Below, one piece after another: positions 1-64,000 of a DNA stretch of 64,000 bases. Under the pieces are notes generated by a model that was given only the letters and a program-made list of their open reading frames with translations, ran no database searches and was not told where the DNA came from. The stretch covers positions 2,413,001-2,477,000 of the forward strand of contig CP075895.1 of NCBI GenBank assembly GCA_018604165.1. The letters are read 5' to 3'. Position numbers and translations under genes: made by a program. Every line of letters starts with the position of its first letter. Positions within the stretch are counted from its first letter, which is position 1. This DNA comes from Chitinophagaceae bacterium LGM1 (lineage in GTDB: Bacteria > Bacteroidota > Bacteroidia > Chitinophagales > Chitinophagaceae).

Positions 1-935
1 CTGTTACTCTCAGAGAAAAATAAACGCCCGAACGGCTTTTGGATATACTGTGCAAGGTATGTTGCTTCTTCCATGCTCTCTGCCACAGTAGCCACTCGCA
101 TGGATACGGCGTAAAGCGGACTACTTATTTTCTCCTTAGCCAGTGGCAGCATTTCGGGTGCGTTTTCAAAAAATGGTTTGCCCTCACTATCACTGACACT
201 GCGTATGATACTCTCTGCCCAAGGATACTGCGTTCCCTGAAAGAGTACCTGTATGATGATTGACTGTCCCTGTTGTAGGTGTTCCAAGGCTGCGAATAGC
301 CCTATGAACGGGTCAGGGTCAAAGGTAGTAGTCATACAGATGGGTCGGGTGAATTCATCTCTGAGGCCATAGTAGTCTATGGCTGCAAAGCCTGTATCAC
401 TGCTACAGATGGCGATAATAGGGTCGGCTGTTTCTTTAATAGTACAGGCCGGAAAGTAGGCTTTGATTTGGCTTGCGACTAATGGCGCATCTGTGCCGTA
501 GCAGGCAAGCTGTAAGGTGGCGGTGTTTTCTGATGTGATTATTTCAAAAGATATGGGATAGCGGCTATCGGATAGGACGATGAGCAAACTTTCCATGTTT
601 GCCATCTTTACGACATGGCCTTTGGGCAGGGATATGGTAAAGGTTTGCAGTGGTTCGTCGCAGTCAAAAGGGATGGGGTCTAGGAAGATAGGTTCTTCTT
701 CCTGTATTACTTGCTTAGGGCGAAGTGCCTGCTGTACTTTCTCTGCTACAAAACTGAATATGGTATGTCGTTTGCCATCGTCTTTGACAGGTGCGCTATG
801 TGGCTTTGTATGGTAATAGAACGGCACAAAGGGTGGTTCGAGGTAGATAGGTGCATCTGCGTACAGCCAGCCTCTGCCAAGCTGTTCCCAATCGTAGAAT
901 TGGGCGGTGAGCTCTTGGGATAGCGAGGGCTGCAT
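1..935 (-). CDS. Conjugative-transfer-type protein, N-terminal part (3' end off the window)
   Basis: An open frame runs from an ATG at 935 leftward to the window edge without a stop, giving about 311 residues of an incomplete protein. It begins MQPSLSQELTAQFYDWEQLG. I see no signal peptide or membrane segment. A stretch near residues 210-290 (PDPFIGLFAALEHLQQGQ, then IIQVLF and PLYAVSMRVATVAES) resembles the region that precedes the ATPase domain in fused VirD4/HerA-like coupling proteins of mobile elements. That match is from memory of the family, not a search. It starts 3 bp after the stop of the membrane gene at 939-1529, so the two are probably co-transcribed. The separate ATPase lies at 5881-7053. 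Likely role: accessory part of a DNA-transfer or packaging apparatus. Confidence 0.6.
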   Translation of the reverse strand, partial: MQPSLSQELTAQFYDWEQLGRGWLYADAPIYLEPPFVPFYYHTKPHSAPVKDDGKRHTIFSFVAEKVQQALRPKQVIQEEEPIFLDPIPFDCDEPLQTFTISLPKGHVVKMANMESLLIVLSDSRYPISFEIITSENTATLQLACYGTDAPLVASQIKAYFPACTIKETADPIIAICSSDTGFAAIDYYGLRDEFTRPICMTTTFDPDPFIGLFAALEHLQQGQSIIIQVLFQGTQYPWAESIIRSVSDSEGKPFFENAPEMLPLAKEKISSPLYAVSMRVATVAESMEEATYLAQYIQKPFGRLFFSESN

Positions 936-938
936 AAG

Positions 939-1529
939 TTACATTGCTTTGAGGTAGTCGGCATTTGTAAACTGTGGCTGACGTTCAGCTTCAGTTAGCG
1001 GACGAAGCCCTTTAGCACTGCTCATGTGGTCAATGGCTTCATTGACTGCTTGCTTTACCATTGCTGCAAACATATCGTCCGTATCATGCTGGAAATATGT
1101 TTTGGAAAACATGGCTAGTACCAGGTATGGCCCTACTCTGGGTATGCGAGCTACGAAATCCTGAATAAAGTTGACAACGCTGCCAAACCACCAACTGACA
1201 AAGAATGTGTCCGCAAATGGTGCGGCACAGATTAGAAAGCGTTGTTCTCTGCGCGTTATTTGCAAGTATTCTCTTTGTACCAAAAAGTAACTGATTTCTG
1301 CCTTAGTTACTCTTTGGATGTCCATATTGGGTATCTTCCGATTCTTGAGCGCATCTTCTACCAGTTGGTAGAACTCTTGGCTAGAAAAGGGCGTGTTAAA
1401 GAGGTGTTGCCAACGGGAATGAATGGCTCCGAAGTCTTTAAACCTGCGGAAGAGGTACGAGAGAAGAATGATGGCGAGAAGGTAGTAACACAGCCATTTC
1501 AGTAGCTCGATGAGCATTTCTGTAAACAT
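939..1529 (-). CDS. Membrane-anchored hypothetical protein of the mobile element
   Basis: About 196 residues from the ATG at 1529; the frame is open to 1655, but the extra N-terminus is low-complexity and crosses AT-rich intergenic sequence, so I prefer the internal start MFTEMLIELLKW. One membrane segment is visible at residues 5-26 (LLKWLCYYLLAIILLSYLF), followed by a cytoplasmic-looking domain with many aromatic and basic residues (QRVTKAEISYFLVQREYLQ) and a second hydrophobic patch around FFVSWWFGSVVNF. I do not recognise a family. Tight linkage to the transfer-type gene downstream suggests a membrane component of the same apparatus. It is separated from the ATPase gene by the AT-rich three-gene cassette. 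Confidence 0.55.
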   Translation of the reverse strand: MFTEMLIELLKWLCYYLLAIILLSYLFRRFKDFGAIHSRWQHLFNTPFSSQEFYQLVEDALKNRKIPNMDIQRVTKAEISYFLVQREYLQITRREQRFLICAAPFADTFFVSWWFGSVVNFIQDFVARIPRVGPYLVLAMFSKTYFQHDTDDMFAAMVKQAVNEAIDHMSSAKGLRPLTEAERQPQFTNADYLKAM

Positions 1530-1825
1530 ATATGGTGAGTTTAATGATGACGAACTTTTTAGGGTAGTAGGTTGGTAGGGGTAGTATAAAGGTATGAAAA
1601 TTGGAAATACAAACATCTTTATCAGATTGTTGTAGCATCGTTTATTAGTAAGCATGACAGGATAACCATATAGATGTTACTGAATAATTGAGTTTTAATG
1701 CTATGACTTGATAAAATTGATACAGATGTACGATTAATATCTATTCTAATATCGGCTGTATTATAATTTCAAATGGCAAGAAAATATTGTGTTTAAAATA
1801 TAAAACTATAGTAGGAAATAATATT
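1530..1825. other. AT-rich intergenic junction
   Basis: About 296 bases, strongly AT-rich, with no convincing reading frame. It separates the right end of the transfer-type gene pair from the 3' end of the phosphoribosyltransferase gene. This is a plausible cargo boundary, but I see no clear target-site duplication. Confidence 0.4.
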
Positions 1826-4033
1826 TTATATAGTACATTCTTTAGTGATTAATTGCTTTAAAAAAGAACAAATACCAGGCTCTCCTAAAAATAACTCATC
1901 TTTTAGATCAACTACAGGCAATTTTTTCATTGCCATATTAAAAAGAATTTCCGACCTAAATGGTTTTGCATGATCAGCATACAGAAGATTGGTCAGAGTT
2001 TTCTTTTGCTCTATTTCTATTTTAGAAGAACGCAAGTCATATTTATGAGATGCTCTCAGTATGCATGCTCGTATAAAATTCTCATAATATCTTCCATTTA
2101 TATACTTCTCTACTGCATAGACCTTTGAAATCGGTTTGTCGAAGTTTTTATTTAGTTTTCCATTATCTCTCATAGATTGAATCGCGCTTGCAATAGCGAC
2201 AAAAATATCTATCTCTTGATCCATTGGTCCAAATATTGTTCTTTGTTGACCATGTTTCAGCCATTCTCTATTATTTTCATTCCATTGTAAAAAAAGGTTT
2301 GTTTTTAAGCCATCACGAGATTCAAGAATATTAAATCTATCTTCTAAGAGTTTAGTTCCTATAAAAGTGTTACCAAGCTCTTTTATTTTTTTATACTCCC
2401 AGCACCAAGGACATTCATCTCGCCCCCAATTCGGCAAAACTATTTCTTCAACACATGCAAAATTATCATACGGAAAGATAATATCTTTAATGCCTTTTAA
2501 ATATTCAATGCCTGTTGCTCTTGCTACACCGACCAAAAGACTAATTTGTGAATCTTTATTTTTTATCTCGAAGTTGTCTAGATAATATTTATAATTGGTC
2601 AATCTTGTACCAGTTTGAACAACATCGTCAATAATAAGTATTTTATTAGCGTTGTACAGAAGTTTTTTTGATTCTGTTGACAAGTTATTTAGGCGAGAAT
2701 GATCACATAACACTGTTGGTAAATTCAATACAGTTTTTGCCAATGTAGCCATTTCTCGTGCAGCGTCATGTTCTGGAGCAAGAATAACATTGGCATCTTT
2801 AAATAGTTCTAACTTTTTTAAAAATGCCTTTTTGAATTGTTCATTCTTTAGTAAGATTGATACATCAATATCAATCATATGGTGTCTACCATCTTCTTGA
2901 TCTTTATGAACTGTAAAGCAACCACTATCTGGGTATCGTTGAAAGAATTTTAATGCGTGTTCTGCATCTTTCCTGTCTATTGATACAGGTTTAGCATCAG
3001 CAGAAATTTCAAGTGTATATGTTCGTTCACTAATTTTTAGAGGCAAACTTCCCTTTGAACATTCCGAGCAAGATGCCTCTAGTCCTTTGAAGTCGAGTGG
3101 TAATTGGCAATATATATCTTCTGAAAAACTATCAGTTGATTTACAAAGTTCAGGTAGTGAGAATAAGTAAACATTATCAATAAAATTAGCACCAGCCTTT
3201 TCACAGATGCTTATTAATCTTTCAGCAATCCTACCAGTTCCACGTGCTGAAAAAATATTTAACACGTTAAAAGGCGATGATATTAATTTTTTAAAACCGA
3301 TTATCCTTCGAAACAATTCAGTATCATTCTCGTTGTATGATTTAAAACATTCAATTTTCCCAAACCAATCTGGTGTTGAAAGCAAGTTGCAGTCGTGGCA
3401 ATAATTCGGTAGGTTTAGACCCAGAGAGAGAATACTTCCAGAATCAAGGAGAATGAGTGGTTTTGAATGTACGTGTGGAAGTAACCAAAAACATATTGCA
3501 TCAAGTGCATCTTTTGAATATAGAGCATTACCTATTCTAAGGAAACTCCTGTAATGACTACCATTGGGCCCGATATAGTGGTAGTCGTTATCTTCATTAA
3601 GTAAAACATTTGGTTGGCTAACAATTGAAAGGAGTTCTGCATGTCTTAACTCTTTAAGAAGCAATTTTTCTGTAAAGTGAATTTCTGCTTTTGCTGAAGA
3701 TCTATAATGAACTATTTTATGCTCTTTCCCATTCCAATTGAGAATAAAAATTGATTTCGATTTAAATCTTTGACAAAATAATTCTATTAGTGATTTGTCA
3801 TTTTTCAATGTGTTAATTTCCGGTTGGTGTAACCTTAACACTATTAAATCAAACTGTTTTTTTAATGGGTCAACTTTATACGGAATAATATCTAAAAAAG
3901 ATAAATTGGCATTTCTTGGAATAGGAACATAGTAAATCGTTATTTTTTGAGGATAGTTAGAGAATGGCACTTCAATTGTTTGAATAGTGTCATCTGGCCA
4001 TTTATCAAGAATATTAATTGTTAATAAAGCCAT
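1826..4033 (-). CDS. Large phosphoribosyltransferase-domain protein of a three-gene cassette
   Basis: 735 residues from the ATG at 4033, or 750 from an upstream ATG at 4078. I chose 4033 because it overlaps the upstream stop as TGATG, the usual sign of translational coupling. The C-terminal half holds a type I phosphoribosyltransferase core: the PRPP loop KILIIDDVVQTGTRL lies near residues 464-478, preceded by NVILAPEHDAAREMA. The N-terminal half contains a second PRTase-like stretch (HYRSFLRIGNALYSKDALDA, about residues 160-180, then LILLDSGS). Cysteine pairs CHDC, CSEC and CPWC may bind metal. I know of no described protein with this layout. It is AT-rich compared with the flanking element genes. 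A nucleotide or nucleic-acid-modifying effector is an inference. Confidence 0.7.
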   Translation of the reverse strand: MALLTINILDKWPDDTIQTIEVPFSNYPQKITIYYVPIPRNANLSFLDIIPYKVDPLKKQFDLIVLRLHQPEINTLKNDKSLIELFCQRFKSKSIFILNWNGKEHKIVHYRSSAKAEIHFTEKLLLKELRHAELLSIVSQPNVLLNEDNDYHYIGPNGSHYRSFLRIGNALYSKDALDAICFWLLPHVHSKPLILLDSGSILSLGLNLPNYCHDCNLLSTPDWFGKIECFKSYNENDTELFRRIIGFKKLISSPFNVLNIFSARGTGRIAERLISICEKAGANFIDNVYLFSLPELCKSTDSFSEDIYCQLPLDFKGLEASCSECSKGSLPLKISERTYTLEISADAKPVSIDRKDAEHALKFFQRYPDSGCFTVHKDQEDGRHHMIDIDVSILLKNEQFKKAFLKKLELFKDANVILAPEHDAAREMATLAKTVLNLPTVLCDHSRLNNLSTESKKLLYNANKILIIDDVVQTGTRLTNYKYYLDNFEIKNKDSQISLLVGVARATGIEYLKGIKDIIFPYDNFACVEEIVLPNWGRDECPWCWEYKKIKELGNTFIGTKLLEDRFNILESRDGLKTNLFLQWNENNREWLKHGQQRTIFGPMDQEIDIFVAIASAIQSMRDNGKLNKNFDKPISKVYAVEKYINGRYYENFIRACILRASHKYDLRSSKIEIEQKKTLTNLLYADHAKPFRSEILFNMAMKKLPVVDLKDELFLGEPGICSFLKQLITKECTI

Positions 4034-5205
4034 CAGGATTGAAACAAAAGTTGTTGATAAGGATTTGACTCTGTCCAAGGAAAAATCAAACTAATAGAAG
4101 TCCCTGGCAAATAGTTTCTAGTTGTTGCATCCCAAAATGCAAGCTGACTATCAGCATTATCATCTTGGAAAGAACTTTTAAACATATATAATCGCCCTGT
4201 TCTAAACACAATTAAGCCTTTAACCTTTTGCGTAGCTAACATTATTTTATGAAGCCCGAAACCAGCACCAACTTCATTTAATTTTGAGGTGTGATTTGGC
4301 AATAAAGCATTTTCTAGTGCATCTGCTTCTTCTTCAATTTGTTGTTTGTATATATCAGCATTACCTAAAATTTTTGCTGGAATTCCTATGCCGCAATCAG
4401 AAATTGTGAATTCAGTAAGATAAAAATCATTAAACTGTGATGGGCTAAAATGAAGTGATTTTTCTAAAGCACGTAAATAAGTAGTTACAGGAGTTGTTTC
4501 TTTTTCGAATAATAGTTCAATATGGGATTTCCATGTGTTGAGGCTCAGACGTTTAATTTCTAGAAATTGAATTTGATTAATTCTATTATTTGAGTTGTCG
4601 TACAATGCATGATCTGTTGCATTCTGAATAGCCTCTGCTGCAATATTGCTGCAAACAATCTCGACTAATGCTTGATTCTTAGTACTGATAATTTCGTATA
4701 AAAGATTTGAAAAATGATTATAAAATGTCGTAAAGTTTTGGTACTCTTTACTAGTATATTTAAAAATATCCGCTTGTTCGGGCACATTGAAGCCACTTAT
4801 CGAAAGTGCTGCTTTTTCATTTCCACTACCAATAATACTTTTAGACGCACTTAAAATTGAAAACTGTTTTTCTTTAATTGTACTTTTTACGTCTGTACCA
4901 GATCGGTCAATAATCTTATCAGCATAATGAACTAATAGGTATCCTATTGTTGTGTGTACAAGAAAACGCCAATTTTTATTATTTGATGCATATTCCTTTA
5001 ATATTTCTCCTATTTTAAGCTGTATCGATATTTTTTCTTTAAAGCATTTATGCAGCAAAGATGCTAATCTAGCATTTGCAAACAGTCTAGTTCCTTCCAA
5101 TTGATTTATTGTAATAACAATTTCAGATGGCTTATTATTATCAATTCTTTTATTAATATCTTCTACTAAATCTGCGGTTAAATATTTTGGCAACTCTATT
5201 TCCAT
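4033..5205 (-). CDS. STAS-like plus GHKL (HATPase_c) ATPase protein
   Basis: 390 residues. The C-terminal half carries the Bergerat ATP-binding motifs: N box AAEAIQNATDHA (about 189-200), G1 box DCGIGIP (about 270-276) and G2 box GAGFGL (about 313-318). There is no histidine phospho-acceptor region, so this is not a conventional sensor kinase. Residues 1-100 look like a STAS-like fold of the kind found with such ATPases (ITINQLEGTRLFANARLASL). It is the middle gene of three, 38 bp after the 168 aa gene and overlapping the PRTase gene by one base. GHKL ATPases of this solitary type act as conformational switches or chaperone-like regulators; here it may sense a signal and control the PRTase protein. 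Confidence 0.7.
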   Translation of the reverse strand: MEIELPKYLTADLVEDINKRIDNNKPSEIVITINQLEGTRLFANARLASLLHKCFKEKISIQLKIGEILKEYASNNKNWRFLVHTTIGYLLVHYADKIIDRSGTDVKSTIKEKQFSILSASKSIIGSGNEKAALSISGFNVPEQADIFKYTSKEYQNFTTFYNHFSNLLYEIISTKNQALVEIVCSNIAAEAIQNATDHALYDNSNNRINQIQFLEIKRLSLNTWKSHIELLFEKETTPVTTYLRALEKSLHFSPSQFNDFYLTEFTISDCGIGIPAKILGNADIYKQQIEEEADALENALLPNHTSKLNEVGAGFGLHKIMLATQKVKGLIVFRTGRLYMFKSSFQDDNADSQLAFWDATTRNYLPGTSISLIFPWTESNPYQQLLFQS

Positions 5206-5243
5206 ATCTTAAAGATAAAAAATCCTTTATATAATAAAGGATT

Positions 5244-5750
5244 TTAAGGTTTCGTTTTTGCATCAATAACCCAGCTGCTTAATGGTAAGACGTCTGTTTT
5301 TAATACCTCATTTAAGAATAACAAACGTTTAAACTTGTAGGGCTTATCTAATGAATCTGAAATTTCTCCAATTTTTATCCAAATTGTTTGAGGATCACTT
5401 TTAGTACTAATGGACAGGATTACATTCGACTTTTTAGAATTTGTTGGATAATTTGATAGAAAGGAAAGTGAAAAGCACTTATTCTCAGTAAAATGTTTTT
5501 GCGTAGAACTACAAACAAACCATCCATATGCACCCAAGCTTTTTTTTTCACAAACTTGAAAAATTAACCCTTCAATATCATGAGATTGGATTTCTGATAT
5601 TTTACTAAAACCATATTTTGAGAAAAGTAACGTAAAAAGATAGACAACTATATTTTGAACTGGTTCACTAAATAATGGCAATTTCGTAAGAGGTTCAATT
5701 TGCAATACTTTTAAGAACAAATCTGGTTGTAGCACTTGACAATTTTCCAT
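5244..5750 (-). CDS. Unknown first gene of the GHKL/PRTase cassette
   Basis: 168 residues starting MENCQVLQPDLFLKVLQIEP. I recognise no domain. It appears soluble, with no signal peptide or clear membrane segment, and is mixed alpha/beta by eye. It is the promoter-proximal gene of the minus-strand cassette and shares the low GC of the two genes behind it. The 130 bp upstream (5751-5880) is extremely AT-rich and must hold the cassette promoter. A sensor or small partner subunit fits the position, but nothing in the sequence proves it. Confidence 0.6.
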   Translation of the reverse strand: MENCQVLQPDLFLKVLQIEPLTKLPLFSEPVQNIVVYLFTLLFSKYGFSKISEIQSHDIEGLIFQVCEKKSLGAYGWFVCSSTQKHFTENKCFSLSFLSNYPTNSKKSNVILSISTKSDPQTIWIKIGEISDSLDKPYKFKRLLFLNEVLKTDVLPLSSWVIDAKTKP

Positions 5751-5880
5751 ATTTGATATTTTATTATTAAATAATATATTTCATGTTTTATTATGCATAA
5801 TAAATATATCATGTAAAGAATATGTATTAAATTGTGTTCTATAGATTATCAACTAAGTTTCCTTTGTATTTAATAATTAG

Positions 5881-7053
5881 TCAATGTATTAAGGTTGGTA
5901 ATGTTCTCGCACTAAACCCCTTACTACTCGCCCCATCAATCATCAGCTTAATATACATCCCATACCTAGGCAGGTTAATAAAATCATCTTGGCTGAATAC
6001 AGGGTAAAACTCTTTTGCAAGATATTCCGAATCAGTAGCACCTACCCTAAAGGATATAATAGTCCCCACATTCCCGAATATAGCTTTGCAGATACGCTCA
6101 TCTAATTGCTCTATGTACTGATGACACAAAAACAAGGATAATCCATACTTTCTGGCTTCTGACAGCACATCTGTAATAGCGAGAGTCAAAAATGAATGTG
6201 CCTCATCTATGTAGCAGTAGAACGACCTGCGGGTATGCTCCGGCTGCTTGGCTCTGTGCATAGCAGAGAGTTGTATAGCTGTTACCAGTATAGAACCTAA
6301 GAGCATCGTAGCTTCTTCTCCAATCTCTCCTTTGGAGAGGTTGACAATAAGTATCTTTCCCTCATCTAATACTCTCTGCATCCTAAAACTACTGGTCTTT
6401 TGTCCGAGTATGTTACGCAAGGGTGTACTTGTCCTGAATAAGCCCATTTTGTTGAGTATCGGAGATATGACTTCGTTTCTAAAGGATGGACTGTATGTTT
6501 CATATTCATCTGCCCAGAATGCATATACATGCTGGGCTGTTATATAACTAATGGCTTTCGCCCTGTATGCTTTATCTACTAACAAGGGCTGTATATCCAG
6601 CAAGGTAGCATCCGGTACTTCTAAAAGCGTCAGCAAGCAGTAGCGTAGTACATACTCCATTCTCGGACCCCAGTTCTCGTGCCATATCTTTTTGAATGTG
6701 CTAATTAGCCCACTTGCTACTAAGTGGTGATACTGCGGATGTATGCCCTTGAGTGGATTAAAAGCTATGGGGTTCTTGGTATTGGTGGCATCGAAGTAGA
6801 TAAGGTCTTGTTGTCTTTCTGTTGGTATCTGGCTAATAATATCTCTCGACAAATCTCCGTGCGGGTCTATGACACATAGTCCATTGCCTCTGTGTACATC
6901 CGACAAAGCCATTTGTTTTAACAGAGTGCTTTTGCCAGTACCGCTTTTACCGATACAGTAGATATGCTGCAATCGATCTTTGTCTTTAATGCCAAACTTC
7001 TTATTGGTATTTCTGTAGTTGGTTATGCCGATGGGCGTGATGTCGTTATCCAT
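5881..7053 (-). CDS. HerA/VirD4-like coupling ATPase
   Basis: 390 residues. Walker A is IGKSGTGKSTLL (about 34-45), followed by the typical CVIDPHGDLSRDII (about 60-73), and Walker B is YCYIDEAHSFL (about 280-290). A sensor-like LFLCHQYIEQL follows, as in conjugative coupling ATPases of the type IV secretion DNA-binding family. No N-terminal membrane segments are present, so a partner must anchor it; the separate proteins at 1-935 and 939-1529 are candidates. It would form a hexameric motor that moves DNA. The gene is divergent from the 79 aa and serine-recombinase genes and has the higher GC of the element backbone. Confidence 0.85.
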   Translation of the reverse strand: MDNDITPIGITNYRNTNKKFGIKDKDRLQHIYCIGKSGTGKSTLLKQMALSDVHRGNGLCVIDPHGDLSRDIISQIPTERQQDLIYFDATNTKNPIAFNPLKGIHPQYHHLVASGLISTFKKIWHENWGPRMEYVLRYCLLTLLEVPDATLLDIQPLLVDKAYRAKAISYITAQHVYAFWADEYETYSPSFRNEVISPILNKMGLFRTSTPLRNILGQKTSSFRMQRVLDEGKILIVNLSKGEIGEEATMLLGSILVTAIQLSAMHRAKQPEHTRRSFYCYIDEAHSFLTLAITDVLSEARKYGLSLFLCHQYIEQLDERICKAIFGNVGTIISFRVGATDSEYLAKEFYPVFSQDDFINLPRYGMYIKLMIDGASSKGFSARTLPTLIH

Positions 7054-7160
7054 CCCCTAATGGTATATGTAATGGTATTTCTTTTGCAGAGGAAAATAAA
7101 CCCTATTGAGGGATAATATGCCTACTGTTTGTAAAGCATTGATTTGTACACAATAGGTTC

Positions 7161-7400
7161 ATGGTTATTTCAGATGCACAACTGGCGGCATTCATGGACA
7201 TATACAAATCCCATTACGGAGTTGCCATCAGCAAGGAACAGGCATATGAACAAGCAATGAAACTACTTGTTATGTTGAAGCATATTTATAAGCCTGTAAG
7301 TAAACAGGCGTATAATGCGGTGCTTGCTGAACAAGCTGTATTCATCAGAAACATGCTGGAAGAACATACTTTACACAAAGCTGATAGTGTGTCAGGATAA
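7161..7400 (+). CDS. Small conserved mobile-element protein
   Basis: 79 residues (MVISDAQLAAFMDIYKSHYG), mostly helical, with the pattern AYEQAMKLLVMLKHIYKPVS. Small proteins of this kind commonly sit directly in front of large serine recombinases in Bacteroidota elements (family memory, function unknown). The recombinase ATG follows 5 bp after its stop, so they form one transcript. It could be a recombination directionality or accessory factor. Confidence 0.65.
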   Translation: MVISDAQLAAFMDIYKSHYGVAISKEQAYEQAMKLLVMLKHIYKPVSKQAYNAVLAEQAVFIRNMLEEHTLHKADSVSG

Positions 7401-7405
7401 TTTAT

Positions 7406-9103
7406 ATGTATCAGACCATTAACCCCAAACTGATATTTTTCCTGTATGCCCGTAAGTCTTCAGAAAGTGAGGACAGGCAGGTACAGTCCATAGACGACCA
7501 AGTAAAGCGGCTCAGTGAACTGGCGGCTGCTTCTGGTATTACTATCCTCGAAATACTGACCGAAGCTAAATCTGCTAAAAAACCTAATAACAGACCTGTA
7601 TTTGCAGATATGCTACGGCGTATAGAAAAAGGTGAAGCTAATGGTATTTTATGCTGGCAGATAAACCGCCTATCCCGTAACCCAATAGATAGCGGCATGA
7701 TTAGCTGGATGCTCCAACAAGGTATTATCCAATGCATACAGACCATTGACAGAACATACCGCCCGGATGACAATATACTACTCTTTAACGTAGAAAGCGG
7801 CATGGCTAACCAGTACATCATTGACCTGCGTAAAAACTGTCGCAGAGGTATGGTTGGCCGCGCGGAGCGTGGCTGGTATCCATCACAAGCACCACTTGGC
7901 TATAGTAACGACAAAGAAAATAAGTGTATTATCCCTCATAAGCAGTATTTCCCCCTCATACGCCGTATCTGGGATACCATGCTTACAGGTGCGTATAATC
8001 CTGAACAAATCCGCCTGATGGCAAATACAGAGTGGGGTTTCCGCAGTCCAAGGCATAAACACTATGGCGGCAAAGAATTATCCCGAGGAATGATATACAA
8101 GCTGCTGGGTAATGTTTTTTACACAGGTATTTTTGAGTGGGCAGGCAGTTTATATACTGGTAAGCATACTCCGATGGTAACAGTAGAAGAATATGACCAT
8201 GTACAATTTCTATTAGGTAGAAAAGGTAAACCAAGGCTACAACGCCACCAATTTGCCTATACAGGGCTTATACGCTGCGGCACTTGCGGCTGTATGGTAA
8301 CTGCATCCGTTAAACAAAAGCACATCAAATCTACAGGCGAGCTAAAGCTGTTTACCTATTATCACTGTACGAGAAAAAATAAGGATATTAAGTGTACCAA
8401 TAAGCCTGTTACACTCCCTATGCTTGAAACTGCCATTAATGAGGACTTGAAGAAATACGCCATCATCCCTGCGTTTCTTGATTGGGCAATAACCATACTC
8501 GACGAGCAGGAAGCAAATGAAGTAGTTAATACTATCCATAGTAAAGCCAGCATAGAAACTGAACTGGAAACTGCCCAAGCAGAATTAGACAACCTCATTC
8601 GTATGCGTATGCGGGATTTAATAGACGACAGCAGCTTTATCAAAGAGCGAGATGTGCTGCAACGCAGCATCACAAAACTTACCACCCAATCCAACGAAAA
8701 ACCGAAAACGATGGATGCAGGTAGTTTAACTGAACTCGCCAAACAAGCTTTTCAGTTTGCAGCGTATGCAAGAGTACATTTTACAGATGGTACAATGGAA
8801 GCTAAAAAGAGCATTGTTAATTCACTTGGCTCGAACTATGTACTAAGCAATAAAAAACTCTTATTTGAAGCCTCAGATTGGCTGATGCCTATTGTAGAAG
8901 CCTATCCGTCTTTGTTGTCTGAATATGACAGGCTCGAACTGATAAAAAAGGTTGATACACAAGCTTATAATACAGCATTGAGCCTGCTTATTCAACGATG
9001 GTGCGCCATCGTTGACAATGTTCGAACCAAGTTAGCATCAGGTGAACACAATATACCTGACCTTAGCTCATACCATATAAGCGATAAATCACCCGATACC
9101 TAA
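7406..9103 (+). CDS. Large serine recombinase (integrase)
   Basis: 565 residues with the complete large-serine-recombinase layout. The N-terminal resolvase domain carries the catalytic serine in YARKSSESEDRQ (Ser about 18) and the arginines of QINRLSRNPIDSG. A Recombinase domain follows (residues about 170-280, GWYPSQAPLGY), then a zinc ribbon (RCGTCGC with a later YHCTRKNKDIKC) and a coiled-coil (ETELETAQAELDNLIRMRMR). It should integrate and excise the element by double-strand cleavage with a 5'-phosphoserine link to DNA. The attachment site could not be located. It ends 4 bp inside the convergent 79 aa gene. Confidence 0.93.
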   Translation: MYQTINPKLIFFLYARKSSESEDRQVQSIDDQVKRLSELAAASGITILEILTEAKSAKKPNNRPVFADMLRRIEKGEANGILCWQINRLSRNPIDSGMISWMLQQGIIQCIQTIDRTYRPDDNILLFNVESGMANQYIIDLRKNCRRGMVGRAERGWYPSQAPLGYSNDKENKCIIPHKQYFPLIRRIWDTMLTGAYNPEQIRLMANTEWGFRSPRHKHYGGKELSRGMIYKLLGNVFYTGIFEWAGSLYTGKHTPMVTVEEYDHVQFLLGRKGKPRLQRHQFAYTGLIRCGTCGCMVTASVKQKHIKSTGELKLFTYYHCTRKNKDIKCTNKPVTLPMLETAINEDLKKYAIIPAFLDWAITILDEQEANEVVNTIHSKASIETELETAQAELDNLIRMRMRDLIDDSSFIKERDVLQRSITKLTTQSNEKPKTMDAGSLTELAKQAFQFAAYARVHFTDGTMEAKKSIVNSLGSNYVLSNKKLLFEASDWLMPIVEAYPSLLSEYDRLELIKKVDTQAYNTALSLLIQRWCAIVDNVRTKLASGEHNIPDLSSYHISDKSPDT

Positions 9104-9339
9104 AGCAGTATAAACTCCTTTTGCTTTTCAAGATAGATTTTCGCTTTCTTGTACATGGCAGGATACATCTTTTGCAGGTTCACACTTTCCGCAGTACCCA
9201 ATAGCATACAAAGCATAAAAAACTCACTGAACGTTGGTAGGCTTTTATCCTGCTCCATTGCTGCAAAGAATGCATCAATCTCTTTAAACTTTGTTTGGAT
9301 TTGTTTTAGCTTTTGTTTAGAAATTCCTGAACCTCTCAT
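9100..9339 (-). CDS. Small hypothetical protein convergent with the recombinase
   Basis: 79 residues (MRGSGISKQKLKQIQTKFKE), Lys-rich and helical, with a hydrophobic stretch FFMLCMLLGTAESV. It overlaps the end of the recombinase gene by 4 bp in opposite orientation. No family is recognised. Gene-like length and composition support it, but it could be spurious. Confidence 0.45.
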   Translation of the reverse strand: MRGSGISKQKLKQIQTKFKEIDAFFAAMEQDKSLPTFSEFFMLCMLLGTAESVNLQKMYPAMYKKAKIYLEKQKEFILL

Positions 9340-9408
9340 GGAATAGCACTCTACAGGTTTTTACACTTCAGTCAAGGTCTTTATAACTCAGGTCGTTTTC
9401 CCCAAAAG

Positions 9409-9424
9409 TTGCCGCTTCCGGCAA
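9409..9424. terminator. Short hairpin TTGCCG-cttc-CGGCAA
   Basis: A 6-bp perfect stem with a 4-nt loop followed by TTT on the plus strand, about 50 bp before the XRE gene. It could be a weak terminator or a regulator site. Confidence 0.35.
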
Positions 9425-9472
9425 TTTCTTCCTACTATTCACCCCTTATACCTGCCTGCTACGTTTAACAAT

Positions 9473-9751
9473 ATGAATAACAATAAACATGCAATAGGGC
9501 GCAGGTTACGCAAGGCTCGTGTGCTGATGGGATTTTCCCGAAAGGAAGTCATGGAAGCATTGGGGTTACAAACGACTACCCATATCTGTGATTGGGAACG
9601 AGGAGAGCGTTTACCGGGTGTGCAAAATCTATTAAAGCTATCTGTGCTGTATAAAACGCTTCCTGATTCATTGTTGTATGAATTACGACAGGATGCCATT
9701 AAAGAAATCGGTGCATGGATGAAAGAGGTTGAGGATAAGAAGCAGCCATAA
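9473..9751 (+). CDS. XRE-family helix-turn-helix regulator
   Basis: 92 residues. An HTH_3 domain fills residues 8-65: IGRRLRKARVLMGFSRKEVM, then the recognition region LGLQTTTHICDWERGERLPG. It is a DNA-binding repressor-type protein, likely regulating element genes. No toxin partner is adjacent. The 165 bp after it contain a 16-bp AT palindrome that may be its operator. Confidence 0.85.
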   Translation: MNNNKHAIGRRLRKARVLMGFSRKEVMEALGLQTTTHICDWERGERLPGVQNLLKLSVLYKTLPDSLLYELRQDAIKEIGAWMKEVEDKKQP

Positions 9752-9845
9752 AAACACATACTCTGTAGCTGTGGAAAACTATTATCAGTAATTGTGCCGT
9801 GTGCGGGAAGTTTTGGGGATAACAAAAAGCGTTTCGTATCGGTTA

Positions 9846-9881
9846 CGTTCTCGGACGATTATTAATTAATAATAACGAACG
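9846..9881. promoter_or_regulatory. AT palindrome with CGTTC/GAACG arms, candidate operator
   Basis: A perfect 16-bp palindrome, ATTATTAATTAATAAT, sits at 9858-9873, flanked by CGTTC (9846-9850) and GAACG (9877-9881). It lies between the XRE gene and the start of the 70 aa gene at 9917, where the promoter for that operon should be. Binding by the XRE protein is inferred only from position. Confidence 0.4.
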
Positions 9882-9916
9882 GAAATTCTCTCATTTTCTG
9901 TTTGTAAGTAATAACC

Positions 9917-10129
9917 ATGAATGAACAAGAAAGAAAACAGTTTGCCTTTGAACTTGCCAGTACCTTACAGGATGTTAAGTCTTTAGGAGTATATGAAATA
10001 TTCGTTGCTAATTACACGGAAGATAAGTTGCGGGAAATACTGCGTATTGTAATGAATACGCCCATAGAGAATATTAAACGCAGCAGGGCTGCCTACTTTA
10101 CTTATTTGGTTAAGCACCGCAACTTCTGA
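9917..10129 (+). CDS. Small hypothetical protein upstream of the RuvC-like gene
   Basis: 70 residues (MNEQERKQFAFELASTLQDV), acidic N-terminus and basic C-terminus (NIKRSRAAYFTYLVKH), predicted helical. No known domain. Its stop is directly followed by the ATG of the next gene at 10131, so they are translated from one transcript. Confidence 0.6.
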   Translation: MNEQERKQFAFELASTLQDVKSLGVYEIFVANYTEDKLREILRIVMNTPIENIKRSRAAYFTYLVKHRNF

Positions 10130-10130
10130 T

Positions 10131-10598
10131 ATGCGCCTCGGACTATGTATCGGCACTAAGTATATGGGGTATGCGGTAGCAGATACCGCAGAGTTGCTTG
10201 ATTGGGGTGTAAAGGCAGCAGGCGGTAAGTGGAATAGCAAAAAGCTGCAAAAGATGGTTACAACTTTGCAAGCTATCGTATACACCTACCATGTAAAAGA
10301 AGTCATTATCAAGATACCGGATGTACTGCCTGCTTCTAAGGGCTTTATGCAGCTTGTAGGGGCTATGAATGTGTTGTTTGAGGGTATGGGTGTACAAGCA
10401 AGATACATTCGGCTATCTGACCTGAAACTGCATTACTGCAATCGGGTGGATGTGAACAAAGAATGTCTGTTTGCTGCTATTGCAACTAAGCATCCTGAAC
10501 TTGCGTTGGTATATCCGAAACAGCTAATAACGGATACCCTATACTACAACAAAATAGCAGAAGCTGTGGGTGCTGTGTTTTATGAAATACACCCTTAG
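10131..10598 (+). CDS. RuvC/RNase H-fold-like protein with an atypical active site
   Basis: 155 residues. The start, RLGLCIGTKYMGYAVADTAE, followed by LLDWGVK, has the look of the first beta-hairpin of RuvC-like resolvases, and the later VKEVIIKIPD and the helical C-terminus ITDTLYYNKIAEAVGAV fit that fold. The usual first catalytic Asp (G-I-D-P/x-G) is replaced by Thr, so a normal two-metal active site is doubtful. It may bind branched DNA or act as an accessory factor. It is the last backbone gene before the direct repeat that precedes the methyltransferase pair. Confidence 0.5.
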   Translation: MRLGLCIGTKYMGYAVADTAELLDWGVKAAGGKWNSKKLQKMVTTLQAIVYTYHVKEVIIKIPDVLPASKGFMQLVGAMNVLFEGMGVQARYIRLSDLKLHYCNRVDVNKECLFAAIATKHPELALVYPKQLITDTLYYNKIAEAVGAVFYEIHP

Positions 10599-10600
10599 CT

Positions 10601-10654
10601 CCGCAGTTTCTTTTGCTTCTTTGCTTTCCTGCTATGGAAAGAAAAAGAAGTTTT
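10601..10654. repeat. Direct repeat copy A, left of the methyltransferase pair
   Basis: 54 bp beginning CCGCAGTTTCTTTTGCTTCT. The first 34 bp are identical to 13299-13332 and the remaining 20 differ by two substitutions and one base deletion. Internally it forms an imperfect hairpin (CTTCTTTGCTTTCC paired with GGAAAGAAAAAGAAG) followed by TTTT, so each copy can also act as a terminator. Confidence 0.8.
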
Positions 10655-10673
10655 ACAAATAACAGGTATTCCA

Positions 10674-12281
10674 TTGCCAATGTCAAAAAAAGGAGTAGAT
10701 ACTAAGTTTTCATACCCTCATCAAGAGGACATCATCTTTTCAATTCATAATGATCCAATAAAAGACCCCTACAGTTCTTTTTTTGAAAAGAACATAAAGC
10801 ATTATGACAGAAAAAAACTTGGACAGTTTTATACACACAAGGAATTAGTCAAATACATCTTCAGTACTATTCCTGTAAATGAAAATTCAAGAATACTTGA
10901 CCCTACAGCAGGTGCAGGAGCGTTTTTGATTTCAGCCTTGACATATAACAATAATAATGATCAAAATATTTACGGTATAGACATCGATGCCAATGCTTTG
11001 AAATTATGTGTACAAAACATCTCGTCGAACGCAGGCGCTACTAATAGCGATAATTTCATTTGCGCTAATACAATACATTCCGAGTTGCGGGAACTATTTC
11101 CGGAAATATATTCAGAAGGCGGATTTGACGTTGTAATTGGCAACCCGCCATATCAACACGTAGTAGCAAAAAAGGATTACAATCCTGACGATGAAGTATT
11201 TAAGCCAATATTAAATGGAATAGTAAATGCTGCATCCTTAATCATAGCCAAAAGTTTGCAATACTTAAAACCGGGGGGCTTTCTTGGTTTTGTTTTACCC
11301 AAAGGCATTTTAAGGGTTGGCTCATTTTCGAATGTAAGAAAGTATATCGCTACCAATTTCCTTGTAAAAGAAATATTTGATTTAGGCCACTATTTTAAAG
11401 ACGTAAGAGGCGACCAGATTATTGTAATAATTCAAAAATGCAAACCCATAAATTATCAAAACGATGTATTAATAAACATACATAACAAGAACAAACCACT
11501 AGAAAACAAAACCAGCTATCGGATAAAACAACAGATGCTTATTGATTACGATTTTTACCCGGTGTATCGTAACGAATCAATCATACAATTATCTGCTAAA
11601 TTGCTTGGTATTAAAACTACACTTGATTCAATATGTGACGGCAATATATTCAGAGGCATTAACCTCAGCTCAAAAAATGATGCAATCAGTAAAAACCATC
11701 AAAAGAATTGTATAACAATTTACAGAGGCGATTCAGTAGGAAAGTTTGCAACCAGATATCCGCTATATCTTGATCTGAAAAAAATAAAAAATGACAACAA
11801 AATAAACCGATTGAAAAATGAAAAAATAATTCTTCAAAACCTATGTTCAAAGGAAGGTGGGATAGCAGCAACTATTAGCAGCGCAAATGAATTAAATATG
11901 GACACCGTAACAAACATACTATCTGCAAAAAATGATTTGAAGTTTTTATTAGGGATTATCAATTCTAAGTTTGCTGATTTCTTTCTGCTTCACATCATTT
12001 TTTTAAGTTCAAATTTCACCATGCATACAGACAGGAAATACATAGGCCAATTACCAATAGTATTGCCGGATACAACTATTATTAAAAAAATATCAGCAAT
12101 TGTTGATGCAATATTAAAACTGAATGGAGAAAAGGGTACGGAATATCAAAACTTGTATATTAAGTTGAATAAACTGGTTTATTCGATTTATGAACTAACC
12201 AACGAAGAAATTAATATAATTGAAAGTTGCTTAAAAGACACATTAAGTAGCAGGAACTATTATGGTCCGGAAAATGAATAA
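10674..12281 (+). CDS. N6-adenine DNA methyltransferase (Eco57I/TaqI type)
   Basis: 535 residues from 10674; an internal ATG at 10680 is equally possible. It opens with LGQFYTHKELVKYIFSTIP, the usual lead into the gamma-class fold. Motif I is LDPTAGAGAFL (about 75-85), motif II GIDIDANAL and motif IV IGNPPYQHV (about 156-164). The C-terminal half looks like a target-recognition domain. It transfers methyl from SAM to adenine in DNA. No cleavage domain is visible and no restriction gene is adjacent, so it may be a solitary modification enzyme, or part of a system whose nuclease is elsewhere. It is AT-rich compared with the backbone. Confidence 0.88.
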   Translation: MPMSKKGVDTKFSYPHQEDIIFSIHNDPIKDPYSSFFEKNIKHYDRKKLGQFYTHKELVKYIFSTIPVNENSRILDPTAGAGAFLISALTYNNNNDQNIYGIDIDANALKLCVQNISSNAGATNSDNFICANTIHSELRELFPEIYSEGGFDVVIGNPPYQHVVAKKDYNPDDEVFKPILNGIVNAASLIIAKSLQYLKPGGFLGFVLPKGILRVGSFSNVRKYIATNFLVKEIFDLGHYFKDVRGDQIIVIIQKCKPINYQNDVLINIHNKNKPLENKTSYRIKQQMLIDYDFYPVYRNESIIQLSAKLLGIKTTLDSICDGNIFRGINLSSKNDAISKNHQKNCITIYRGDSVGKFATRYPLYLDLKKIKNDNKINRLKNEKIILQNLCSKEGGIAATISSANELNMDTVTNILSAKNDLKFLLGIINSKFADFFLLHIIFLSSNFTMHTDRKYIGQLPIVLPDTTIIKKISAIVDAILKLNGEKGTEYQNLYIKLNKLVYSIYELTNEEINIIESCLKDTLSSRNYYGPENE

Positions 12282-13092
12282 CCTGACAGGCAAAGAATGG
12301 CTAAACTATTCCTTTTCAATTTGGAGAGATATCAGGAAATCCAAACATGAAAACAGCTTAAAGCATCCTGCCTTATTCCCTACCCAATTGGTTGAGCGAT
12401 TTATAAACATCTATACAAAAGATAATGGCGAGATAATTCTTGACCCCTTTCTGGGAACGGGCACCTCTTTAATAGCTTGTAATAATACAAAACGCTCAGG
12501 CATAGGGTGTGAATTAAACAAAGAATATGCCGCAATAGCAAAAAACCGCTTGAAGAATCAGGAAACAGCATTGTCTGCAGCTTATAAACTAAAGATATTA
12601 ATTGGTGACAATAGAAAAACACTGAAAAAAATCCCGTCAGGTAGCATTGACTTGTCAATCAGTTCTCCGCCATATTGGGATATTCTGAATCAAAAAAGAA
12701 CTGTTGATAATAAAGAGATAAAAAATTACTCGGACTCAAAAAAAGACATTGGCAATATTTCTGATTATAATGAATTTATTGACAGCCTGAAAGATGTATA
12801 TAGCGAAGTGTACAGAGTGCTTAAACCTGACAAACGCTGTATTATCAATATAATGGACTTGCGTAAAAAAGATAAATTTTATCCATTACACATAGATATT
12901 TCAAAAATGATGACAGCAATTGGATTTGAATTAGAGGATATTATTATCTGGGATAGGCAACATGAGTACAATAATATGAAAACACTAGGATATCCATGGG
13001 TTTTCAGGGTAAATAAAGTTCATGAATTTTTATGCGTGTTTTGGAAAAGAGAACATAGTGATAAAAAGATTAAAAAGGGCAAAGTTATATAG
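12262..13092 (+). CDS. DNA methyltransferase with SPPYW motif (N4-cytosine or N6-adenine)
   Basis: 276 residues; starts are possible at 12262 and 12274, and both overlap the preceding methyltransferase gene. The order is motif X-like KHPALFPTQLVERFI (about 34-48), motif I LDPFLGTGTSLIAC (about 60-73), then motif IV SSPPYWDI (about 134-141). SPPYW is more often seen in N4-cytosine enzymes. The C-terminus HEFLCVFWKRE is typical for the family. Together with its neighbour it makes a two-enzyme modification operon without a visible nuclease. Confidence 0.85.
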   Translation: MVRKMNNLTGKEWLNYSFSIWRDIRKSKHENSLKHPALFPTQLVERFINIYTKDNGEIILDPFLGTGTSLIACNNTKRSGIGCELNKEYAAIAKNRLKNQETALSAAYKLKILIGDNRKTLKKIPSGSIDLSISSPPYWDILNQKRTVDNKEIKNYSDSKKDIGNISDYNEFIDSLKDVYSEVYRVLKPDKRCIINIMDLRKKDKFYPLHIDISKMMTAIGFELEDIIIWDRQHEYNNMKTLGYPWVFRVNKVHEFLCVFWKREHSDKKIKKGKVI

Positions 13093-13263
13093 ATGCTCTC
13101 CTTCCTGCCATTCGGGATATTCAGGCTTACAGACAAGGAACATTCCTATTTATGGCATTGCCATAAAAACAGTTTTAATAAGCCATCTAAAGGCAGCTCG
13201 CTTACTTTGCCATCTGCAACTGGTGATACCACTAACCCCAACGCCTCGCAACTAAAACTATTC
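13071..13263 (+). pseudogene. Broken 3' end of a backbone gene after the methyltransferase pair
   Basis: Right after the methyltransferase stop the base composition becomes GC-richer. Two adjacent frames read like protein tails: one from about 13083 (SYIDALLPAIRDIQAYRQGT to FMALP, stop 13165-13167), and the next frame continuing to NASQLKLF with its stop at 13261-13263. A frameshift near the end of the first would join them. I infer a truncated, frameshifted remnant of an element gene cut by arrival of the methyltransferase block. The parent protein is not recognised. Confidence 0.35.
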
Positions 13264-13298
13264 TAGGCAGCCCTCAAAGGCTGCTTTACTTTTGTGCC

Positions 13299-13351
13299 CC
13301 GCAGTTTCTTTTGCTTCTTTGCTTTCCTGCTACTGAAAGAAAAGAAGTTTT
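13299..13351. repeat. Direct repeat copy B, right of the methyltransferase pair
   Basis: 53 bp matching copy A at 10601-10654, with a 34-bp identical start. It also folds into a hairpin (CTTCTTTGCTTTC with GAAAGAAAAGAAG). Recombination between the copies would remove both methyltransferase genes and the remnant. Confidence 0.8.
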
Positions 13352-13414
13352 GGCAACGAGGTACACCTACCTGCATTTTCTGTACCTTGAGGTAGTTTCA
13401 ATAGGGGTGAAATA

Positions 13415-13444
13415 GAAGCCATCTTGTATGTACAGGATGGCTTC
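13415..13444 (-). terminator. Terminator hairpin after ssb
   Basis: GAAGCCATC (13415-13423) pairs perfectly with GATGGCTTC (13436-13444). It lies 17 bp past the ssb stop on the minus strand and is followed there by a T-rich stretch. Confidence 0.6.
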
Positions 13445-13461
13445 GCAACATATACGCCATC

Positions 13462-13833
13462 TTAAAACGGCAAGTCATCCTTACTTGCACCTGCACCATC
13501 AGGTATGGGTACTGCTCCCTTTTGCTTTCCGCTATGCAGTACCTGTATATGCTGCACATGGAATGTTAAATACGCATGGTATTCGCCATCCATGCCCTTA
13601 TACGCATTGATACCTGTATGCCCTGCAAGCGATACAATACTGCCTTTGGTAAGTACCTGTGCTACTTTCGTACTTATCCAATACGCACAGTTGTAGTAGC
13701 TTGTTTCTTTCTTCTTCTCACCTTGCGTGGTGTACTGCCTGTTAATGGCAATGCTGAACGCCACTAACTGCCGTTTGTCTTTGAGTGTCTTTACCTGCGC
13801 ATCTGCCGTTAGTCTTCCTGTAATGATTTCCAT
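13462..13833 (-). CDS. ssb: Single-stranded DNA-binding protein
   Basis: 123 residues. An OB-fold of the SSB family: MEIITGRLTADAQVKTLKD at the start, the conserved NRQYTTQG and YYNCAYWIS strands, and GSIVSLAGHTGINAYKGMDG. The short tail ends in DDLPF, the acidic tip that recruits replication and repair proteins. It is shorter than chromosomal SSB and sits in the mobile region with ArdC, so it is the element's own copy for protecting transferred single strands. Confidence 0.9.
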   Translation of the reverse strand: MEIITGRLTADAQVKTLKDKRQLVAFSIAINRQYTTQGEKKKETSYYNCAYWISTKVAQVLTKGSIVSLAGHTGINAYKGMDGEYHAYLTFHVQHIQVLHSGKQKGAVPIPDGAGASKDDLPF

Positions 13834-13844
13834 ATCTGTATGTT

Positions 13845-14060
13845 TTAGTCTGTGAATAATCCGAGTTGGTTAAATACCTGTACGCCCAATCTGTTTTTCT
13901 GAAACACATACTTTGCCATATACCGCAGGGTGATTTCTTCATTATTGAGAATTGCCCATGCCTGTATCAGTGCTTTGGAGCGATTGAGGCTGCTTTTTTG
14001 TCTTTGGATGTCCCAGCTTAGTGTCATTAGCAGGGATTTTCTTTTCTGTTGTGCTGTCAT
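13845..14060 (-). CDS. Small conserved protein upstream of ssb
   Basis: 71 residues (MTAQQKRKSLLMTLSWDIQR), basic N-terminus with KSSLNRSKALIQAWAIL. It resembles small proteins next to ssb in Bacteroidota elements, of unknown function. It is followed 11 bp later by ssb in the same direction, so they form an operon. A short helical DNA-binding role is possible. Confidence 0.55.
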   Translation of the reverse strand: MTAQQKRKSLLMTLSWDIQRQKSSLNRSKALIQAWAILNNEEITLRYMAKYVFQKNRLGVQVFNQLGLFTD

Positions 14061-14371
14061 GTCATTTTTTTAGATACAATTCGCTGTAAAAAATCTGCTT
14101 AGCGCATAGCTACTCATCCGGCACTAACTGAATGACAGGCAAGGTTTTTACAAAGAATACGAGCTGTGAGAGGCTCTTTCCACTAACTGCACAGTCTGGA
14201 GATTGTTTGTAAAACCTGTGGCATGACCTTGCATGGCATGAGGGTGTGCCGACTTTCGCGGCTGCGGTAAGTAGTGTCCCTTTATAGGGTCTTTTATACC
14301 CCTTATGCTCTCAGCAATTCTTGCATACACTGATACTGAAACAATATTCTTTCACAATTAAACAGTACACA
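14061..14371. other. Intergenic region with inverted and direct repeats before ardC
   Basis: About 310 bp between the divergent ssb operon and the ArdC-like gene. It holds a long inverted repeat with one bulge (AGGTTTTTACAAA at 14142-14154 with TTTGTAAAACCT at 14206-14217), a direct repeat CACTAACTG (14122-14130 and 14181-14189) and a small hairpin CCCT-ttat-AGGG at 14278-14289. It may hold promoters for both operons or a transfer origin. No gene is seen. Confidence 0.4.
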
Positions 14372-15271
14372 ATGCAAGAAACAACCAATGCGCAGGCTAC
14401 ACAGCCTGTAAAAGATGTATATGCCCTTGTAACAGAGCGTATCGTAGCACAATTAGAAAAAGGGGTAGTGCCGTGGCGACAGCCTTGGATAGATGCAGGG
14501 ATGCCCAGAAACCTTGTGAGTGGTAAAGCATATCGAGGGCTTAACCTGATACTCTTATCCATGCTTGGCTATGAGCAAAACCTGTTTTTAACCTTTAAGC
14601 AAGTCAATGACTTAGGCGGTAAGGTAAGGCGGGATGAACAAGGCCACATGGTTACATTTTGGAAACAGCCTGAGAAAAAAGAAGCTGGCGAAGAACTAGT
14701 AGAAGATGCAGAACGGCGTAGGTCTATACTGCGCTATTACATGGTCTTTAACATCTCACAATGCGAACTACCTGAAAAGTACCAGCTACCTGAAATTGAA
14801 CCTGTGGCAAACCTTGTCTGTGAGGCAGTGTATGAGAACATGCCGAACAAGCCGCCTATTCGGTTTAAAGAGCAACAAGCATATTACAATCCGTTACAGG
14901 ATTACATTAATATGCCGAAGCAGAAAAGCTTTGAAAGTAATGATGCCTACTATGCAACACTCTTTCACGAACTGATGCATTCGACAGGGCATTATTCCCG
15001 CTGTAACCGCAAAGACCTCATTGAGATGTCGGAGTTTGGTTCGGATGCGTACTCCAATGAGGAACTGACGGCAGAGATTGGAGCATGTTATTTACAGCAA
15101 CTGGCAGGTATTCCATCTCAATTTGAACAAAGTGCAGCGTATATACAGAACTGGCTGCTGAAACTGAAGTTTGATAAGCGGCTGATATTTACGGCAGCAG
15201 GTAATGCTCAGAAAGGTGTGGACTATATTTTGGGGGTACAGGGTGATACAGATGAGCCAAAGACTGACTGA
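14372..15271 (+). CDS. ArdC-like antirestriction protein with zincin domain
   Basis: 299 residues from the ATG at 14372 (MQETTNAQATQPVKDVYALV); the frame is open to 14321 but the extra residues look non-coding. The N-terminal ArdC ssDNA-binding domain is clear: LEKGVVPWRQPW, AYRGLNLILLSMLGY and VTFWKQPEK. The C-terminal zinc metallopeptidase-like domain has FHELMHSTGH (about residues 199-208) and a later YSNEELTAEIGACYL. ArdC proteins enter recipient cells with conjugating DNA and protect it from restriction. This supports the conjugative or mobilisable nature of the region. Confidence 0.88.
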   Translation: MQETTNAQATQPVKDVYALVTERIVAQLEKGVVPWRQPWIDAGMPRNLVSGKAYRGLNLILLSMLGYEQNLFLTFKQVNDLGGKVRRDEQGHMVTFWKQPEKKEAGEELVEDAERRRSILRYYMVFNISQCELPEKYQLPEIEPVANLVCEAVYENMPNKPPIRFKEQQAYYNPLQDYINMPKQKSFESNDAYYATLFHELMHSTGHYSRCNRKDLIEMSEFGSDAYSNEELTAEIGACYLQQLAGIPSQFEQSAAYIQNWLLKLKFDKRLIFTAAGNAQKGVDYILGVQGDTDEPKTD

Positions 15272-15404
15272 TTGGTTTTGTTTATTTGATGTGTACAGGG
15301 GTTAGTTACACAAGGCTCAACATCTTTATGTTGGGCTTTAATTTATAGAGGTTATGTTAATAAAACAGATAGTATTGATAGTCGAAATAATCATAGAGTA
15401 ATAT

Positions 15405-16151
15405 CTATTTAGTAAGAAGTTTAATCATGAATATATAATAGCTATATCCCAAGAATACACCCAATAAAAATCGAATAAACCAGTAAGTTATGTTCATCCT
15501 TTTTAATAAATCCATCAACATATAAGATACAAGTATTGCAGATGGAATATCAGTTATAATAGTTCTTAATTCTCTGGACTCATTATTCAGTAAAAAAAAG
15601 ATGGGAATTTCAAGTATAGTAATATATGGTATTAGCATATAATTAGTACCATATATAAATAAGCAAGCAATTATTACTTCGACAAAAGAGTACCTAGGGT
15701 ATGCAATAACAAAGTACTCAATGATTGCCAATCCTAGCAGTATTAGTAAAAGACGTTTATCTTCTAAAGAAGCACTAATCCCTTCATCTAATTTTATAGG
15801 TAAGAAATTAGACGATAGCCAATCACACAGTGGGGCAAAAAAATATTTATTTGTTACAATTAATACCGCAATCCAAAAAATAAAGTATATAAGTGGAGCA
15901 TAATATCTTTTTCTTTTGCCATTCCAAAATGCAATGATTGTTTTACCAGGTCTTAGTAATAACTCTTTTGAAGTATAAAAAAGTCCACTTTCAAAATTTA
16001 AATAGGCGTTAGCCAAAGCACTAATAATATAAGGAAAGTCTAACCTCTTATATTTCTTTTGTCCGCATTTGGAACAATATAAATTATCAAACAACGAATT
16101 ACAATTTTTGCAGTATTCGTATGTGTAAAATTCAGTATCTTGTTTCTTCAT
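15405..16151 (-). CDS. DUF3667-like membrane protein
   Basis: 248 residues. An N-terminal zinc ribbon (CKNCNSLFDNLYCSKCGQKK, about 16-35) is followed by the DUF3667 pattern of a helix with LLLRPGKTIIAFWNGKRKRYYAPLIYF and then four or five membrane segments. The function of this family is unknown. It is divergent from the secreted protein at 16194 with only about 42 bp between them. AT-rich, like the rest of this cargo block. Confidence 0.65.
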   Translation of the reverse strand: MKKQDTEFYTYEYCKNCNSLFDNLYCSKCGQKKYKRLDFPYIISALANAYLNFESGLFYTSKELLLRPGKTIIAFWNGKRKRYYAPLIYFIFWIAVLIVTNKYFFAPLCDWLSSNFLPIKLDEGISASLEDKRLLLILLGLAIIEYFVIAYPRYSFVEVIIACLFIYGTNYMLIPYITILEIPIFFLLNNESRELRTIITDIPSAILVSYMLMDLLKRMNITYWFIRFLLGVFLGYSYYIFMIKLLTK

Positions 16152-16193
16152 AATTACTTATGCTATTTAAGTAATGTCTGATTGCTAATATGA

Positions 16194-17063
16194 ATGAATA
16201 AGATACATTTTATTTGTCTAATATTAATACTGCATAACAATGTTTTAGCTCAAGTAAAATCAAATTTCATTTTACCAATACACGTTATTGCCAAACATAA
16301 TTTTTTCTTACAGTATTCCCCTCGTTTGGAAACAGGAAGTCATGTAAACGAGGCTGGTGTTGATTTTCAATTTTCAAAAGTTATTCCTAAAAAACTATTA
16401 ACAATCAATTTTTCTTATCGAACAGGCATATCATATTATCTTACTAATATTGGAATAGATGGGCAAAGTTTTGTTGGAGAACAAGAAGTTATGCTAACTA
16501 CCTCTTTGGGAGAAAAAGCAATGTCATCATATTGTCTTTCTCCTGTGTTACGCAAGCATAATATTTCTTACTATTTAATTTATTACATAGCCACAGACCA
16601 TACAACCCAATTAAGTGGCGGAATAAAATATAAGTATGCAACTTTCAAATCTGAATGGAATTTCTACTTTGAAAATGATTTCTTCGCATTTACATCATTA
16701 GATGAATTTAGAACATTCGCTTTTGAACTAAATCATAAAAAATCTATAAACAATCATGTATATGGCATAGGTATATATAATGCATTGTGGACAGGTACTA
16801 CTAAAGGCTTAGGCTTATTAAACAGGCAGCAGACTTATGACATGTCTAAGCAATATGGTGGGAAATACTCTAACGGAATATTAGCTTTGAAGTTTTATTT
16901 TGATAATTTTTCAGTAGGAATAGGGTATGATTCAGAAAAAATAAGAACAGTAATTCAGAATAATTTTCATTACATAATAAATGATGGAAAGATACCACCA
17001 CTGAATAGAGGTGATAGAGCATTCTTGCAACTTTCTATACTTGACTTTAGTTCGCTCTATTAA
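16194..17063 (+). CDS. Secreted protein, possibly of the bacterial toxin 23 type
   Basis: 289 residues with a signal peptide (MNKIHFICLILILHNNVLAQ). The mature part is rich in beta strands with aromatic residues. The stretches YFENDFFAFTSLDEFRTFAF, YSNGILALKFYFDNFSVGIGY and NRGDRAFLQLSIL recall the polymorphic toxin type 23 family as I remember it, in which a repeated D-x-F/Y-R-T pattern occurs. I could not verify this. It could instead be a small outer-membrane barrel. The gene is low in GC and stands in a cargo block. Confidence 0.45.
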   Translation: MNKIHFICLILILHNNVLAQVKSNFILPIHVIAKHNFFLQYSPRLETGSHVNEAGVDFQFSKVIPKKLLTINFSYRTGISYYLTNIGIDGQSFVGEQEVMLTTSLGEKAMSSYCLSPVLRKHNISYYLIYYIATDHTTQLSGGIKYKYATFKSEWNFYFENDFFAFTSLDEFRTFAFELNHKKSINNHVYGIGIYNALWTGTTKGLGLLNRQQTYDMSKQYGGKYSNGILALKFYFDNFSVGIGYDSEKIRTVIQNNFHYIINDGKIPPLNRGDRAFLQLSILDFSSLY

Positions 17064-17150
17064 AAAACAATACATTGATACTATGTAATGACCAAAGTAT
17101 TGATAGAATGAAGTGTTAAGAATAATGAAAGTTAATTAATAACAATAGGT

Positions 17151-17870
17151 TTATAATTCTTCTATTCTAAAAGGCATGTCATCATAAGTCCGCCCATTCA
17201 GAACCCTACCTGTCTTTTTCTTATTTGTACCACCCCATTGCTTAAAGAAAAAAGCAACCTCTGCTGCCTTGCATTGATCCATAATATCTAATACCCATTC
17301 TGTATTCATAGGACGTGCATTGTGCCCACTTTCTCCACCAACAATAACCCAGTCAATATTTGTCAAATTCATTTTTGGTAAAGGGCCTATTAGTGGTTCA
17401 CACGAGAGAAATTTATTTCGTGCATTCGTTTGTTGTAGTAACCCTATTCGATTCATTACCTTCTCATTCTCAACCGATACACCCATCCAAATATTATGCG
17501 ACCATTTTAATTCTTGATGTATTTGCAATAACCTGTGTGCCCGTTTGGTAAGAACTTGAAAGACATGCTGAGGGTTTTCATTCATAACTGTAAAAACCTT
17601 TTGGATAAATTCTAACGGCACATCTTTATGAAAAAGATCACTCATAGAATTGACAAATACTATTTTTTGCCGTTTCCATGTTGCAGGAATTTTTAGTGCT
17701 TCTTCATGCAATGTTAATTTAAAGGCATCCTTATACTTTTCGACACCCATTGCTTGCAGGCGTTTCGACATTACTTCTGCATAACAATATTTGCACCCGG
17801 CAGAAATTTTTGTACATCCGGTTACAGGATTCCATGTCATTTCAGTCCATTCAATACTTGATTGTGCCAT
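17151..17870 (-). CDS. DUF5131 (phage Gp37/Gp68) radical-SAM-like protein
   Basis: 239 residues of the Gp37/Gp68 family. The start, SSIEWTEMTWNPVTGCTKIS, leads to three cysteines CTKISAGCKYCYAE (C19, C26, C29), the three-Cys motif thought to hold an iron-sulfur cluster. Later conserved parts are FVNSMSDLFHKDVP, FQVLTKRAHRL, WMGVSVEN, FLSCEPLIGPL and VIVGGESG. The function is unsettled. It starts 2 bp after the stop of the TcmP gene, the partner it is usually found with. Confidence 0.88.
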   Translation of the reverse strand: MAQSSIEWTEMTWNPVTGCTKISAGCKYCYAEVMSKRLQAMGVEKYKDAFKLTLHEEALKIPATWKRQKIVFVNSMSDLFHKDVPLEFIQKVFTVMNENPQHVFQVLTKRAHRLLQIHQELKWSHNIWMGVSVENEKVMNRIGLLQQTNARNKFLSCEPLIGPLPKMNLTNIDWVIVGGESGHNARPMNTEWVLDIMDQCKAAEVAFFFKQWGGTNKKKTGRVLNGRTYDDMPFRIEEL

Positions 17871-17872
17871 AC

Positions 17873-19030
17873 TTATTTCATTCTAAACGTGTATTTAATT
17901 TTCCTTTCTTTATACACAGCATATGTAAGTCCAAAGCTATTTGTATTCACAATATGACCAAATAAATCCTGAATTACCAATTTTCCTTCTCTTTTTAGCC
18001 GTCGTATTACTTCATTGCAATGCTTAGGCAGAAATTGATTCTTTAATGTAAACTCATATAATTCAAGGTTATTGCATGACTGCCGCTGTTTTAATAATTC
18101 CTTTAAAATTTTCTCAAGCCTCTCTTCTGTATATGTTTTATCAAGTACTTCCAGGTTATCTCCAAACAGTGTATTACCGATGCTCTGCTGGTTAAACCCC
18201 TTACCTAGTGAGTCGTTTTTCCATTTTACTTCCAGGAATTTTTCTAAACCATAAATATGGTGTCCGATAAAGAACACTGCATAGTAGTTTGCGCTATCCC
18301 TTTGTATGTAGTGTGAGGATGTATAATAACTGTTATCAAAAGAAAACGCTTGTGTCAGCTCATTTATGTAGTCAAAGACATTTGTAAAATTTGATTGTAG
18401 CGCTTTCTCGTTACCTGCAAAAAATTCATTTGTGAACTTCCTGAGATTGTCATAGCACTTTGTTTCAAAATCAGTTTGTGCTTTTCCTGTAAAACGATAC
18501 ATCTGTGCTACAGGCAGAAACAGTAATACTTCTGTTCTATTGGTTTCAAGAATTTTCAGTAAGCTATTTTTTTGAATTTTAGAATAGCCGTATGGGTCTA
18601 TGAATACCAGATTGCGTTCTCGTTGGCTGTATGATTTTATATTGTTAGCTGTAACCTCAAACATTGCATCGGCATCTAAGTTATATGCTTCTATCTTACA
18701 ATTGGTTAATGGCAAACTATCTAAAACATCTTGGACCCCATTTACCTTTGTCGCATCAAAATCATTTATTACCAGACGAATTGGTTTTACGACTTTGCCT
18801 TGTTCGTTAAAGGAACTTATGTAATTGAGTATTTGACTTGCAGCAATAAGCGGGCTTCCTAAATTGCCGTCTTCATATACTCCTGCACCACAAAAAATAT
18901 CGAAGAGGTTAATTCGATCTATAAACTGACTGTTACCTAAGATAGGTAGATATTCACTCAGATAATCCTTGTACAGATTCAGTTTTGCTTGTGAATGAGG
19001 CAAAACATTTGATTTCACATCTTTTTTCAC
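17873..19030 (-). CDS. tcmP: Three-Cys-motif partner protein (TcmP)
   Basis: 385 residues. The N-terminus has the TcmP pattern: HSQAKLNLYKDYLSEYLPIL, then INLFDIFCGAGVYEDG (about 41-56), which looks like a methyltransferase-type glycine loop, and LVFIDPYGYSK near residue 145. TcmP proteins are encoded next to DUF5131 proteins, as here, and the two probably form one enzyme system of unknown reaction. The pair is common in mobile or defence-rich neighbourhoods. It is low in GC and forms the right end of the accessory block. Confidence 0.85.
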   Translation of the reverse strand: MKKDVKSNVLPHSQAKLNLYKDYLSEYLPILGNSQFIDRINLFDIFCGAGVYEDGNLGSPLIAASQILNYISSFNEQGKVVKPIRLVINDFDATKVNGVQDVLDSLPLTNCKIEAYNLDADAMFEVTANNIKSYSQRERNLVFIDPYGYSKIQKNSLLKILETNRTEVLLFLPVAQMYRFTGKAQTDFETKCYDNLRKFTNEFFAGNEKALQSNFTNVFDYINELTQAFSFDNSYYTSSHYIQRDSANYYAVFFIGHHIYGLEKFLEVKWKNDSLGKGFNQQSIGNTLFGDNLEVLDKTYTEERLEKILKELLKQRQSCNNLELYEFTLKNQFLPKHCNEVIRRLKREGKLVIQDLFGHIVNTNSFGLTYAVYKERKIKYTFRMK

Positions 19031-19936
19031 TTTGGCGTTTTAGGGAATTGTGTTTGTTTATCAAATACAAATATACATATAATTTACTATTAGATGTATC
19101 TATCTGCTCGCCGTTAAAACGGAATGACTGAAGTATTGAGGGAATGGAGTGCGCGAGTAGCCAAAGGCTGGCGCGAATTTACTAAGGCGATAGCCGCAAA
19201 TTCGCACAATGCAGGATGTTGTGGTGGCATGTCAATACGCGCAGGCGTGTGAAGCAACATCCGTAATGCAGCCGTTGGCTCAGCAGGCGAGCACAGACAA
19301 CAGGTTGCGTATGGACTGTAGGCTCTGTGAAGCGAATACAAACGTGCCGGATGGTATGTTTGTAATGAGCAAGCAGGTAAGCCTACAGGACAGGGAGCAA
19401 CCATGAGAGTTTTATACGAGCAGCAAAGGGTATGACAGTTCGCTCTTGTGGGTGTTGATAGCAAGCAATAGCGGCTACAATACACATAAGAAAAACGACC
19501 TCTTGGATTACAAGTGGTCGTTTTAGAAATGGCGTACTATTTGCCGAGTGTAAAAGGCGAATTCCTTATCATCACGAAGGAACTTGTGTCGAATATTAAC
19601 TGACATGATATTGTTTTATACATATATGGTACATTGTTTTTTATTAATGTTTGGAATGAAAAGCTAACAATAGTTAATTCTCATTTTCTTCTTTGAAGGT
19701 TATTAACCTAGACATCTATATATAATGAGATTTTGCTAAGCATCTAGCTGGAAAATTTACTGAACCCAATCTATGATTGTATAAATAAAAATAACAATAA
19801 TACATATATAGTAATATAATATAGGCTGATACATAAAAAAGAATAACAATCCATAACAAAAGCTACCATCCCCCAACCGTCTACATTATTATCCTTTCTA
19901 TGTTTAGTTATTCCTCAACGTAAAAAAATAATAATT
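19031..19936. other. Long non-coding junction, accessory region to host genes
   Basis: Over 900 bp without a credible gene. 19100-19530 is GC-richer and full of inverted repeats, described as a separate entry. 19530-19936 is AT-rich and carries the promoter of the secreted protein at 19937. A 123-codon minus-strand frame over 19114-19485 (with many Cys, Pro and Leu) is not protein-like. The right boundary of the mobile region probably lies here. Confidence 0.5.
19152..19524. ncRNA. Candidate structured RNA or hairpin array
   Basis: Perfect nested stems follow one another: CGCG 19152-19155/19172-19175 enclosing AGCC-aaa-GGCT; GCGAATTT 19173-19180 with 19198-19205 enclosing GGC-gata-GCC; GGATGTTG 19214-19221 with 19255-19262 enclosing ACGC-gcag-GCGT; CTGTAGGCT 19316-19324 with 19380-19388 enclosing TACAAAC 19337-19343/19358-19364; and a terminator-like AAAACGACC 19492-19500 with 19516-19524. 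The first two stems share CGCG and exclude each other. The strand is undecided; the last hairpin is followed by more T on the minus strand. I know no matching RNA family. Confidence 0.4.
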
Positions 19937-21217
19937 ATGAACAGGTATTTTTTCTTCTCTCTATTTAGTATCATCTTTATTGCTATTTCTGAATTGTGTA
20001 TTGCACAATACACAATTAATGGCAGTGTTTTATTTACATCAAGCAATCCTGTTGCTGGGCAAACAGTTTATATTGAATCAGACTCAACTGTTAATCCTCA
20101 AGGTAGCCCAAATGTTAAAATTACTGTTATGACAGATAGTAATGGAAATTATACTGCTACTATTCCGAGTAATAGTATAAATGGGATGTCGTTAGAAGTA
20201 TATACTAAAAATTGCGACAACACATGGTTGAAAAACACTTATACTTATTCTAGCACCAATATTACATCGAATTTTACTGTATGTATACCTGTGCCTCCTA
20301 CAGCAATCGAAGGGAAAATAACTTTGGGAACTACATCAAATCCAGCAATTGGGGCTAAAGTTTTGTTGATTAAAGATGTAATTGTAACTGTCGGAGGGGT
20401 ATCAACCAATATCTTAACTGCAATTGATAGTGCGGTAACTAATTCAGCAGGGGCATATTCAATTCCTTGCCCTACCTCAAGTAATGATAATTACTTGATT
20501 AAATCTTTTTTATTACCATCACACATAAATTATTCAAATTATTTACCAACTTATTACGGCAACTCGTTAATGTGGTCTGACGGTTACTCAATTCGACCTA
20601 ATACACCATTAGTTGCTAATGTAGAATTACAATCAGGTGTAAATTCGGGTGGGCCTGGATTTATAAGTGGAAACGTACTGCTAGGTGCAAACAAGAGTAC
20701 ATCTATGGGTGACCCTTTACCAGGAAGGATAATAATATTGACTGATGACAATGATAATGCAATTGGATATACACAGTCTGATGTGAGCGGACAATTTAAG
20801 TTTAACAATTTACAATATGGTAAATATAAAATTTTTGGCGATGTAATGGGTAAAGATTGTGATGAATTATTACTAAACCTCACTAACTCAAATAATGTAT
20901 TTGTAACTTTTGAAGAAAGGCAACAGACTTTTCACCCAAGGTTGGTTACACTCAATATTAATACAAGTAGTCAAAGTAAATATAAAGATATCTTAATATA
21001 CCCTATTCCAGTAGTTGACGTATTGCATATAAAAGGTTTGAGCACTGAAGCATCAGTATCTTTATATAATATACTTGGTAAGATTGTTTTTAGTGAAACA
21101 ATCTTACCAAAAAAAGAATCTTCAATCAATCTGTCTACCTTGCCTTCGGGTAATTATATCATTACAATTACTACAAATGAGTACGTACATAAACAGACTA
21201 TAGTAAAACACCTGTAG
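19937..21217 (+). CDS. Secreted T9SS protein with carboxypeptidase-like repeats
   Basis: 426 residues with a signal peptide ending near ELCIAQ. Three carboxypeptidase-regulatory/SdrD-B-like beta-sandwich repeats are visible, each with a strand such as VLFTSSNPVAGQTVYI, a D-S-x-G-N-Y turn (TVMTDSNGNYTATIP) and a GKYKI-type end. The C-terminal 75 residues are a T9SS type A sorting domain (IYPIPVVDVLHIKGL, SLYNILGKIVFSE, LPSGNYIITITT, KQTIVKHL). It should be exported and anchored or released at the surface. First host gene after the accessory region. Confidence 0.8.
   Translation: MNRYFFFSLFSIIFIAISELCIAQYTINGSVLFTSSNPVAGQTVYIESDSTVNPQGSPNVKITVMTDSNGNYTATIPSNSINGMSLEVYTKNCDNTWLKNTYTYSSTNITSNFTVCIPVPPTAIEGKITLGTTSNPAIGAKVLLIKDVIVTVGGVSTNILTAIDSAVTNSAGAYSIPCPTSSNDNYLIKSFLLPSHINYSNYLPTYYGNSLMWSDGYSIRPNTPLVANVELQSGVNSGGPGFISGNVLLGANKSTSMGDPLPGRIIILTDDNDNAIGYTQSDVSGQFKFNNLQYGKYKIFGDVMGKDCDELLLNLTNSNNVFVTFEERQQTFHPRLVTLNINTSSQSKYKDILIYPIPVVDVLHIKGLSTEASVSLYNILGKIVFSETILPKKESSINLSTLPSGNYIITITTNEYVHKQTIVKHL
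21075..21110. repeat. Perfect 15-bp inverted repeat inside a coding region
   Basis: TTGGTAAGATTGTTT (21075-21089), a 6-nt loop TTAGTG, then the exact complement at 21096-21110. It lies in the T9SS tail of the 19937 gene, about 110 bp before the stop, and is followed by AAAAAAG, not by a T-run, so it is not a normal terminator. Confidence 0.7.
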
Positions 21218-21283
21218 TTATAAGATTAATAATTAATCAGTAGTTATTTTCATACACAACTACTGATTATTAATTACGCTATT

Positions 21284-21661
21284 ATGGAGAATCATTGGGA
21301 ATATACGGACAAATCACTGTATAGTTCATTTTTAGAATCCTACTCGTGTCTGTGTGATTTTACACACGAAACCTTGCTTCGGTTAATATGGGTTCATGTT
21401 ACAAAGTACAACAATGCAAGCAATGCTATGAATGAATTTATATACGGGCTAAATCAGTTCTACGAACAAAATCATAGGGTGCCTGTCATGCTTGATCAGA
21501 TCACTACAGCTATTTATGTACTCATAATTCATAGTCGGCAAGTAGCAGGAAGGTATAAAACATCTCAAGCTTTTTTAAAAGAAAATAAGGATTTATATAA
21601 TAATATTAGCTTTATAAATAGATACTATAATAATTATTTGAATAATTACTTGCATGAATAA
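21284..21661 (+). CDS. Hypothetical protein
   Basis: 125 residues (MENHWEYTDKSLYSSFLESY). It is predicted helical and soluble, rich in Tyr and Asn, without signal peptide or known domain. It begins 67 bp after the previous stop. The reading frame and composition match its host neighbours, but the family is not recognised. Confidence 0.55.
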   Translation: MENHWEYTDKSLYSSFLESYSCLCDFTHETLLRLIWVHVTKYNNASNAMNEFIYGLNQFYEQNHRVPVMLDQITTAIYVLIIHSRQVAGRYKTSQAFLKENKDLYNNISFINRYYNNYLNNYLHE

Positions 21662-21834
21662 TGGTATTATTAACAACATTCCATTAATAAAATCTGTCGA
21701 GCACTTTTAACTAATTATTTACACAAATCCTTTTTCACTAATTTATAACCGTTAAGTTTTTTTAAATATTTATCCCCCTTTCTACCCCCAACCGCAATAA
21801 CATACAGATGGTCTACTGATAGTTAAAAAATGTT

Positions 21835-23076
21835 ATGAAAGTCAAACTTCACTTTTTTACACTATTACTTCTTCTATTTTACTCAGCGCCTTGTATAGCT
21901 CAAGCATGGGTTAAAAAAGCTGATATGCCAGATAATCAGCTTGGCTATTTTGGGGCTACAAATTTTGTTATTAATAACTCAATTTTTGTAGTTGGTGGAA
22001 TATTTAATCCAAAGGTTCTCGAATACAATACTGTTAGTAACACTTGGACTGATAAAACTGCGATACCGTATGTGCAAGATGAATTATTTGGCGCAATATC
22101 TTTTGTTTCGAATGGTAAGGCATACGTTGGTTTAGGTAGCGAATTTATAAGATCTAGTTCTGTTCGGGTGTACAAAAAAGACTTGTACCAATACGACCCT
22201 GCAACGAATCAGTGGGCAGCAAAGAAGACATTTCCTGGTGCAGCTAGATCGTTGTCAACATATTTTACGCTAATTGACAAGGTTTATGTTGTAGGTGGCA
22301 AAGATAGTAGTGGGACAGATTTGGACGAAGTGTGGGAGTATAATATAACAACAGATAACTGGCAACAAAAGACAGATTATATAGGAACTTTAAGTATGGG
22401 CACAGGCTTTGTGTTAGGCAGTAAGGGGTACCTTACATTAGGAGTATTGAATGCTGGTATAGGAGCAGCAACGCACAACAAGACATTGTACGAATATAGC
22501 CAATCCACAGATACATGGTTGAAAAAGGCTGATTTTCCAGCAGATGGAAGATATGCTGGTATTTCATTTTCGATAAATAATAAGGCTTATGTTGGTTTAG
22601 GTGCAACAACCAGTTCAACAGTAAGTTATCATAAGGATTTGTACACGTATGATAACGCTACAAATAAATGGTCAACATCAACGTATGATTTAATTGCTGA
22701 AGGCAGGTATTTACCGTTTGCCTCTGTTATTTCTAACGTTGCATATATAGGAGGAGGGTATGCAAAAATAAATGGTGCAGATAATGGTTTTATAGATTTA
22801 TATGCTTTTAATCCCACATTAAATATCAACAATATAGTAACTAACGACATGATAAAGCTGTTCCCCAATCCTGCAAGTAATTCAATTGTTATTGAGACAG
22901 ATATTAATCTGCAAGGTTGGAATTATTTAATAAAAGACATAACAGGTAAGGAAGTTGCAAAGGGGCAAATAGGCAATGGAAATTCTATTGATATACGTAG
23001 GCTTCAGCCAACAAAATATATATTGACGCTCAACTCTAACGATAGAATGTTTGTAGCGACTTTTGTGAAAAAGTAA
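21835..23076 (+). CDS. Kelch-repeat secreted protein with T9SS tail
   Basis: 413 residues. Signal peptide MKVKLHFFTLLLLLFYSAPC. Five to six Kelch beta-propeller blades are visible from the repeated pattern of a Val-Gly-Gly strand and a Y-x-P/T-x-x-N-x-W strand (LYQYDPATNQWAAKKTFP, VWEYNITTDNWQQKT, LYEYSQSTDTWLKKADFP, LYTYDNATNKWS). A type A sorting domain closes it (KLFPNPASNSIVIETD, WNYLIKDITGKEVAKG). Exported surface or extracellular protein, ligand unknown. Closely similar in layout to the protein at 26626. Confidence 0.85.
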   Translation: MKVKLHFFTLLLLLFYSAPCIAQAWVKKADMPDNQLGYFGATNFVINNSIFVVGGIFNPKVLEYNTVSNTWTDKTAIPYVQDELFGAISFVSNGKAYVGLGSEFIRSSSVRVYKKDLYQYDPATNQWAAKKTFPGAARSLSTYFTLIDKVYVVGGKDSSGTDLDEVWEYNITTDNWQQKTDYIGTLSMGTGFVLGSKGYLTLGVLNAGIGAATHNKTLYEYSQSTDTWLKKADFPADGRYAGISFSINNKAYVGLGATTSSTVSYHKDLYTYDNATNKWSTSTYDLIAEGRYLPFASVISNVAYIGGGYAKINGADNGFIDLYAFNPTLNINNIVTNDMIKLFPNPASNSIVIETDINLQGWNYLIKDITGKEVAKGQIGNGNSIDIRRLQPTKYILTLNSNDRMFVATFVKK

Positions 23077-23198
23077 TTTACAGGTAAGCCATGTTACTTT
23101 ACTTTTCCATTACAATTATTATGTTTTTTTATGTATTCAATTTGGCTAAGACAGTACATTTGAATGTTGTATAGTTACAGCGTTTAAAAACTAAACGA

Positions 23199-23687
23199 AT
23201 GAAACGAAAATTATTACTACTTCCTATATTATGCAGCATAATAATGGCTGTAATTTTATTTGACGCTTGTAGAAAACATAAACCAGAACCTGAAAAACAG
23301 GCGGATAGTTCAGTCATGCAGCCAATTGGTACAAGCAGAAATGAACAGGTAGTTAAAGATTTTTTTAGCGCTTTTAATGCTCATAACTGGGATTTAGCTA
23401 CTTCTTATTATGTCGATAGTGCCATTTTTTTAGACCCATCCATAAGTGCATCTTATGTGAAAATGTCTCGTAATCAAGTAAAACAGAAATATGTAGAGCT
23501 GCAAACTGCAGCTAGCGATGTAAAGGATAGTGTAGTAAGCATGTACTCAGTAAATAATGTTGTTGTAGTACAATTTATATCAACAGGAACATTTGGAGGA
23601 TTTATAGCCAGGTCACCAATATGTACTGTTTTTACGCTCAATGACAGTAATAAAATCAGCGTCGATGCTACATACTACGATAAATAG
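23199..23687 (+). CDS. NTF2/SnoaL-like lipoprotein
   Basis: 162 residues. A lipoprotein-type signal peptide ends at Cys near residue 24 (IILFDACRKHKPEP). The body has the NTF2-like pattern: EQVVKDFFSAFNAHNWDLAT, SAIFLDPSISAS, VKQKYVELQTA and strands VVSMYSVNNVVVVQFIST. Such domains bind small molecules or act as cyclases; the substrate here is unknown. Confidence 0.7.
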   Translation: MKRKLLLLPILCSIIMAVILFDACRKHKPEPEKQADSSVMQPIGTSRNEQVVKDFFSAFNAHNWDLATSYYVDSAIFLDPSISASYVKMSRNQVKQKYVELQTAASDVKDSVVSMYSVNNVVVVQFISTGTFGGFIARSPICTVFTLNDSNKISVDATYYDK

Positions 23688-23758
23688 TTTTTACGATTTA
23701 CTACAAAGGGGTAGTAACAACTACAGATTGAATGTTTAGTCACATGTTAGTCTTAGTC

Positions 23759-23789
23759 CCTTCTCCTGTTCTCAGGAGAAGGATTTTTT
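23759..23789 (+). terminator. Rho-independent terminator
   Basis: CCTTCTCCTG (23759-23768), loop TTCT, CAGGAGAAGG (23773-23782), then ATTTTTT. It stands about 70 bp past the lipoprotein stop. Confidence 0.8.
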
Positions 23790-23829
23790 ATATCAGTTTA
23801 AATTATTCACGAACATTAAATACTTTTTT

Positions 23830-24609
23830 ATGAAAAAACTACTACTAATTACTGCCTGTTTCTTTGGATTATCTTACCAAACTCATGCACAAATTTTCTA
23901 TCAGGATTACATACCTGATACAGTAAAAAACAATATATCAGATCACTTGATAGTAAAAATTTCTAGGGAAATTAACTCAACATATGTTAGTGGAGATATT
24001 TATGTTATAATATGGAATGAATACACGCATGTTGGTATTGACGTAAATCATGGTAATGAAATAATACTTGATAACACATCAACAAAACCAATTGCTAGCG
24101 GTGAACTTATTGATGCGACTGGAAATTGGGGTCAAACAGTATCATTTCCATATACTCCGTGCAGCACATGGCCAATTGGTACTGAAAGGTATATTGGCGT
24201 TAGGTTTAAAAAGAATAATCAATGGCACTATGGTTGGGTTTGCATGATTCGTCTTCAGCCTGTAGGAGTTAATAATGGATTTACAGTAAAAGATTATGCA
24301 TATAACACTATACAAAATCAAGGCATCAAAGCTGGTCAAAAATCAAGTACGGGTGTCAATAAAGTAGAGGCTAATAGTATTTCCGTAAACTGCTACCCCA
24401 ATCCGTCTGGTAATTACATCTCAATTGATATACCTACAAAAGATAACTACAGTTATTATATATATAGTGCAGAAGGAAAATTATTGCTGAATGGTGAACT
24501 TGTAAGTAGTAACAAAATAGATGTTAGTAGCCTACCGTCTGGTAATTATAGTGCAATATTACGCTCTACTGAAACTGAACTACATAGTAAGTTTATTATT
24601 CAGAGGTAA
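23830..24609 (+). CDS. Secreted T9SS protein, first of a tandem pair
   Basis: 259 residues with the signal peptide MKKLLLITACFFGLSYQTHA. The middle domain is unrecognised and beta-rich; conserved with its neighbour are ERYIGVRFKKNNQWHYGW, the lead into FTVKDYAYNTI, and GIKAGQ. The tail is a type A sorting domain (VNCYPNPSGNYISIDIPT, YSYYIYSAEGKLLLNGEL, LPSGNYSAIL). The next gene (24754) is a paralogue, with nearly identical DNA over the first 80 bp. Confidence 0.75.
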   Translation: MKKLLLITACFFGLSYQTHAQIFYQDYIPDTVKNNISDHLIVKISREINSTYVSGDIYVIIWNEYTHVGIDVNHGNEIILDNTSTKPIASGELIDATGNWGQTVSFPYTPCSTWPIGTERYIGVRFKKNNQWHYGWVCMIRLQPVGVNNGFTVKDYAYNTIQNQGIKAGQKSSTGVNKVEANSISVNCYPNPSGNYISIDIPTKDNYSYYIYSAEGKLLLNGELVSSNKIDVSSLPSGNYSAILRSTETELHSKFIIQR

Positions 24610-24753
24610 GATGGCATTGTAATTTATTTCGCAATCAACTATGAATGAGAATGTCAAATTTTGTACATCTTGTTTTTTACCTGCCTATTGTTCTCAATTG
24701 GTGGGTTTTTATATAATCTCTCAATTAACTATTTAATATAAACAATGTTTATT

Positions 24754-25518
24754 ATGAAAAAACTACTACTAATTACTGCCTGTTTCTTTGGGTTATCTTC
24801 CCAAACTCATGCACAGATTTTTTATCAAGATTACTTGCCAGATTCTACAATAAATAGTTATGCAGAAATTGTAATAGCTAATACTATTAAGCCAAGTTCA
24901 CCGCCACCAACAACCTTTTATGGAGTTTTGGTAATATGGCAACATGGCAGTACGTTATACGACATTACTTCGAGCAGCGATGCAGAAATATTAGCAGCAT
25001 CAAATAAAGTTACTGCAGTTAATATTGGAGATGCAATAAACATGTCTGGTTCTTGGAAAGTAATGACTACCAGTCACGGTACAACATTTAATGATTGGCC
25101 AAATGGAACTGAAAAATGTATTGGCGTACGTTTTAAAAAAGGTGGTACAGATTATTACTATGGTTGGATACGTGCTGTAAAAAACAGTAATAGCTTTACG
25201 CTGAAAGATTATGCTTATAACACAATACCAGGTGGCAGTATTAAAGCAGGGCAAACAGCTAATACTGGCATTAATGAAGCAGTGATATATGACAACATTG
25301 CTGTTTATCCGAATCCGTCAAATAATTGCATATCGGTAGATGTGCCAACAAAAGATTGCTATAGTTATTACATTTATGATGCCGGAGGAAAATTAATGCA
25401 GAATGGTGAACTTGTAAATAGCAATAAAATTGATGTAAGCCGTATTCCATCCGGTAATTATTCTATAATTATCAGTTCAAAAGAATTGCTGCTTAATGCG
25501 AAATTTATTGTTCAGTGA
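24754..25518 (+). CDS. Secreted T9SS protein, second of a tandem pair
   Basis: 254 residues starting MKKLLLITACFFGLSSQTHA; an ATG three codons earlier (24745) is less likely because the paralogue begins at this methionine. It has the same architecture: a beta-rich domain ending KDYAYNTIPGGSIKAGQ, then a type A sorting domain (VYPNPSNNCISVDVPT, YSYYIYDAGGKLMQNGEL, IPSGNYSIII). A recent duplication is evident. Confidence 0.75.
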   Translation: MKKLLLITACFFGLSSQTHAQIFYQDYLPDSTINSYAEIVIANTIKPSSPPPTTFYGVLVIWQHGSTLYDITSSSDAEILAASNKVTAVNIGDAINMSGSWKVMTTSHGTTFNDWPNGTEKCIGVRFKKGGTDYYYGWIRAVKNSNSFTLKDYAYNTIPGGSIKAGQTANTGINEAVIYDNIAVYPNPSNNCISVDVPTKDCYSYYIYDAGGKLMQNGELVNSNKIDVSRIPSGNYSIIISSKELLLNAKFIVQ

Positions 25519-25567
25519 CAATAATAGTTTGTACATAAAAAGTTGCATTTTTCATGCTTTGCAACAG

Positions 25568-25599
25568 ACCCTGCAAATGTTCTCATTTGGCAGGGTTTT
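25568..25599 (+). terminator. Rho-independent terminator
   Basis: ACCCTGC-AAATG, loop, CATTT-g-GCAGGGT, then TTT. It follows the tandem T9SS gene by about 50 bp. Confidence 0.7.
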
Positions 25600-25670
25600 C
25601 AGTAAAATAAACGCTCTTTCATTGCTGCTGCCAAGCAAAGATTTACCGTAGTTTAATAAAATGAACCAAA

Positions 25671-26492
25671 ATGATATCATTACCTAACATACTACTCGTA
25701 TGCATATTTACACTAAAAAGTAATTATTGTGCGGCAAAACATAATTCAATTGACACATTATCAGTCAATGAAAGTTTCAATGGTCAAAATTGCGTAATTG
25801 ATAATAGTATACTTGCTGGTTCATACAAATTGGCATCAAAACATATGTTAATAGAACTTTTCTCATCGCAAGGTTGCAGAAGTTGCTTAAAAACAGACAG
25901 CTTAATTGACCAATTAATACAACAAAAAGCTATTGAAAGTAAAGACATCGCATTTATATCGTATCACGTAACGTATTGGAATTCGCTTGGCTGGTTCGAT
26001 AAATACTCTACTATTCAACATGATTCATTACATCAGTTTTACGCGTTCCGTCACAAACAATATAGCTATACTCCTGCGATAGTTGTTAACGGTCTTTCTT
26101 ATGGTAGTGGCAATAATTTACCTCGAATCGAAACTATTATTGATTCTATTCATTCTGCACTTTTATACAATACTGTTTTTTTATATGCACGATTTATTTC
26201 AAAGGACACCGTGTTGGTTGAGTTGTCAAAAACTTTCGAAAAGGCTAGGCTTCACTATGTAGTCGTTAAAAAAAGAATAAACACAGCTATACTCAATGGC
26301 GAAAATAAAGGGAAATTAATGATGCAATACAATACCTCAATTAATAATAAAGCATATGATATTACTTCAGATAAACAATTAAGCTACAAATTGTATATTC
26401 CTCAACTCGAGGATGATGTTCAATTATACATCTTTTTAAAAAATAATGATGGTCATGTCATATCTGAGATTATAGAGATAATAACTCAGTAA
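25671..26492 (+). CDS. DUF1223 thioredoxin-fold protein
   Basis: 273 residues with a weak signal peptide (SLPNILLVCIFTLKSNYCAA). The DUF1223 signature is clear: LIELFSSQGCRSCLKTDSLI (a CxxC-like C-R-S-C), AFISYHVTYWNSLGWFDKYS, QHDSLHQFYAFR and YTPAIVVNGLSYGSG. This periplasmic thioredoxin-fold family has no settled function. The C-terminal third is a divergent beta domain. Confidence 0.8.
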   Translation: MISLPNILLVCIFTLKSNYCAAKHNSIDTLSVNESFNGQNCVIDNSILAGSYKLASKHMLIELFSSQGCRSCLKTDSLIDQLIQQKAIESKDIAFISYHVTYWNSLGWFDKYSTIQHDSLHQFYAFRHKQYSYTPAIVVNGLSYGSGNNLPRIETIIDSIHSALLYNTVFLYARFISKDTVLVELSKTFEKARLHYVVVKKRINTAILNGENKGKLMMQYNTSINNKAYDITSDKQLSYKLYIPQLEDDVQLYIFLKNNDGHVISEIIEIITQ

Positions 26493-26625
26493 TATTAAGT
26501 TAATCTTTTGTTTGCTAATATTGCTATTTATATTTTATTATGATTGTTTAAAGATTGTTTGCAGCATTTCATCCAACACTATAATACAATGAAAAGTCTT
26601 CTTCTCAAGATAAAACATTTGTATT

Positions 26626-27897
26626 ATGAGAAAATCATTATTTTTTAAAAAAGGATTAATATGCATAGCTACAGTTATAGCCATGCAATCTGCACAAGGA
26701 CAATGGGTTAAAAAAGCAGATAATTTGCAATTTCAGCAAGGCCGCTGGGGAGGCATGAGTGCAGTCATTAATAATAAAATCCTAATTACGGGCGGATATG
26801 CAAACGCACAATGGTTAAATGATTTGCAAGAGTATGATCCTGCTATCGGCACATGGAAAATGCTAGCTAATCCAACAGGTCCTGTAAATCGCTCTGAAGG
26901 TGTTGCATTCGCCATAAATGGTAAATTGTACGTAGGATTAGGAGCTGAATATTATTTAGCTATACCACCGGCTGGACCGCATAGAAACCTCAAAGATCTA
27001 TGGGAATATAATCCTGCGACAAATGCATGGACGCAAAAAGCAAGCCTTCCCGATTCTTCCAGAACTGAATCAAATGTATTCGTTGTGAATAACAAAGCCT
27101 ATATAGTAGGTGGTAATGGCGTATTTGATGGGGGTACAACCGTAAGCCAAACTAATCAGGTATGGGAATATGATCCAGCAGGAAATAAATGGACAAAGAA
27201 AGCTAATTATCCTGAAACTGCAGGAGTTCGCAGTGCTGCGGCTTTTGCAATTAACGGCAAAGGTTATATTTCATGTGGTAGTTCTGGATCAAGTGTCATC
27301 GCTAAAACATACGAATATAACCCAACGTCAAATGCTTGGACGCCTAAAGCTGATTTCCCAGATTCAGCACGCGATGGTGTGGTATCTTTTGTAGTGGATA
27401 ATAAGGGTTTTGTTGGGTTAGGTGCCAGTGGCGGATTTAATAACTATAAATCAACTTTCTATTATTACAACCCAGCTACAGACAAATGGAGTTATCTACA
27501 CGGAAGCTGGCCTGTACAAGCAAGGAAGTATGCGTTAAGTGAAGTAGTAGGCAACAAAGCGTATGTGGGTTGCGGATGGCGTGTCGATGGTACAGCACAA
27601 ACCTATTTCCGCGATTGGTATGAAATGGATGTAGTAGCAAAACTTGGTATTGAAAACACATCTGTCACAAACAAACTGAATGTATATCCAAATCCTTCAA
27701 CAGGTGTCGTGCATGTTAATGTTGAGAATGGCACATATAACTATGCATTATATAGCATAACTGGTCAAAAAGCTGCTACGGGATTATTGGGTGCAGATAA
27801 AACAATTAACCTGTCAGATTTACCACAAGGGCAATATATACTGGAGTTGGTATCAGAAGAACAAACTTACCGTTCTATCGTTTCTTTAAACAAGTAG
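26626..27897 (+). CDS. Kelch-repeat secreted protein with T9SS tail
   Basis: 423 residues with a signal peptide ending near MQSAQG. Kelch blades are repeated: LQEYDPAIGTWKMLAN, LWEYNPATNAWTQKASLP, VWEYDPAGNKWTKKANYP, TYEYNPTSNAWTPKADFP and FYYYNPATDKWSYLHG. The C-terminal type A sorting domain has NVYPNPSTGVVHVNVENG, YALYSITGQKAATG and LPQGQYILELV. It shares layout with the protein at 21835; the two are paralogues interrupted by the tandem pair and the DUF1223 gene. Confidence 0.88.
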   Translation: MRKSLFFKKGLICIATVIAMQSAQGQWVKKADNLQFQQGRWGGMSAVINNKILITGGYANAQWLNDLQEYDPAIGTWKMLANPTGPVNRSEGVAFAINGKLYVGLGAEYYLAIPPAGPHRNLKDLWEYNPATNAWTQKASLPDSSRTESNVFVVNNKAYIVGGNGVFDGGTTVSQTNQVWEYDPAGNKWTKKANYPETAGVRSAAAFAINGKGYISCGSSGSSVIAKTYEYNPTSNAWTPKADFPDSARDGVVSFVVDNKGFVGLGASGGFNNYKSTFYYYNPATDKWSYLHGSWPVQARKYALSEVVGNKAYVGCGWRVDGTAQTYFRDWYEMDVVAKLGIENTSVTNKLNVYPNPSTGVVHVNVENGTYNYALYSITGQKAATGLLGADKTINLSDLPQGQYILELVSEEQTYRSIVSLNK

Positions 27898-27918
27898 TAT
27901 AGTTTACGTAGTAGGTTG

Positions 27919-27946
27919 CTGCCCCGCTATATGCGGGGCAGTTTTT
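27919..27946 (+). terminator. Rho-independent terminator
   Basis: CTGCCCCGC-tatat-GCGGGGCAG followed by TTTTT, 22 bp after the Kelch gene stop. Confidence 0.9.
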
Positions 27947-27980
27947 AACGAGTATGTCTTTAATAATATAAAAAAATAAC

Positions 27981-30900
27981 ATGAAAAATCATATATGGTT
28001 TATGGCCCGTTATGCTTTACTCATCACTGTAATGTTAGTTGCTGGTCATGTAAAGGCAACACACTATGCAGCTGCCGACTTACACGCAACGTATGTTGGT
28101 ATAGGGGTAGACCCTTGTTCTGGATTAAGGGACTTTAGCTATGAAGTGACGCTTGACTTATATAAAGCATGTGAACCAAATAATGCTAATTTAGGAGCAA
28201 CAGCTGATATAGTAATAAGGAGTACTAGTGCGGGATACAATATTACACAAAATGTACCTGTCTTATCTATTGATACTTTAGATGAACTATGCGATCTATA
28301 TAAACCACAGAACTCTTGTAGAGTGCCAACTAATAGTAATTTGCCAGGTTTTGTAAGACATAGATATGTACTCAATATTACTTTACCATCAGCACAGAAT
28401 GATTGGATATTCAGTTGGCGAAATGGCAATAGAAATAATAACATCATTAATTTGTTTAATCCAAATGATGCTGAAATGTACGTTGAAGCTGGATTAGATA
28501 ACAGCACTAGGAATAACAGTACCCCTAAATATCTTATACCACCAATACCATTTATATGTTCGAATCAACCCGCAGTATTCTTGAATGGTCCATATGATGT
28601 TGATGGAGATTCGTTAAATACTACCAATGTACAGCCATTGGATGATATCGGCGTTCCGATTGCTTACCAAACAAATTACTCTCTTACCAACCCAGTTGGT
28701 TCTGCAGGCAGTAACCCGTATAGTGTAAATAAGTACACAGGTACTGCAACATTTACACCAACAGGTGCAGGTTATTTTGTTGTAGCGTTCCTTTGCGAAG
28801 AATATGACAAAGCAACGGGTGCAAGAACAGGGTACACAACTCGCGATGCACAAATCAGTGTCTTAAATTGTAGTGCACCACCACCATCTGTAGACACCAT
28901 TCCGTTACAAATTAATAATGCAACTTTTGTCAATAATGCGTTATTGGTATGTCCAGGTAGTAACCTGAACTTCTCAGTAGAAAGCAAATCAACAAATCCT
29001 GTCAATCAGTTGTATATGGAGGCAAATACCGCAATTATTCCGGGCTCATCTTTTACTACATCGGGCAGTGGTACAGCAAGTATCACAGGTACATTTGACT
29101 GGACTCCAACAACTACAGACATTGGCGAACATACACTGATAATAACCTCTAAAGATTCTACCTGTTCAGGTACAAGTGGTATATCTATCGTGCTGAAAAA
29201 CTATTCAGTTATTTTGATCCGTGTATTACAGGGGTTAGACGCTGGTAAGGATTTGCCATTTTGTGCTTTAAATCCTACTCCTAAACAACTATATGTAAGG
29301 GGAGCAGAAATGCTGAACACAATTAAATGGACAGATATTAGTGGAGGGGCAGCTAAAAATCTGTCAGCAGATAATATCATCAACCCTGTTGCAACACCTA
29401 CAACTACAACTGAGTATGTTGTCTCAACACCTGACTTGGCAGGCAATTGCAAGAATCAGGATACAGTATCTTTATATGTTGATAAAAGCAGTAACGTAGA
29501 TATTTTTCCTGATGCTGATAATTTCGTGATGTGCAGACCAGGTTATTTACAATTAGACCTGAAACTAACTGGTAAAGAGCCAAAGATAAATATGCTTTGC
29601 GGTCCGTCTGCTAATACTAATACATTACTGGATTCATTTACAATATATGGCTCTTCTGTGTTTGGTACAGGCTTTAATTATGATACACTGGGTAGTGCTA
29701 CACCAGTGTTGTACAATAATGTACGTTCTGCTAAAATGCAATTTTTGCTACAAAACAGCGAATTGAAAGAATATGGTATACGATCATCTACACTACGTTC
29801 TTTAACTTTTGAAACAGCTAAATCAACTACTCCAAATAATTTTGAATACAAAAACTTTACGATATCGTTAAAGTGTACTGAAAAAACAGAACTCGATAAA
29901 AACAAAGGTTTTGAAACTGGCACTATCCCAGTTTACACTGCTCCTAGTAATATTACATTCCCGGATGGGGTACACAAATTCAATTTTGATGTGCCTTATA
30001 ATATTGACATGAGTAAAAACCTTATAGTGCAAATTTGTTATAGCGATAACCCAGATACCGTTGCATCTTGCACTTCGCTTAATGGTACGCCACCGCTTAT
30101 TAAATTTAACCCTGTTACATATTCTGCTGGTTTAGTATATAAACCTGCTAATGGAACAGTAAAAGATGTTTGTAATATTTCTTCCGCAGCTAATATATCT
30201 GAAATAGAAAGCAGACCAACATTCGAGTTTGATTATAATGAAGCTCCAAGTGAACCTTTTGTATTTACGTGGAATTCTGACACATATCTTTCAGACTCAA
30301 CAAGTAAACAACCATTATCATATGTTCCAAAAACCTCAAACTTTGTAATTAAAACCTTTGGTAGCAGTGGATGTTTACTACACGATACATTGAAAGTTGT
30401 AGTGCCGCAACACGATTTCTATGTACTACCCAAAGACACTTCTATCTGCTTTGGCGAAACAGCCCCGTTGTCTGTTAAAAACGGTACTTATTTCGAGTGG
30501 TTTGAGTTTGAGAACGGTAAGTTCAAATCAGCACACGAATCGCTGAACTGTGACCGTTGCCCCAACCCGATAGCGAAGCCTAAAAAGACGACACACTACA
30601 AAATAAAAGTAGGTGATGAACTCTTCTGCTACGATACCATAGATGCGTTTATAGAAGTAAAACCATTGCCGATAGTTAAGATACTGACCAATGACACGGT
30701 AATAAAATATGGTAAGAGCATACAGCTGATGGTAAACGGAGCCCGCCTCTACAACTGGACACCGGTATCGTCGCTGAACAACCCGAACATTTCTTACCCG
30801 GTAGCTACGCCTACAGAGTCTACCCAATATGTAGTAGGCGGTATAGCCAGCAACGGTTGTGTATCGTTTGATACGGTACGCGTAGGTTTGGATTATCGTG

Positions 30901-31166
30901 ACAATCTGTTTATCCCGACAGCATTCAGCCCGAATGGCGATGGCAAGAACGATGTGTTCAAAGTATCGAACATGACATTCCAACGTTATACAGAGTTCCG
31001 TGTATTCAACCGCTGGGGCCAGGAGATATACAATGGCAACAAAGGATGGGATGGTATGTGGAAGGGCGTAGTACAGGAAGCAGGTGTATATACCTACCTG
31101 ATACGAGTAGCCTACCCTGATGGCGAGATAGAAACCTACAAGGGAGATGTGACACTGGTAAAGTAA
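27981..31166 (+). CDS. Large secreted protein with CHU_C (type B) T9SS domain
   Basis: 1061 residues. Signal peptide ending near HVKA, then a Bacteroidota-specific N-terminal domain (THYAAADLHATYVGIGVDPC, SYEVTLDLYKACEPNN), beta-sandwich repeats, and a last Ig-like part. The final 85 residues are the gliding-motility-associated C-terminal domain: FIPTAFSPNGDGKNDVFKV, FRVFNRWGQEIYNGNKGWDG and GVYTYLIRVAYPDGE. This type B signal directs T9SS export. From roughly 30390 to the end the codons become GC-richer than in the rest of the gene, which suggests a recombined 3' end. Ends 34 bp before a terminator. Confidence 0.88.
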   Translation: MKNHIWFMARYALLITVMLVAGHVKATHYAAADLHATYVGIGVDPCSGLRDFSYEVTLDLYKACEPNNANLGATADIVIRSTSAGYNITQNVPVLSIDTLDELCDLYKPQNSCRVPTNSNLPGFVRHRYVLNITLPSAQNDWIFSWRNGNRNNNIINLFNPNDAEMYVEAGLDNSTRNNSTPKYLIPPIPFICSNQPAVFLNGPYDVDGDSLNTTNVQPLDDIGVPIAYQTNYSLTNPVGSAGSNPYSVNKYTGTATFTPTGAGYFVVAFLCEEYDKATGARTGYTTRDAQISVLNCSAPPPSVDTIPLQINNATFVNNALLVCPGSNLNFSVESKSTNPVNQLYMEANTAIIPGSSFTTSGSGTASITGTFDWTPTTTDIGEHTLIITSKDSTCSGTSGISIVLKNYSVILIRVLQGLDAGKDLPFCALNPTPKQLYVRGAEMLNTIKWTDISGGAAKNLSADNIINPVATPTTTTEYVVSTPDLAGNCKNQDTVSLYVDKSSNVDIFPDADNFVMCRPGYLQLDLKLTGKEPKINMLCGPSANTNTLLDSFTIYGSSVFGTGFNYDTLGSATPVLYNNVRSAKMQFLLQNSELKEYGIRSSTLRSLTFETAKSTTPNNFEYKNFTISLKCTEKTELDKNKGFETGTIPVYTAPSNITFPDGVHKFNFDVPYNIDMSKNLIVQICYSDNPDTVASCTSLNGTPPLIKFNPVTYSAGLVYKPANGTVKDVCNISSAANISEIESRPTFEFDYNEAPSEPFVFTWNSDTYLSDSTSKQPLSYVPKTSNFVIKTFGSSGCLLHDTLKVVVPQHDFYVLPKDTSICFGETAPLSVKNGTYFEWFEFENGKFKSAHESLNCDRCPNPIAKPKKTTHYKIKVGDELFCYDTIDAFIEVKPLPIVKILTNDTVIKYGKSIQLMVNGARLYNWTPVSSLNNPNISYPVATPTESTQYVVGGIASNGCVSFDTVRVGLDYRDNLFIPTAFSPNGDGKNDVFKVSNMTFQRYTEFRVFNRWGQEIYNGNKGWDGMWKGVVQEAGVYTYLIRVAYPDGEIETYKGDVTLVK

Positions 31167-31200
31167 AGAGTCGGGATATTAATTAAGCAGAATTAGTAAA

Positions 31201-31228
31201 ACTGCCCAGTATTTGCTGGGCAGTTTTT
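31201..31228 (+). terminator. Rho-independent terminator
   Basis: ACTGCCCAG-tatttg-CTGGGCAGT followed by a TTTT run, about 35 bp past the CHU_C gene stop. Confidence 0.9.
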
Positions 31229-31706
31229 ATTACTACATTTTATCGTGTAATTATGTGCAATATTTCTTGTATTCCTCCTTACCTATTTAATACATTACCA
31301 CATTGATAAATTTATTACTGTGATTACTTTCAGGTAAAAAGAATTCAACTTTTTATGTTCGGCAAATCATACACATATTAATAATTATAACTTGACATGC
31401 AAGAAGGTCTTGTAGCAATGAGTATAGTTACTCTTCACGACCGACAAATCTTTATATTGATTTTAGATTATATTGACGGTAAAGATATCCATCCATTCTA
31501 TCTTATAAACGTATGTTCGGCATAAAAACAAAGACGAATACAATAAATTGATGGCATAGTTATGTAAGCCACTTATTTAAGAATAATATATTTTTTATAT
31601 CAATAATTCTGAAATATTAATCATTTGAACTGTAATATAATTTGGTTCGAAAAAAGTCCACTAAAGTCTACATTCACGAACCTCAATAATAATTCTTTAA
31701 TAGTAT
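31229..31706. other. Intergenic, AT-rich
   Basis: About 480 bp between two convergent genes. A 42-codon frame starts at 31397 (MQEGLVAMSIVTLHDRQIFI) with its stop near 31525, but it has no other support. Nothing else is seen. Confidence 0.4.
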
Positions 31707-34700
31707 CTACTTACTACTTAACGAAAAATACAAAATAGGTTGTTTGCTGAATGTACCAGGCCATGCCATATCTACCCTTATGGGATAACCTGCGAGTGTT
31801 GTCCTTGCACTTAGTCCATAAGACAAATGCCATTTGTTATTGATTGGATTTGTCGGATTCCATGTTTCTCTGGCCGTAGCTATATCGCTAAATATACCCA
31901 ATTGCAGATTGTTGATGAAGTTGAGCAGTGTTTCTATGGGTATCAGTGTCTGAAATACGGGGAAATACACATCATTGTTCCAGTTTAGATATTGGTTGCC
32001 TTGTATCGTGTTTTGCAAATAGCCTCGTAATGGTGTTACCAATGTCTGAAAAGCATAGGGTACGTTTTGTGGTGCTTGTGCATTGCTATCTACTCTAACT
32101 GTTACATTGTTATCTATCCCACCAAGGTTATACAATACTTTGCTCTGTCTGCCACTGTAGCCTATTTGAAACTTGCTTACCCATGTGATGTATTTATAAA
32201 TAGGCTGGTGGTATTGTAACTGAATGGTATTACCTGTAACTGTACCCTCATTGCCACCTAATGGTTGAAACACATCTATCATGGCTTTAGCATGATAGCC
32301 TTTGTGTAGCATGGGTATAGTAGGTTGTAACTTATTGTAAGTAACGGATAAGGTACTGATAGACCATACACTTCTGTAATCTTCAAATTTGAGGGTGTAT
32401 TTGTCTGTTGCCAGAAAGATAGTCCTGTCATAACGGATAGCTTGGATAAAACCTGCTTTAAGGTAATAGGTAAATGGATGGGTAATGTTTACTTCTCCAT
32501 AGTGGGTTTTTACTTTGGCATTGTTCGGATATAGCCTGCCTGCTTCATCTGTCCAATTGCGTTTAGGGTCTGCATTCAGGCTTTCTACTTTCCTGAAATA
32601 TGCCACACCCCAATCTATGCGTTTCTTGGTGTTTTCATATCTGATATAAAAATCACTACCCTCACTACCTGCTGGTAAACGAAAACCTATATTGACATGA
32701 TGGTTCTCAAATATATCGGTAAAGCCACCTTGTGCCATACCGCCCAGTTCAGGAAACTTAAACTGTCCCTGATAGTTTTGATAGGGCTGATAGCGGTTGA
32801 TAAAATAGTCATTGTTTACTTTGGCACTGAAATAAGCACCATGCAGTTGCAGGATATATGGTTTTACTTTCTTAGTATCATATTGCAGTGATTTGGCTAT
32901 ACTGTCTTCTCTTTGTCTTGTTTTCTCTTTTGCTCCTTTGGGTATCAGTACGCCCTCTAAAAAAGAGGGATTATCGTCTTTAGACACTTTTATCAGACTG
33001 TCTTCTCTTTTTTTAGCTACCAGATTGTTATTATAGTCTGTCAGCCAGGGGCTGGTGGTATCTATGTTATTGTTATCTGCTATCCATTCCTGTAAGGGTG
33101 TAGTGTATATGGTGATGGTATCTTTGGTATGGGTATAGCTTGTAATGCTGTTTGTTTGCGGGTGGTATTGGATGGGCTGATAGTTACCTAGTGTCTGTAT
33201 TGCGCCATTATGTTGATTAAAATTGTTGATAATGGCAAAGTTTTCTGTGCCTTGTTTTGTATGTGTAGCAAGGATTTGATTACTACTTAGCCAAATGGGT
33301 TTATCCCATTTGCTGTATGAGATTATATCTGTTTGTATGGGCTGTACTTTTTTATTGTTTAACAAGTAAATGCCTTGTTCCGTTTCGGATGTGTCTTTAA
33401 AGCCGATGGTTCGTTTTTGCTCTGGTGTTGCTTCCTGTATTTTTCGGTCGGATGTAAATACGGTTGCTCCTTGTTGGTTCAGGTCAAAACTATTGTCATC
33501 ATATGGGTCATTGGTAAGGGCTGTGTAAGCTTCTTTATTCGGGTCGTAGGTAACTATATCGCTTTGTCCTTTTTTGTAAGCTGATAGCTGGTATTGCTTA
33601 TTACTTGTTACTCTTGTTTTTGTTATGCCGTCTGCTCTGGCTATGCTTGTCTGTGTGCCTTGTGTAGGGTTTAGAATGCTGAATTTGTTTTTCTTGGGTT
33701 GAGTGATGTACAGATTATTACTTTCCCATTGCAGTAAAGGGTATGGGTCGCTGCTGTAGTCGTTTATCCAGGGTGGTAATATGTAACTACTTATTTTCTC
33801 CTGCTCTTTGGTCTTTGTATCGTAGAGCCATGTGGTACGTTTGTTCTTGCTATAAGTCGCATAGGCTATTTGCTTGCCATCTTCACTTGTTTGCAGGTTT
33901 TTGAGTATGCCTGTGGCTTTGGGTATGTTAGTGCTTTTGCTCTTTGTTATTTGTTTGGTTGTATCTTTTTCGATAAACCTTTTTGTATAGTATTGGTGGC
34001 ATTCATAAAGTACGCTATCTATATTCTTTTTAGTAATCAGCCGTAATGCCCGTCTGAGGTTTTTCTTTTTTTTCAGTTGGCTGAATAGCTGCATCGGAGC
34101 TTGGGGGTAGTACTGCTGTTGCAGGAAATAACAGAATGCCTGTCCGCTGAGTTTGGGTTGGTAGGCAATGCTTTGTTGCCAATTAGTAAATCTTTGTTCC
34201 CTAAAGCTTCTTTTGAGTTGGTCTTCTGCCTGTATAGGCCATCCGTTTGCAAAGTATTTGATGGCTCCTTCTTTATACCAATAGGGTATGTCTTCTTCTC
34301 CTGTTTTGCTTTTAGCTTGTTCTTCTAAGTTTTGCCTTAGCTGCGCTTCCCAGATGCTCCGTGCCAGTGCTTCGTATAGCTGCGCTTTCAGTTGCTCGTA
34401 ATTGTCTGTATAGGCAAGTACTAATCTTGTGCCTTTGGTAATGAATGTCGGAAAACTGTATTCTTTTGTTTCGTATAGCCCGATATTGCTTTCATATACC
34501 TGAGTAACTGATGGGTAAAGTATAACGTGTGGTGGCCGCAGCAGGCTGGTACCCATACTGCGTTTTATCTTCTTGGTGGCTTCGGGTAGTTCTCTGGATA
34601 TATATGATGCCATGCTGTCATTGCCTTTGGGGAAGTAGATATGAAAGGCTTTAGTATGGAATGTGTGCCATGTGTAGTTATGCCATTGGAAGCGGTTGTA

Positions 34701-34817
34701 TCTGGGTTCGTTTTGTAATTGGGCAGTTGTTTTGTAAGTATGGGTGATAAGCAATAGTATGAGCAGCAGTTGGTATGGGAAGCGGTGTTGTTGCTTGTAA
34801 AAACTGGTTGGGGGCAT
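31707..34817 (-). CDS. Peptidase-MA-like / beta-propeller / outer-membrane barrel protein
   Basis: 1036 residues with a signal peptide (YQLLLILLLITHTYKTTA). Residues 40-200 resemble a peptidase MA-like domain (FHTKAFHIYFPKGNDSMASY, LVLAYTDNYEQLKAQLYEAL), but the zinc-binding HExxH is absent; the position reads EALARSIWE. A TolB/WD40-like propeller follows, and the last 350 residues look like a surface-antigen (Omp85-like) barrel (QLGIFSDIATARETW and a terminal YFSLSSK). Likely outer-membrane assembly or transport, with an inactive peptidase fold. Divergent from the gene at 34895. Confidence 0.6.
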   Translation of the reverse strand: MPPTSFYKQQHRFPYQLLLILLLITHTYKTTAQLQNEPRYNRFQWHNYTWHTFHTKAFHIYFPKGNDSMASYISRELPEATKKIKRSMGTSLLRPPHVILYPSVTQVYESNIGLYETKEYSFPTFITKGTRLVLAYTDNYEQLKAQLYEALARSIWEAQLRQNLEEQAKSKTGEEDIPYWYKEGAIKYFANGWPIQAEDQLKRSFREQRFTNWQQSIAYQPKLSGQAFCYFLQQQYYPQAPMQLFSQLKKKKNLRRALRLITKKNIDSVLYECHQYYTKRFIEKDTTKQITKSKSTNIPKATGILKNLQTSEDGKQIAYATYSKNKRTTWLYDTKTKEQEKISSYILPPWINDYSSDPYPLLQWESNNLYITQPKKNKFSILNPTQGTQTSIARADGITKTRVTSNKQYQLSAYKKGQSDIVTYDPNKEAYTALTNDPYDDNSFDLNQQGATVFTSDRKIQEATPEQKRTIGFKDTSETEQGIYLLNNKKVQPIQTDIISYSKWDKPIWLSSNQILATHTKQGTENFAIINNFNQHNGAIQTLGNYQPIQYHPQTNSITSYTHTKDTITIYTTPLQEWIADNNNIDTTSPWLTDYNNNLVAKKREDSLIKVSKDDNPSFLEGVLIPKGAKEKTRQREDSIAKSLQYDTKKVKPYILQLHGAYFSAKVNNDYFINRYQPYQNYQGQFKFPELGGMAQGGFTDIFENHHVNIGFRLPAGSEGSDFYIRYENTKKRIDWGVAYFRKVESLNADPKRNWTDEAGRLYPNNAKVKTHYGEVNITHPFTYYLKAGFIQAIRYDRTIFLATDKYTLKFEDYRSVWSISTLSVTYNKLQPTIPMLHKGYHAKAMIDVFQPLGGNEGTVTGNTIQLQYHQPIYKYITWVSKFQIGYSGRQSKVLYNLGGIDNNVTVRVDSNAQAPQNVPYAFQTLVTPLRGYLQNTIQGNQYLNWNNDVYFPVFQTLIPIETLLNFINNLQLGIFSDIATARETWNPTNPINNKWHLSYGLSARTTLAGYPIRVDMAWPGTFSKQPILYFSLSSK

Positions 34818-34894
34818 ACTGCGCTGTTGCGGTTATTTACTAGTGCAAAAATGCGCTTATTTATTGAATTTTACCTTATTATTGCTTTGTTTTC

Positions 34895-35767
34895 ATGCCC
34901 ATGCCATATCGCTTTTTTGTACTGGTTTTTCTTTGCTGTCTGTGCCTGTCTGCACAGGGGCAGCAAGGGGTGTGGGATAAGGCGGCTAGCGGTAAAAAAT
35001 CCAAGTCTAAAGTTGATAAAAAGGTTAAGGGTATTAAAAAACTGCGCGACCATATCAAGCAATGGGGTTTAGAGGATGAGTACAATAAGGGATTATTGGT
35101 TGGTGGCAGGCTCAACAGCAATGGTTGGAGCGGCGGGGTGTATTATTTCACCAAAAGCAAGCCGGGTGTTTACAATGTATGGCAGTTGCATTTTGCTGAA
35201 ATCAAGCATGAAAAACAGGTAAAGCAACAGGCGGTTAGTACTTCTTTTACAGACTTAGGTGAACCCAGTCCTTTTGTATTCGGTAAAATCAATAACCTTT
35301 ATACTCTACAGCTTGGCTATGGCAAGGAGCAGGTTTTGTTGCCCGGAGTTGTTGAGGGTAATGTATCGGTTGCGTTCAGGTGGAATATAGGTTTTAGCCT
35401 CGCTATGCTCAAGCCGTATTATCAGCGTTTGATACGGGTGGATAATACGGTTGCAAATCCTATAGCCACTTTATCGGAAGAAAAATACAGTGAGGAAAAC
35501 GCGGAACTGTTTTTGAAATCTGGTTATACATTGGGGGGTAGTAAATGGAGCAATGGTTTGGATGAAACAAATCTTGTACCTGGTGTATATGCAGAGGCTG
35601 CTTTTATTGTAATACCTGCACCCTCTAAGGGTTTTGTGCAGGCTATCAGCTTGGGGTGCAACGGGGCTTTTTATACCAAGCCTTTGCCGATACTGGCAGA
35701 AGTAAAAGCGTATCGCTATCAGGTGGCTTTGTTTGCAGGGCTGGCGATTGGTAAAAAATGGAAGTGA
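34895..35767 (+). CDS. Hypothetical secreted protein upstream of a VWA gene
   Basis: 290 residues, signal peptide MPMPYRFFVLVFLCCLCLSA (an ATG at 34901 is an alternative). After a lysine-rich stretch (SGKKSKSKVDKKVKGIKK) comes a beta-rich domain with aromatic strands (NVWQLHFAEIK, YTLQLGYGKEQ, VSVAFRWNIGFSLAMLK), the look of a small outer-membrane barrel. It overlaps the VWA gene by 10 bp, so the two are translated together and may work as one surface complex. Family not recognised. Confidence 0.6.
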   Translation: MPMPYRFFVLVFLCCLCLSAQGQQGVWDKAASGKKSKSKVDKKVKGIKKLRDHIKQWGLEDEYNKGLLVGGRLNSNGWSGGVYYFTKSKPGVYNVWQLHFAEIKHEKQVKQQAVSTSFTDLGEPSPFVFGKINNLYTLQLGYGKEQVLLPGVVEGNVSVAFRWNIGFSLAMLKPYYQRLIRVDNTVANPIATLSEEKYSEENAELFLKSGYTLGGSKWSNGLDETNLVPGVYAEAAFIVIPAPSKGFVQAISLGCNGAFYTKPLPILAEVKAYRYQVALFAGLAIGKKWK

Positions 35768-36810
35768 TGGGCAAGGTTATTCTTCTTTTCTGTTTATTGG
35801 GTTGTTGCTCTGCTGATGCGCAGACGGTGGAAGATAAGCACCATCGCATATTGATAGTATTGGATGCTTCTTTGAGTATGCAGGAAGCTTTTGATGGTAA
35901 TACAACCCGCTATAAAGCAGCTACAGATTTTATTATACAGTTGATGGACAGTGCGTATGCTCGTAACGATGAGGTGGAATTTGGGCTACGGGTGTACGGG
36001 CATCAGTACGCTACAGCTGCTAATTACTGCTACGATACAAAGCTGGAAGTACAATACAGCCGTAATAACTACGACCAGATGAAGCTGCGTTTGGCAGATA
36101 TACAGCCGAGGGGTATCAGTAATACAGCTTATGCATTGAGTGAGGCATTGGATAATGATATACACTTACGCGATGGATACGCCTACCACATAGTAGTTAT
36201 TACAGATGGTGGTGAGGCTTGCAATGGGGATGTATGTGCTTTGAAAGAACGGTTAGCTTATAAGCAGGTTGCTACACCTTGCATTGTTTCTTTAGCTGAA
36301 AACCCTTTGTATGGTTGTGTTGGCAATGCGCTTAGTTTGGCTGCTGATAAGAGCAAGTTGATTACGAGTCTGCTACAAAGTTGTTGTATTGTGCCGCATA
36401 AAAAAGCTGCTGTGCAAAAACAGGAAAATGTACAAACGGTTGTTTTACTTGAAAAGCGATTGACAAAACAAGATGGTAATGCGCTGGCAACTGCGCAAAG
36501 CAAAACATTGGATATAGCGATAGATGCTCCTGCTGTGCAGCGAGTTGCTCTACCTGAATTACCTGCCAATAAAGAAATAGGCTACCTTAAAGTTACTGGC
36601 ACTACCGGCATGGGTACAATACGCATCTATGAATACACAAACGGCAACTACAAGCTACACAAAACAATGCAGGTAAGTACCGCTATCATAAACCAGCGTA
36701 TAACCTTACCCGTAGGTAAGTACAAGCTGGTTTATGAAATAGGTAGTAGTGAAACTACTAAAGAGTTTAGGGTATTGAAAGAGATGATAACGGAAGTATT
36801 GATAACATAA
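35758..36810 (+). CDS. Secreted VWA-domain protein
   Basis: 350 residues. A signal peptide ends near CCSADA. The VWA domain spans about residues 28-200: the metal-ion-dependent adhesion site begins HRILIVLDASLSMQ (D-x-S-x-S), with ISNTAYALSEAL and HIVVITDGGEACNG supplying the other ligands. The last 80 residues form a beta domain (GYLKVTGTTGMGTIRIYEY, KYKLVYEIGSSE). VWA domains bind proteins through a Mg ion. It follows the 290 aa gene in one operon. Confidence 0.8.
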   Translation: MEVMGKVILLFCLLGCCSADAQTVEDKHHRILIVLDASLSMQEAFDGNTTRYKAATDFIIQLMDSAYARNDEVEFGLRVYGHQYATAANYCYDTKLEVQYSRNNYDQMKLRLADIQPRGISNTAYALSEALDNDIHLRDGYAYHIVVITDGGEACNGDVCALKERLAYKQVATPCIVSLAENPLYGCVGNALSLAADKSKLITSLLQSCCIVPHKKAAVQKQENVQTVVLLEKRLTKQDGNALATAQSKTLDIAIDAPAVQRVALPELPANKEIGYLKVTGTTGMGTIRIYEYTNGNYKLHKTMQVSTAIINQRITLPVGKYKLVYEIGSSETTKEFRVLKEMITEVLIT

Positions 36811-36841
36811 TATTGATGTGCATTTACTGAAATATAACATT

Positions 36842-37504
36842 TTAATTCTTTACAGCATATTGTTTAAGCAAAGATGCAATCACTTCATTATCTGAAAGGC
36901 TTAAGAATTGTATAAATATTTCATTTCCCAATGCAGAGAATAATATATAAACCTCTTCGTTTTTATTAATTATATATGTACTTACTTTACTATCCTTGTT
37001 ATATTTAATACCAATTTCTTTTGCAATAATTTTCGTCATAATAAAACTATCAGATTTTATAAGTATTGACCCAGTACCATCATAAACTATATTCAACTTG
37101 TTTATAGTATAAGGTTCGTTTCTGGATTTATAGTTGAATTGAAATCGATAGTCTTTAATGCTATGGTATGATTGGTTTCTATAATTAAGCGGTTCATTAT
37201 CTTTTAAAACAATTCGGCTACTTAAATCAATCTCATTAACAGTTTTAACGTGAGTAATAATCATAGTGTTTTTATCCTCTTCCATAACGATTAGCGGGCT
37301 TTGATACTGATAGAAAAAACCTTGCCTTATTTGGAATTTTTTCCAATTATCATTTTTATTAAGGAATGTCCTGTAATTATTTGGCACTTCTTTTTTAACA
37401 ATTACTTTTTCATTAAATTTTAAAGAATTGTTCACTATGAATAATATATCAATAACAAAAAATGCAATAACAATCCCAATAAGTATTTTTATTTTTTTAT
37501 TCAT
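36842..37504 (-). CDS. Membrane-anchored protein, second immunity candidate of the Rhs locus
   Basis: 220 residues. One N-terminal membrane segment (ILIGIVIAFFVIDILFIVNN) and a long periplasmic-looking domain with mixed strands (YTINKLNIVYDGTGSILIKS, VYILFSALGNEIFIQFLSL). No family is recognised. It follows the orphan toxin tip at 37521 by 16 bp in the same direction, the usual arrangement of a toxin-tip/immunity pair. A role against that tip is inferred from position only. Confidence 0.55.
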   Translation of the reverse strand: MNKKIKILIGIVIAFFVIDILFIVNNSLKFNEKVIVKKEVPNNYRTFLNKNDNWKKFQIRQGFFYQYQSPLIVMEEDKNTMIITHVKTVNEIDLSSRIVLKDNEPLNYRNQSYHSIKDYRFQFNYKSRNEPYTINKLNIVYDGTGSILIKSDSFIMTKIIAKEIGIKYNKDSKVSTYIINKNEEVYILFSALGNEIFIQFLSLSDNEVIASLLKQYAVKN

Positions 37505-37520
37505 TATTTAACTTTTTAAA

Positions 37521-37934
37521 TTACCAAGCTAACAATCTAGCAACTGCTCTCGGCACATAAGTTTGCGGAGCCAATACTAACAACGCTGCGGCTAAAGGAA
37601 TACCACCAGGATGATATGAGTACTCCCAGCCGTCACTATTATTTCCAGAACTTTTGCTATAACCTATTGATATACCTTTATCCCAAGATAGCCCAGTCAT
37701 GAAATTATTATCTCCATAAGTATACAAAAGATTAGCTCCAGGGAGCCCTTGGGGGAACCCTATGCCTACGTTTGATTTTTGTATGCTTAGTGCAGTGGGT
37801 ATCCCATTTTCAAGTGTTATGTTATATTTAGCGTTAGGAGACCCCTGAGTTATTCCTTTATATGTTCTATATGTTACTGAAGAGCCCAAAGGACCTAACG
37901 AGGTATTTTCTGGACCAGATTCAGATGTAATACA
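37521..37934 (-). pseudogene. Orphan Rhs-type C-terminal toxin tip without a proper start
   Basis: The frame is open from a stop at 37937-37935, but the first usable codon for initiation is only TTG at 37889. The peptide (SESGPENTSLGPLGSSVTYR onward, ending PRAVARLLAW) is glycine-rich with strands such as NLLYTYGDNNFMTGLSW and a hydrophobic end LAAALLVLAPQTYV. It has no signal peptide. Downstream of a complete Rhs gene, such start-less fragments are typical displaced toxin tips that can recombine onto the main gene. The toxic activity is not recognised. Confidence 0.5.
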
Positions 37935-37960
37935 TTAACACTCTCAAACACTAACTATTC

Positions 37961-38431
37961 TTATTCCTTAGTCCATTTTTTTGAAATATTATTTAGTATT
38001 CTCTTTTCAAATAATTCCTTTTGAAACTCATTTGCTTCTTTATCAAAATCTCGGTTAATATCTTTCCAATTTCCTAAAACAACACCTTCATTGATTGCAT
38101 CAAAATCTACGATTGAATGAGTACCCATATCTATTAAAATAACATGCAGTATTTCATTCCTGTCCATATAATAAAAATAACAATGATACCAATTATCAGA
38201 TTTTTTATCAACTAAGTTTAACTGTGTTGGCGGACTCACATTAGGATTTTGCTTTTTAAAATTGTTAATAGCGCTAATTAATTCGCTATATTTCATCTCA
38301 ATAGAGTAGCGTTCTGCATAAGGATAACTGCCTGGCGAAATGTGTAATGCAAAGTGTACTAAATAAGATACAAATAATAAAATAACAAAAGCAATGATAA
38401 TAAATTTTACATAGTTTTTTTTCTTTCCCAT
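37961..38431 (-). CDS. Membrane-anchored immunity candidate for the Rhs toxin
   Basis: 156 residues. One N-terminal membrane segment (FIIIAFVILLFVSYLVHFAL), then a soluble domain with WYHCYFYYMDRNEILHVILI. It starts only 3 bp after the Rhs stop, the place where immunity genes sit. A membrane-tethered immunity protein fits a toxin that attacks from the periplasm, such as a lipase-like tip. No known family. Confidence 0.6.
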   Translation of the reverse strand: MGKKKNYVKFIIIAFVILLFVSYLVHFALHISPGSYPYAERYSIEMKYSELISAINNFKKQNPNVSPPTQLNLVDKKSDNWYHCYFYYMDRNEILHVILIDMGTHSIVDFDAINEGVVLGNWKDINRDFDKEANEFQKELFEKRILNNISKKWTKE

Positions 38432-38434
38432 TTC

Positions 38435-41400
38435 TTAATGTTTATGTTGAGCAGGCTGATTTGTTACACCATAGTTGCTAATATGATACCACGATAAAAT
38501 TGTTATACCTCCATAGGGTTGTGATAGTTGATAAATAGTTTTGGGCAATGCAAATAAGCCCAATCCAAAACCTAAATACGTCGCTTGCAATTTTTCATTA
38601 ATTGAAGAAGCCGGATTTAGTACTACCCCCACTTCCTCAGCTACAAATCGCCAATCAGCACCTATTGCTCTTGTATCAGTGAATAATCCGCGTGGTCCTT
38701 TTATTTTTAATGCATCATACCTACGGTCATGTCCTATTGCGGGATAATCAGCCATACTTTTAGGAATATATTCGTAAGAATCTTCTTTACTGTAACTTTT
38801 AGGGTTTTCACCTCCTGCGTATGTTAGCCCTAATTGATTATTTCCGACGGTTGTTGGATCATAACAGCTTTGACAAAATTTACTAAGCCCAAATTTCCCT
38901 ATAGTCACCCACCCAGCACCTATACCCGCTCCCATGTTCATAATATTGCCACCATATTGTTCTACACCATCTTCCGCCCTCATATCAGAGGTATATTGGT
39001 ATGAAAATCCGTAATCTCCTCTATAATAGCCAATACTTCCACCCTTACCCATTCTAATTCTATATTCAGATATTCCGCCGCCAACTATCCTTGCATCAAT
39101 ATAATTAGTACTGCCCCTGCCGCCGCCACCACCGCTTATTACTTCGTCAAATGTTCCCAAATAATCAAGACTTGTCCAACCCATTGCACCATGACCCATG
39201 TAGAAAGGCGTGCCAGGAGTAGGCCCTATATTAGCAAGAGCTTCTTTCCATCGCCTATGACTCACCACGTCAGGTGCCATTCCCGCATTCATTTGCACTT
39301 TCATACCTGTCGGGTCAAGTAAATTAGCAGGGTCATTGCCCATACCTGTGTACCCACTCGGGAATTCATTCATCGGGTCAACCGCCCAAAAACGCCCTAT
39401 CTGTGCATCGTACTGCCTTGCATGGAAGTCGTGCAGTTCCAGCCCCAGTTCTTCCTGCAAGCCCTTAGTCTGGTACAGATGGTTATTCTGCACTGCAGGC
39501 GTTGTAGCTACCGGTTTGCTGAATAACATACCATGCGGATAATAATGCTGCTCTTGCAGCAGCCTGCCCTTTACATGCATCAGTACCTCATTATCTACAT
39601 ATACGTCTATCACGCTCTCATTGCTCAGGTAGGCCAGAATAAAGCCGTTTGCTTTGGCTTCATAATATCCCAAGTCCAGTTCGTGCCATGTGGAATGTAC
39701 ACCTCGCAATTGTAATACTTTGCTCAAAGTTGGTTGCAGTTCCATATTTTCATCAAACACCAGCAGGTTGAGGTATGCCCTTGGGTAGGCAGGGTCTGTC
39801 GCGTCTGCTTTTATGTCTTCATACAGATTGTAGTTGGCTGGGCTTAGCAAGGCATTAATTGTACCCGGAGCTAGGCCGGGTATATTTATATTCTCGCTGC
39901 TATAGCCATTAGTACCATTTGTTATTGTATTCAACAGTGAGGTCATCATGTCCTCAGGTGTGCTGTATGTATTCATAGCAGCCGAATCGTCATCTTCATA
40001 ATAGCCGAAAGCTTTCAACGATACATTGTCGCCCGTCATCGTTTTTACCAATATGGCTGCACCAATACGCAATGAGTCTACTCCGCCATTTAGTTTTCCG
40101 CTCATCAGGTCTTGTGGAGTACCTAATGGTTTAGCTTCTCTTATACCGCCGATGTTATCAAAAACGGTTTCTTCCAAGTTGGCATACGCAATTTCAAAAC
40201 CTGCTTTGTATTCATTAATACCAAAGCTAACATCTGCTGTAACGGTGGTACGCACATTGTTCAAATGATCTCTTATAAAAAAGTCATCTTTAAATTTGGT
40301 GCTGTCTTCCAACCACCTGCTGCGTCCTTCCTGATGGTAGTAATGCTGTAATTTATTGTCTTTATAAACAAAACGCCCGGGATACCTGTATACAGTAGTT
40401 GTACTGCCATCGTTAATTGTCTTTTGCAGCAGGTTGCCATTAGCATCATATATATTGGTGATGTTATCGCTGCCTTTTGTTACAGTCACAGGCAGGTTTT
40501 GGTAGTTGTAGGTGATGTTTGTTATGCCTTTGTTTTTATCTTCTGTCAGGTTGCCATTGGCATCGTAGGCATAGTCGTCAGTTGTATTGGTACCATCCAG
40601 AAAATCGTTTACATGGTAGGTGGCAGGGTCTGCCACTTTTGTCAGTTTATTGCTCGTAGCATCGTATGTGTACGAAAGGTCATCAACCAATACAGGCTGC
40701 AGCGTAGTAGAGCCGCCTGAAGTAACATGCGCCATGCCTTTTTGCTTCATGGTTCCCATATTGCCATTGGCATCGTAGGTAAGGTCTGAAACACTATAGT
40801 CTACGTCTGTATTTTTCCATATACTGGCAGGCGTACTAGGCACAGTTGGGTGCGCTCGCTCATTAAAGTCTGCTTTTGTAAGCCTGCCCAGACGATCATA
40901 GTCATATCCATAAGCACGGGCACAATCCATATAGCCTGAGCCACGCCATATATAGCCTGCGATACTGCCATCGTACCTTTTATTATCAAAGCCATAATCG
41001 TAGCAAATAATCTCGCCAAATGTCTTTTTATACGAAGTAATATTATGGTTATATACATGGTCAGCATTAATGCTTTCAAGCTGCCCACGGATGTTGTACT
41101 TGTATTTTTGTGTTTCAGCAGCCCCTAGGTTTTTAGATTCTACCCGTCCTAATTCATCATAGTAATAGGTTGAAATATCCCGCCAACCCGCGTTATCAGC
41201 TTTCTGGTCAACGGACATGAGTTGTCCATTATTATAGTTGTAGTTATACTTTGTAGTTACTTTTGTGGTTGCCTTGTTTGTACCTGTCCAGCTAAAATGC
41301 TCATTGATATTAATAACCGCATTATTGCTGAAATTGTATTGGGTGGTATTCATATCCCACTGATTACTGGTATTCCACGGGTTGAGAGTTTGGGTTTGTG

Positions 41401-42904
41401 TTAGCCTGCCATCCACATCATAGAAGAATACCTGGTGTACCCATACATTGTTATTTGATGGGTCTAATACTTTCGTTTTCCTACCGGTTACCTGTCCTCT
41501 GGCAAAACCTAACTTCATATTGACAGGTAGTATTGCAAGGCCTGACATGAATTCTGTTGATGCATAATTGTATGGTGTTCTGCCACTCATGGGTGATGGC
41601 AGTTGGTCGTATCTGTCGTAGTAGATGTATTCATGTAATACACAGTTGGTAATGCTCGTTGGGTACGTTCCGCCTGTATAACCATTCCATATATAGGCAA
41701 ACAAAGGCGGGGGTGTACTGCTGGTACCTGCATCTACTAGGCTTTGCATGGCTGCACGGCTCAGGTTATCTGGATCTGTATAAATACCTGTAAAGCAAAT
41801 TCTCCCATTTATATCATATACATTAAACTTCCATTGGCCGGAAGCCCTTAATAAAGGGGATTGATACAAAATAGGTCTGTGCCATTTATCATACACAATA
41901 AAATCGCCCCAGTTATCATTGGCATTTTTGTATTTATCGGGCACATAGCTTTCTATCGTTTGTCCGTACTTGTCATATTCAATCCTGTAGCATAGTTTAT
42001 TGAGTTGGTCTGCAGTTGGTACTGTCTGGAAACTGGTAAAGCTGCTAAGTACTTTAGGTGGCATTACCCATTGCAGTTTACCCATAGCATTGTAAACGTA
42101 CCATGTTTCAAGATAACCGCTACCTGTAAAAGCTTTTTTCACTAATAATTTTCCGTCTTTATCCAGATATTCCAATGCCAATCTGCCGTGTTCAGCTTGC
42201 GATACATTTACTTTTAATTCGCCCATACTATAGACCCCATCATTTTGGGGTAAGCCATTCGACCCGACACTCCATTTTGTAATATTGCCATCCGAACTGT
42301 TGTTAAACCTTGAATGATTAATAGCAGCCCTGCTGCTACCGACAAATGAAAGCCCAGCGTCATATTGTTCATTATAAATTATATTGTTGGCAAGGCTGAT
42401 TTTGTTCAGTGAATAGGAATACCCCTGTTCTGCAGCATGTGTAGTAGTGGTGTTAAAATAGCTAATCTGGGCATTCATCGGGTCAGCATGAAAAGTAGGA
42501 TTAACTGTTGCAGTCGTTGCTGCATAAGGCCTGAAAGCAAAGTTGTTGAAGCCGGGCTTTTGATACATGGGTGTTATGACATCTTTACCACCTGTACCTG
42601 TTTTGAATACTGTCTGTAAAGCATTACCCCATCCATTGTAATACGTGGTAGTACGATAGGTTTTTCCCATCGTAGTCCCGTCAATGGTCATCATGGCTTG
42701 CCTTGGTACATATACACGGTCATAGTTAAAAATTGATGCGGTATAGTTAAGGTGATTATAGTTATGAAAAGTATAGGTAGGCCCACCACCAAAGGGACCT
42801 GTTGGTTGAAATATGTCAGTTGGCTCATTTTGCGCTCTACTGCTGATGTTTGTAACTGCAAGCAAACAAAAAGCTGCGATAATATTTTTGCTGTAAAGTT
42901 TCAT
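38435..42904 (-). CDS. Rhs/YD-repeat toxin with phospholipase-A2-like tip
   Basis: 1489 residues with a signal peptide (NIIAAFCLLAVTNISSRA). Many YD repeats (DANGNL, YDKYGQTIESYV, YDELGRVESKNL) build the shell, and the Rhs core ends at YDAQIGRFWAVDPMNEF and GMGNDPANLLDPTGM (about residues 1163-1205). After that lies a variable tip of about 290 residues. The part YPAIGHDRRYDALKIKG and GADWRFVAEE near residues 1380-1420 recalls phospholipase-A2-like toxins with a His-Asp pair. The family match is by eye. The gene ends 3 bp before a membrane immunity candidate. Confidence 0.85.
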   Translation of the reverse strand: MKLYSKNIIAAFCLLAVTNISSRAQNEPTDIFQPTGPFGGGPTYTFHNYNHLNYTASIFNYDRVYVPRQAMMTIDGTTMGKTYRTTTYYNGWGNALQTVFKTGTGGKDVITPMYQKPGFNNFAFRPYAATTATVNPTFHADPMNAQISYFNTTTTHAAEQGYSYSLNKISLANNIIYNEQYDAGLSFVGSSRAAINHSRFNNSSDGNITKWSVGSNGLPQNDGVYSMGELKVNVSQAEHGRLALEYLDKDGKLLVKKAFTGSGYLETWYVYNAMGKLQWVMPPKVLSSFTSFQTVPTADQLNKLCYRIEYDKYGQTIESYVPDKYKNANDNWGDFIVYDKWHRPILYQSPLLRASGQWKFNVYDINGRICFTGIYTDPDNLSRAAMQSLVDAGTSSTPPPLFAYIWNGYTGGTYPTSITNCVLHEYIYYDRYDQLPSPMSGRTPYNYASTEFMSGLAILPVNMKLGFARGQVTGRKTKVLDPSNNNVWVHQVFFYDVDGRLTQTQTLNPWNTSNQWDMNTTQYNFSNNAVININEHFSWTGTNKATTKVTTKYNYNYNNGQLMSVDQKADNAGWRDISTYYYDELGRVESKNLGAAETQKYKYNIRGQLESINADHVYNHNITSYKKTFGEIICYDYGFDNKRYDGSIAGYIWRGSGYMDCARAYGYDYDRLGRLTKADFNERAHPTVPSTPASIWKNTDVDYSVSDLTYDANGNMGTMKQKGMAHVTSGGSTTLQPVLVDDLSYTYDATSNKLTKVADPATYHVNDFLDGTNTTDDYAYDANGNLTEDKNKGITNITYNYQNLPVTVTKGSDNITNIYDANGNLLQKTINDGSTTTVYRYPGRFVYKDNKLQHYYHQEGRSRWLEDSTKFKDDFFIRDHLNNVRTTVTADVSFGINEYKAGFEIAYANLEETVFDNIGGIREAKPLGTPQDLMSGKLNGGVDSLRIGAAILVKTMTGDNVSLKAFGYYEDDDSAAMNTYSTPEDMMTSLLNTITNGTNGYSSENINIPGLAPGTINALLSPANYNLYEDIKADATDPAYPRAYLNLLVFDENMELQPTLSKVLQLRGVHSTWHELDLGYYEAKANGFILAYLSNESVIDVYVDNEVLMHVKGRLLQEQHYYPHGMLFSKPVATTPAVQNNHLYQTKGLQEELGLELHDFHARQYDAQIGRFWAVDPMNEFPSGYTGMGNDPANLLDPTGMKVQMNAGMAPDVVSHRRWKEALANIGPTPGTPFYMGHGAMGWTSLDYLGTFDEVISGGGGGRGSTNYIDARIVGGGISEYRIRMGKGGSIGYYRGDYGFSYQYTSDMRAEDGVEQYGGNIMNMGAGIGAGWVTIGKFGLSKFCQSCYDPTTVGNNQLGLTYAGGENPKSYSKEDSYEYIPKSMADYPAIGHDRRYDALKIKGPRGLFTDTRAIGADWRFVAEEVGVVLNPASSINEKLQATYLGFGLGLFALPKTIYQLSQPYGGITILSWYHISNYGVTNQPAQHKH

Positions 42905-42918
42905 ACGAATCAGATTTA

Positions 42919-45900
42919 TTAGTTATTACCTTGAACTGTTCTGTCAATTTGAGAAATAATCTTCCAATGCGTATTTATCTTCTTCCAAACACGCCCTTGT
43001 GAGTCATAGTGTGTGAAAATGATATTACTGGCATCATCGCAAACTGCACTTTCACCAAATAGTGGCTGATATGTGTATGTAATAACTTTTGAATTCGCGG
43101 GGCGTATTCTTACCTCATCAACAAAGCCTTGACTGGCAGATGTAACGCTGGCTGGCTTTTTAATCAGCAAATACTGGCTGGAATTTGAGTTTGTAGTGAT
43201 ATATGCCGTATAGAGGTCAAAAACGCCAATTGTCTTGATTTCATCCATCGTAATTGCACTACCGTTAATTGTTACGTCAAGCGGTACATCACTGCAAAAT
43301 GAAAGCAGATACGTTGTGTTGGGTTTTAAATCTTTTGAAATATCCTGATGAGCGGAAGTGTTTAGCTGGTAGATATATTTACCTGTTGCAGCCCATGTTT
43401 TGGGTGTGTTGGCAGCAAGAACTACTCCATTAGTGTTAAACTGCAAGCCTCCTTTCTGGTACACATCTATAGTGCCTCCGTTTAAACCCTCAAAGCTGGA
43501 AATGCCAATATCTTCAAACTTTGCATTACTGACTTCTGCAACTACTTGCCCCAATTTATAATCCCAAAGCTTACAAGAATAACTAAGTCCGTTTTCTTGT
43601 TCAATTTCTATAGCATTGTTCTTTGCATCCCTTAATTTTACTTCAAAGTCTACTGTTGTGTTGGCTGTCGTACTTGGCTCTGTAGTTTTGAATGTATTTA
43701 CTATGTCAGGTATTAATGAATAAGCATCAAATGATTTTTCATTTTTTGACAAATAATAATTTACACCTCCTACAACTTTATATAATTGTTCTCTGTACAC
43801 ATGCTGGTGAGTTTCTCGCCCTGAACTAGGTACGTAATCGTATAAGTACGCATTGTCTTTAACGTAGTTATCTCCTCTGCTGTCTGTCCATTTTGTTTTT
43901 TTAATATTATCTCTGCCATCATACTCGTACTCCGTAACTACCTGACTACTTGTTGAACTACTGTAATCTGTAGTAGTCGTTTTTATCAATCTCCATTTTT
44001 TATTTACAAATGCTTTTTCATAAACTTGATTATAAAGACTTTCATATGCTGTATTACTATAAAGACTACAGCATGGAACGCTAAAATCACTTTGGATTAT
44101 CTCGCCAGGCAGACTGCCATTGGGTGGGTTAAGAGCAGGGTCATAGCTAGGGATAACAACATCGTATTCATATTGAACCGCATTATACGGCTGGGTATTG
44201 CTAGCGATGTAACTCTCTTCTTTAAGTAAGTTACCTATTGCATATTCGAATAATATACTGGGTTGTGTACATGACAGATTATTTCTTTTGAAGTCAAGTA
44301 TTTTTATTAACAAATTATCAGCACCGGAGGCATTGCTGAATGTTTGAGCAGGCTCATTATTACCTCTCAACAAATTTGAATAATAGTATTTTTTTCTGCT
44401 GAGTACGGTATTAGCATTATTAGTTTCGCTAACCATGACTTCACTATATCCATGATTGGAACCATTATATAAGCCGATTTTATTTACCGGGGAATTTGAC
44501 CATTTCCTCTGTGTAGAATACGCAGAACTTGTCCAAGTCAATGATGCTGGTCCCGAAGGAATCAATACACATGGATTTATCAATGTTGGATACCAGTAAT
44601 ATAAATATTTATTGAAAATCTGCCCATTAGTATAGCTGTATGTAATAATCTTTTTATGTTCATCGCTAAACCCATCGTTATAGATAATCTTTTGTGTTCG
44701 CAGTCCATCATAGGTGTTATTACCATCATCACATGTTGAAATAAACAACTGGTTGCTGGGAAAACTTAATGAATGAGGTTCATACACTATTTCCATTTCA
44801 CCTCCATAGCTGTTTTTTACTTTTGTTAATACGCCTGTTTGTAAATAGTTGAAATCTGGTGTTTTATCAACGCCATATGTGAGATTCAGAGATGTCGGGT
44901 TTGTACCTGTCTGGGTGAAAGAAAGTAAGTGTTTGGGTATTGAAAAAACAGGTGTTGTTCCGCTTACCTGATTGTTATACAGATTTGATGGCGGTGCAAT
45001 AGGCGTTTGACCATTATAGTACCCATAATAATCTGTGGATGGTGAGAGTCTGCTTGGCAACTGAGCATTATTATACGTAAATGTGTAATACCTCAATCCT
45101 TGCCCGCCATTAACTTTTCTGTCAATTGAATTCAGCTTTAAGCGATATTCCAGTTCGGGATTATTACAAGTTCCACCAAATGCAACTTCACTGTTAGAAC
45201 CAAATGAAGCATAATATGAATGATTAAAATTATATTCGATATAGTTATTAGCAGGGTCTTCGTATCCTCCTTTTATTTTGATTGTATTCAAAGCCTTATA
45301 ACCATTCGGCATATCACAACGTGTATTGGTTTTGTAGAAAAAAGCTAATACATCGCCGTTGGGATATTTTATTTCAGAAATAATATTGGCTTGTACATTG
45401 ACGCTCACTTCTTCGTTTGCTACGACAAGGGGTACTATTCCGTACGCGGTAAATGAATTACTACCCGACGTACAATGCTCAGGGAAACTCTCCATAATCT
45501 CTTCTTTGCGATAACTTTTATAGCTAATCGTACTATTTGTGTAAGTATAATCTATGACTGCGCCCGTGTATGTAACAACCTTTGAACACCACCATTTTAC
45601 AGGGCTGCTATAGGTTGTAACGGTTCCATCCCCCCATTCATATTTTTTATTCGTCTGACAGTCTACTTTGTCAAAATAATAGATATTGTTTTGCTCATCC
45701 GTTATCCTTATTTGGAAATTACTTACTGCGTGGGAATTCGGATTCCACCAATTTATACCTTTTACAACAGGTGTGTTATTATATAATAATTCAATTTTAA
45801 GTTCTGATTTGGGATAGGTTGAAATTTTGAGGTTATTATTACTACCGCCTGTAGAGCCACCTAGATCGATTGTAAATTTGACTTGTCTACCCCCGAGATT

Positions 45901-46368
45901 TACTATGAATACATCATTCCCGTTTCTATCGTACGACAGCTTCGTGGGATCGTCATTGCTTATTACATAGTCTTGCCGACATTGCCAATCACCAAATTGT
46001 TTAGGCTTGCCTGACTGGTCAATTACTACTTCGTCCTCTAAAAAATTGGGTATCCTGTCTATGTAGGGAATACCTTGTAAGTTCCAACCTAATCCAACAC
46101 TGGATGCTACTTCATCCACTTTAATGCCGCTTGTTGAGTAGGAAATACCAACACCCAAACCAACCCCATCAATGCCATAGTCATATATGGGGACATTTAC
46201 AGTCGTTGTGCCTGTAAAAAGGTCGGTATTATGAATAGATCCTCCTTGTGACGAAGCTGTGGAGTTTAATGATGCCTGTGTTCTCACATTGTTTGCATCT
46301 GTATTTTGTGCAATGCAATGCGATGTTACAGATGTAACAATCAGGAAAAAGAGCAGGTGTTTTATCAT
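42919..46368 (-). CDS. Rhs-partner protein, SpvB/TcaC-like shell component
   Basis: 1149 residues from the ATG at 46368 (MIKHLLFFLIVTSVTSHCIA, a good signal peptide); the frame is open to 46437 but that would overlap the upstream gene. The N-terminus has GTTTVNVPIYDYGIDGVGLG and the conserved GLGWNLQGIPYIDRIP found in large Rhs-associated proteins of Bacteroidota. It lies 14 bp before the Rhs gene and after the 492 aa gene, in one operon. It likely builds or exports the toxin shell. Confidence 0.75.
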   Translation of the reverse strand: MIKHLLFFLIVTSVTSHCIAQNTDANNVRTQASLNSTASSQGGSIHNTDLFTGTTTVNVPIYDYGIDGVGLGVGISYSTSGIKVDEVASSVGLGWNLQGIPYIDRIPNFLEDEVVIDQSGKPKQFGDWQCRQDYVISNDDPTKLSYDRNGNDVFIVNLGGRQVKFTIDLGGSTGGSNNNLKISTYPKSELKIELLYNNTPVVKGINWWNPNSHAVSNFQIRITDEQNNIYYFDKVDCQTNKKYEWGDGTVTTYSSPVKWWCSKVVTYTGAVIDYTYTNSTISYKSYRKEEIMESFPEHCTSGSNSFTAYGIVPLVVANEEVSVNVQANIISEIKYPNGDVLAFFYKTNTRCDMPNGYKALNTIKIKGGYEDPANNYIEYNFNHSYYASFGSNSEVAFGGTCNNPELEYRLKLNSIDRKVNGGQGLRYYTFTYNNAQLPSRLSPSTDYYGYYNGQTPIAPPSNLYNNQVSGTTPVFSIPKHLLSFTQTGTNPTSLNLTYGVDKTPDFNYLQTGVLTKVKNSYGGEMEIVYEPHSLSFPSNQLFISTCDDGNNTYDGLRTQKIIYNDGFSDEHKKIITYSYTNGQIFNKYLYYWYPTLINPCVLIPSGPASLTWTSSAYSTQRKWSNSPVNKIGLYNGSNHGYSEVMVSETNNANTVLSRKKYYYSNLLRGNNEPAQTFSNASGADNLLIKILDFKRNNLSCTQPSILFEYAIGNLLKEESYIASNTQPYNAVQYEYDVVIPSYDPALNPPNGSLPGEIIQSDFSVPCCSLYSNTAYESLYNQVYEKAFVNKKWRLIKTTTTDYSSSTSSQVVTEYEYDGRDNIKKTKWTDSRGDNYVKDNAYLYDYVPSSGRETHQHVYREQLYKVVGGVNYYLSKNEKSFDAYSLIPDIVNTFKTTEPSTTANTTVDFEVKLRDAKNNAIEIEQENGLSYSCKLWDYKLGQVVAEVSNAKFEDIGISSFEGLNGGTIDVYQKGGLQFNTNGVVLAANTPKTWAATGKYIYQLNTSAHQDISKDLKPNTTYLLSFCSDVPLDVTINGSAITMDEIKTIGVFDLYTAYITTNSNSSQYLLIKKPASVTSASQGFVDEVRIRPANSKVITYTYQPLFGESAVCDDASNIIFTHYDSQGRVWKKINTHWKIISQIDRTVQGNN

Positions 46369-46376
46369 ACACTTTG

Positions 46377-47855
46377 TTATTTTATAAATGATAGCCTTGT
46401 TTGTATCGGACTGTTTAAGCCTTTTTCTTTCCACCAAATGTCATAGAGTACATGTAAGCTACCGTTTAGTTTTTCGTTAATCCGGTAGCGTTTCGTTAAT
46501 CCTATCAGTACTGCTTCTGCATATTGCTTCGTATTATGTTCATTTTCTTTTCTGTCGTAAACAGGAATAGGTGTGTCTGTAATAAATGCAGCACGTTTAT
46601 ACATTCTTTCATATCCTGCATACGCTCCGATGCCGTATATAATTTGCCATTCAGCAAAAGTTCTGATGCCGATGCCTTCAAAACTGAAACGGATATTGTT
46701 CCAGTTTCTGCCTAATCCGATGGACGTTGAAATGCCTGCGCCGTAGGTGAGTTTAGGGCTATGCTTAAACCCTGCTGTTGCTGCAAGCTGGAACATGGCT
46801 GGTTTACCATCTATACTAGCTCTGGTCATCTGCCAGTTGTATTGTTGTTCAATGCGCTGTCGCAATGGCATCCCTCGCATCGGGTTTACCTTGAATGTCG
46901 GCTTATCAATATGCCTGATTTGTTTTGCTGTCTGCTTTGTTTCTTTGATGGCTACAATAGCTCCTTTGCCGTCTTTGATTTTTTCTTGGTAGTCTGTTAT
47001 CTGGCTGCTCATCTGCTGCTGTACGCCGGAGAGGTTGTTGCCAAATTTTTGCTGCATTTGTGCCTGCATTTGCTTTTTGGTCTGGTAACCCATTTTCTCC
47101 AGTTCGGAAGCAGATGCTCCTTTGGCAGCCAGCGATTGCATACCTTGATTATTCATACTAGCCAGTTGCTCTTCAAAGCCGGCATGTCCTTGCAGTATTT
47201 CGTAAGCTGCTTCTTCTGCTTTAGATGGTTCTTCACTGATAGATTTAAAAGCTTTTATCTTCTGTTTGGTGTAGAAGACCCGTTTGTCTATTCCTGTAAA
47301 TCCGCCAACCTTTCCTTTGTTTTGCGCCTGTATGTTTTTGAGTGTATTGGTTCTTTGGGTTATCAGGTTACCGATGTTGGTATTATGCCTGCTGTCTGTC
47401 TGCAGGTTGTTGATTTTTGCATCATAACCATCAAAGGGTACTAGATTGCTGTTGTTTTGTGTTTTAGCTGTTACAAATTGTTGGATGTTTTGCAAGGTAT
47501 CTGCTACTGTATGCTTTGTGCTTGGCAATTGTAGCCCTGACGATGGCTTTGTAGCTGCCAGTTTGTTGATGGAGTCATAACCGACTGGTGCTGCTATGTA
47601 TGTGGCATATCCTGCCGAGTCATTACGCTTTAATTTCCTTGCATAGCGTTGTTCACGTTTTACAAGCTTTTTGAGCAGTTTCTGTTGTCGGTTAGCGACT
47701 TGCTTATTGTATTTTTCCTGTGAGCGTAGGTTAATGTCTATGTATCGCTTGGCGGGCTGGTATATATCACTAACTTCTTCCTGCGCCTTTGTGGTGGTGG
47801 CATAGAGAAGGCATAGGATGCCGATAAACGATGTCAGGTAGTGTTGGTTGTTCAT
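46377..47855 (-). CDS. Coiled-coil outer-membrane protein, first gene of the Rhs operon
   Basis: 492 residues. Signal peptide SFIGILCLLYATTTKA, then a long basic and glutamine-rich coiled coil (RQQKLLKKLVKREQRYARKL, KKQMQAQMQQKFGNNLSG), then a C-terminal domain of beta strands (SPKLTYGAGISTSIGLG, WNNIRFSFEGIGIRTFAEW, GIGAYAGYERMYK) like a small outer-membrane barrel. It stands 8 bp before the Rhs-partner gene. Probably an export or anchoring factor for the Rhs proteins. Confidence 0.65.
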   Translation of the reverse strand: MNNQHYLTSFIGILCLLYATTTKAQEEVSDIYQPAKRYIDINLRSQEKYNKQVANRQQKLLKKLVKREQRYARKLKRNDSAGYATYIAAPVGYDSINKLAATKPSSGLQLPSTKHTVADTLQNIQQFVTAKTQNNSNLVPFDGYDAKINNLQTDSRHNTNIGNLITQRTNTLKNIQAQNKGKVGGFTGIDKRVFYTKQKIKAFKSISEEPSKAEEAAYEILQGHAGFEEQLASMNNQGMQSLAAKGASASELEKMGYQTKKQMQAQMQQKFGNNLSGVQQQMSSQITDYQEKIKDGKGAIVAIKETKQTAKQIRHIDKPTFKVNPMRGMPLRQRIEQQYNWQMTRASIDGKPAMFQLAATAGFKHSPKLTYGAGISTSIGLGRNWNNIRFSFEGIGIRTFAEWQIIYGIGAYAGYERMYKRAAFITDTPIPVYDRKENEHNTKQYAEAVLIGLTKRYRINEKLNGSLHVLYDIWWKEKGLNSPIQTRLSFIK

Positions 47856-48012
47856 AGTATCGTCGCGTTACAGGATACTTAGATTACGAATGTATATCCA
47901 GAAAGATTATTTTCATAATCTCAACTGTCATTTTTTCTTTAATAAATGATAACCAGTGTTTTTACGCTTCATTTTAGTGTTTATTACTGGATTTGTATTT
48001 AGTTGTTAACTG

Positions 48013-48690
48013 CTATTTAGACTGTTGCTTTTCTTTATTGTTTTTTAGCTTGTAGTTAAAGTAGTAGCCAACTGAAAAACTAAATACACTGTTTTTAGCA
48101 GTAAGCCCATTACCTGCAGATGTGTTTGAGAATCCTAAGCCGTATTGAGTAGTCAGGAATAGCCCCATAGGGAATATATAACCAGCCTTTATGTTCATAC
48201 CCGCATCCATCGGTCTTACACCACCTACATCCGGGTCCGGGTCATTGGTTATTTGTATTTTTTCTACTACTGTCGTATCTAATGAAATACCTTTATAACT
48301 GGCTGCACTGGTAAAAGCTATATATGGCCCTGCGCCAAACTGCAAACCTTTGAAATTGTATTTAACATACAAGGGTACTTCTATGTAGTTATACCTCATT
48401 TGTACTTCAATACTTTCGCCGTAAATAGTTGCACTGTATCCTATGCCTTTCCGTGAATACACAACACCTGGTTCTATAGAAAAGCCTTTACCAAGTCCTA
48501 TATTCAACAGTCCGCCAAATCTTGCTCCTAATTTGGAACTCAGTTCATCTGCACCGAATGCGCTTTTAGGGGATATACTTAATCTGGCAATATTGATACC
48601 TGTTTCTACTCCGAATTGAACGCCTTGTGCGGATGCGTTGCTTACGATTAGTACACTTGCGAGTGAGATAATGAATTGTTTACTGTTCAT
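48013..48690 (-). CDS. PorT-like outer-membrane beta-barrel protein
   Basis: 225 residues with a signal peptide ending ASAQG. The 8-strand barrel pattern of the OMP_b-brl_2/PorT family is seen: VQFGVETGINIARLSIS, LNIGLGKGFSIEPGVVYSRKG, YNYIEVPLYVKYNFKG and FSFSVGYYFNYKL at the end. It is divergent from the XRE regulator at 48800, which probably controls it through the inverted repeat at 48734-48754. Confidence 0.8.
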   Translation of the reverse strand: MNSKQFIISLASVLIVSNASAQGVQFGVETGINIARLSISPKSAFGADELSSKLGARFGGLLNIGLGKGFSIEPGVVYSRKGIGYSATIYGESIEVQMRYNYIEVPLYVKYNFKGLQFGAGPYIAFTSAASYKGISLDTTVVEKIQITNDPDPDVGGVRPMDAGMNIKAGYIFPMGLFLTTQYGLGFSNTSAGNGLTAKNSVFSFSVGYYFNYKLKNNKEKQQSK

Positions 48691-48733
48691 ATGATTACGT
48701 TTTTATGAATGCAAACATAGAATAAATTTTCTA

Positions 48734-48754
48734 AAGTTTCCTTATAGGAAACTT
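48734..48754. promoter_or_regulatory. Inverted repeat operator AAGTTTCC-ttata-GGAAACTT
   Basis: A perfect inverted repeat with 8-bp arms and a 5-nt spacer, between the divergent barrel and XRE genes. It lies about 20 bp upstream of a TATGTTTG -7 element for the barrel gene. Likely operator for the XRE protein encoded next door. Confidence 0.6.
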
Positions 48755-48799
48755 ATTTGATAATAAGATTTAAACCTTTGAAGCACCCAATAGGTAGGG

Positions 48800-49027
48800 A
48801 TGCGAAACACAATTGATACATACGTTATTGAGAAAGTGAAAGAAATGCGCAAAGCAAAATGTATCAAGCAACAAGAAATCGCCGATTGGCTAGAAGTAGA
48901 CAAAAGCTATATAGCCCGTATTGAAAGCAGTAAGTACGATAAAAAATACTCTGTTTCTCAATTAAATGAGATAGCAAAGTTATTAGGGTGTAGTCCCAAA
49001 GACTTTTTCCCAAAACAGCCATTATAA
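48800..49027 (+). CDS. XRE-family HTH regulator
   Basis: 75 residues, almost only the HTH domain: IEKVKEMRKAKCIKQQEIAD, WLEVDKSYIARIES and QLNEIAKLLGCSPKDFFP. A small Cro/C1-type DNA-binding protein. It probably acts on the shared intergenic region with the barrel gene at 48013. Confidence 0.88.
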   Translation: MRNTIDTYVIEKVKEMRKAKCIKQQEIADWLEVDKSYIARIESSKYDKKYSVSQLNEIAKLLGCSPKDFFPKQPL

Positions 49028-49028
49028 A

Positions 49029-49055
49029 AAGCCTGCTAATTGCAGGCTTTCTTCA
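49029..49055 (+). terminator. Rho-independent terminator
   Basis: AAGCCTGC-taatt-GCAGGCTT then TCTTC, directly after the XRE stop. Confidence 0.75.
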
Positions 49056-49108
49056 TTTTATTGATTTTCAACGGCTTAGATACTTTTGCATCCATACTGG
49101 AAAATGGC

Positions 49109-49133
49109 AAAGCCCCTGAGAAGGGGCTTTTGT
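49109..49133. terminator. Terminator hairpin
   Basis: AAAGCCCC-tgagaa-GGGGCTTT followed by TGTT. It lies between the XRE gene and the convergent lipoprotein gene and can serve both. Confidence 0.7.
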
Positions 49134-49159
49134 TATTTATATAATACATTGAAAAACAT

Positions 49160-49597
49160 CTATTTAGTACACCAATATTCCATAGAAGAGCACATTACCA
49201 ATACAGGTGTACTTTGTGTACATGCTTCGTTGGATGTATTGGCTATCATAAAATGTAAAGTATGCTGACCTGCAGCTACAGTGTAGTAATCTGATGTAGA
49301 ACCGGGTGACAATGTTGTCAGCACACTGCCATCCCACAATACAGTATATGTTTGGCTGGTACCTGTTTTGTTTTGAAAACGCACTTTGGCGGTCTTATTA
49401 GCCTCACATTTTCTTGTTTCACAATATGTGCCTGTATAGTCTGCAGTACAGGTACAGATACCATTACTGCACACTCCGCCATTTTTGCAAGTAATGCTGG
49501 CACACTTATCCGTTTCAGTTTTTTCGCAACTGGTGTATGTGACACCTATAAATAATGCACACACTATAACTATTGTTGAAATAACATAACGTAGCAT
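49160..49597 (-). CDS. EGF-like lipoprotein
   Basis: 145 residues. Signal peptide with lipobox YTSC at about residue 24. An EGF-like module follows (CASITCKNGGVCSNGICTC, then GTYCE), with six spaced cysteines, then a beta domain (TVLWDGSVLTTLSPGSTSDY, AAGQHTLHF). A cell-surface lipoprotein of unknown partner. Confidence 0.8.
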   Translation of the reverse strand: MLRYVISTIVIVCALFIGVTYTSCEKTETDKCASITCKNGGVCSNGICTCTADYTGTYCETRKCEANKTAKVRFQNKTGTSQTYTVLWDGSVLTTLSPGSTSDYYTVAAGQHTLHFMIANTSNEACTQSTPVLVMCSSMEYWCTK

Positions 49598-49701
49598 AAG
49601 ATATATATTTAGAAATTATCAGATACATCAAAGCTACTGTCTATTTTCAACAACACAATAGTTTTTTTATTATTTATCTGCCAATCCTGTATATACATAA
49701 T

Positions 49702-49724
49702 AAAAGCCCCAATATGGGGCTTTT
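49702..49724. terminator. Bidirectional terminator
   Basis: AAAAGCCCC-aatat-GGGGCTTTT, symmetrical. It lies just past the stop of the 67 aa minus-strand gene and upstream of the EGF lipoprotein. Confidence 0.75.
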
Positions 49725-49753
49725 ATTATGTAATATTCTAATAACAATTGTGA

Positions 49754-49957
49754 TTAATGCTTCTCCCGTTGCTCGTGTATCATACGGGTTGCAATGGCAA
49801 TAGCATCCGTATCACTGGCTGCCTTTACCAATGCAAAAGTGAGTTGTGCTATTTCATTTTCATACACCACGTTTTCAGCATTTACATACATCTGCTGCGT
49901 GGTGGGGAAGCATGATAGCACCTCGTCTTGCCTGAACACTACTCTATAGTAACTCAT
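49754..49957 (-). CDS. Small hypothetical protein with an array-controlled promoter
   Basis: 67 residues (MSYYRVVFRQDEVLSCFPTT), mixed alpha/beta, soluble, with VKAASDTDAIAIATRMIHEQ at the end. No family is recognised. Its promoter is the best-matching Bacteroidota promoter found here (see 49983-50045), and the same array-type control is found in front of two secreted proteins. Confidence 0.6.
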   Translation of the reverse strand: MSYYRVVFRQDEVLSCFPTTQQMYVNAENVVYENEIAQLTFALVKAASDTDAIAIATRMIHEQREKH

Positions 49958-49982
49958 GTCTTAACGCTATTATGCTTAGTTA

Positions 49983-50045
49983 CAAAGCTACTCCCCCTAA
50001 TGCTGCCATGCCAAAAAACAGGCGTTCGTTAACGAGTGGTTAACA
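49983..50045 (-). promoter_or_regulatory. Promoter with TTAACA tandem repeat, 67 aa gene
   Basis: Read on the minus strand: -33 TTTG (50015-50012), 21-bp spacer, -7 TAGCTTTG (49990-49983), an exact consensus. On the plus strand, TTAACG (50029-50034) and TTAACA (50040-50045) lie 11 bp apart, and the first begins 14 bp past the -33 box. The same geometry is at 61059-61143 and 62416-62500. Confidence 0.65.
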
Positions 50046-50273
50046 ACTATATACAACGAAACCAACCAAAATCTCTGTAATTCAATAACATAATGCAGAT
50101 AAACCCAAATCCTTATTGGCTATATCCTATGCAAAACGCCACTGTACATACATCAACGCTGTATTTCTCTGTACTCATTCACCCAAAAAAGTCAAAACAA
50201 ATCATGCAATTGCGCGATGCATAAAGTATATTTATATTAAATACACCTATTCTTTAACATTTAAAAATCGTTT

Positions 50274-51932
50274 ATGAAACTATTACTACAATCATTACTA
50301 CTTGTCATATCTGTTAATGCTTCTGCACAACTACCCGTATTCAAGGAGTATGACCTCAATACAGGTATCGACGACGCTTACCCAAACAGCTTTGATACTG
50401 TTGCAGGAAAAATGATATTCAATGCACGTAATGCTACTGCCGGCTTCGAGCTATGGATAAGCGATGGTACCACAACAGGCACCGTAATATTAAAAGACAT
50501 AAATGCCGGTGCTGCTAATGGACTGCCACTTAACATGGGGCACATCAACCTGAAAGGTAAAGTATTGTTTAACGCCACTACCGCAGCCAATGGTACAGAA
50601 CTATGGGTAACAGATGGCACTACCACCGGTACTACTTTGCTAAAAGACATTTTCCCGGGTACTGCAAGCGGCATTACTACTACTATGTTTATGACTAAAG
50701 TAGATACAGAAGTGTTTTTCATAGCCACTGATGGCGGTGCAGGACTGGAGCTCTGGAAAACAGACGGAACAACATTAGGCACACAACTGGTAAGAGATGT
50801 ACGCCCGGGGATGCTTGGCGGAAATATCAGTTCTCTTACAGCACTAAACGGCAAACTATATTTTTTAGCTGAAGATGGCATCAACGGGCAGGAATTGTGG
50901 GTAAGCGATGGCACTACATCGGGTACCAATATGCTTAAAGATATACAACCGGGCCCCGGCTCATCATCCATCAATAGCATGGTGGTGATGGGTGGTAAAA
51001 TATACTTTCGTGCTACTACCAGTACAGACGGCACAGAACTATGGGTAACAGATGGCAGCACGTCTGGTACAGCCATAGTAAAAGACATAAATGCAGGCAC
51101 TGCTGATGGCTTTATGGGAGATGCACTTGTTGTGATGAACAATAAACTTTACTTCAACGGCAATACTACTGCAAACGCTGAAGAGCTATGGACATCAGAC
51201 GGCACTGCTACTGGTACGGTTATGGTAAAAGATATATGGACAGGTACCACAGGCTCTTATCCTACACAGCTTACTGCACATGGCAACAAGCTGTACTTCC
51301 GTGCCACTGATGGTACTAATGGCTACGAACCGTGGGTAAGTGATGGCACTGCAACAGGTACCGTTATGGTAAAAGATATTTATACAGGTAGCGGCAACTC
51401 AGACCCTATGCTGTTTGTACCTTACAAAAAGTATATGTACTTCGTAGCCACACCATTGAGTGGCCCGCAAAGCATATTTCAGTCAAACGGTACTGCTACG
51501 GGTACTATACCCGTAGCACCTGCATCTGTAACAGGGTTGATGCCATTGTTTAACACAGGCAGCTTTTTCATGTACGACAGTACACTCTACTTCAGTGCTG
51601 CATATAACAGCGCTGCGGGGCAAGAGCTTTGGAGCCTGAAAGATACTACCACCTATCCACCACCACCAGGTAGTGTACACAATGTTGAAAGCAATGATTT
51701 GTTGAGCATATACCCCAACCCCGCACACAACAATTTTACAATAAAAACAAATGTAGCCTTCAAACAAGGCCGTATGATAATGACAGATGTTACAGGACGA
51801 GTGGTAAAAACACTAACCCTTAGTCCCAATAATCAATCACTAGTTCCACTCAATGGCATAGCCGCAGGCATATACATGGTAGATGTGTTGTTGGATGATA
51901 AGCGAAGTGTGCATCGGTTGGTGATAGAATAA
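50274..51932 (+). CDS. ELWxxDGTxxGT repeat secreted protein with T9SS tail
   Basis: 552 residues. Signal peptide MKLLLQSLLLVISVNASA. About seven repeats of the ELWxxDGTxxGT type: FELWISDGTTTGT, TELWVTDGTTTGT, LELWKTDGTTLGT, QELWVSDGTTSGT and so on, each followed by a KDI/PG strand, forming a propeller-like array. The tail is a type A sorting domain (YPNPAHNNFTIKTN, IMTDVTGRVVKTL, GIYMVDVLLDDKRSVHRL). Followed closely by a paralogue at 52026. Confidence 0.88.
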   Translation: MKLLLQSLLLVISVNASAQLPVFKEYDLNTGIDDAYPNSFDTVAGKMIFNARNATAGFELWISDGTTTGTVILKDINAGAANGLPLNMGHINLKGKVLFNATTAANGTELWVTDGTTTGTTLLKDIFPGTASGITTTMFMTKVDTEVFFIATDGGAGLELWKTDGTTLGTQLVRDVRPGMLGGNISSLTALNGKLYFLAEDGINGQELWVSDGTTSGTNMLKDIQPGPGSSSINSMVVMGGKIYFRATTSTDGTELWVTDGSTSGTAIVKDINAGTADGFMGDALVVMNNKLYFNGNTTANAEELWTSDGTATGTVMVKDIWTGTTGSYPTQLTAHGNKLYFRATDGTNGYEPWVSDGTATGTVMVKDIYTGSGNSDPMLFVPYKKYMYFVATPLSGPQSIFQSNGTATGTIPVAPASVTGLMPLFNTGSFFMYDSTLYFSAAYNSAAGQELWSLKDTTTYPPPPGSVHNVESNDLLSIYPNPAHNNFTIKTNVAFKQGRMIMTDVTGRVVKTLTLSPNNQSLVPLNGIAAGIYMVDVLLDDKRSVHRLVIE

Positions 51933-51935
51933 TAT

Positions 51936-51960
51936 AAAAGCCCTGTTACACAGGGCTTTT
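51936..51960 (+). terminator. Rho-independent terminator
   Basis: AAAAGCCCTG-ttaca-CAGGGCTTTT immediately after the ELWxxDGT gene stop. Confidence 0.85.
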
Positions 51961-52025
51961 ATATTAAGAGTAGTATTAATAATAAAAAAATACTGTACTT
52001 TTATATTAATCAAAATCAGCATCTT

Positions 52026-53663
52026 ATGAAAAAGTATCTATTACCCCTTGCTTGTGCTTTTTCCCTTACTGCTACAGCACAACCACAGGTTTTTACAGGC
52101 TTCGATTTGAATACAGGCGCGCCTGCATCCAACCCGGAAGGCTTTGCTACAGCTAACGGTAAAATGTTCTTTGCGGCAACAACCCCAACAGCTGGTAATG
52201 AGCTATGGATAAGTGATGGTACCACAACAGGCACACAATTGCTGAAGGATATTAATCCCGGTGCAAACGGCAGCGACCCATACAATATGATAGCATTTAA
52301 CGGCAAACTGTATTTTATTGCCAATAATGGCACAAATGGTTCAGAGTTGTGGGAAAGTGACGGCACCAGTACTGGCACGCAGATGGTGAAAGACATGAAC
52401 CCGGGAGCCAACTCTGGCGGTGGCCCATTCATGTTTGTCTATAACAGCAAATTGTTGTTTACTGCCTATACTGCTACTAACGGTGCAGAAATATGGGTAA
52501 GCGACGGCACCAATGCAGGCACACAATTACTAAAAGACATCTACCCCGGTGCTTCAAGTGCCAGTATATTCAATATGACATCGGCACTTGGTAAAATATA
52601 TTTTTCAGCAATGGATGGCACTAACGGTCAAGAGCTATGGGTAACTGACGGCACCACAGCAGGAACGCAGTTGGTGAAAGATATACGCGTAGGCGCGGCT
52701 GGTAGCTCGCCCAATAACATAGTGGTCATTGGTTCAAAAATATACTTTGATGCAACCGACGGGCTGAATGGGCGAGAATTGTGGGAAAGTGACGGTACAG
52801 GCGGTGGTACAGTATTAGTAAAAGATATACGCGCGGGCGCAAACTCTTCTATCAACAACGGTTACTTTGCTGTTATTGGTAATAAGCTCTATTTTGAAGC
52901 AAATGATGGTACCAATGGCAATGAATTGTGGATGAGTGATGGTACGAGTGGTGGCACTCAGTTGCTGAAAGACATTAATGCTGGTGTTACTGGCAGCTCT
53001 CCTTATGGCTTTACATCTTATAATGGCAAGGTATATTTTCGTGCAGGTGATGCAACCAGCGGTGGTGAGCTATGGGTAACAGACGGTACTGCTGTTGGTA
53101 CACAGATAGTTAAAGACTTATTAGCAGGTGCAGGCGGCTCATTCCCATACAACTTCTTTGTTTATAAAAAATTCCTGTATTTCATTGCAGAGGTTGTGTT
53201 TAATGATGCGCAGCTATACGTAACAGATGGTACATCTGCAGGCACTAAGATAGTAGCACCTGCCATTGCACCCAATCTGGGGCCATTGCTCAATGCAACT
53301 ACTTTTCACATGTACGACTCTACTATCTTTTTCAAAGCCAACTATACGGGCATTGGTTATGAGCTATGGGCCATGGAAGACACAACTACCTACCCAAGCA
53401 GCATCAAAAGTATTAACGGTAATCAAGCAATGGTACAGATAGCCCCCAACCCGGCTCACCACAATTTTACAATAAATACAAACATAGCCTTCAAGCAAGG
53501 CAGTATGACGATGACGGACATTACAGGACGAGTGGTAAAAACACAAGCCCTGATTCCAAATACACCATTACAAATTCCCTTGAATGGCATACCATCGGGT
53601 ACATACATGGTAGATGTATTGCTGGATGATAAACGGAGTGTGCAGCGATTGGTAGTAGAATAG
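52026..53663 (+). CDS. ELWxxDGTxxGT repeat secreted protein with T9SS tail, paralogue
   Basis: 545 residues. Signal peptide MKKYLLPLACAFSLTATA. The same repeat unit as its upstream neighbour (NELWISDGTTTGTQ, SELWESDGTSTGTQ, AEIWVSDGTNAGTQ, QELWVTDGTTAGTQ) and the same sorting tail (IAPNPAHHNFTINTN, MTDITGRVVKTQ, GTYMVDVLLDDKRSVQRL). The two genes are clearly a tandem duplication and are most alike at the tail. Confidence 0.88.
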   Translation: MKKYLLPLACAFSLTATAQPQVFTGFDLNTGAPASNPEGFATANGKMFFAATTPTAGNELWISDGTTTGTQLLKDINPGANGSDPYNMIAFNGKLYFIANNGTNGSELWESDGTSTGTQMVKDMNPGANSGGGPFMFVYNSKLLFTAYTATNGAEIWVSDGTNAGTQLLKDIYPGASSASIFNMTSALGKIYFSAMDGTNGQELWVTDGTTAGTQLVKDIRVGAAGSSPNNIVVIGSKIYFDATDGLNGRELWESDGTGGGTVLVKDIRAGANSSINNGYFAVIGNKLYFEANDGTNGNELWMSDGTSGGTQLLKDINAGVTGSSPYGFTSYNGKVYFRAGDATSGGELWVTDGTAVGTQIVKDLLAGAGGSFPYNFFVYKKFLYFIAEVVFNDAQLYVTDGTSAGTKIVAPAIAPNLGPLLNATTFHMYDSTIFFKANYTGIGYELWAMEDTTTYPSSIKSINGNQAMVQIAPNPAHHNFTINTNIAFKQGSMTMTDITGRVVKTQALIPNTPLQIPLNGIPSGTYMVDVLLDDKRSVQRLVVE

Positions 53664-53683
53664 TATTGTATAATATAATTGTA

Positions 53684-53710
53684 AAAGCCCCATGCCATGC
53701 GTGGGGCTTT
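53684..53710 (+). terminator. Rho-independent terminator overlapping the TetR promoter
   Basis: AAAGCCCCATGC-cat-GCGTGGGGCTTT. Its final TTT is also the start of the TTTG -33 box of the following TetR gene. Confidence 0.8.
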
Positions 53711-53761
53711 GTTATTTACTCCATATTTTCCTTTAATTTGCAAATACATACCAATTGGTAT
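53708..53761 (+). promoter_or_regulatory. TetR gene promoter with palindromic operator
   Basis: -33 TTTG (53708-53711), 21-bp spacer, -7-like TTAATTTG (53733-53740). A perfect 14-bp palindrome, ATACCAATTGGTAT, lies at 53748-53761, just past the -7 box and 7 bp before the ATG. This is a natural position for self-repression. Confidence 0.65.
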
Positions 53762-53768
53762 TTTTCCT

Positions 53769-54359
53769 ATGAGCAAAGCAGCAGCTACAAGGCTTACCAT
53801 ATTGCAAAAAGCGTTTGAACTGATATATACCAACGGCTACCGCACTACCAGTATAGACGACATCATTGCACAAACGGGTGTAACCAAAGGTGCATTTTAC
53901 TACCACTTTGCCAATAAAGACGAGATGGGGCTTGCCGTCATCAACGAATTGCTGGACAGCAGCTCGTATGCCACTTTCGAGGCTATGCTGCAAAAAACAG
54001 GCAACCCGGTACAGGATATTTACGGGCTGATAAAATACCTGCTGATGGATAGCGAGGAGATGGTAGTAGAATATGGCTGCCCCATTGGCAACCTTACCCA
54101 AGAGTTGTCTTCTTTCAACCGCGACTTTGCTGATGCTTTACAGCGGTTAGCATCTCACTGGCAAAAGCTGATGGAGCAGAGTATAGTAAAAGGCAAGAAA
54201 GCAGGCCATATAAGGGCAGATGTAAACGCTCGGCAGGTGGTGTACTTCATCGTGTCGGGCTACTGGGGCATACGCAATTACGGCAAGATGGAAGGCAATA
54301 AAAACAGCTATAAAATATGGCTGAAAGAACTGAAAAACTACCTGGCAGGATTGCAATAA
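53769..54359 (+). CDS. TetR-family transcriptional regulator
   Basis: 196 residues from the ATG at 53769 (MSKAAATRLTILQKAFELIY); the frame is open further up but crosses the promoter. The TetR HTH is complete: GYRTTSIDDIIAQTGVTKGA then FYYHFANKDEMG. The C-terminal half is a helical ligand-binding domain (CPIGNLTQELSSF). It probably represses itself and the three-gene set at 54434-55436, in front of which a near copy of its operator is found. Confidence 0.9.
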   Translation: MSKAAATRLTILQKAFELIYTNGYRTTSIDDIIAQTGVTKGAFYYHFANKDEMGLAVINELLDSSSYATFEAMLQKTGNPVQDIYGLIKYLLMDSEEMVVEYGCPIGNLTQELSSFNRDFADALQRLASHWQKLMEQSIVKGKKAGHIRADVNARQVVYFIVSGYWGIRNYGKMEGNKNSYKIWLKELKNYLAGLQ

Positions 54360-54380
54360 AAATTTTACAATCAAAAAAAC

Positions 54381-54411
54381 ATACCAGTTAGTATGTTTTC
54401 AGTTACATTTG
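54381..54411 (+). promoter_or_regulatory. Second TetR operator and -7 box
   Basis: ATACCAGTTAGTAT (54381-54394), differing from the first operator at two of 14 positions, sits 9 bp before a consensus -7 TACATTTG (54404-54411). Binding here would block the promoter of the membrane protein operon. Confidence 0.6.
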
Positions 54412-54433
54412 TGCCGTCAATTTATCTGGGTAT

Positions 54434-54895
54434 ATGTACCACACACTACTATACCTGCACAATGCCACTCGTTGGCTGTTGCTGGCAGGTATACTCCTGA
54501 GCCTCTACAAAGCTTATACAGGCTATATACAAAGGTGTTTCTTTTCGCGGGCAGACAATGCCATCCGCCACTGGACGGCTACCATAGCGCATATACAATT
54601 GGTGCTGGGCATTATCCTCTACGTCAAAAGCCCATTGATACAATATTTCTTCAATCACACTGCCGATGCCCTTAAACAAAAAGAAACTACTTTCTTTGCA
54701 CTGGCACACAGCCTGCTGATGCTGGCAGCTATTGTCATTATCACCATCGGCTCTGCTATGGCAAAAAGAAAGAAAGAAGACTTGGATAAATTCAAAACCA
54801 TACTGTGGTGGTATGGTGCAGCATTGTTCATTATCATGATAGCTATACCGTGGCCGTTTTCACCTTTTGCTATGCGCCCTTTATTCAGATACTAA
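54434..54895 (+). CDS. Four-helix membrane protein, TetR-controlled
   Basis: 153 residues with four membrane segments (LYLHNATRWLLLAGILLSL, TIAHIQLVLGIILYVK, ALAHSLLMLAAIVIITIG, YGAALFIIMIAIPWPF). Histidines near the first segments (YLHNATRW, AHIQ, LAHS) recall small cytochrome-b-like proteins of Bacteroidota, but heme binding is not proven. First gene of the operon governed by the second TetR operator. Confidence 0.6.
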   Translation: MYHTLLYLHNATRWLLLAGILLSLYKAYTGYIQRCFFSRADNAIRHWTATIAHIQLVLGIILYVKSPLIQYFFNHTADALKQKETTFFALAHSLLMLAAIVIITIGSAMAKRKKEDLDKFKTILWWYGAALFIIMIAIPWPFSPFAMRPLFRY

Positions 54896-54913
54896 AAATG
54901 AAACACTAACTAT

Positions 54914-55219
54914 ATGATAGATTTATTAAAAACCAACATTGGAAGGCTACGCATACTGGGCGTATTGGAAGGCACTTCACTGATACTGCTATTGTTTGTA
55001 GCTGTGCCGCTCAAGTACATCTGGGGCTATCCGCAAGGCTCACAGGTTATAGGCACCATACATGGTGGGCTATTCCTGTTGTTCATCATCAATACGCTGA
55101 GCGTAGGTGTAGAGCAAAACTGGAAGTTTGCTACCACTACATGGAAGGTGCTGCTGGCTTGTGTGGTGCCCTTCGGTACATTTTATATAGACAGGAAAAT
55201 ACTACGCCACATCAAATAA
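54914..55219 (+). CDS. DUF3817 membrane protein
   Basis: 101 residues. Typical DUF3817: RLRILGVLEGTSLILLLFVA, VPLKYIWGYPQGSQVIGTIH, GGLFLLF and the ending VVPFGTFYIDRKILR. Three membrane segments. The family is of unknown function. Stands 18 bp after the previous gene, in the same operon. Confidence 0.85.
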   Translation: MIDLLKTNIGRLRILGVLEGTSLILLLFVAVPLKYIWGYPQGSQVIGTIHGGLFLLFIINTLSVGVEQNWKFATTTWKVLLACVVPFGTFYIDRKILRHIK

Positions 55220-55226
55220 TTGCTGT

Positions 55227-55436
55227 ATGATAACTGTATTAAAAACCAATATTCAGGAAGCGGAAACTATAGCCACCGCACAAACACTCATCAACAAACT
55301 ACTACCCAATGCTGTGTGGAGTATTGATACCGAAGATTGCGACCATGTGCTACGTATAGACTATGCTACAGATGTATCGGCAGTGTTGATAAAAGCCCTG
55401 CAGGTAGCAGGTATAGATTGCGAAGAGATGATGTAA
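55227..55436 (+). CDS. Small ferredoxin-fold-like protein
   Basis: 69 residues (MITVLKTNIQEAETIATAQT). The pattern resembles HMA-like folds (KLLPNAVWSIDTEDCDHVLR, VLIKALQVAGIDCEEMM), but the usual CxxC is missing. It begins 7 bp after the DUF3817 gene, so it is part of the TetR-controlled operon. Confidence 0.6.
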   Translation: MITVLKTNIQEAETIATAQTLINKLLPNAVWSIDTEDCDHVLRIDYATDVSAVLIKALQVAGIDCEEMM

Positions 55437-55441
55437 GCTAC

Positions 55442-56092
55442 TCAATCGGCTATGCCGTTCTTCACCGCATACACTACAAGGCCTGCCGTGTTGCGTACAC
55501 CTATTTTTTCAAGCAGGCTGCTACGGATGCCCTCTACGGTACGCTGGCTCAAAAATACTTTTTCTGCAATCTCGGCATTTGTATGCTCGCTGCATATCAG
55601 GCGGAGTATATCTTTTTCTTTATCGTTTAGCTGTATGTTGTCTTTAGTACGTTGCTGCAGTTGTTTTTTCTTCACTATCGTTTTCAGCATCAGCTTGCTC
55701 ACCATATCATTGAAATAATAATCGTTTTCCTGTACGGTATATATGGCTCTTATTATCTCTTCGGGTTCAGCATTTTTTATCAGGTAGCCGTTTACACCCA
55801 TATCCAGCATGTGCAGCACAAAGTTTTCATCATCATACATCGTCAGCACAATGATTTTGGCAGCAGGATATTTTTCTTTGATGGCTTTGGTGGCTTCCAT
55901 GCCATCCATTTCGGGCATCTTCATATCCAGCAGTACCACATCGGGGGTAATGCTGCCCAATAGTTGTAATAATTGTATGCCATTCTCTGCCTCGCCAATA
56001 CACTTCAGCGCGCTATCACTATTCAACGCATAGCGGAGCCCTTGTCTGAAAACCTTGTGGTCGTCTGCTATGATGTATGTGATGATGGCCAT
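55442..56092 (-). CDS. NarL/LuxR-type response regulator
   Basis: 216 residues. The receiver domain has the phospho-acceptor Asp in VVLLDMKMPEMDGMEA (about 56) and Lys in GYLIKNAEPEE. The C-terminal HTH is complete: LNDKEKDILRLICSEHTNAE and IAEKVFLSQRTVEGIRSSL. It starts 2 bp after the kinase gene stop, its obvious partner. Confidence 0.92.
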   Translation of the reverse strand: MAIITYIIADDHKVFRQGLRYALNSDSALKCIGEAENGIQLLQLLGSITPDVVLLDMKMPEMDGMEATKAIKEKYPAAKIIVLTMYDDENFVLHMLDMGVNGYLIKNAEPEEIIRAIYTVQENDYYFNDMVSKLMLKTIVKKKQLQQRTKDNIQLNDKEKDILRLICSEHTNAEIAEKVFLSQRTVEGIRSSLLEKIGVRNTAGLVVYAVKNGIAD

Positions 56093-56094
56093 AT

Positions 56095-56871
56095 TTACAA
56101 CGGTATGCTGATGATGGTATGAAACCAGTTGTTTTCTTTATCAAAGCTAATGCTGCCGTTCAGCACTTTCAAACGGTTGACGATATTTTTCAGCCCAGTG
56201 GCATCTTTTTTATAAATATAATCCTGAAAGCGCTCTTGTGTGATGCCCTGCTTACCGTTGTGGCTAAAACGTAGCTCCAACTGCTGTGCGTGTTGTTCGG
56301 TATGTACCTCTGCCCTGTCTGCCTGGGCGTGTTTCAGTGTGTTATTTACCAGTTCCTGTACTATACGGTATATAGCCAGCGATTGGTTGTCGTCCAGCAC
56401 AGGCAGGTTGTCGCCCGTGTACGTAATCTGTATTACACCACTTTTATTAAACACATCAAAGAAAGATTGCAATGCCATTTGCAAGCCCAGCCGTTGCAGC
56501 ATAGCCGGCTGCAGGCGGTGGCTCAGGTTGCGCACCTTGCCGATGGTTTCGTCTATCAGGTGCTGGCTTTGTGCAAATGCCTCGCTATGCGCCCCCTCTT
56601 TGTCTGCCATCCGCAGGTACAGGCGTACAGATGCCAGCGTAGCACCCACATCATCGTGCAGCTCTGCCGCTATGCGGTTGCGTTCTTCTTCCTCTGCACG
56701 TATCGCCGCTTCTGTCAGTTCTTTTTCTTTTTTAGAGTTGAGAGTATTCAGTTGTTGCTGATGGGCTATAACCCTGCGCTGATAAAAGACAACGAATAGT
56801 ATAATAGCGATGGCAAGAATTATCATTACCACTACTGCTATGCGTATTAATAATGATAATTCATTTTGCAC
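56095..56871 (-). CDS. HisKA_3-type sensor histidine kinase
   Basis: 258 residues. One N-terminal membrane segment (IAVVVMIILAIAIILFVVFY) and a short coiled coil. The phospho-acceptor is in RNRIAAELHDDVGATLASVR (His about 74). The ATP-binding part has VQELVNNTLKHAQADRAEV and DATGLKNIVNRLKVLNG. No large sensor domain exists, so signal input may come from the membrane protein of the overlapping upstream gene. Confidence 0.9.
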   Translation of the reverse strand: MQNELSLLIRIAVVVMIILAIAIILFVVFYQRRVIAHQQQLNTLNSKKEKELTEAAIRAEEEERNRIAAELHDDVGATLASVRLYLRMADKEGAHSEAFAQSQHLIDETIGKVRNLSHRLQPAMLQRLGLQMALQSFFDVFNKSGVIQITYTGDNLPVLDDNQSLAIYRIVQELVNNTLKHAQADRAEVHTEQHAQQLELRFSHNGKQGITQERFQDYIYKKDATGLKNIVNRLKVLNGSISFDKENNWFHTIISIPL

Positions 56872-57502
56872 TTTCGTAGTGTTTATAATTGTATAAAGCT
56901 ATGGCAATAAACAGGTTTTTAAAAATATTCAATGGCCTGAATATATAACGCCAGAAAAGCATAATTAATTCTTTGTCTTGTATTTCAAGATAATACTGAA
57001 AAAGTAGTATTAACGATACCCCAGATGCATATATAAGCATAGCAACACAAGCCATAAAGAAGCTGGATGATGTAAGCATTACGACTGGTGCTTTCTTTAA
57101 TATGCTATAAAAACCAAGCAACGACAACACCATATACAATACATAGCAGCAGGTGTTGATGAGCCCGTTGTACATCTCTAAACTACCTTGAGAAATGTGG
57201 TTTATGACATATACTGCAGACCATGCTGCCAGCAATGCCGTTGCTGTGATTAACAATTTTGTCTGCCTCTTGCCCGTTAACTGCTCACTGAAATAAGCTA
57301 CCACCAACGCAAATTCAATTATCATGAATAGTTGTATGATAATCCTTTTTAGCAGGTCGTCGCCCATAAAAATATGTAGCAATACATCTGAAAGGATGGC
57401 AGACAAGGCATAATACCAAAGTGTATGTCGCTCTCTTCTGCCAATGAATATTGACGGAAGAGGCGACAGTACAGACAGATAATATATCAGTTCATTCAGC
57501 AC
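56861..57502 (-). CDS. Multi-pass membrane protein, possible sensor partner
   Basis: 213 residues with six to seven membrane segments (LIYYLSVLSPLPSIFIG, ALVVAYFSEQLTG, TALLAAWSAVYVINHI, VVMLTSSSFFMACVAMLIYA). Seven-helix membrane proteins encoded before kinases often supply signal perception. It overlaps the kinase gene by 11 bp, so translation is coupled. No known family. Confidence 0.65.
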   Translation of the reverse strand: MLNELIYYLSVLSPLPSIFIGRRERHTLWYYALSAILSDVLLHIFMGDDLLKRIIIQLFMIIEFALVVAYFSEQLTGKRQTKLLITATALLAAWSAVYVINHISQGSLEMYNGLINTCCYVLYMVLSLLGFYSILKKAPVVMLTSSSFFMACVAMLIYASGVSLILLFQYYLEIQDKELIMLFWRYIFRPLNIFKNLFIAIALYNYKHYESAK

Positions 57503-57525
57503 AATTAGTTCGGATAGACAAGCTC

Positions 57526-58101
57526 TTATTGACCAACTGGTGGGTAGGTGCCACTCAAATCACCAAAATAAATAACAGTATTATTTGCGTTCAATACTTC
57601 AAAAACTATATCGGGCCTGTTTTTAGCTTGGTCGTATGCATTATAAAAATGAAACTTAGCTACGTCCATTCGCAACAATGCTTTAAACAAGTGTATCGTA
57701 TAAAAAACTTCTACCAAATCTTCCATTTTATCATCTATCCTTAAAGCGATATTTTCGTTTGATACTTTTGTAGGGCTTGCATCGCTGCACACCAATACTT
57801 TCAGATTGCAATCAACGTTAGCAACCATTGCTTGGATTTCTGCGGCTGTGTATATTTTGGGCGCAAAGCGTACACCTGCAGCATCTTTAAGTGCCATATT
57901 ATGCAGTGTCACAGAATCTATACGATGTGCGTCGGCATGATAATCCTGACAAGCAATATCGTTACAATCTGTACAGGTTTCATTTTTAGCAGCAACAGCG
58001 GTATCTTCTACAGTAGATTTTTCTGTGCTGGGATTATTGCCGCAGCTGAATAGTGTAATTGCAAACAGGCCTACAGCCAATGAAAATGTAAGTTTCCTCA
58101 T
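57526..58101 (-). CDS. Lipoprotein, hypothetical
   Basis: 191 residues from the ATG at 58101 (MRKLTFSLAVGLFAITLFSC), a clear lipoprotein signal; the frame is open to 58149, but that adds a non-signal head. A Cys-rich part follows (ETCTDCNDIACQDYHADAHR), perhaps metal-binding, then KVLVCSDASPTKVSNENIAL and a DIVFEVLNANNTVIYFGDLS strand. The function is unknown. Located 23 bp upstream of the start of the membrane/kinase/regulator operon. Confidence 0.6.
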   Translation of the reverse strand: MRKLTFSLAVGLFAITLFSCGNNPSTEKSTVEDTAVAAKNETCTDCNDIACQDYHADAHRIDSVTLHNMALKDAAGVRFAPKIYTAAEIQAMVANVDCNLKVLVCSDASPTKVSNENIALRIDDKMEDLVEVFYTIHLFKALLRMDVAKFHFYNAYDQAKNRPDIVFEVLNANNTVIYFGDLSGTYPPVGQ

Positions 58102-58149
58102 AGTAGTTCGTTTTTTATAAAGATAATAGAACCCTGTTGGCATACACAA

Positions 58150-58437
58150 ACATTTAGCTCATTTAGCGTAACAGTACCGCTAAAATGCGTATTTCTACGC
58201 AATGTCAAAATCAGTATTTCCGCTCTTGTGTAAAGGGTGTTATGGTTGCAACTTTACACTGTCCGTTACATTACAGACAACAAAAACACCTGCCATGCAT
58301 CCGCCACTTATATACAACAGGATAATACACCCCTACATGCCGCAATGCGGTATGGCCCTGCCCCTTCGGGGCGGGGTTTGATTATAAGCCCTATATGTTT
58401 TGAATGATTATTATTAACAACAACTAAACAGCTAATT
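58150..58437. other. Intergenic with terminator-like hairpin
   Basis: About 290 bp. A hairpin GCCCC-ttc-GGGGC (58360-58372, with further GC pairs outside) is followed by TTTG and then the start of the next gene at 58438. A smaller stem CCGC-aat-GCGG lies just before. No gene is seen. Confidence 0.4.
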
Positions 58438-59736
58438 ATGAAAAAACAACTACTGTTACTCCTCTCAATGCTGCAATTTGCTTGGGCGGGTGCACAATCA
58501 ATCAGTTTCGAGAAAAAACGCGACACAATCAAAGTAGCGAAGGGTGAAATTATTGAGCATACTATTAAGATAAAATGTGAAGGCTGCTACGACAAGCAAA
58601 ACTTCTCTGCAGACTTGTATGCAATAGACTATCCCGAAGAACTCATCAGCCTGACAACCAAGAAAAAAGACATGACTGTTCTGGCAGACAAGCCTTTTGA
58701 GCTGACTTTGCTTGTAAAAGGCAAAGACACCATGTTTGGCAAGCTGGTAGAAGTAACACTGGAAAATAAAACTACCCGAATGGACAATGATAAAACTATG
58801 TATGTGTACATCCAGGAAAAGTCTGACAATAAAAAAGCCGTGCGCAAAGCAAACGAAAACAGGCTGATGTATCTGAATGCAGGGACATTTGATTTTCTGG
58901 AATCAAAAATCAACTATGTAGGGCATGTAAATATTTTTGCACCCAATGCCACCATCGAAAAAGATACCCGTTTCGGATTCAACACAGGTATTATGAAGCT
59001 GAATTACTGGATGAACAATGGGACTGTAGATACACTGATGCAGCAACGCAGATACCAGAATGTATCGCTCAATCCACTGAAAACATTGGATAGTGGCGGC
59101 AAATACTTACGACAATCCAATACGTACACCACGCGCATAAAAAATACAGTATATAGCTTTTATGCGCAGCCCATGATTGATATAATAGAAAAAGGCAGTA
59201 GCGATGCTCAAATATACTTTCACCTGCACGGAGAGTTGTTAGTAAGCAGGTACGAAGCAAAAACAACATTGGTAAACAACCTGACTGATACCAATATATA
59301 TGCAGGTAACGAAAATGGACGAGATATTGGGCTGCGCGACTACCTGCCTGCAGAGGTAGTGTATAACAGAACCTATCTGAACGGTTACTTTGGTGGCGGG
59401 TTTACATTCAACTGCATACCCTGGAAAGAAGGTACTTTCTTCTTTCAGCCTACTTTTGGGGTAACGACAGACAATCCTTACGACGTGCAACGCACTTTAT
59501 TATCGGGCATGCCACGCCCTGTAAACAGAATATGGAGTGGCTTCTATTTAGTTCGCGCATATTATACACATACATTGTCGGCAGATGCTAACGTGGTATT
59601 GGGTACAGATATTCGCGGCCTTCTCCCCACCTTCGACCCTGCCTATGCAGCCTATGTTGGTGTCAACCTGTCTGTGGGTGCCGCTATGAAGTTGATAGGA
59701 GTGAGCACGGGTAGTGATGAAAAGAAAAAAGAGTAA
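58438..59736 (+). CDS. Hypothetical secreted protein
   Basis: 432 residues with a signal peptide (KKQLLLLLSMLQFAWAGA). Beta-rich with many aromatic residues; the N-terminal 130 residues look like an Ig-like fold (KGEIIEHTIKIKCEGC, KPFELTLLVKGKDTMFG) and the rest like a barrel (NGYFGGGFTFNCIPWKEGTF, YVGVNLSVGAAMKLIGV). Probably an outer-membrane protein. No family is recognised. Confidence 0.6.
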   Translation: MKKQLLLLLSMLQFAWAGAQSISFEKKRDTIKVAKGEIIEHTIKIKCEGCYDKQNFSADLYAIDYPEELISLTTKKKDMTVLADKPFELTLLVKGKDTMFGKLVEVTLENKTTRMDNDKTMYVYIQEKSDNKKAVRKANENRLMYLNAGTFDFLESKINYVGHVNIFAPNATIEKDTRFGFNTGIMKLNYWMNNGTVDTLMQQRRYQNVSLNPLKTLDSGGKYLRQSNTYTTRIKNTVYSFYAQPMIDIIEKGSSDAQIYFHLHGELLVSRYEAKTTLVNNLTDTNIYAGNENGRDIGLRDYLPAEVVYNRTYLNGYFGGGFTFNCIPWKEGTFFFQPTFGVTTDNPYDVQRTLLSGMPRPVNRIWSGFYLVRAYYTHTLSADANVVLGTDIRGLLPTFDPAYAAYVGVNLSVGAAMKLIGVSTGSDEKKKE

Positions 59737-59765
59737 CAATTAGTTGGCAATTATCTCCTCATAAT

Positions 59766-59795
59766 ACCATGCACGGCGTGATTGCCGTGCATGGT
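59766..59795 (+). terminator. Strong terminator-like hairpin
   Basis: ACCATGCACGGC (59766-59777), loop GTGATT, GCCGTGCATGGT (59784-59795), 12 perfect pairs, 29 bp past the previous stop. It lacks a T-run, so termination is likely but not certain. Confidence 0.6.
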
Positions 59796-60133
59796 CACAT
59801 ACACCCAAAAAACTAACTGACAAAAACGATTGAAACAGCCTGCGAATATACGTTTCATCACTTTAGCTACTAAACTACCGCTCACCATACGCCCAAAAAT
59901 GAGCGTATAATAAAATACCCTACCCGCTTGCTTGCAGTACTTTAGCCAACAGCAACGCTCCACAATACGCAGCAACGATATTTTTTGTTTGTTTTGTTTT
60001 GAAGGGGCGGTTCACCGCCCTTTATTATAGTAAGCTATTAGATTATTGATTTACCCCTTTATGAACAAACAAACTTCCCGTGTGCCATGGTCGGCAGCGG
60101 GATTTTTGTTTACCACAACTTACCTTTGCAGCG
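59796..60133. other. Intergenic stretch with second hairpin
   Basis: About 340 bp with no gene. A hairpin GGGCGGT-tc-ACCGCCC at 60005-60020 is followed by TTTATT. A -7 consensus TACCTTTG at 60121-60128 lies only 6 bp before the ATG at 60134. Confidence 0.4.
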
Positions 60134-60358
60134 ATGGACAAACAGCAGGAAACCGAAGTACACAAGCAACTGATAGACATCAGCATCAAATCGCACATAC
60201 AGTCGCTGGTAACGGGAGGGCAAATAACCGAAGCCGACTTTTACCTGAATGATGCAGGCGATAAAATGATAGACATAACCGACGATGCAGGCGATGTTAT
60301 TATCTTCAACTACACACTGGGCAAGCTGCACAGCTATGCAGGCAGGGCGAGAGATTAG
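60134..60358 (+). CDS. Small acidic hypothetical protein, possibly leaderless
   Basis: 74 residues (MDKQQETEVHKQLIDISIKS). Acidic, mixed alpha/beta, with KMIDITDDAGDVIIFNYTLG. I chose the ATG at 60134 because the earlier one at 60080 would lie upstream of a consensus -7 box at 60121-60128. With that box so close, the transcript may start at or near the ATG itself. No family is recognised. A terminator follows 20 bp after the stop. Confidence 0.6.
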   Translation: MDKQQETEVHKQLIDISIKSHIQSLVTGGQITEADFYLNDAGDKMIDITDDAGDVIIFNYTLGKLHSYAGRARD

Positions 60359-60377
60359 ATAAATAATATGCACAAAA

Positions 60378-60400
60378 AAACGCCCCGATGAGGGGCGTTT
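60378..60400. terminator. Bidirectional terminator
   Basis: AAACGCCCC-gatga-GGGGCGTTT, between two convergent genes. Confidence 0.85.
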
Positions 60401-60443
60401 ATATTTTCAATAAAAGATGATAGCAGGATGGAGTTTTTTTTGA

Positions 60444-60995
60444 TTACAGTTGCGTAGCTGTGTAAACAACATCTACCGTGTACGTACCTGCAGGGTAAGC
60501 GAAACCAGGTTCAGCTTCATACTTTACGCCGAAAGTTTGGTTGCCACCGTTTGCTGCGTTTGTTATCAGGTTTTGTGCTGCTGATGTAAGACCTGCATAA
60601 GCACTAGAACTAAAAGGTGAAGCGATAGCACCACCTGTGCTGTTAGCAGATACCATTAGGCTCAGTACACCAGAAACAGGCATTACTGGAGCAGGAGATA
60701 CAGAACCTGTGTACGTAAAGTTGGCATTGTTGGTACGAACCGTAACACCGAAGCGGCGGTTTGAACGCACACGCAATGTTTGTTCAGATGAAGTAACACC
60801 GTTTGCATAATCGTTTACAGTGTTGAAAGCCAAGTTAACAGCAGCACCTGTAGCAGTACCAGACCCTGTGAAAGTCAGTTCGATAGCGTTGCTCAGATTC
60901 AGGTTAACCGTTTGAGTAGCTGTAGAAGACGGAGCTTGTGCGTTTGCAGCGAAACCCGTGATGCCCAATGCGATAATTGCGATTACTTTTTTCAT
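60444..60995 (-). CDS. Secreted 183 aa protein, copy 1
   Basis: 183 residues from MKKVIAIIALGITGFAANAQ, a signal peptide; an earlier ATG at 61073 has no support. The mature part is a Thr/Ser/Ala/Asn-rich beta domain (NLNLSNAIELTFTGSGTATG, RVRSNRRFGVTVRTNNANFT, AGTYTVDVVYTATQL), similar to small surface beta-sandwich proteins such as DUF4402, though not matched with certainty. It is almost identical to the protein at 61812 and has the same promoter arrangement. Confidence 0.75.
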   Translation of the reverse strand: MKKVIAIIALGITGFAANAQAPSSTATQTVNLNLSNAIELTFTGSGTATGAAVNLAFNTVNDYANGVTSSEQTLRVRSNRRFGVTVRTNNANFTYTGSVSPAPVMPVSGVLSLMVSANSTGGAIASPFSSSAYAGLTSAAQNLITNAANGGNQTFGVKYEAEPGFAYPAGTYTVDVVYTATQL

Positions 60996-61058
60996 TTTAC
61001 TTTGGTTTTGTTTGAATTGAATTGTTTTGTTGATTAAAAAATTTGTTTCTATCTGGCA

Positions 61059-61143
61059 CAAAGATGCTATCAACAGCCTCTCATATTCAAAAAAGCAGGT
61101 GTTGTTAACCCCCGTTTAGCAAGCGGTTAACAGGTGGTTAACA
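61059..61143 (-). promoter_or_regulatory. Promoter with four TTAACA-like repeats, copy 1
   Basis: On the minus strand: -33 TTTG (61091-61088), 21-bp spacer, -7 CATCTTTG (61066-61059). On the plus strand, hexamers TTAACC 61105, TTAGCA 61116, TTAACA 61127 and TTAACA 61138 follow each other every 11 bp, the first 14 bp past the -33 box. This is the form of tandem sites bound by PhoB/OmpR-family regulators. Confidence 0.7.
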
Positions 61144-61239
61144 ATTAACTCATAATCGTTTGATTATCAACCTGCTAAAACCCTTAACAATGCTTAACAA
61201 AAACAGCTCTTTCATAACAATTACCATTATTTTAGTAGT

Positions 61240-61749
61240 ATGAAACGTCATGTAACTATTGTAATAGTATTGATATTGGTTGGCGGCATTTGCTTTGCTG
61301 CAGGTATGCACTATGCTGCATCTACGCGCAATGCCACGCCACGCATCACAGGTATTGGCGGTATCTTCTTCAAGGTAAAAGACCCTGCCGCTACACGTAG
61401 CTGGTATGCACAACACTTCGGGATGCAAACAGATAAGTATGGCACCAACTTTCTATGGTATCAGGGGGCAGACAGCACACACAAGGGCTTTACTCAATGG
61501 AGCCCGTTTGGCAGCAAGACAAAATACTTTGCACCATCGCCGCATAGCTTTATGATTAACTACCGTGTGCAGGGCATAGAGGCATTAATAGCCAAGCTGT
61601 CTGCAAGCGGTATCAAACCGTTAGATACACTCACTACCTACGACTATGGAAAATTCATTCATTACTTAGACCCCGATAGCAATAAAATAGAACTGTGGGA
61701 ACCTATAGATGAAATATACCACAAGTACAGCGGTGCGCTAACGTACTGA
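61240..61749 (+). CDS. VOC-family (glyoxalase-like) protein with N-terminal anchor
   Basis: 169 residues. An N-terminal membrane segment (VTIVIVLILVGGICFAAG) and then one vicinal-oxygen-chelate domain: GIGGIFFKVKDPAATRSWYA, QHFGMQTDKYGTNFLWYQG, IEALIAKLSASGIK and HYLDPDSNKIELWEP with the usual terminal Glu. Such proteins are dioxygenases, isomerases or resistance proteins; the substrate is unknown. The tether to the membrane is unusual for this family. Confidence 0.8.
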   Translation: MKRHVTIVIVLILVGGICFAAGMHYAASTRNATPRITGIGGIFFKVKDPAATRSWYAQHFGMQTDKYGTNFLWYQGADSTHKGFTQWSPFGSKTKYFAPSPHSFMINYRVQGIEALIAKLSASGIKPLDTLTTYDYGKFIHYLDPDSNKIELWEPIDEIYHKYSGALTY

Positions 61750-61760
61750 CCAAAACAAGA

Positions 61761-61784
61761 AAAGCGTCCTTACGGGGACGCTTT
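61761..61784. terminator. Terminator between convergent genes
   Basis: AAAGCGTCC and GGACGCTTT with a short loop, then TCTCTTT. Confidence 0.8.
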
Positions 61785-61811
61785 CTCTTTATGATTTAAT
61801 TCGTTACTTGA

Positions 61812-62363
61812 TTACAGCTGCGTAGCAGTATAAACTACATCTACAGTGTATGTACCAGCAGGGTAAGCAAAACCAGGCTGTGCTTCGTATGATACGCTGA
61901 ACAGTTGGTTGCCACCGTTTGCAGCATTTGTTATCAGGTTAGCGGCTGTGTTAGTAAGACCTGCGTATGCACTTGTGCTGAACGGGCTAGCTATGGCACC
62001 ACCTGTGCTGTTGCTTCCTACTTTCAGGCCTAATACACCACTTACAGGCATTACAGGAGCAGGAGATACAGAACCGGTATAAGTAAAGTTGGCGTTGTTG
62101 GTACGAACTGTTACACCGAAACGGCGGTTTGAACGTACACGCAGTTCCTGATTTGCAGAGGTAACACCGTTTGCATAATCGTTTACAGTATTGAAAGCCA
62201 GGTTTACAGCTGCACCAGTTGCAGAACCAGACCCTGTGAATGTCAATTCGATTGCGTTGCTCAGATTCAGGTTAACTGTTTGCGTAGCAGTAGAAGATGG
62301 AGACTGTGCTTTTGCAGCAAAACCAGTGATACCCAGAGCGATGATTGCGATTACTTTTTTCAT
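61812..62363 (-). CDS. Secreted 183 aa protein, copy 2
   Basis: 183 residues starting MKKVIAIIALGITGFAAKAQ. Nearly the same protein as the one at 60444, differing in scattered residues (for example KVGSNSTGG versus MVSANSTGG). Signal peptide, then a beta-rich surface domain. The two genes flank the VOC gene in the same orientation, so a duplication with or around it is likely. Its promoter array at 62416-62500 matches that of copy 1. Confidence 0.75.
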   Translation of the reverse strand: MKKVIAIIALGITGFAAKAQSPSSTATQTVNLNLSNAIELTFTGSGSATGAAVNLAFNTVNDYANGVTSANQELRVRSNRRFGVTVRTNNANFTYTGSVSPAPVMPVSGVLGLKVGSNSTGGAIASPFSTSAYAGLTNTAANLITNAANGGNQLFSVSYEAQPGFAYPAGTYTVDVVYTATQL

Positions 62364-62415
62364 TGTTGTTTGTTTTTGTTTGTTTAAAAATTTGTTTTTG
62401 TTGTTGTTTATGATG

Positions 62416-62500
62416 CAAATATGGGGGCATCGCTACCCGATGGTCAAATTTTCGGGCTTTGTTAACTGCTGATTTGCAAGCGGTTAACAACCAATTAACA
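62416..62500 (-). promoter_or_regulatory. Promoter with four TTAACA-like repeats, copy 2
   Basis: On the minus strand: -33 TTTG (62448-62445), 21-bp spacer, -7 CATATTTG (62423-62416). On the plus strand, TTAACT 62462, TTTGCA 62473, TTAACA 62484 and TTAACA 62495 in 11-bp steps, the first 14 bp past the -33 box. Spacing is identical to copy 1. Confidence 0.7.
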
Positions 62501-62918
62501 ACTGAAAATCAACAAGTTAGGAAATAAAAAAGCCCCGCGGGGCAGCATGGTAGCGGCTTTGAGGGGCTTTTTTCAACAATGAAAAATCAACAACAAATTT
62601 TCATTTCACAACTGCCTGCTAATCATGCGTTAACGTTTAGTTTCAGGCAATAAGCTTCGGCGTTGATAATGTAAATATACTATCACCTATTGCCCATAAC
62701 GTTTAAAACACAGCCGCTTAACACCAGCTTAACAGGCTGAAACCCGCTACTGTAGATACTTTCAAGCGTATTGTGCTGATTATCAATACACTTAATGAGA
62801 TAAGAAATCGCTCAATTATAAAACCCTGAAAACATAATGACGAGATGGATATACCTCTTTACAACGGTTTATACATATAATATTATGCACATCAATATAA
62901 TACCTCATCAATACACAA
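62501..62918. other. Intergenic, with hairpin and isolated TTAACA pair
   Basis: About 420 bp without a gene. A terminator-like pair AAAAAGCCCC/GGGGCTTTTT encloses a GC-rich inner part at 62526-62573. Two TTAACA hexamers 11 bp apart (62718 and 62729) have no promoter box at the 14-bp position. Confidence 0.4.
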
Positions 62919-62943
62919 ACGCCCCTGCAATTAGCAAGGGCGT
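62919..62943 (-). terminator. Terminator after asnS
   Basis: ACGCCC and GGGCGT arms (62919-62924, 62938-62943) about 20 bp past the asnS stop on the minus strand. Confidence 0.6.
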
Positions 62944-62964
62944 ATATTATATAAACAAGTTCAA

Positions 62965-64000
62965 TTAAAACTCCGCATTCTTCGGTGTGCGCGGGAAAGG
63001 TATCACGTCGCGGATGTTGGTCATACCTGTTACAAACAATACAAGGCGCTCAAAACCTAAGCCAAAACCTGCATGTGGCACTGTACCAAAGCGGCGGGTA
63101 TCCAGATACCAATACAATTCTTCGTGTGGTATGTGCATCTCGGTCATGCGCTGTTCTAATTTCTCAAGGCGTTCTTCTCTTTGAGAGCCACCCACTATCT
63201 CGCCAATACCCGGTGCCAATATATCCATAGCGGCTACTGTTTTACCATCATCATTCTGGCGCATGTAGAACGCCTTAATGTCTTTCGGGTAGTTAGTAAC
63301 GATAACGGGTTTCTTAAAATGTTTTTCAACTAAGTAGCGTTCATGCTCGCTTTGCATATCTATACCCCAGTTCACCTCATACTGAAACTTCTTCTTTTTA
63401 TAAGCGGGCGAATCTAAGAGTATGTTGATGGCTTCTGTATATGTAATACGTTCAAACTGGTTATTGAGTACAAATTCCAGTTTTTCTATCAAAGCCATTT
63501 CGCTACGCTCGTTCTGTGGCTTCTGTTTTTCTTCGTCTTGCAAGCGTTGTTGCAAAAACTCAAGGTCTTCGCGGTTGTTATCTAATGCAAACCTGATAAC
63601 GTACTTAATGAAATCCTCCGCCAAGTCCATATTATCATTAAGGTCGTTGAAGGCCACTTCAGGTTCTATCATCCAGAACTCTGCCAGATGGCGTGCTGTA
63701 TTACTGTTCTCTGCACGGAAGGTAGGACCGAAAGTATATACCTCACCATAAGCCATTGCCCCCAGCTCTGCTTCCAATTGTCCGCTTACCGTTAGGTTCG
63801 TGGCTCGCCCAAAAAAGTCTTCTTTAAAATCTATTGTGCCATCCTCGTTGCGTGGTGCGCCATCAAATGGCAATGTCGTAACTCTGAACATTTCACCAGC
63901 ACCCTCTGCATCACTCGCCGTTACTATCGGCGTGTGCATATACACAAAGCCCTTGTCGTTAAAAAACTTGTGGATGGCATAAGCCAACGTATGGCGCACA
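62965..64000 (-). CDS. asnS: Asparagine-tRNA ligase, C-terminal part
   Basis: About 345 residues of the catalytic domain; the N-terminal anticodon-binding part lies beyond the right edge. Class II motifs are clear: motif 2 [20 protein letters not shown] and motif 3 [18 protein letters not shown], with [13 protein letters not shown] before them. It charges tRNA-Asn with asparagine. Ends [11 protein letters not shown] as usual for bacterial AsnRS. Housekeeping gene marking host chromosome. Confidence 0.97.

Follow-up and report, generated by a model that had tools for sequence, protein, structure and literature searches.

Computational analysis of a gene pair in Chitinophagaceae bacterium LGM1 reveals homology to the candidate defense system PDC-M65, a conserved pairing of the two genes, predicted GHKL and phosphoribosyltransferase (PRTase) folds, conserved ATPase residues, a single canonical PRPP loop, and a defense-rich context. 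The pair lies in a 64,000-nucleotide stretch of contig CP075895.1, the whole of which is referred to here as the window. We tentatively interpret it as a two-gene defense module, a distant relative of PDC-M65, in which a GHKL ATPase would act as a switch that frees a tandem PRTase effector, with an abortive outcome; we rate this reading at slightly less than an even chance. PDC-M65 is a widespread, uncharacterized candidate phage defense system that until now has been a pair of profile models without a description, and no paper naming it was found among the literature matches listed. The canonical PRPP loop of the window copy, together with the predicted models, suggests an identity for each of the two profiles: a tandem PRTase-fold protein for PDC-M65B and a GHKL switch for PDC-M65A. 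An anonymous system thus becomes testable: does it act on PRPP, and if so, why is the acidic pair of the loop missing from other sampled members?

Gene pair and cargo slot

The three open reading frames (ORFs) of the original prediction are present on the minus strand of the window at 5244-5750 (168 aa), 4033-5205 (390 aa), and 1826-4078, the last of which encodes 735 aa from an ATG at 4033 (1826..4033) and is open from a TTG at 4078 (750 aa). The junction between the GHKL stop and the PRTase start reads CCTGATGGC, so the described TGATG overlap of the last two genes is correct. The noted motifs were also located: EAIQN (191), DCGIGIP (270), and GAGFGL (313) in the 390 aa protein and the PRPP loop IIDDVVQTGT (482 in the 750 aa frame). 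The block is indeed AT-rich, with a GC content of 0.28-0.33 in 2001-6000, compared to 0.479 in 1-1000 and 0.425 in 6001-7000; third-position GC is 0.205-0.231 in the 168, 390, and 735 aa ORFs versus 0.41-0.47 in three genes of the surrounding element.

VirD4/TrwB-type ATPase genes stand on both sides of the block, which therefore splits transfer-type genes as proposed. The left anchor of this cargo slot consists of the end of a backbone gene for a 1005 aa VirD4/TrwB-type ATPase (1..935, minus strand; L007:7918-10935, the remainder lying beyond the window) and a gene for a 238 aa element-backbone protein (939..1655, minus strand). The right anchor, found again as an anchor in related elements, encodes a 390 aa TrwB-type ATPase (5881..7053, minus strand; TrwB_AAD_bind E=3.3e-10). 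The element has serine recombinases, including one of 565 aa (7406..9103, plus strand; Resolvase E=6.9e-18), and is near a tRNA-Ser gene. In related elements, the same slot holds a Pycsar cyclase, a PRTase_III-A-like protein (L106), and methyltransferases, the last being weak evidence of defense when taken alone. This slot scan used 10 proteins chosen by visual inspection, two of which matched nothing. They came from seven of the nine regions fetched; in the other two (L111 and L113) only the right anchor is visible, and their cargo falls outside the scan. The pair is probably defense cargo of an integrative element, and the slot, which carries different defense-type genes in different genomes, is a place to seek more.

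The original prediction described a three-gene cassette with the 168 aa protein as its sensor part; the conserved unit comprises two genes, and no conserved third component was found among the relatives. The 168 aa ORF (5244..5750) is likely a real gene, as an ORF of at least this length appeared in none of 2,000 mononucleotide shuffles of 5206-5880 (longest, 110). Searches of Pfam, PADLOC, and NCBIfam at E<=1 gave it no family match; it had no homologue in 197 other genomes of the order and was unmatched by the ORFs of loci from the genome scan for relatives. Between it and the GHKL gene, on the same strand, lies a 12-bp hairpin with a U run after it (5219..5245), which is terminator- or attenuator-like; the folding energy of the stretch is -11.2 kcal/mol (z -2.47, with 4 of 200 shuffles folding as well), and a GC-based terminator scan left it unflagged. 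Given the lack of a homologue, the intervening hairpin, and the absence of any third gene recurring beside relatives in more than three loci, a three-gene operon was rejected as the conserved unit.

Predicted folds and conserved residues

Both fold assignments of the original prediction were borne out in predicted structures. The 390 aa protein (4033..5205) shows a Bergerat fold and a GHKL domain of the SpoIIAB/histidine kinase type. Residues that we take to be the N-box Glu/Asn, the G1 DxGxG, and the G2 GxG are invariant in all 38 aligned GHKL proteins, the window protein included (L036, cut by a contig end, was left out of these alignments). The N-terminal alpha/beta domain is STAS-like by secondary structure only: strands and helices alternate at residues 2-65, the fold list is filled by the GHKL part, and Pfam returned no STAS match. 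Nor did Pfam detect an HATPase domain in the window protein at E<=1; among 27 members, HATPase_c matched two and HATPase_c_5 one (best E, 0.0075). Sequence searches of solved structures retrieved no GHKL proteins, and an HMM of the relatives' GHKL proteins did not pick up the window protein. PADLOC's PDC-M65A model, which matches all 26 of the other A4 members, likewise gave no match to it at E<=1, although hhalign finds it homologous to PDC-M65A-type proteins (E=4.9e-16). The window GHKL protein is therefore filed as a divergent relative rather than a member.

The 735 aa protein has the type I PRTase fold and, as its second PRTase-like part had implied, contains two such folds in its predicted structure: an orotate-PRTase-like domain at ∼137-342 and an adenine-PRTase-like domain at ∼376-549, followed by a helical C terminus at ∼557-749 (750 aa frame). 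The canonical PRPP loop falls inside the second domain. Profile searching relates the pair to PDC-M65, since the PRTase matches PDC-M65B at E=3.5e-17 (residues 105-720 on profile positions 86-726 of 763). Each domain alone can be superposed on single-domain PRTases, structural likeness having been taken from VIA-align as a second look at Foldseek's list. An architecture like that of PRPP synthetase, raised by a subthreshold ribP_PPkin match, was rejected because superposing the tandem on PRPP synthetase gave an rmsd of 26.5. Sequence searches of solved structures gave nothing convincing (query A3 retrieved hypoxanthine PRTase at E=0.18), and none of 27 scanned relatives matched the PRTase models in Pfam at E<=0.01. 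Membership in PRTase-CE (PF24390) was also rejected: residues 436-548 score 22.9 bits against a 27-bit cutoff. Among 247 genomes of the phylum, 83 match this model at E<=0.001 and 13 exceed the cutoff; 4 of 14 control genomes match, none exceeding it. With matches so widespread and so few over the cutoff, the hit reads as a general PRTase signal.

Conservation was assessed in a 39-row PRTase alignment, in which L048 (its PRTase ORF broken off) was left out and one of each duplicate locus was used (L005 = L032, L022 = L050); L041 and L044 are separate loci in a single genome. The acidic pair (DD) of the second PRPP loop occurs in the window protein and is absent from all 38 relatives; in none of the 39 proteins does the first-domain loop have it. 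PRPP chemistry consequently cannot be assumed family-wide, and a catalytic PRTase is no family trait. The loop and its flanking residues are nevertheless strongly conserved despite the missing pair. All three predicted CxxC pairs are present, of which only C337/C340 is conserved at >=80% (35 aligned proteins). The window PRTase shares 17-21% identity with 34 relatives and sits on a very long branch relative to them. The window copy is best read as a variant that branches deeply and carries a canonical PRPP loop. It is possible, if doubtful, that the window pair is a sampled survivor of an enzymatically active PDC-M65 ancestor that attacked PRPP or nucleotides, the PDC-M65 lineage having turned into a noncatalytic or differently catalytic ligand binder. 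If true, this would be a defense effector family switching between PRTase enzyme and pseudoenzyme; we know of no other.

Distribution and genomic neighborhoods

The two homologues are found together, as anticipated. A PDC-M65A-like gene lies directly upstream of the PRTase gene in 28 of 29 loci from one genome scan and in 10 further distinct loci; in the single miss, L048, the PRTase ORF is broken off and no GHKL match was found. The scan, of genome_contigs, used one short pattern (29 of 55 candidate stretches were confirmed), and members may therefore be missed. Distribution is patchy: among 295 other genomes of the phylum there are three strong matches and two that are weak and partial. Neither overlapping samples of 395, 296, and 298 genomes nor the genome_contigs scan turned up a close relative of the window variant. 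Plasmids searched by tblastn with the window PRTase and GHKL yielded nothing useful, as did viral_contigs searched with the window PRTase alone or with a degenerate pattern of its PRPP loop; alignment A1 as the query retrieved one viral_contigs locus, and phage records searched with one classical relative gave no match.

Relatives occur in mobile elements and beside defense genes, in line with the proposed mobile rather than core-only setting. Eleven plasmid records matched, of which five were fetched and three of the 11 were typed as conjugative; in their annotation, the plasmid copies appear as hypothetical proteins. One relative (L014) was judged by eye to be in a conjugative-element setting, and some are on large plasmids with metabolic neighbors. 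Neighbor inspection and a PADLOC scan often placed relatives near defense genes. The scan covered 111 of 251 neighboring ORFs: at 30 loci, it took on each side the two closest ORFs that encode at least 110 aa and lie within 6 kb, with L022, L044, L048, L051, and the window omitted. It gave 198 matching families, compared to 26 for a control of 103 ORFs from 20 fixed stretches. Among the best 25 of the 198, many are cross-matching restriction-modification models, so loci with defense neighbors cannot be counted from it.

Proposed mechanism, alternatives, and known systems

In the mechanism that we propose, the GHKL protein would be an ATP-dependent switch, with a SpoIIAB/histidine kinase-type nucleotide pocket and an extra N-terminal alpha/beta domain. 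At rest, it would bind the PRTase protein, which the overlapping gene encodes, and hold it inactive. An infection cue might then alter its nucleotide state or trigger phosphorylation of the partner, releasing the tandem PRTase protein as an effector; the analogy to CapK and VapK, which are STAS-GHKL kinases, makes single-stranded DNA the most appealing guess for this cue. The adenine-PRTase-like domain of the window copy may bind PRPP-Mg and drain the PRPP or nucleotide pool, which would stop growth and phage replication. The direction of the switch, its cue, its target, and the abortive outcome are the conjectural parts of this scheme.

Loops that lack the acidic pair (second, 38 of 39; first, 39 of 39) yet stay conserved are as expected for binding without catalysis, and with the invariant ATPase residues they fit a reversal of roles, in which the tandem PRTase would be the sensor, with a nucleotide, a modified base, orotate, or PRPP as its ligand, and the GHKL protein would be an output kinase acting on a host protein. 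We consider this rather unlikely, given that the window copy retains a canonical PRPP loop and that no conserved third gene is there to supply a substrate for the kinase. PRTase folds belong to nucleotide salvage, and on Rhizobium plasmid p3 (L118) thyX is directly upstream and dgt downstream of the pair; a nucleotide metabolism or stress regulator with no role in conflict is still very improbable in view of the patchy distribution, mobile setting, and defense neighbors. Somewhat less improbable is a toxin-antitoxin-like module for stabilization or competition of the mobile element, any phage protection being no more than a by-product. The recombinase-bearing element near tRNA-Ser, the conjugative setting of L014, and the plasmid copies agree with it, and VapKSC, a toxin under STAS-GHKL kinase control, offers a precedent (PMC13373217). 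Against it, contexts are varied, including the large plasmids with metabolic neighbors, and no small antitoxin-like partner gene recurs beside relatives.

The favored reading, a GHKL switch over a PRTase effector, can be set against three known groups. PDC-M65 shares with the window its gene order, A directly upstream of B and overlapping or abutting, and a near full-length, if distant, PRTase relative. It differs in having GHKL proteins within reach of PDC-M65A, in lacking DD in the second PRPP loop, and in a conserved C-terminal RFNDGIIQ-type motif, which is RYYENFIR in the window protein. In CapK/CapS and VapKSC, STAS-GHKL kinases exert control over a toxin or over immune operons (EMBO J 2026, PMC13373217). 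CapK and VapK resemble the window protein in placing a SpoIIAB-like GHKL kinase-type domain behind an N-terminal alpha/beta domain, with a putative effector gene alongside in an immune context. The VapKSC effector, however, is a PIN nuclease rather than a tandem PRTase. At the window locus, no CapS/VapS-like STAS substrate protein was identified, the N terminus is STAS-like by secondary structure alone, and kinase activity is putative. As for PRTase effectors, those of the type III retron and the DprA-PRTase system are known (PMC12548924 and PMC9122126), and there too a PRTase-fold protein is the probable effector beside a sensor gene. The window PRTase has no meaningful match to the PRTase_III-A-like protein of slot L106 (blastp best E, 0.91). 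Its partner is a GHKL protein, whereas that of the known systems is a reverse transcriptase/ncRNA or DprA, and it combines two PRTase folds in one chain.

Composition and occurrence of the GHKL-PRTase pair

ORF calling places three ORFs of 168, 390, and 735 amino acids on the minus strand at positions 1826 to 5750 of the window, within a genome of 3.32 Mb assembled as one contig. The 390-residue product is a GHKL (Bergerat-fold) protein and the 735-residue product carries predicted tandem phosphoribosyltransferase (PRTase) folds; together they are distant relatives of PDC-M65, an uncharacterized candidate defense system in PADLOC comprising PDC-M65A (GHKL) and PDC-M65B (PRTase). As originally noted, these two ORFs share a TGATG overlap and the block is AT-rich: its GC content is 0.28 to 0.33, and the third-position GC of its ORFs is 0.205 to 0.231, compared to 0.41 to 0.47 in three adjoining genes of the mobile element. 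The block therefore looks like cargo of foreign origin.

A single genome_contigs scan retrieved 29 loci from Bacteroidota, Pseudomonadota, and one Candidatus Obscuribacterales MAG. In 28 of these, the PRTase gene is immediately preceded by a GHKL gene, the exception being L048, where the PRTase ORF is broken off. The same arrangement was found at L005, L006, L014, L015, L021, L022, and L023 (L005 and L022 duplicate scan loci and were not counted again) and in 5/5 fetched plasmid records out of 11 that matched, which adds 10 distinct loci beyond the scan. This neighborhood survey bears out the expectation that homologs of the two proteins co-occur. Matches are patchily distributed, with 3 strong and 2 weak partial matches in a sample of 295 other genomes of the phylum and 2 strong and 2 weak matches in a sample of 297 genomes of the order. 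The window PRTase protein shares 17 to 21% identity with 34 relatives and is placed at the end of a very long branch in the tree.

The third member of the cassette as first proposed did not hold up. Profile searches with the 168-residue ORF gave no family match at an E value of ≤1, it had no match in 197 other genomes of the order, and no other gene family was a neighbor of the pair at more than 3 of 33 loci. A 12-bp AT-rich hairpin followed by a U run (window 5219 to 5245) sets this ORF apart from the GHKL gene. It may be a lone neighbor or an accessory gene under attenuation control.

Defense genes beside the pair and in the mobile element

When the 111 nearest ORFs at 30 loci were compared to PADLOC, 198 families matched. 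The best 25 of these include IetS (E = 0), a type III restriction enzyme (7e-255), PDC-S25 (2e-153), Drt2 (2e-134), PDC-S13 (2e-117), a type I specificity subunit (2e-103), and bSEFIR (2e-70), each represented by one or two ORFs. A control of 103 ORFs from 20 fixed stretches in 17 genomes matched 26 families, led by RtcR models (up to 2e-106, one ORF each) and then mad3 (4e-33); cross-matching methyltransferase models inflate the family counts, and the comparison is one of match strength rather than of locus number. Type III-like restriction genes adjoin the pair at L014, in what looks by eye like a conjugative-element setting. On a viral contig (L021, 4692 to 9498), inspection by eye places a large NTPase-like and a SIR2-like protein after the pair. 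On a Rhizobium plasmid (L118, 630 to 8022), thyX lies directly upstream of the pair and dgt downstream, with an annotated TIR gene nearby.

The three-ORF block sits between a 1005-residue VirD4-type ATPase plus a 238-residue protein (939 to 1655) on the left and a 390-residue TrwB-type ATPase (5881 to 7053) on the right. A TrwB-type relative occurs in 22/197 other genomes of the order. Six fetched slots of related elements (L105 to L110) have both anchors, although in L110 the large ATPase is truncated at the sequence boundary; only the right anchor is visible in L111, L112, and L113, of which L112, the one examined for cargo, carries E1-E2 and JAB matches. Among slot proteins picked by eye, we obtained matches to a Pycsar cyclase (L105, 3.7e-120), to PRTase_III-A (L106, partial, 4e-11), to PDC-M42C (L106, 7e-9), to type II methyltransferases (L108 and L110), and to a ThsB-like TIR protein (L110, 3e-9). 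We take the name PRTase_III-A to denote a type III-A retron effector. Based on these matches, the slot seems to accommodate defense cargo, with contents that differ between genomes. The single proteins tested from L107 (4392 to 7586, 1064 residues) and L109 (3896 to 5503, 535 residues) gave no PADLOC match at an E value of ≤1e-5, and both are candidates for unrecognized defense genes.

Left of the window, a tRNA-Ser gene (L007, 6165 to 6251) overlaps the end of a second serine-recombinase ORF (L007, 6086 to 7783) on the opposite strand, and the element may have integrated there. Elsewhere in the element region near the pair (window 10674 to 13092 and 14321 to 15271) are an Eco57I/TaqI-type methyltransferase, an N4/N6 methyltransferase, and an ArdC anti-restriction protein. 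The adjacent genes for a DUF5131 protein and for one with a GMT-like wHTH domain, at 17151 to 19030, may form a further mobile module of two genes. Separately, the PRTase_III-A-like protein of L106 (4146 to 5853), which adjoins the PDC-M42C-matching protein, has an LDDVLATG loop.

PRPP loops and the proposed assignment of roles

PRTases bind the ribose of PRPP through two adjacent acidic residues in the PRPP loop. Across an alignment of 39 proteins, the corresponding column pair of the second domain is DD solely in the window protein; the other 38 have GS (15), AS (8), AA (7), SS (3), GA (2), or AL, AG, and SA (one each). In the first-domain loop, the equivalent positions are non-acidic in all 39 proteins; the window protein reads FSARGTG, and the most common form is ISASTSG (18/39). 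Both PRPP-type loops are strongly conserved among relatives despite the missing acidic residues, and 0/27 scanned relatives match Pfam PRTase models at an E value of ≤0.01. On these alignments, the simplest inference is that the window protein kept an ancestral loop that was lost in the PDC-M65 lineage, with regain of the acidic pair in the window protein a possible alternative.

SpoIIAB-type GHKL kinases show nucleotide-dependent binding and serine phosphorylation of a partner. Two systems described in 2026 are comparable: CapK, an HTH-STAS-GHKL kinase that is activated by ssDNA and phosphorylates the repressor CapS, and VapKSC, in which a STAS-GHKL kinase is thought to release a PIN toxin and whose operon protected against a phage (PMC13373217). 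Type III retrons and a DprA-PRTase system are suspected to use PRTases as effectors (PMC12548924 and PMC9122126). Because of these precedents combined, we propose that the GHKL protein would be the switch and the tandem PRTase protein the effector. The strongest argument against such an effector is that 38/39 PRTase proteins lack the acidic pair, a finding that favors a binding role for most of the family. The reversed arrangement, with the PRTase part as sensor and the GHKL protein as actor, therefore stays a serious rival to the GHKL-switch model.

Relation to known systems

Among the literature matches listed, which cover the main text of openly accessible papers, none could be seen to describe this GHKL-PRTase pair. 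The Pfam "-CE" families reportedly originate from the Aravind group's survey of conflict effectors. The conserved, mobile, defense-associated two-gene module is real, and the pair in the window is a new, divergent form of the candidate system PDC-M65 rather than a separate kind of system.
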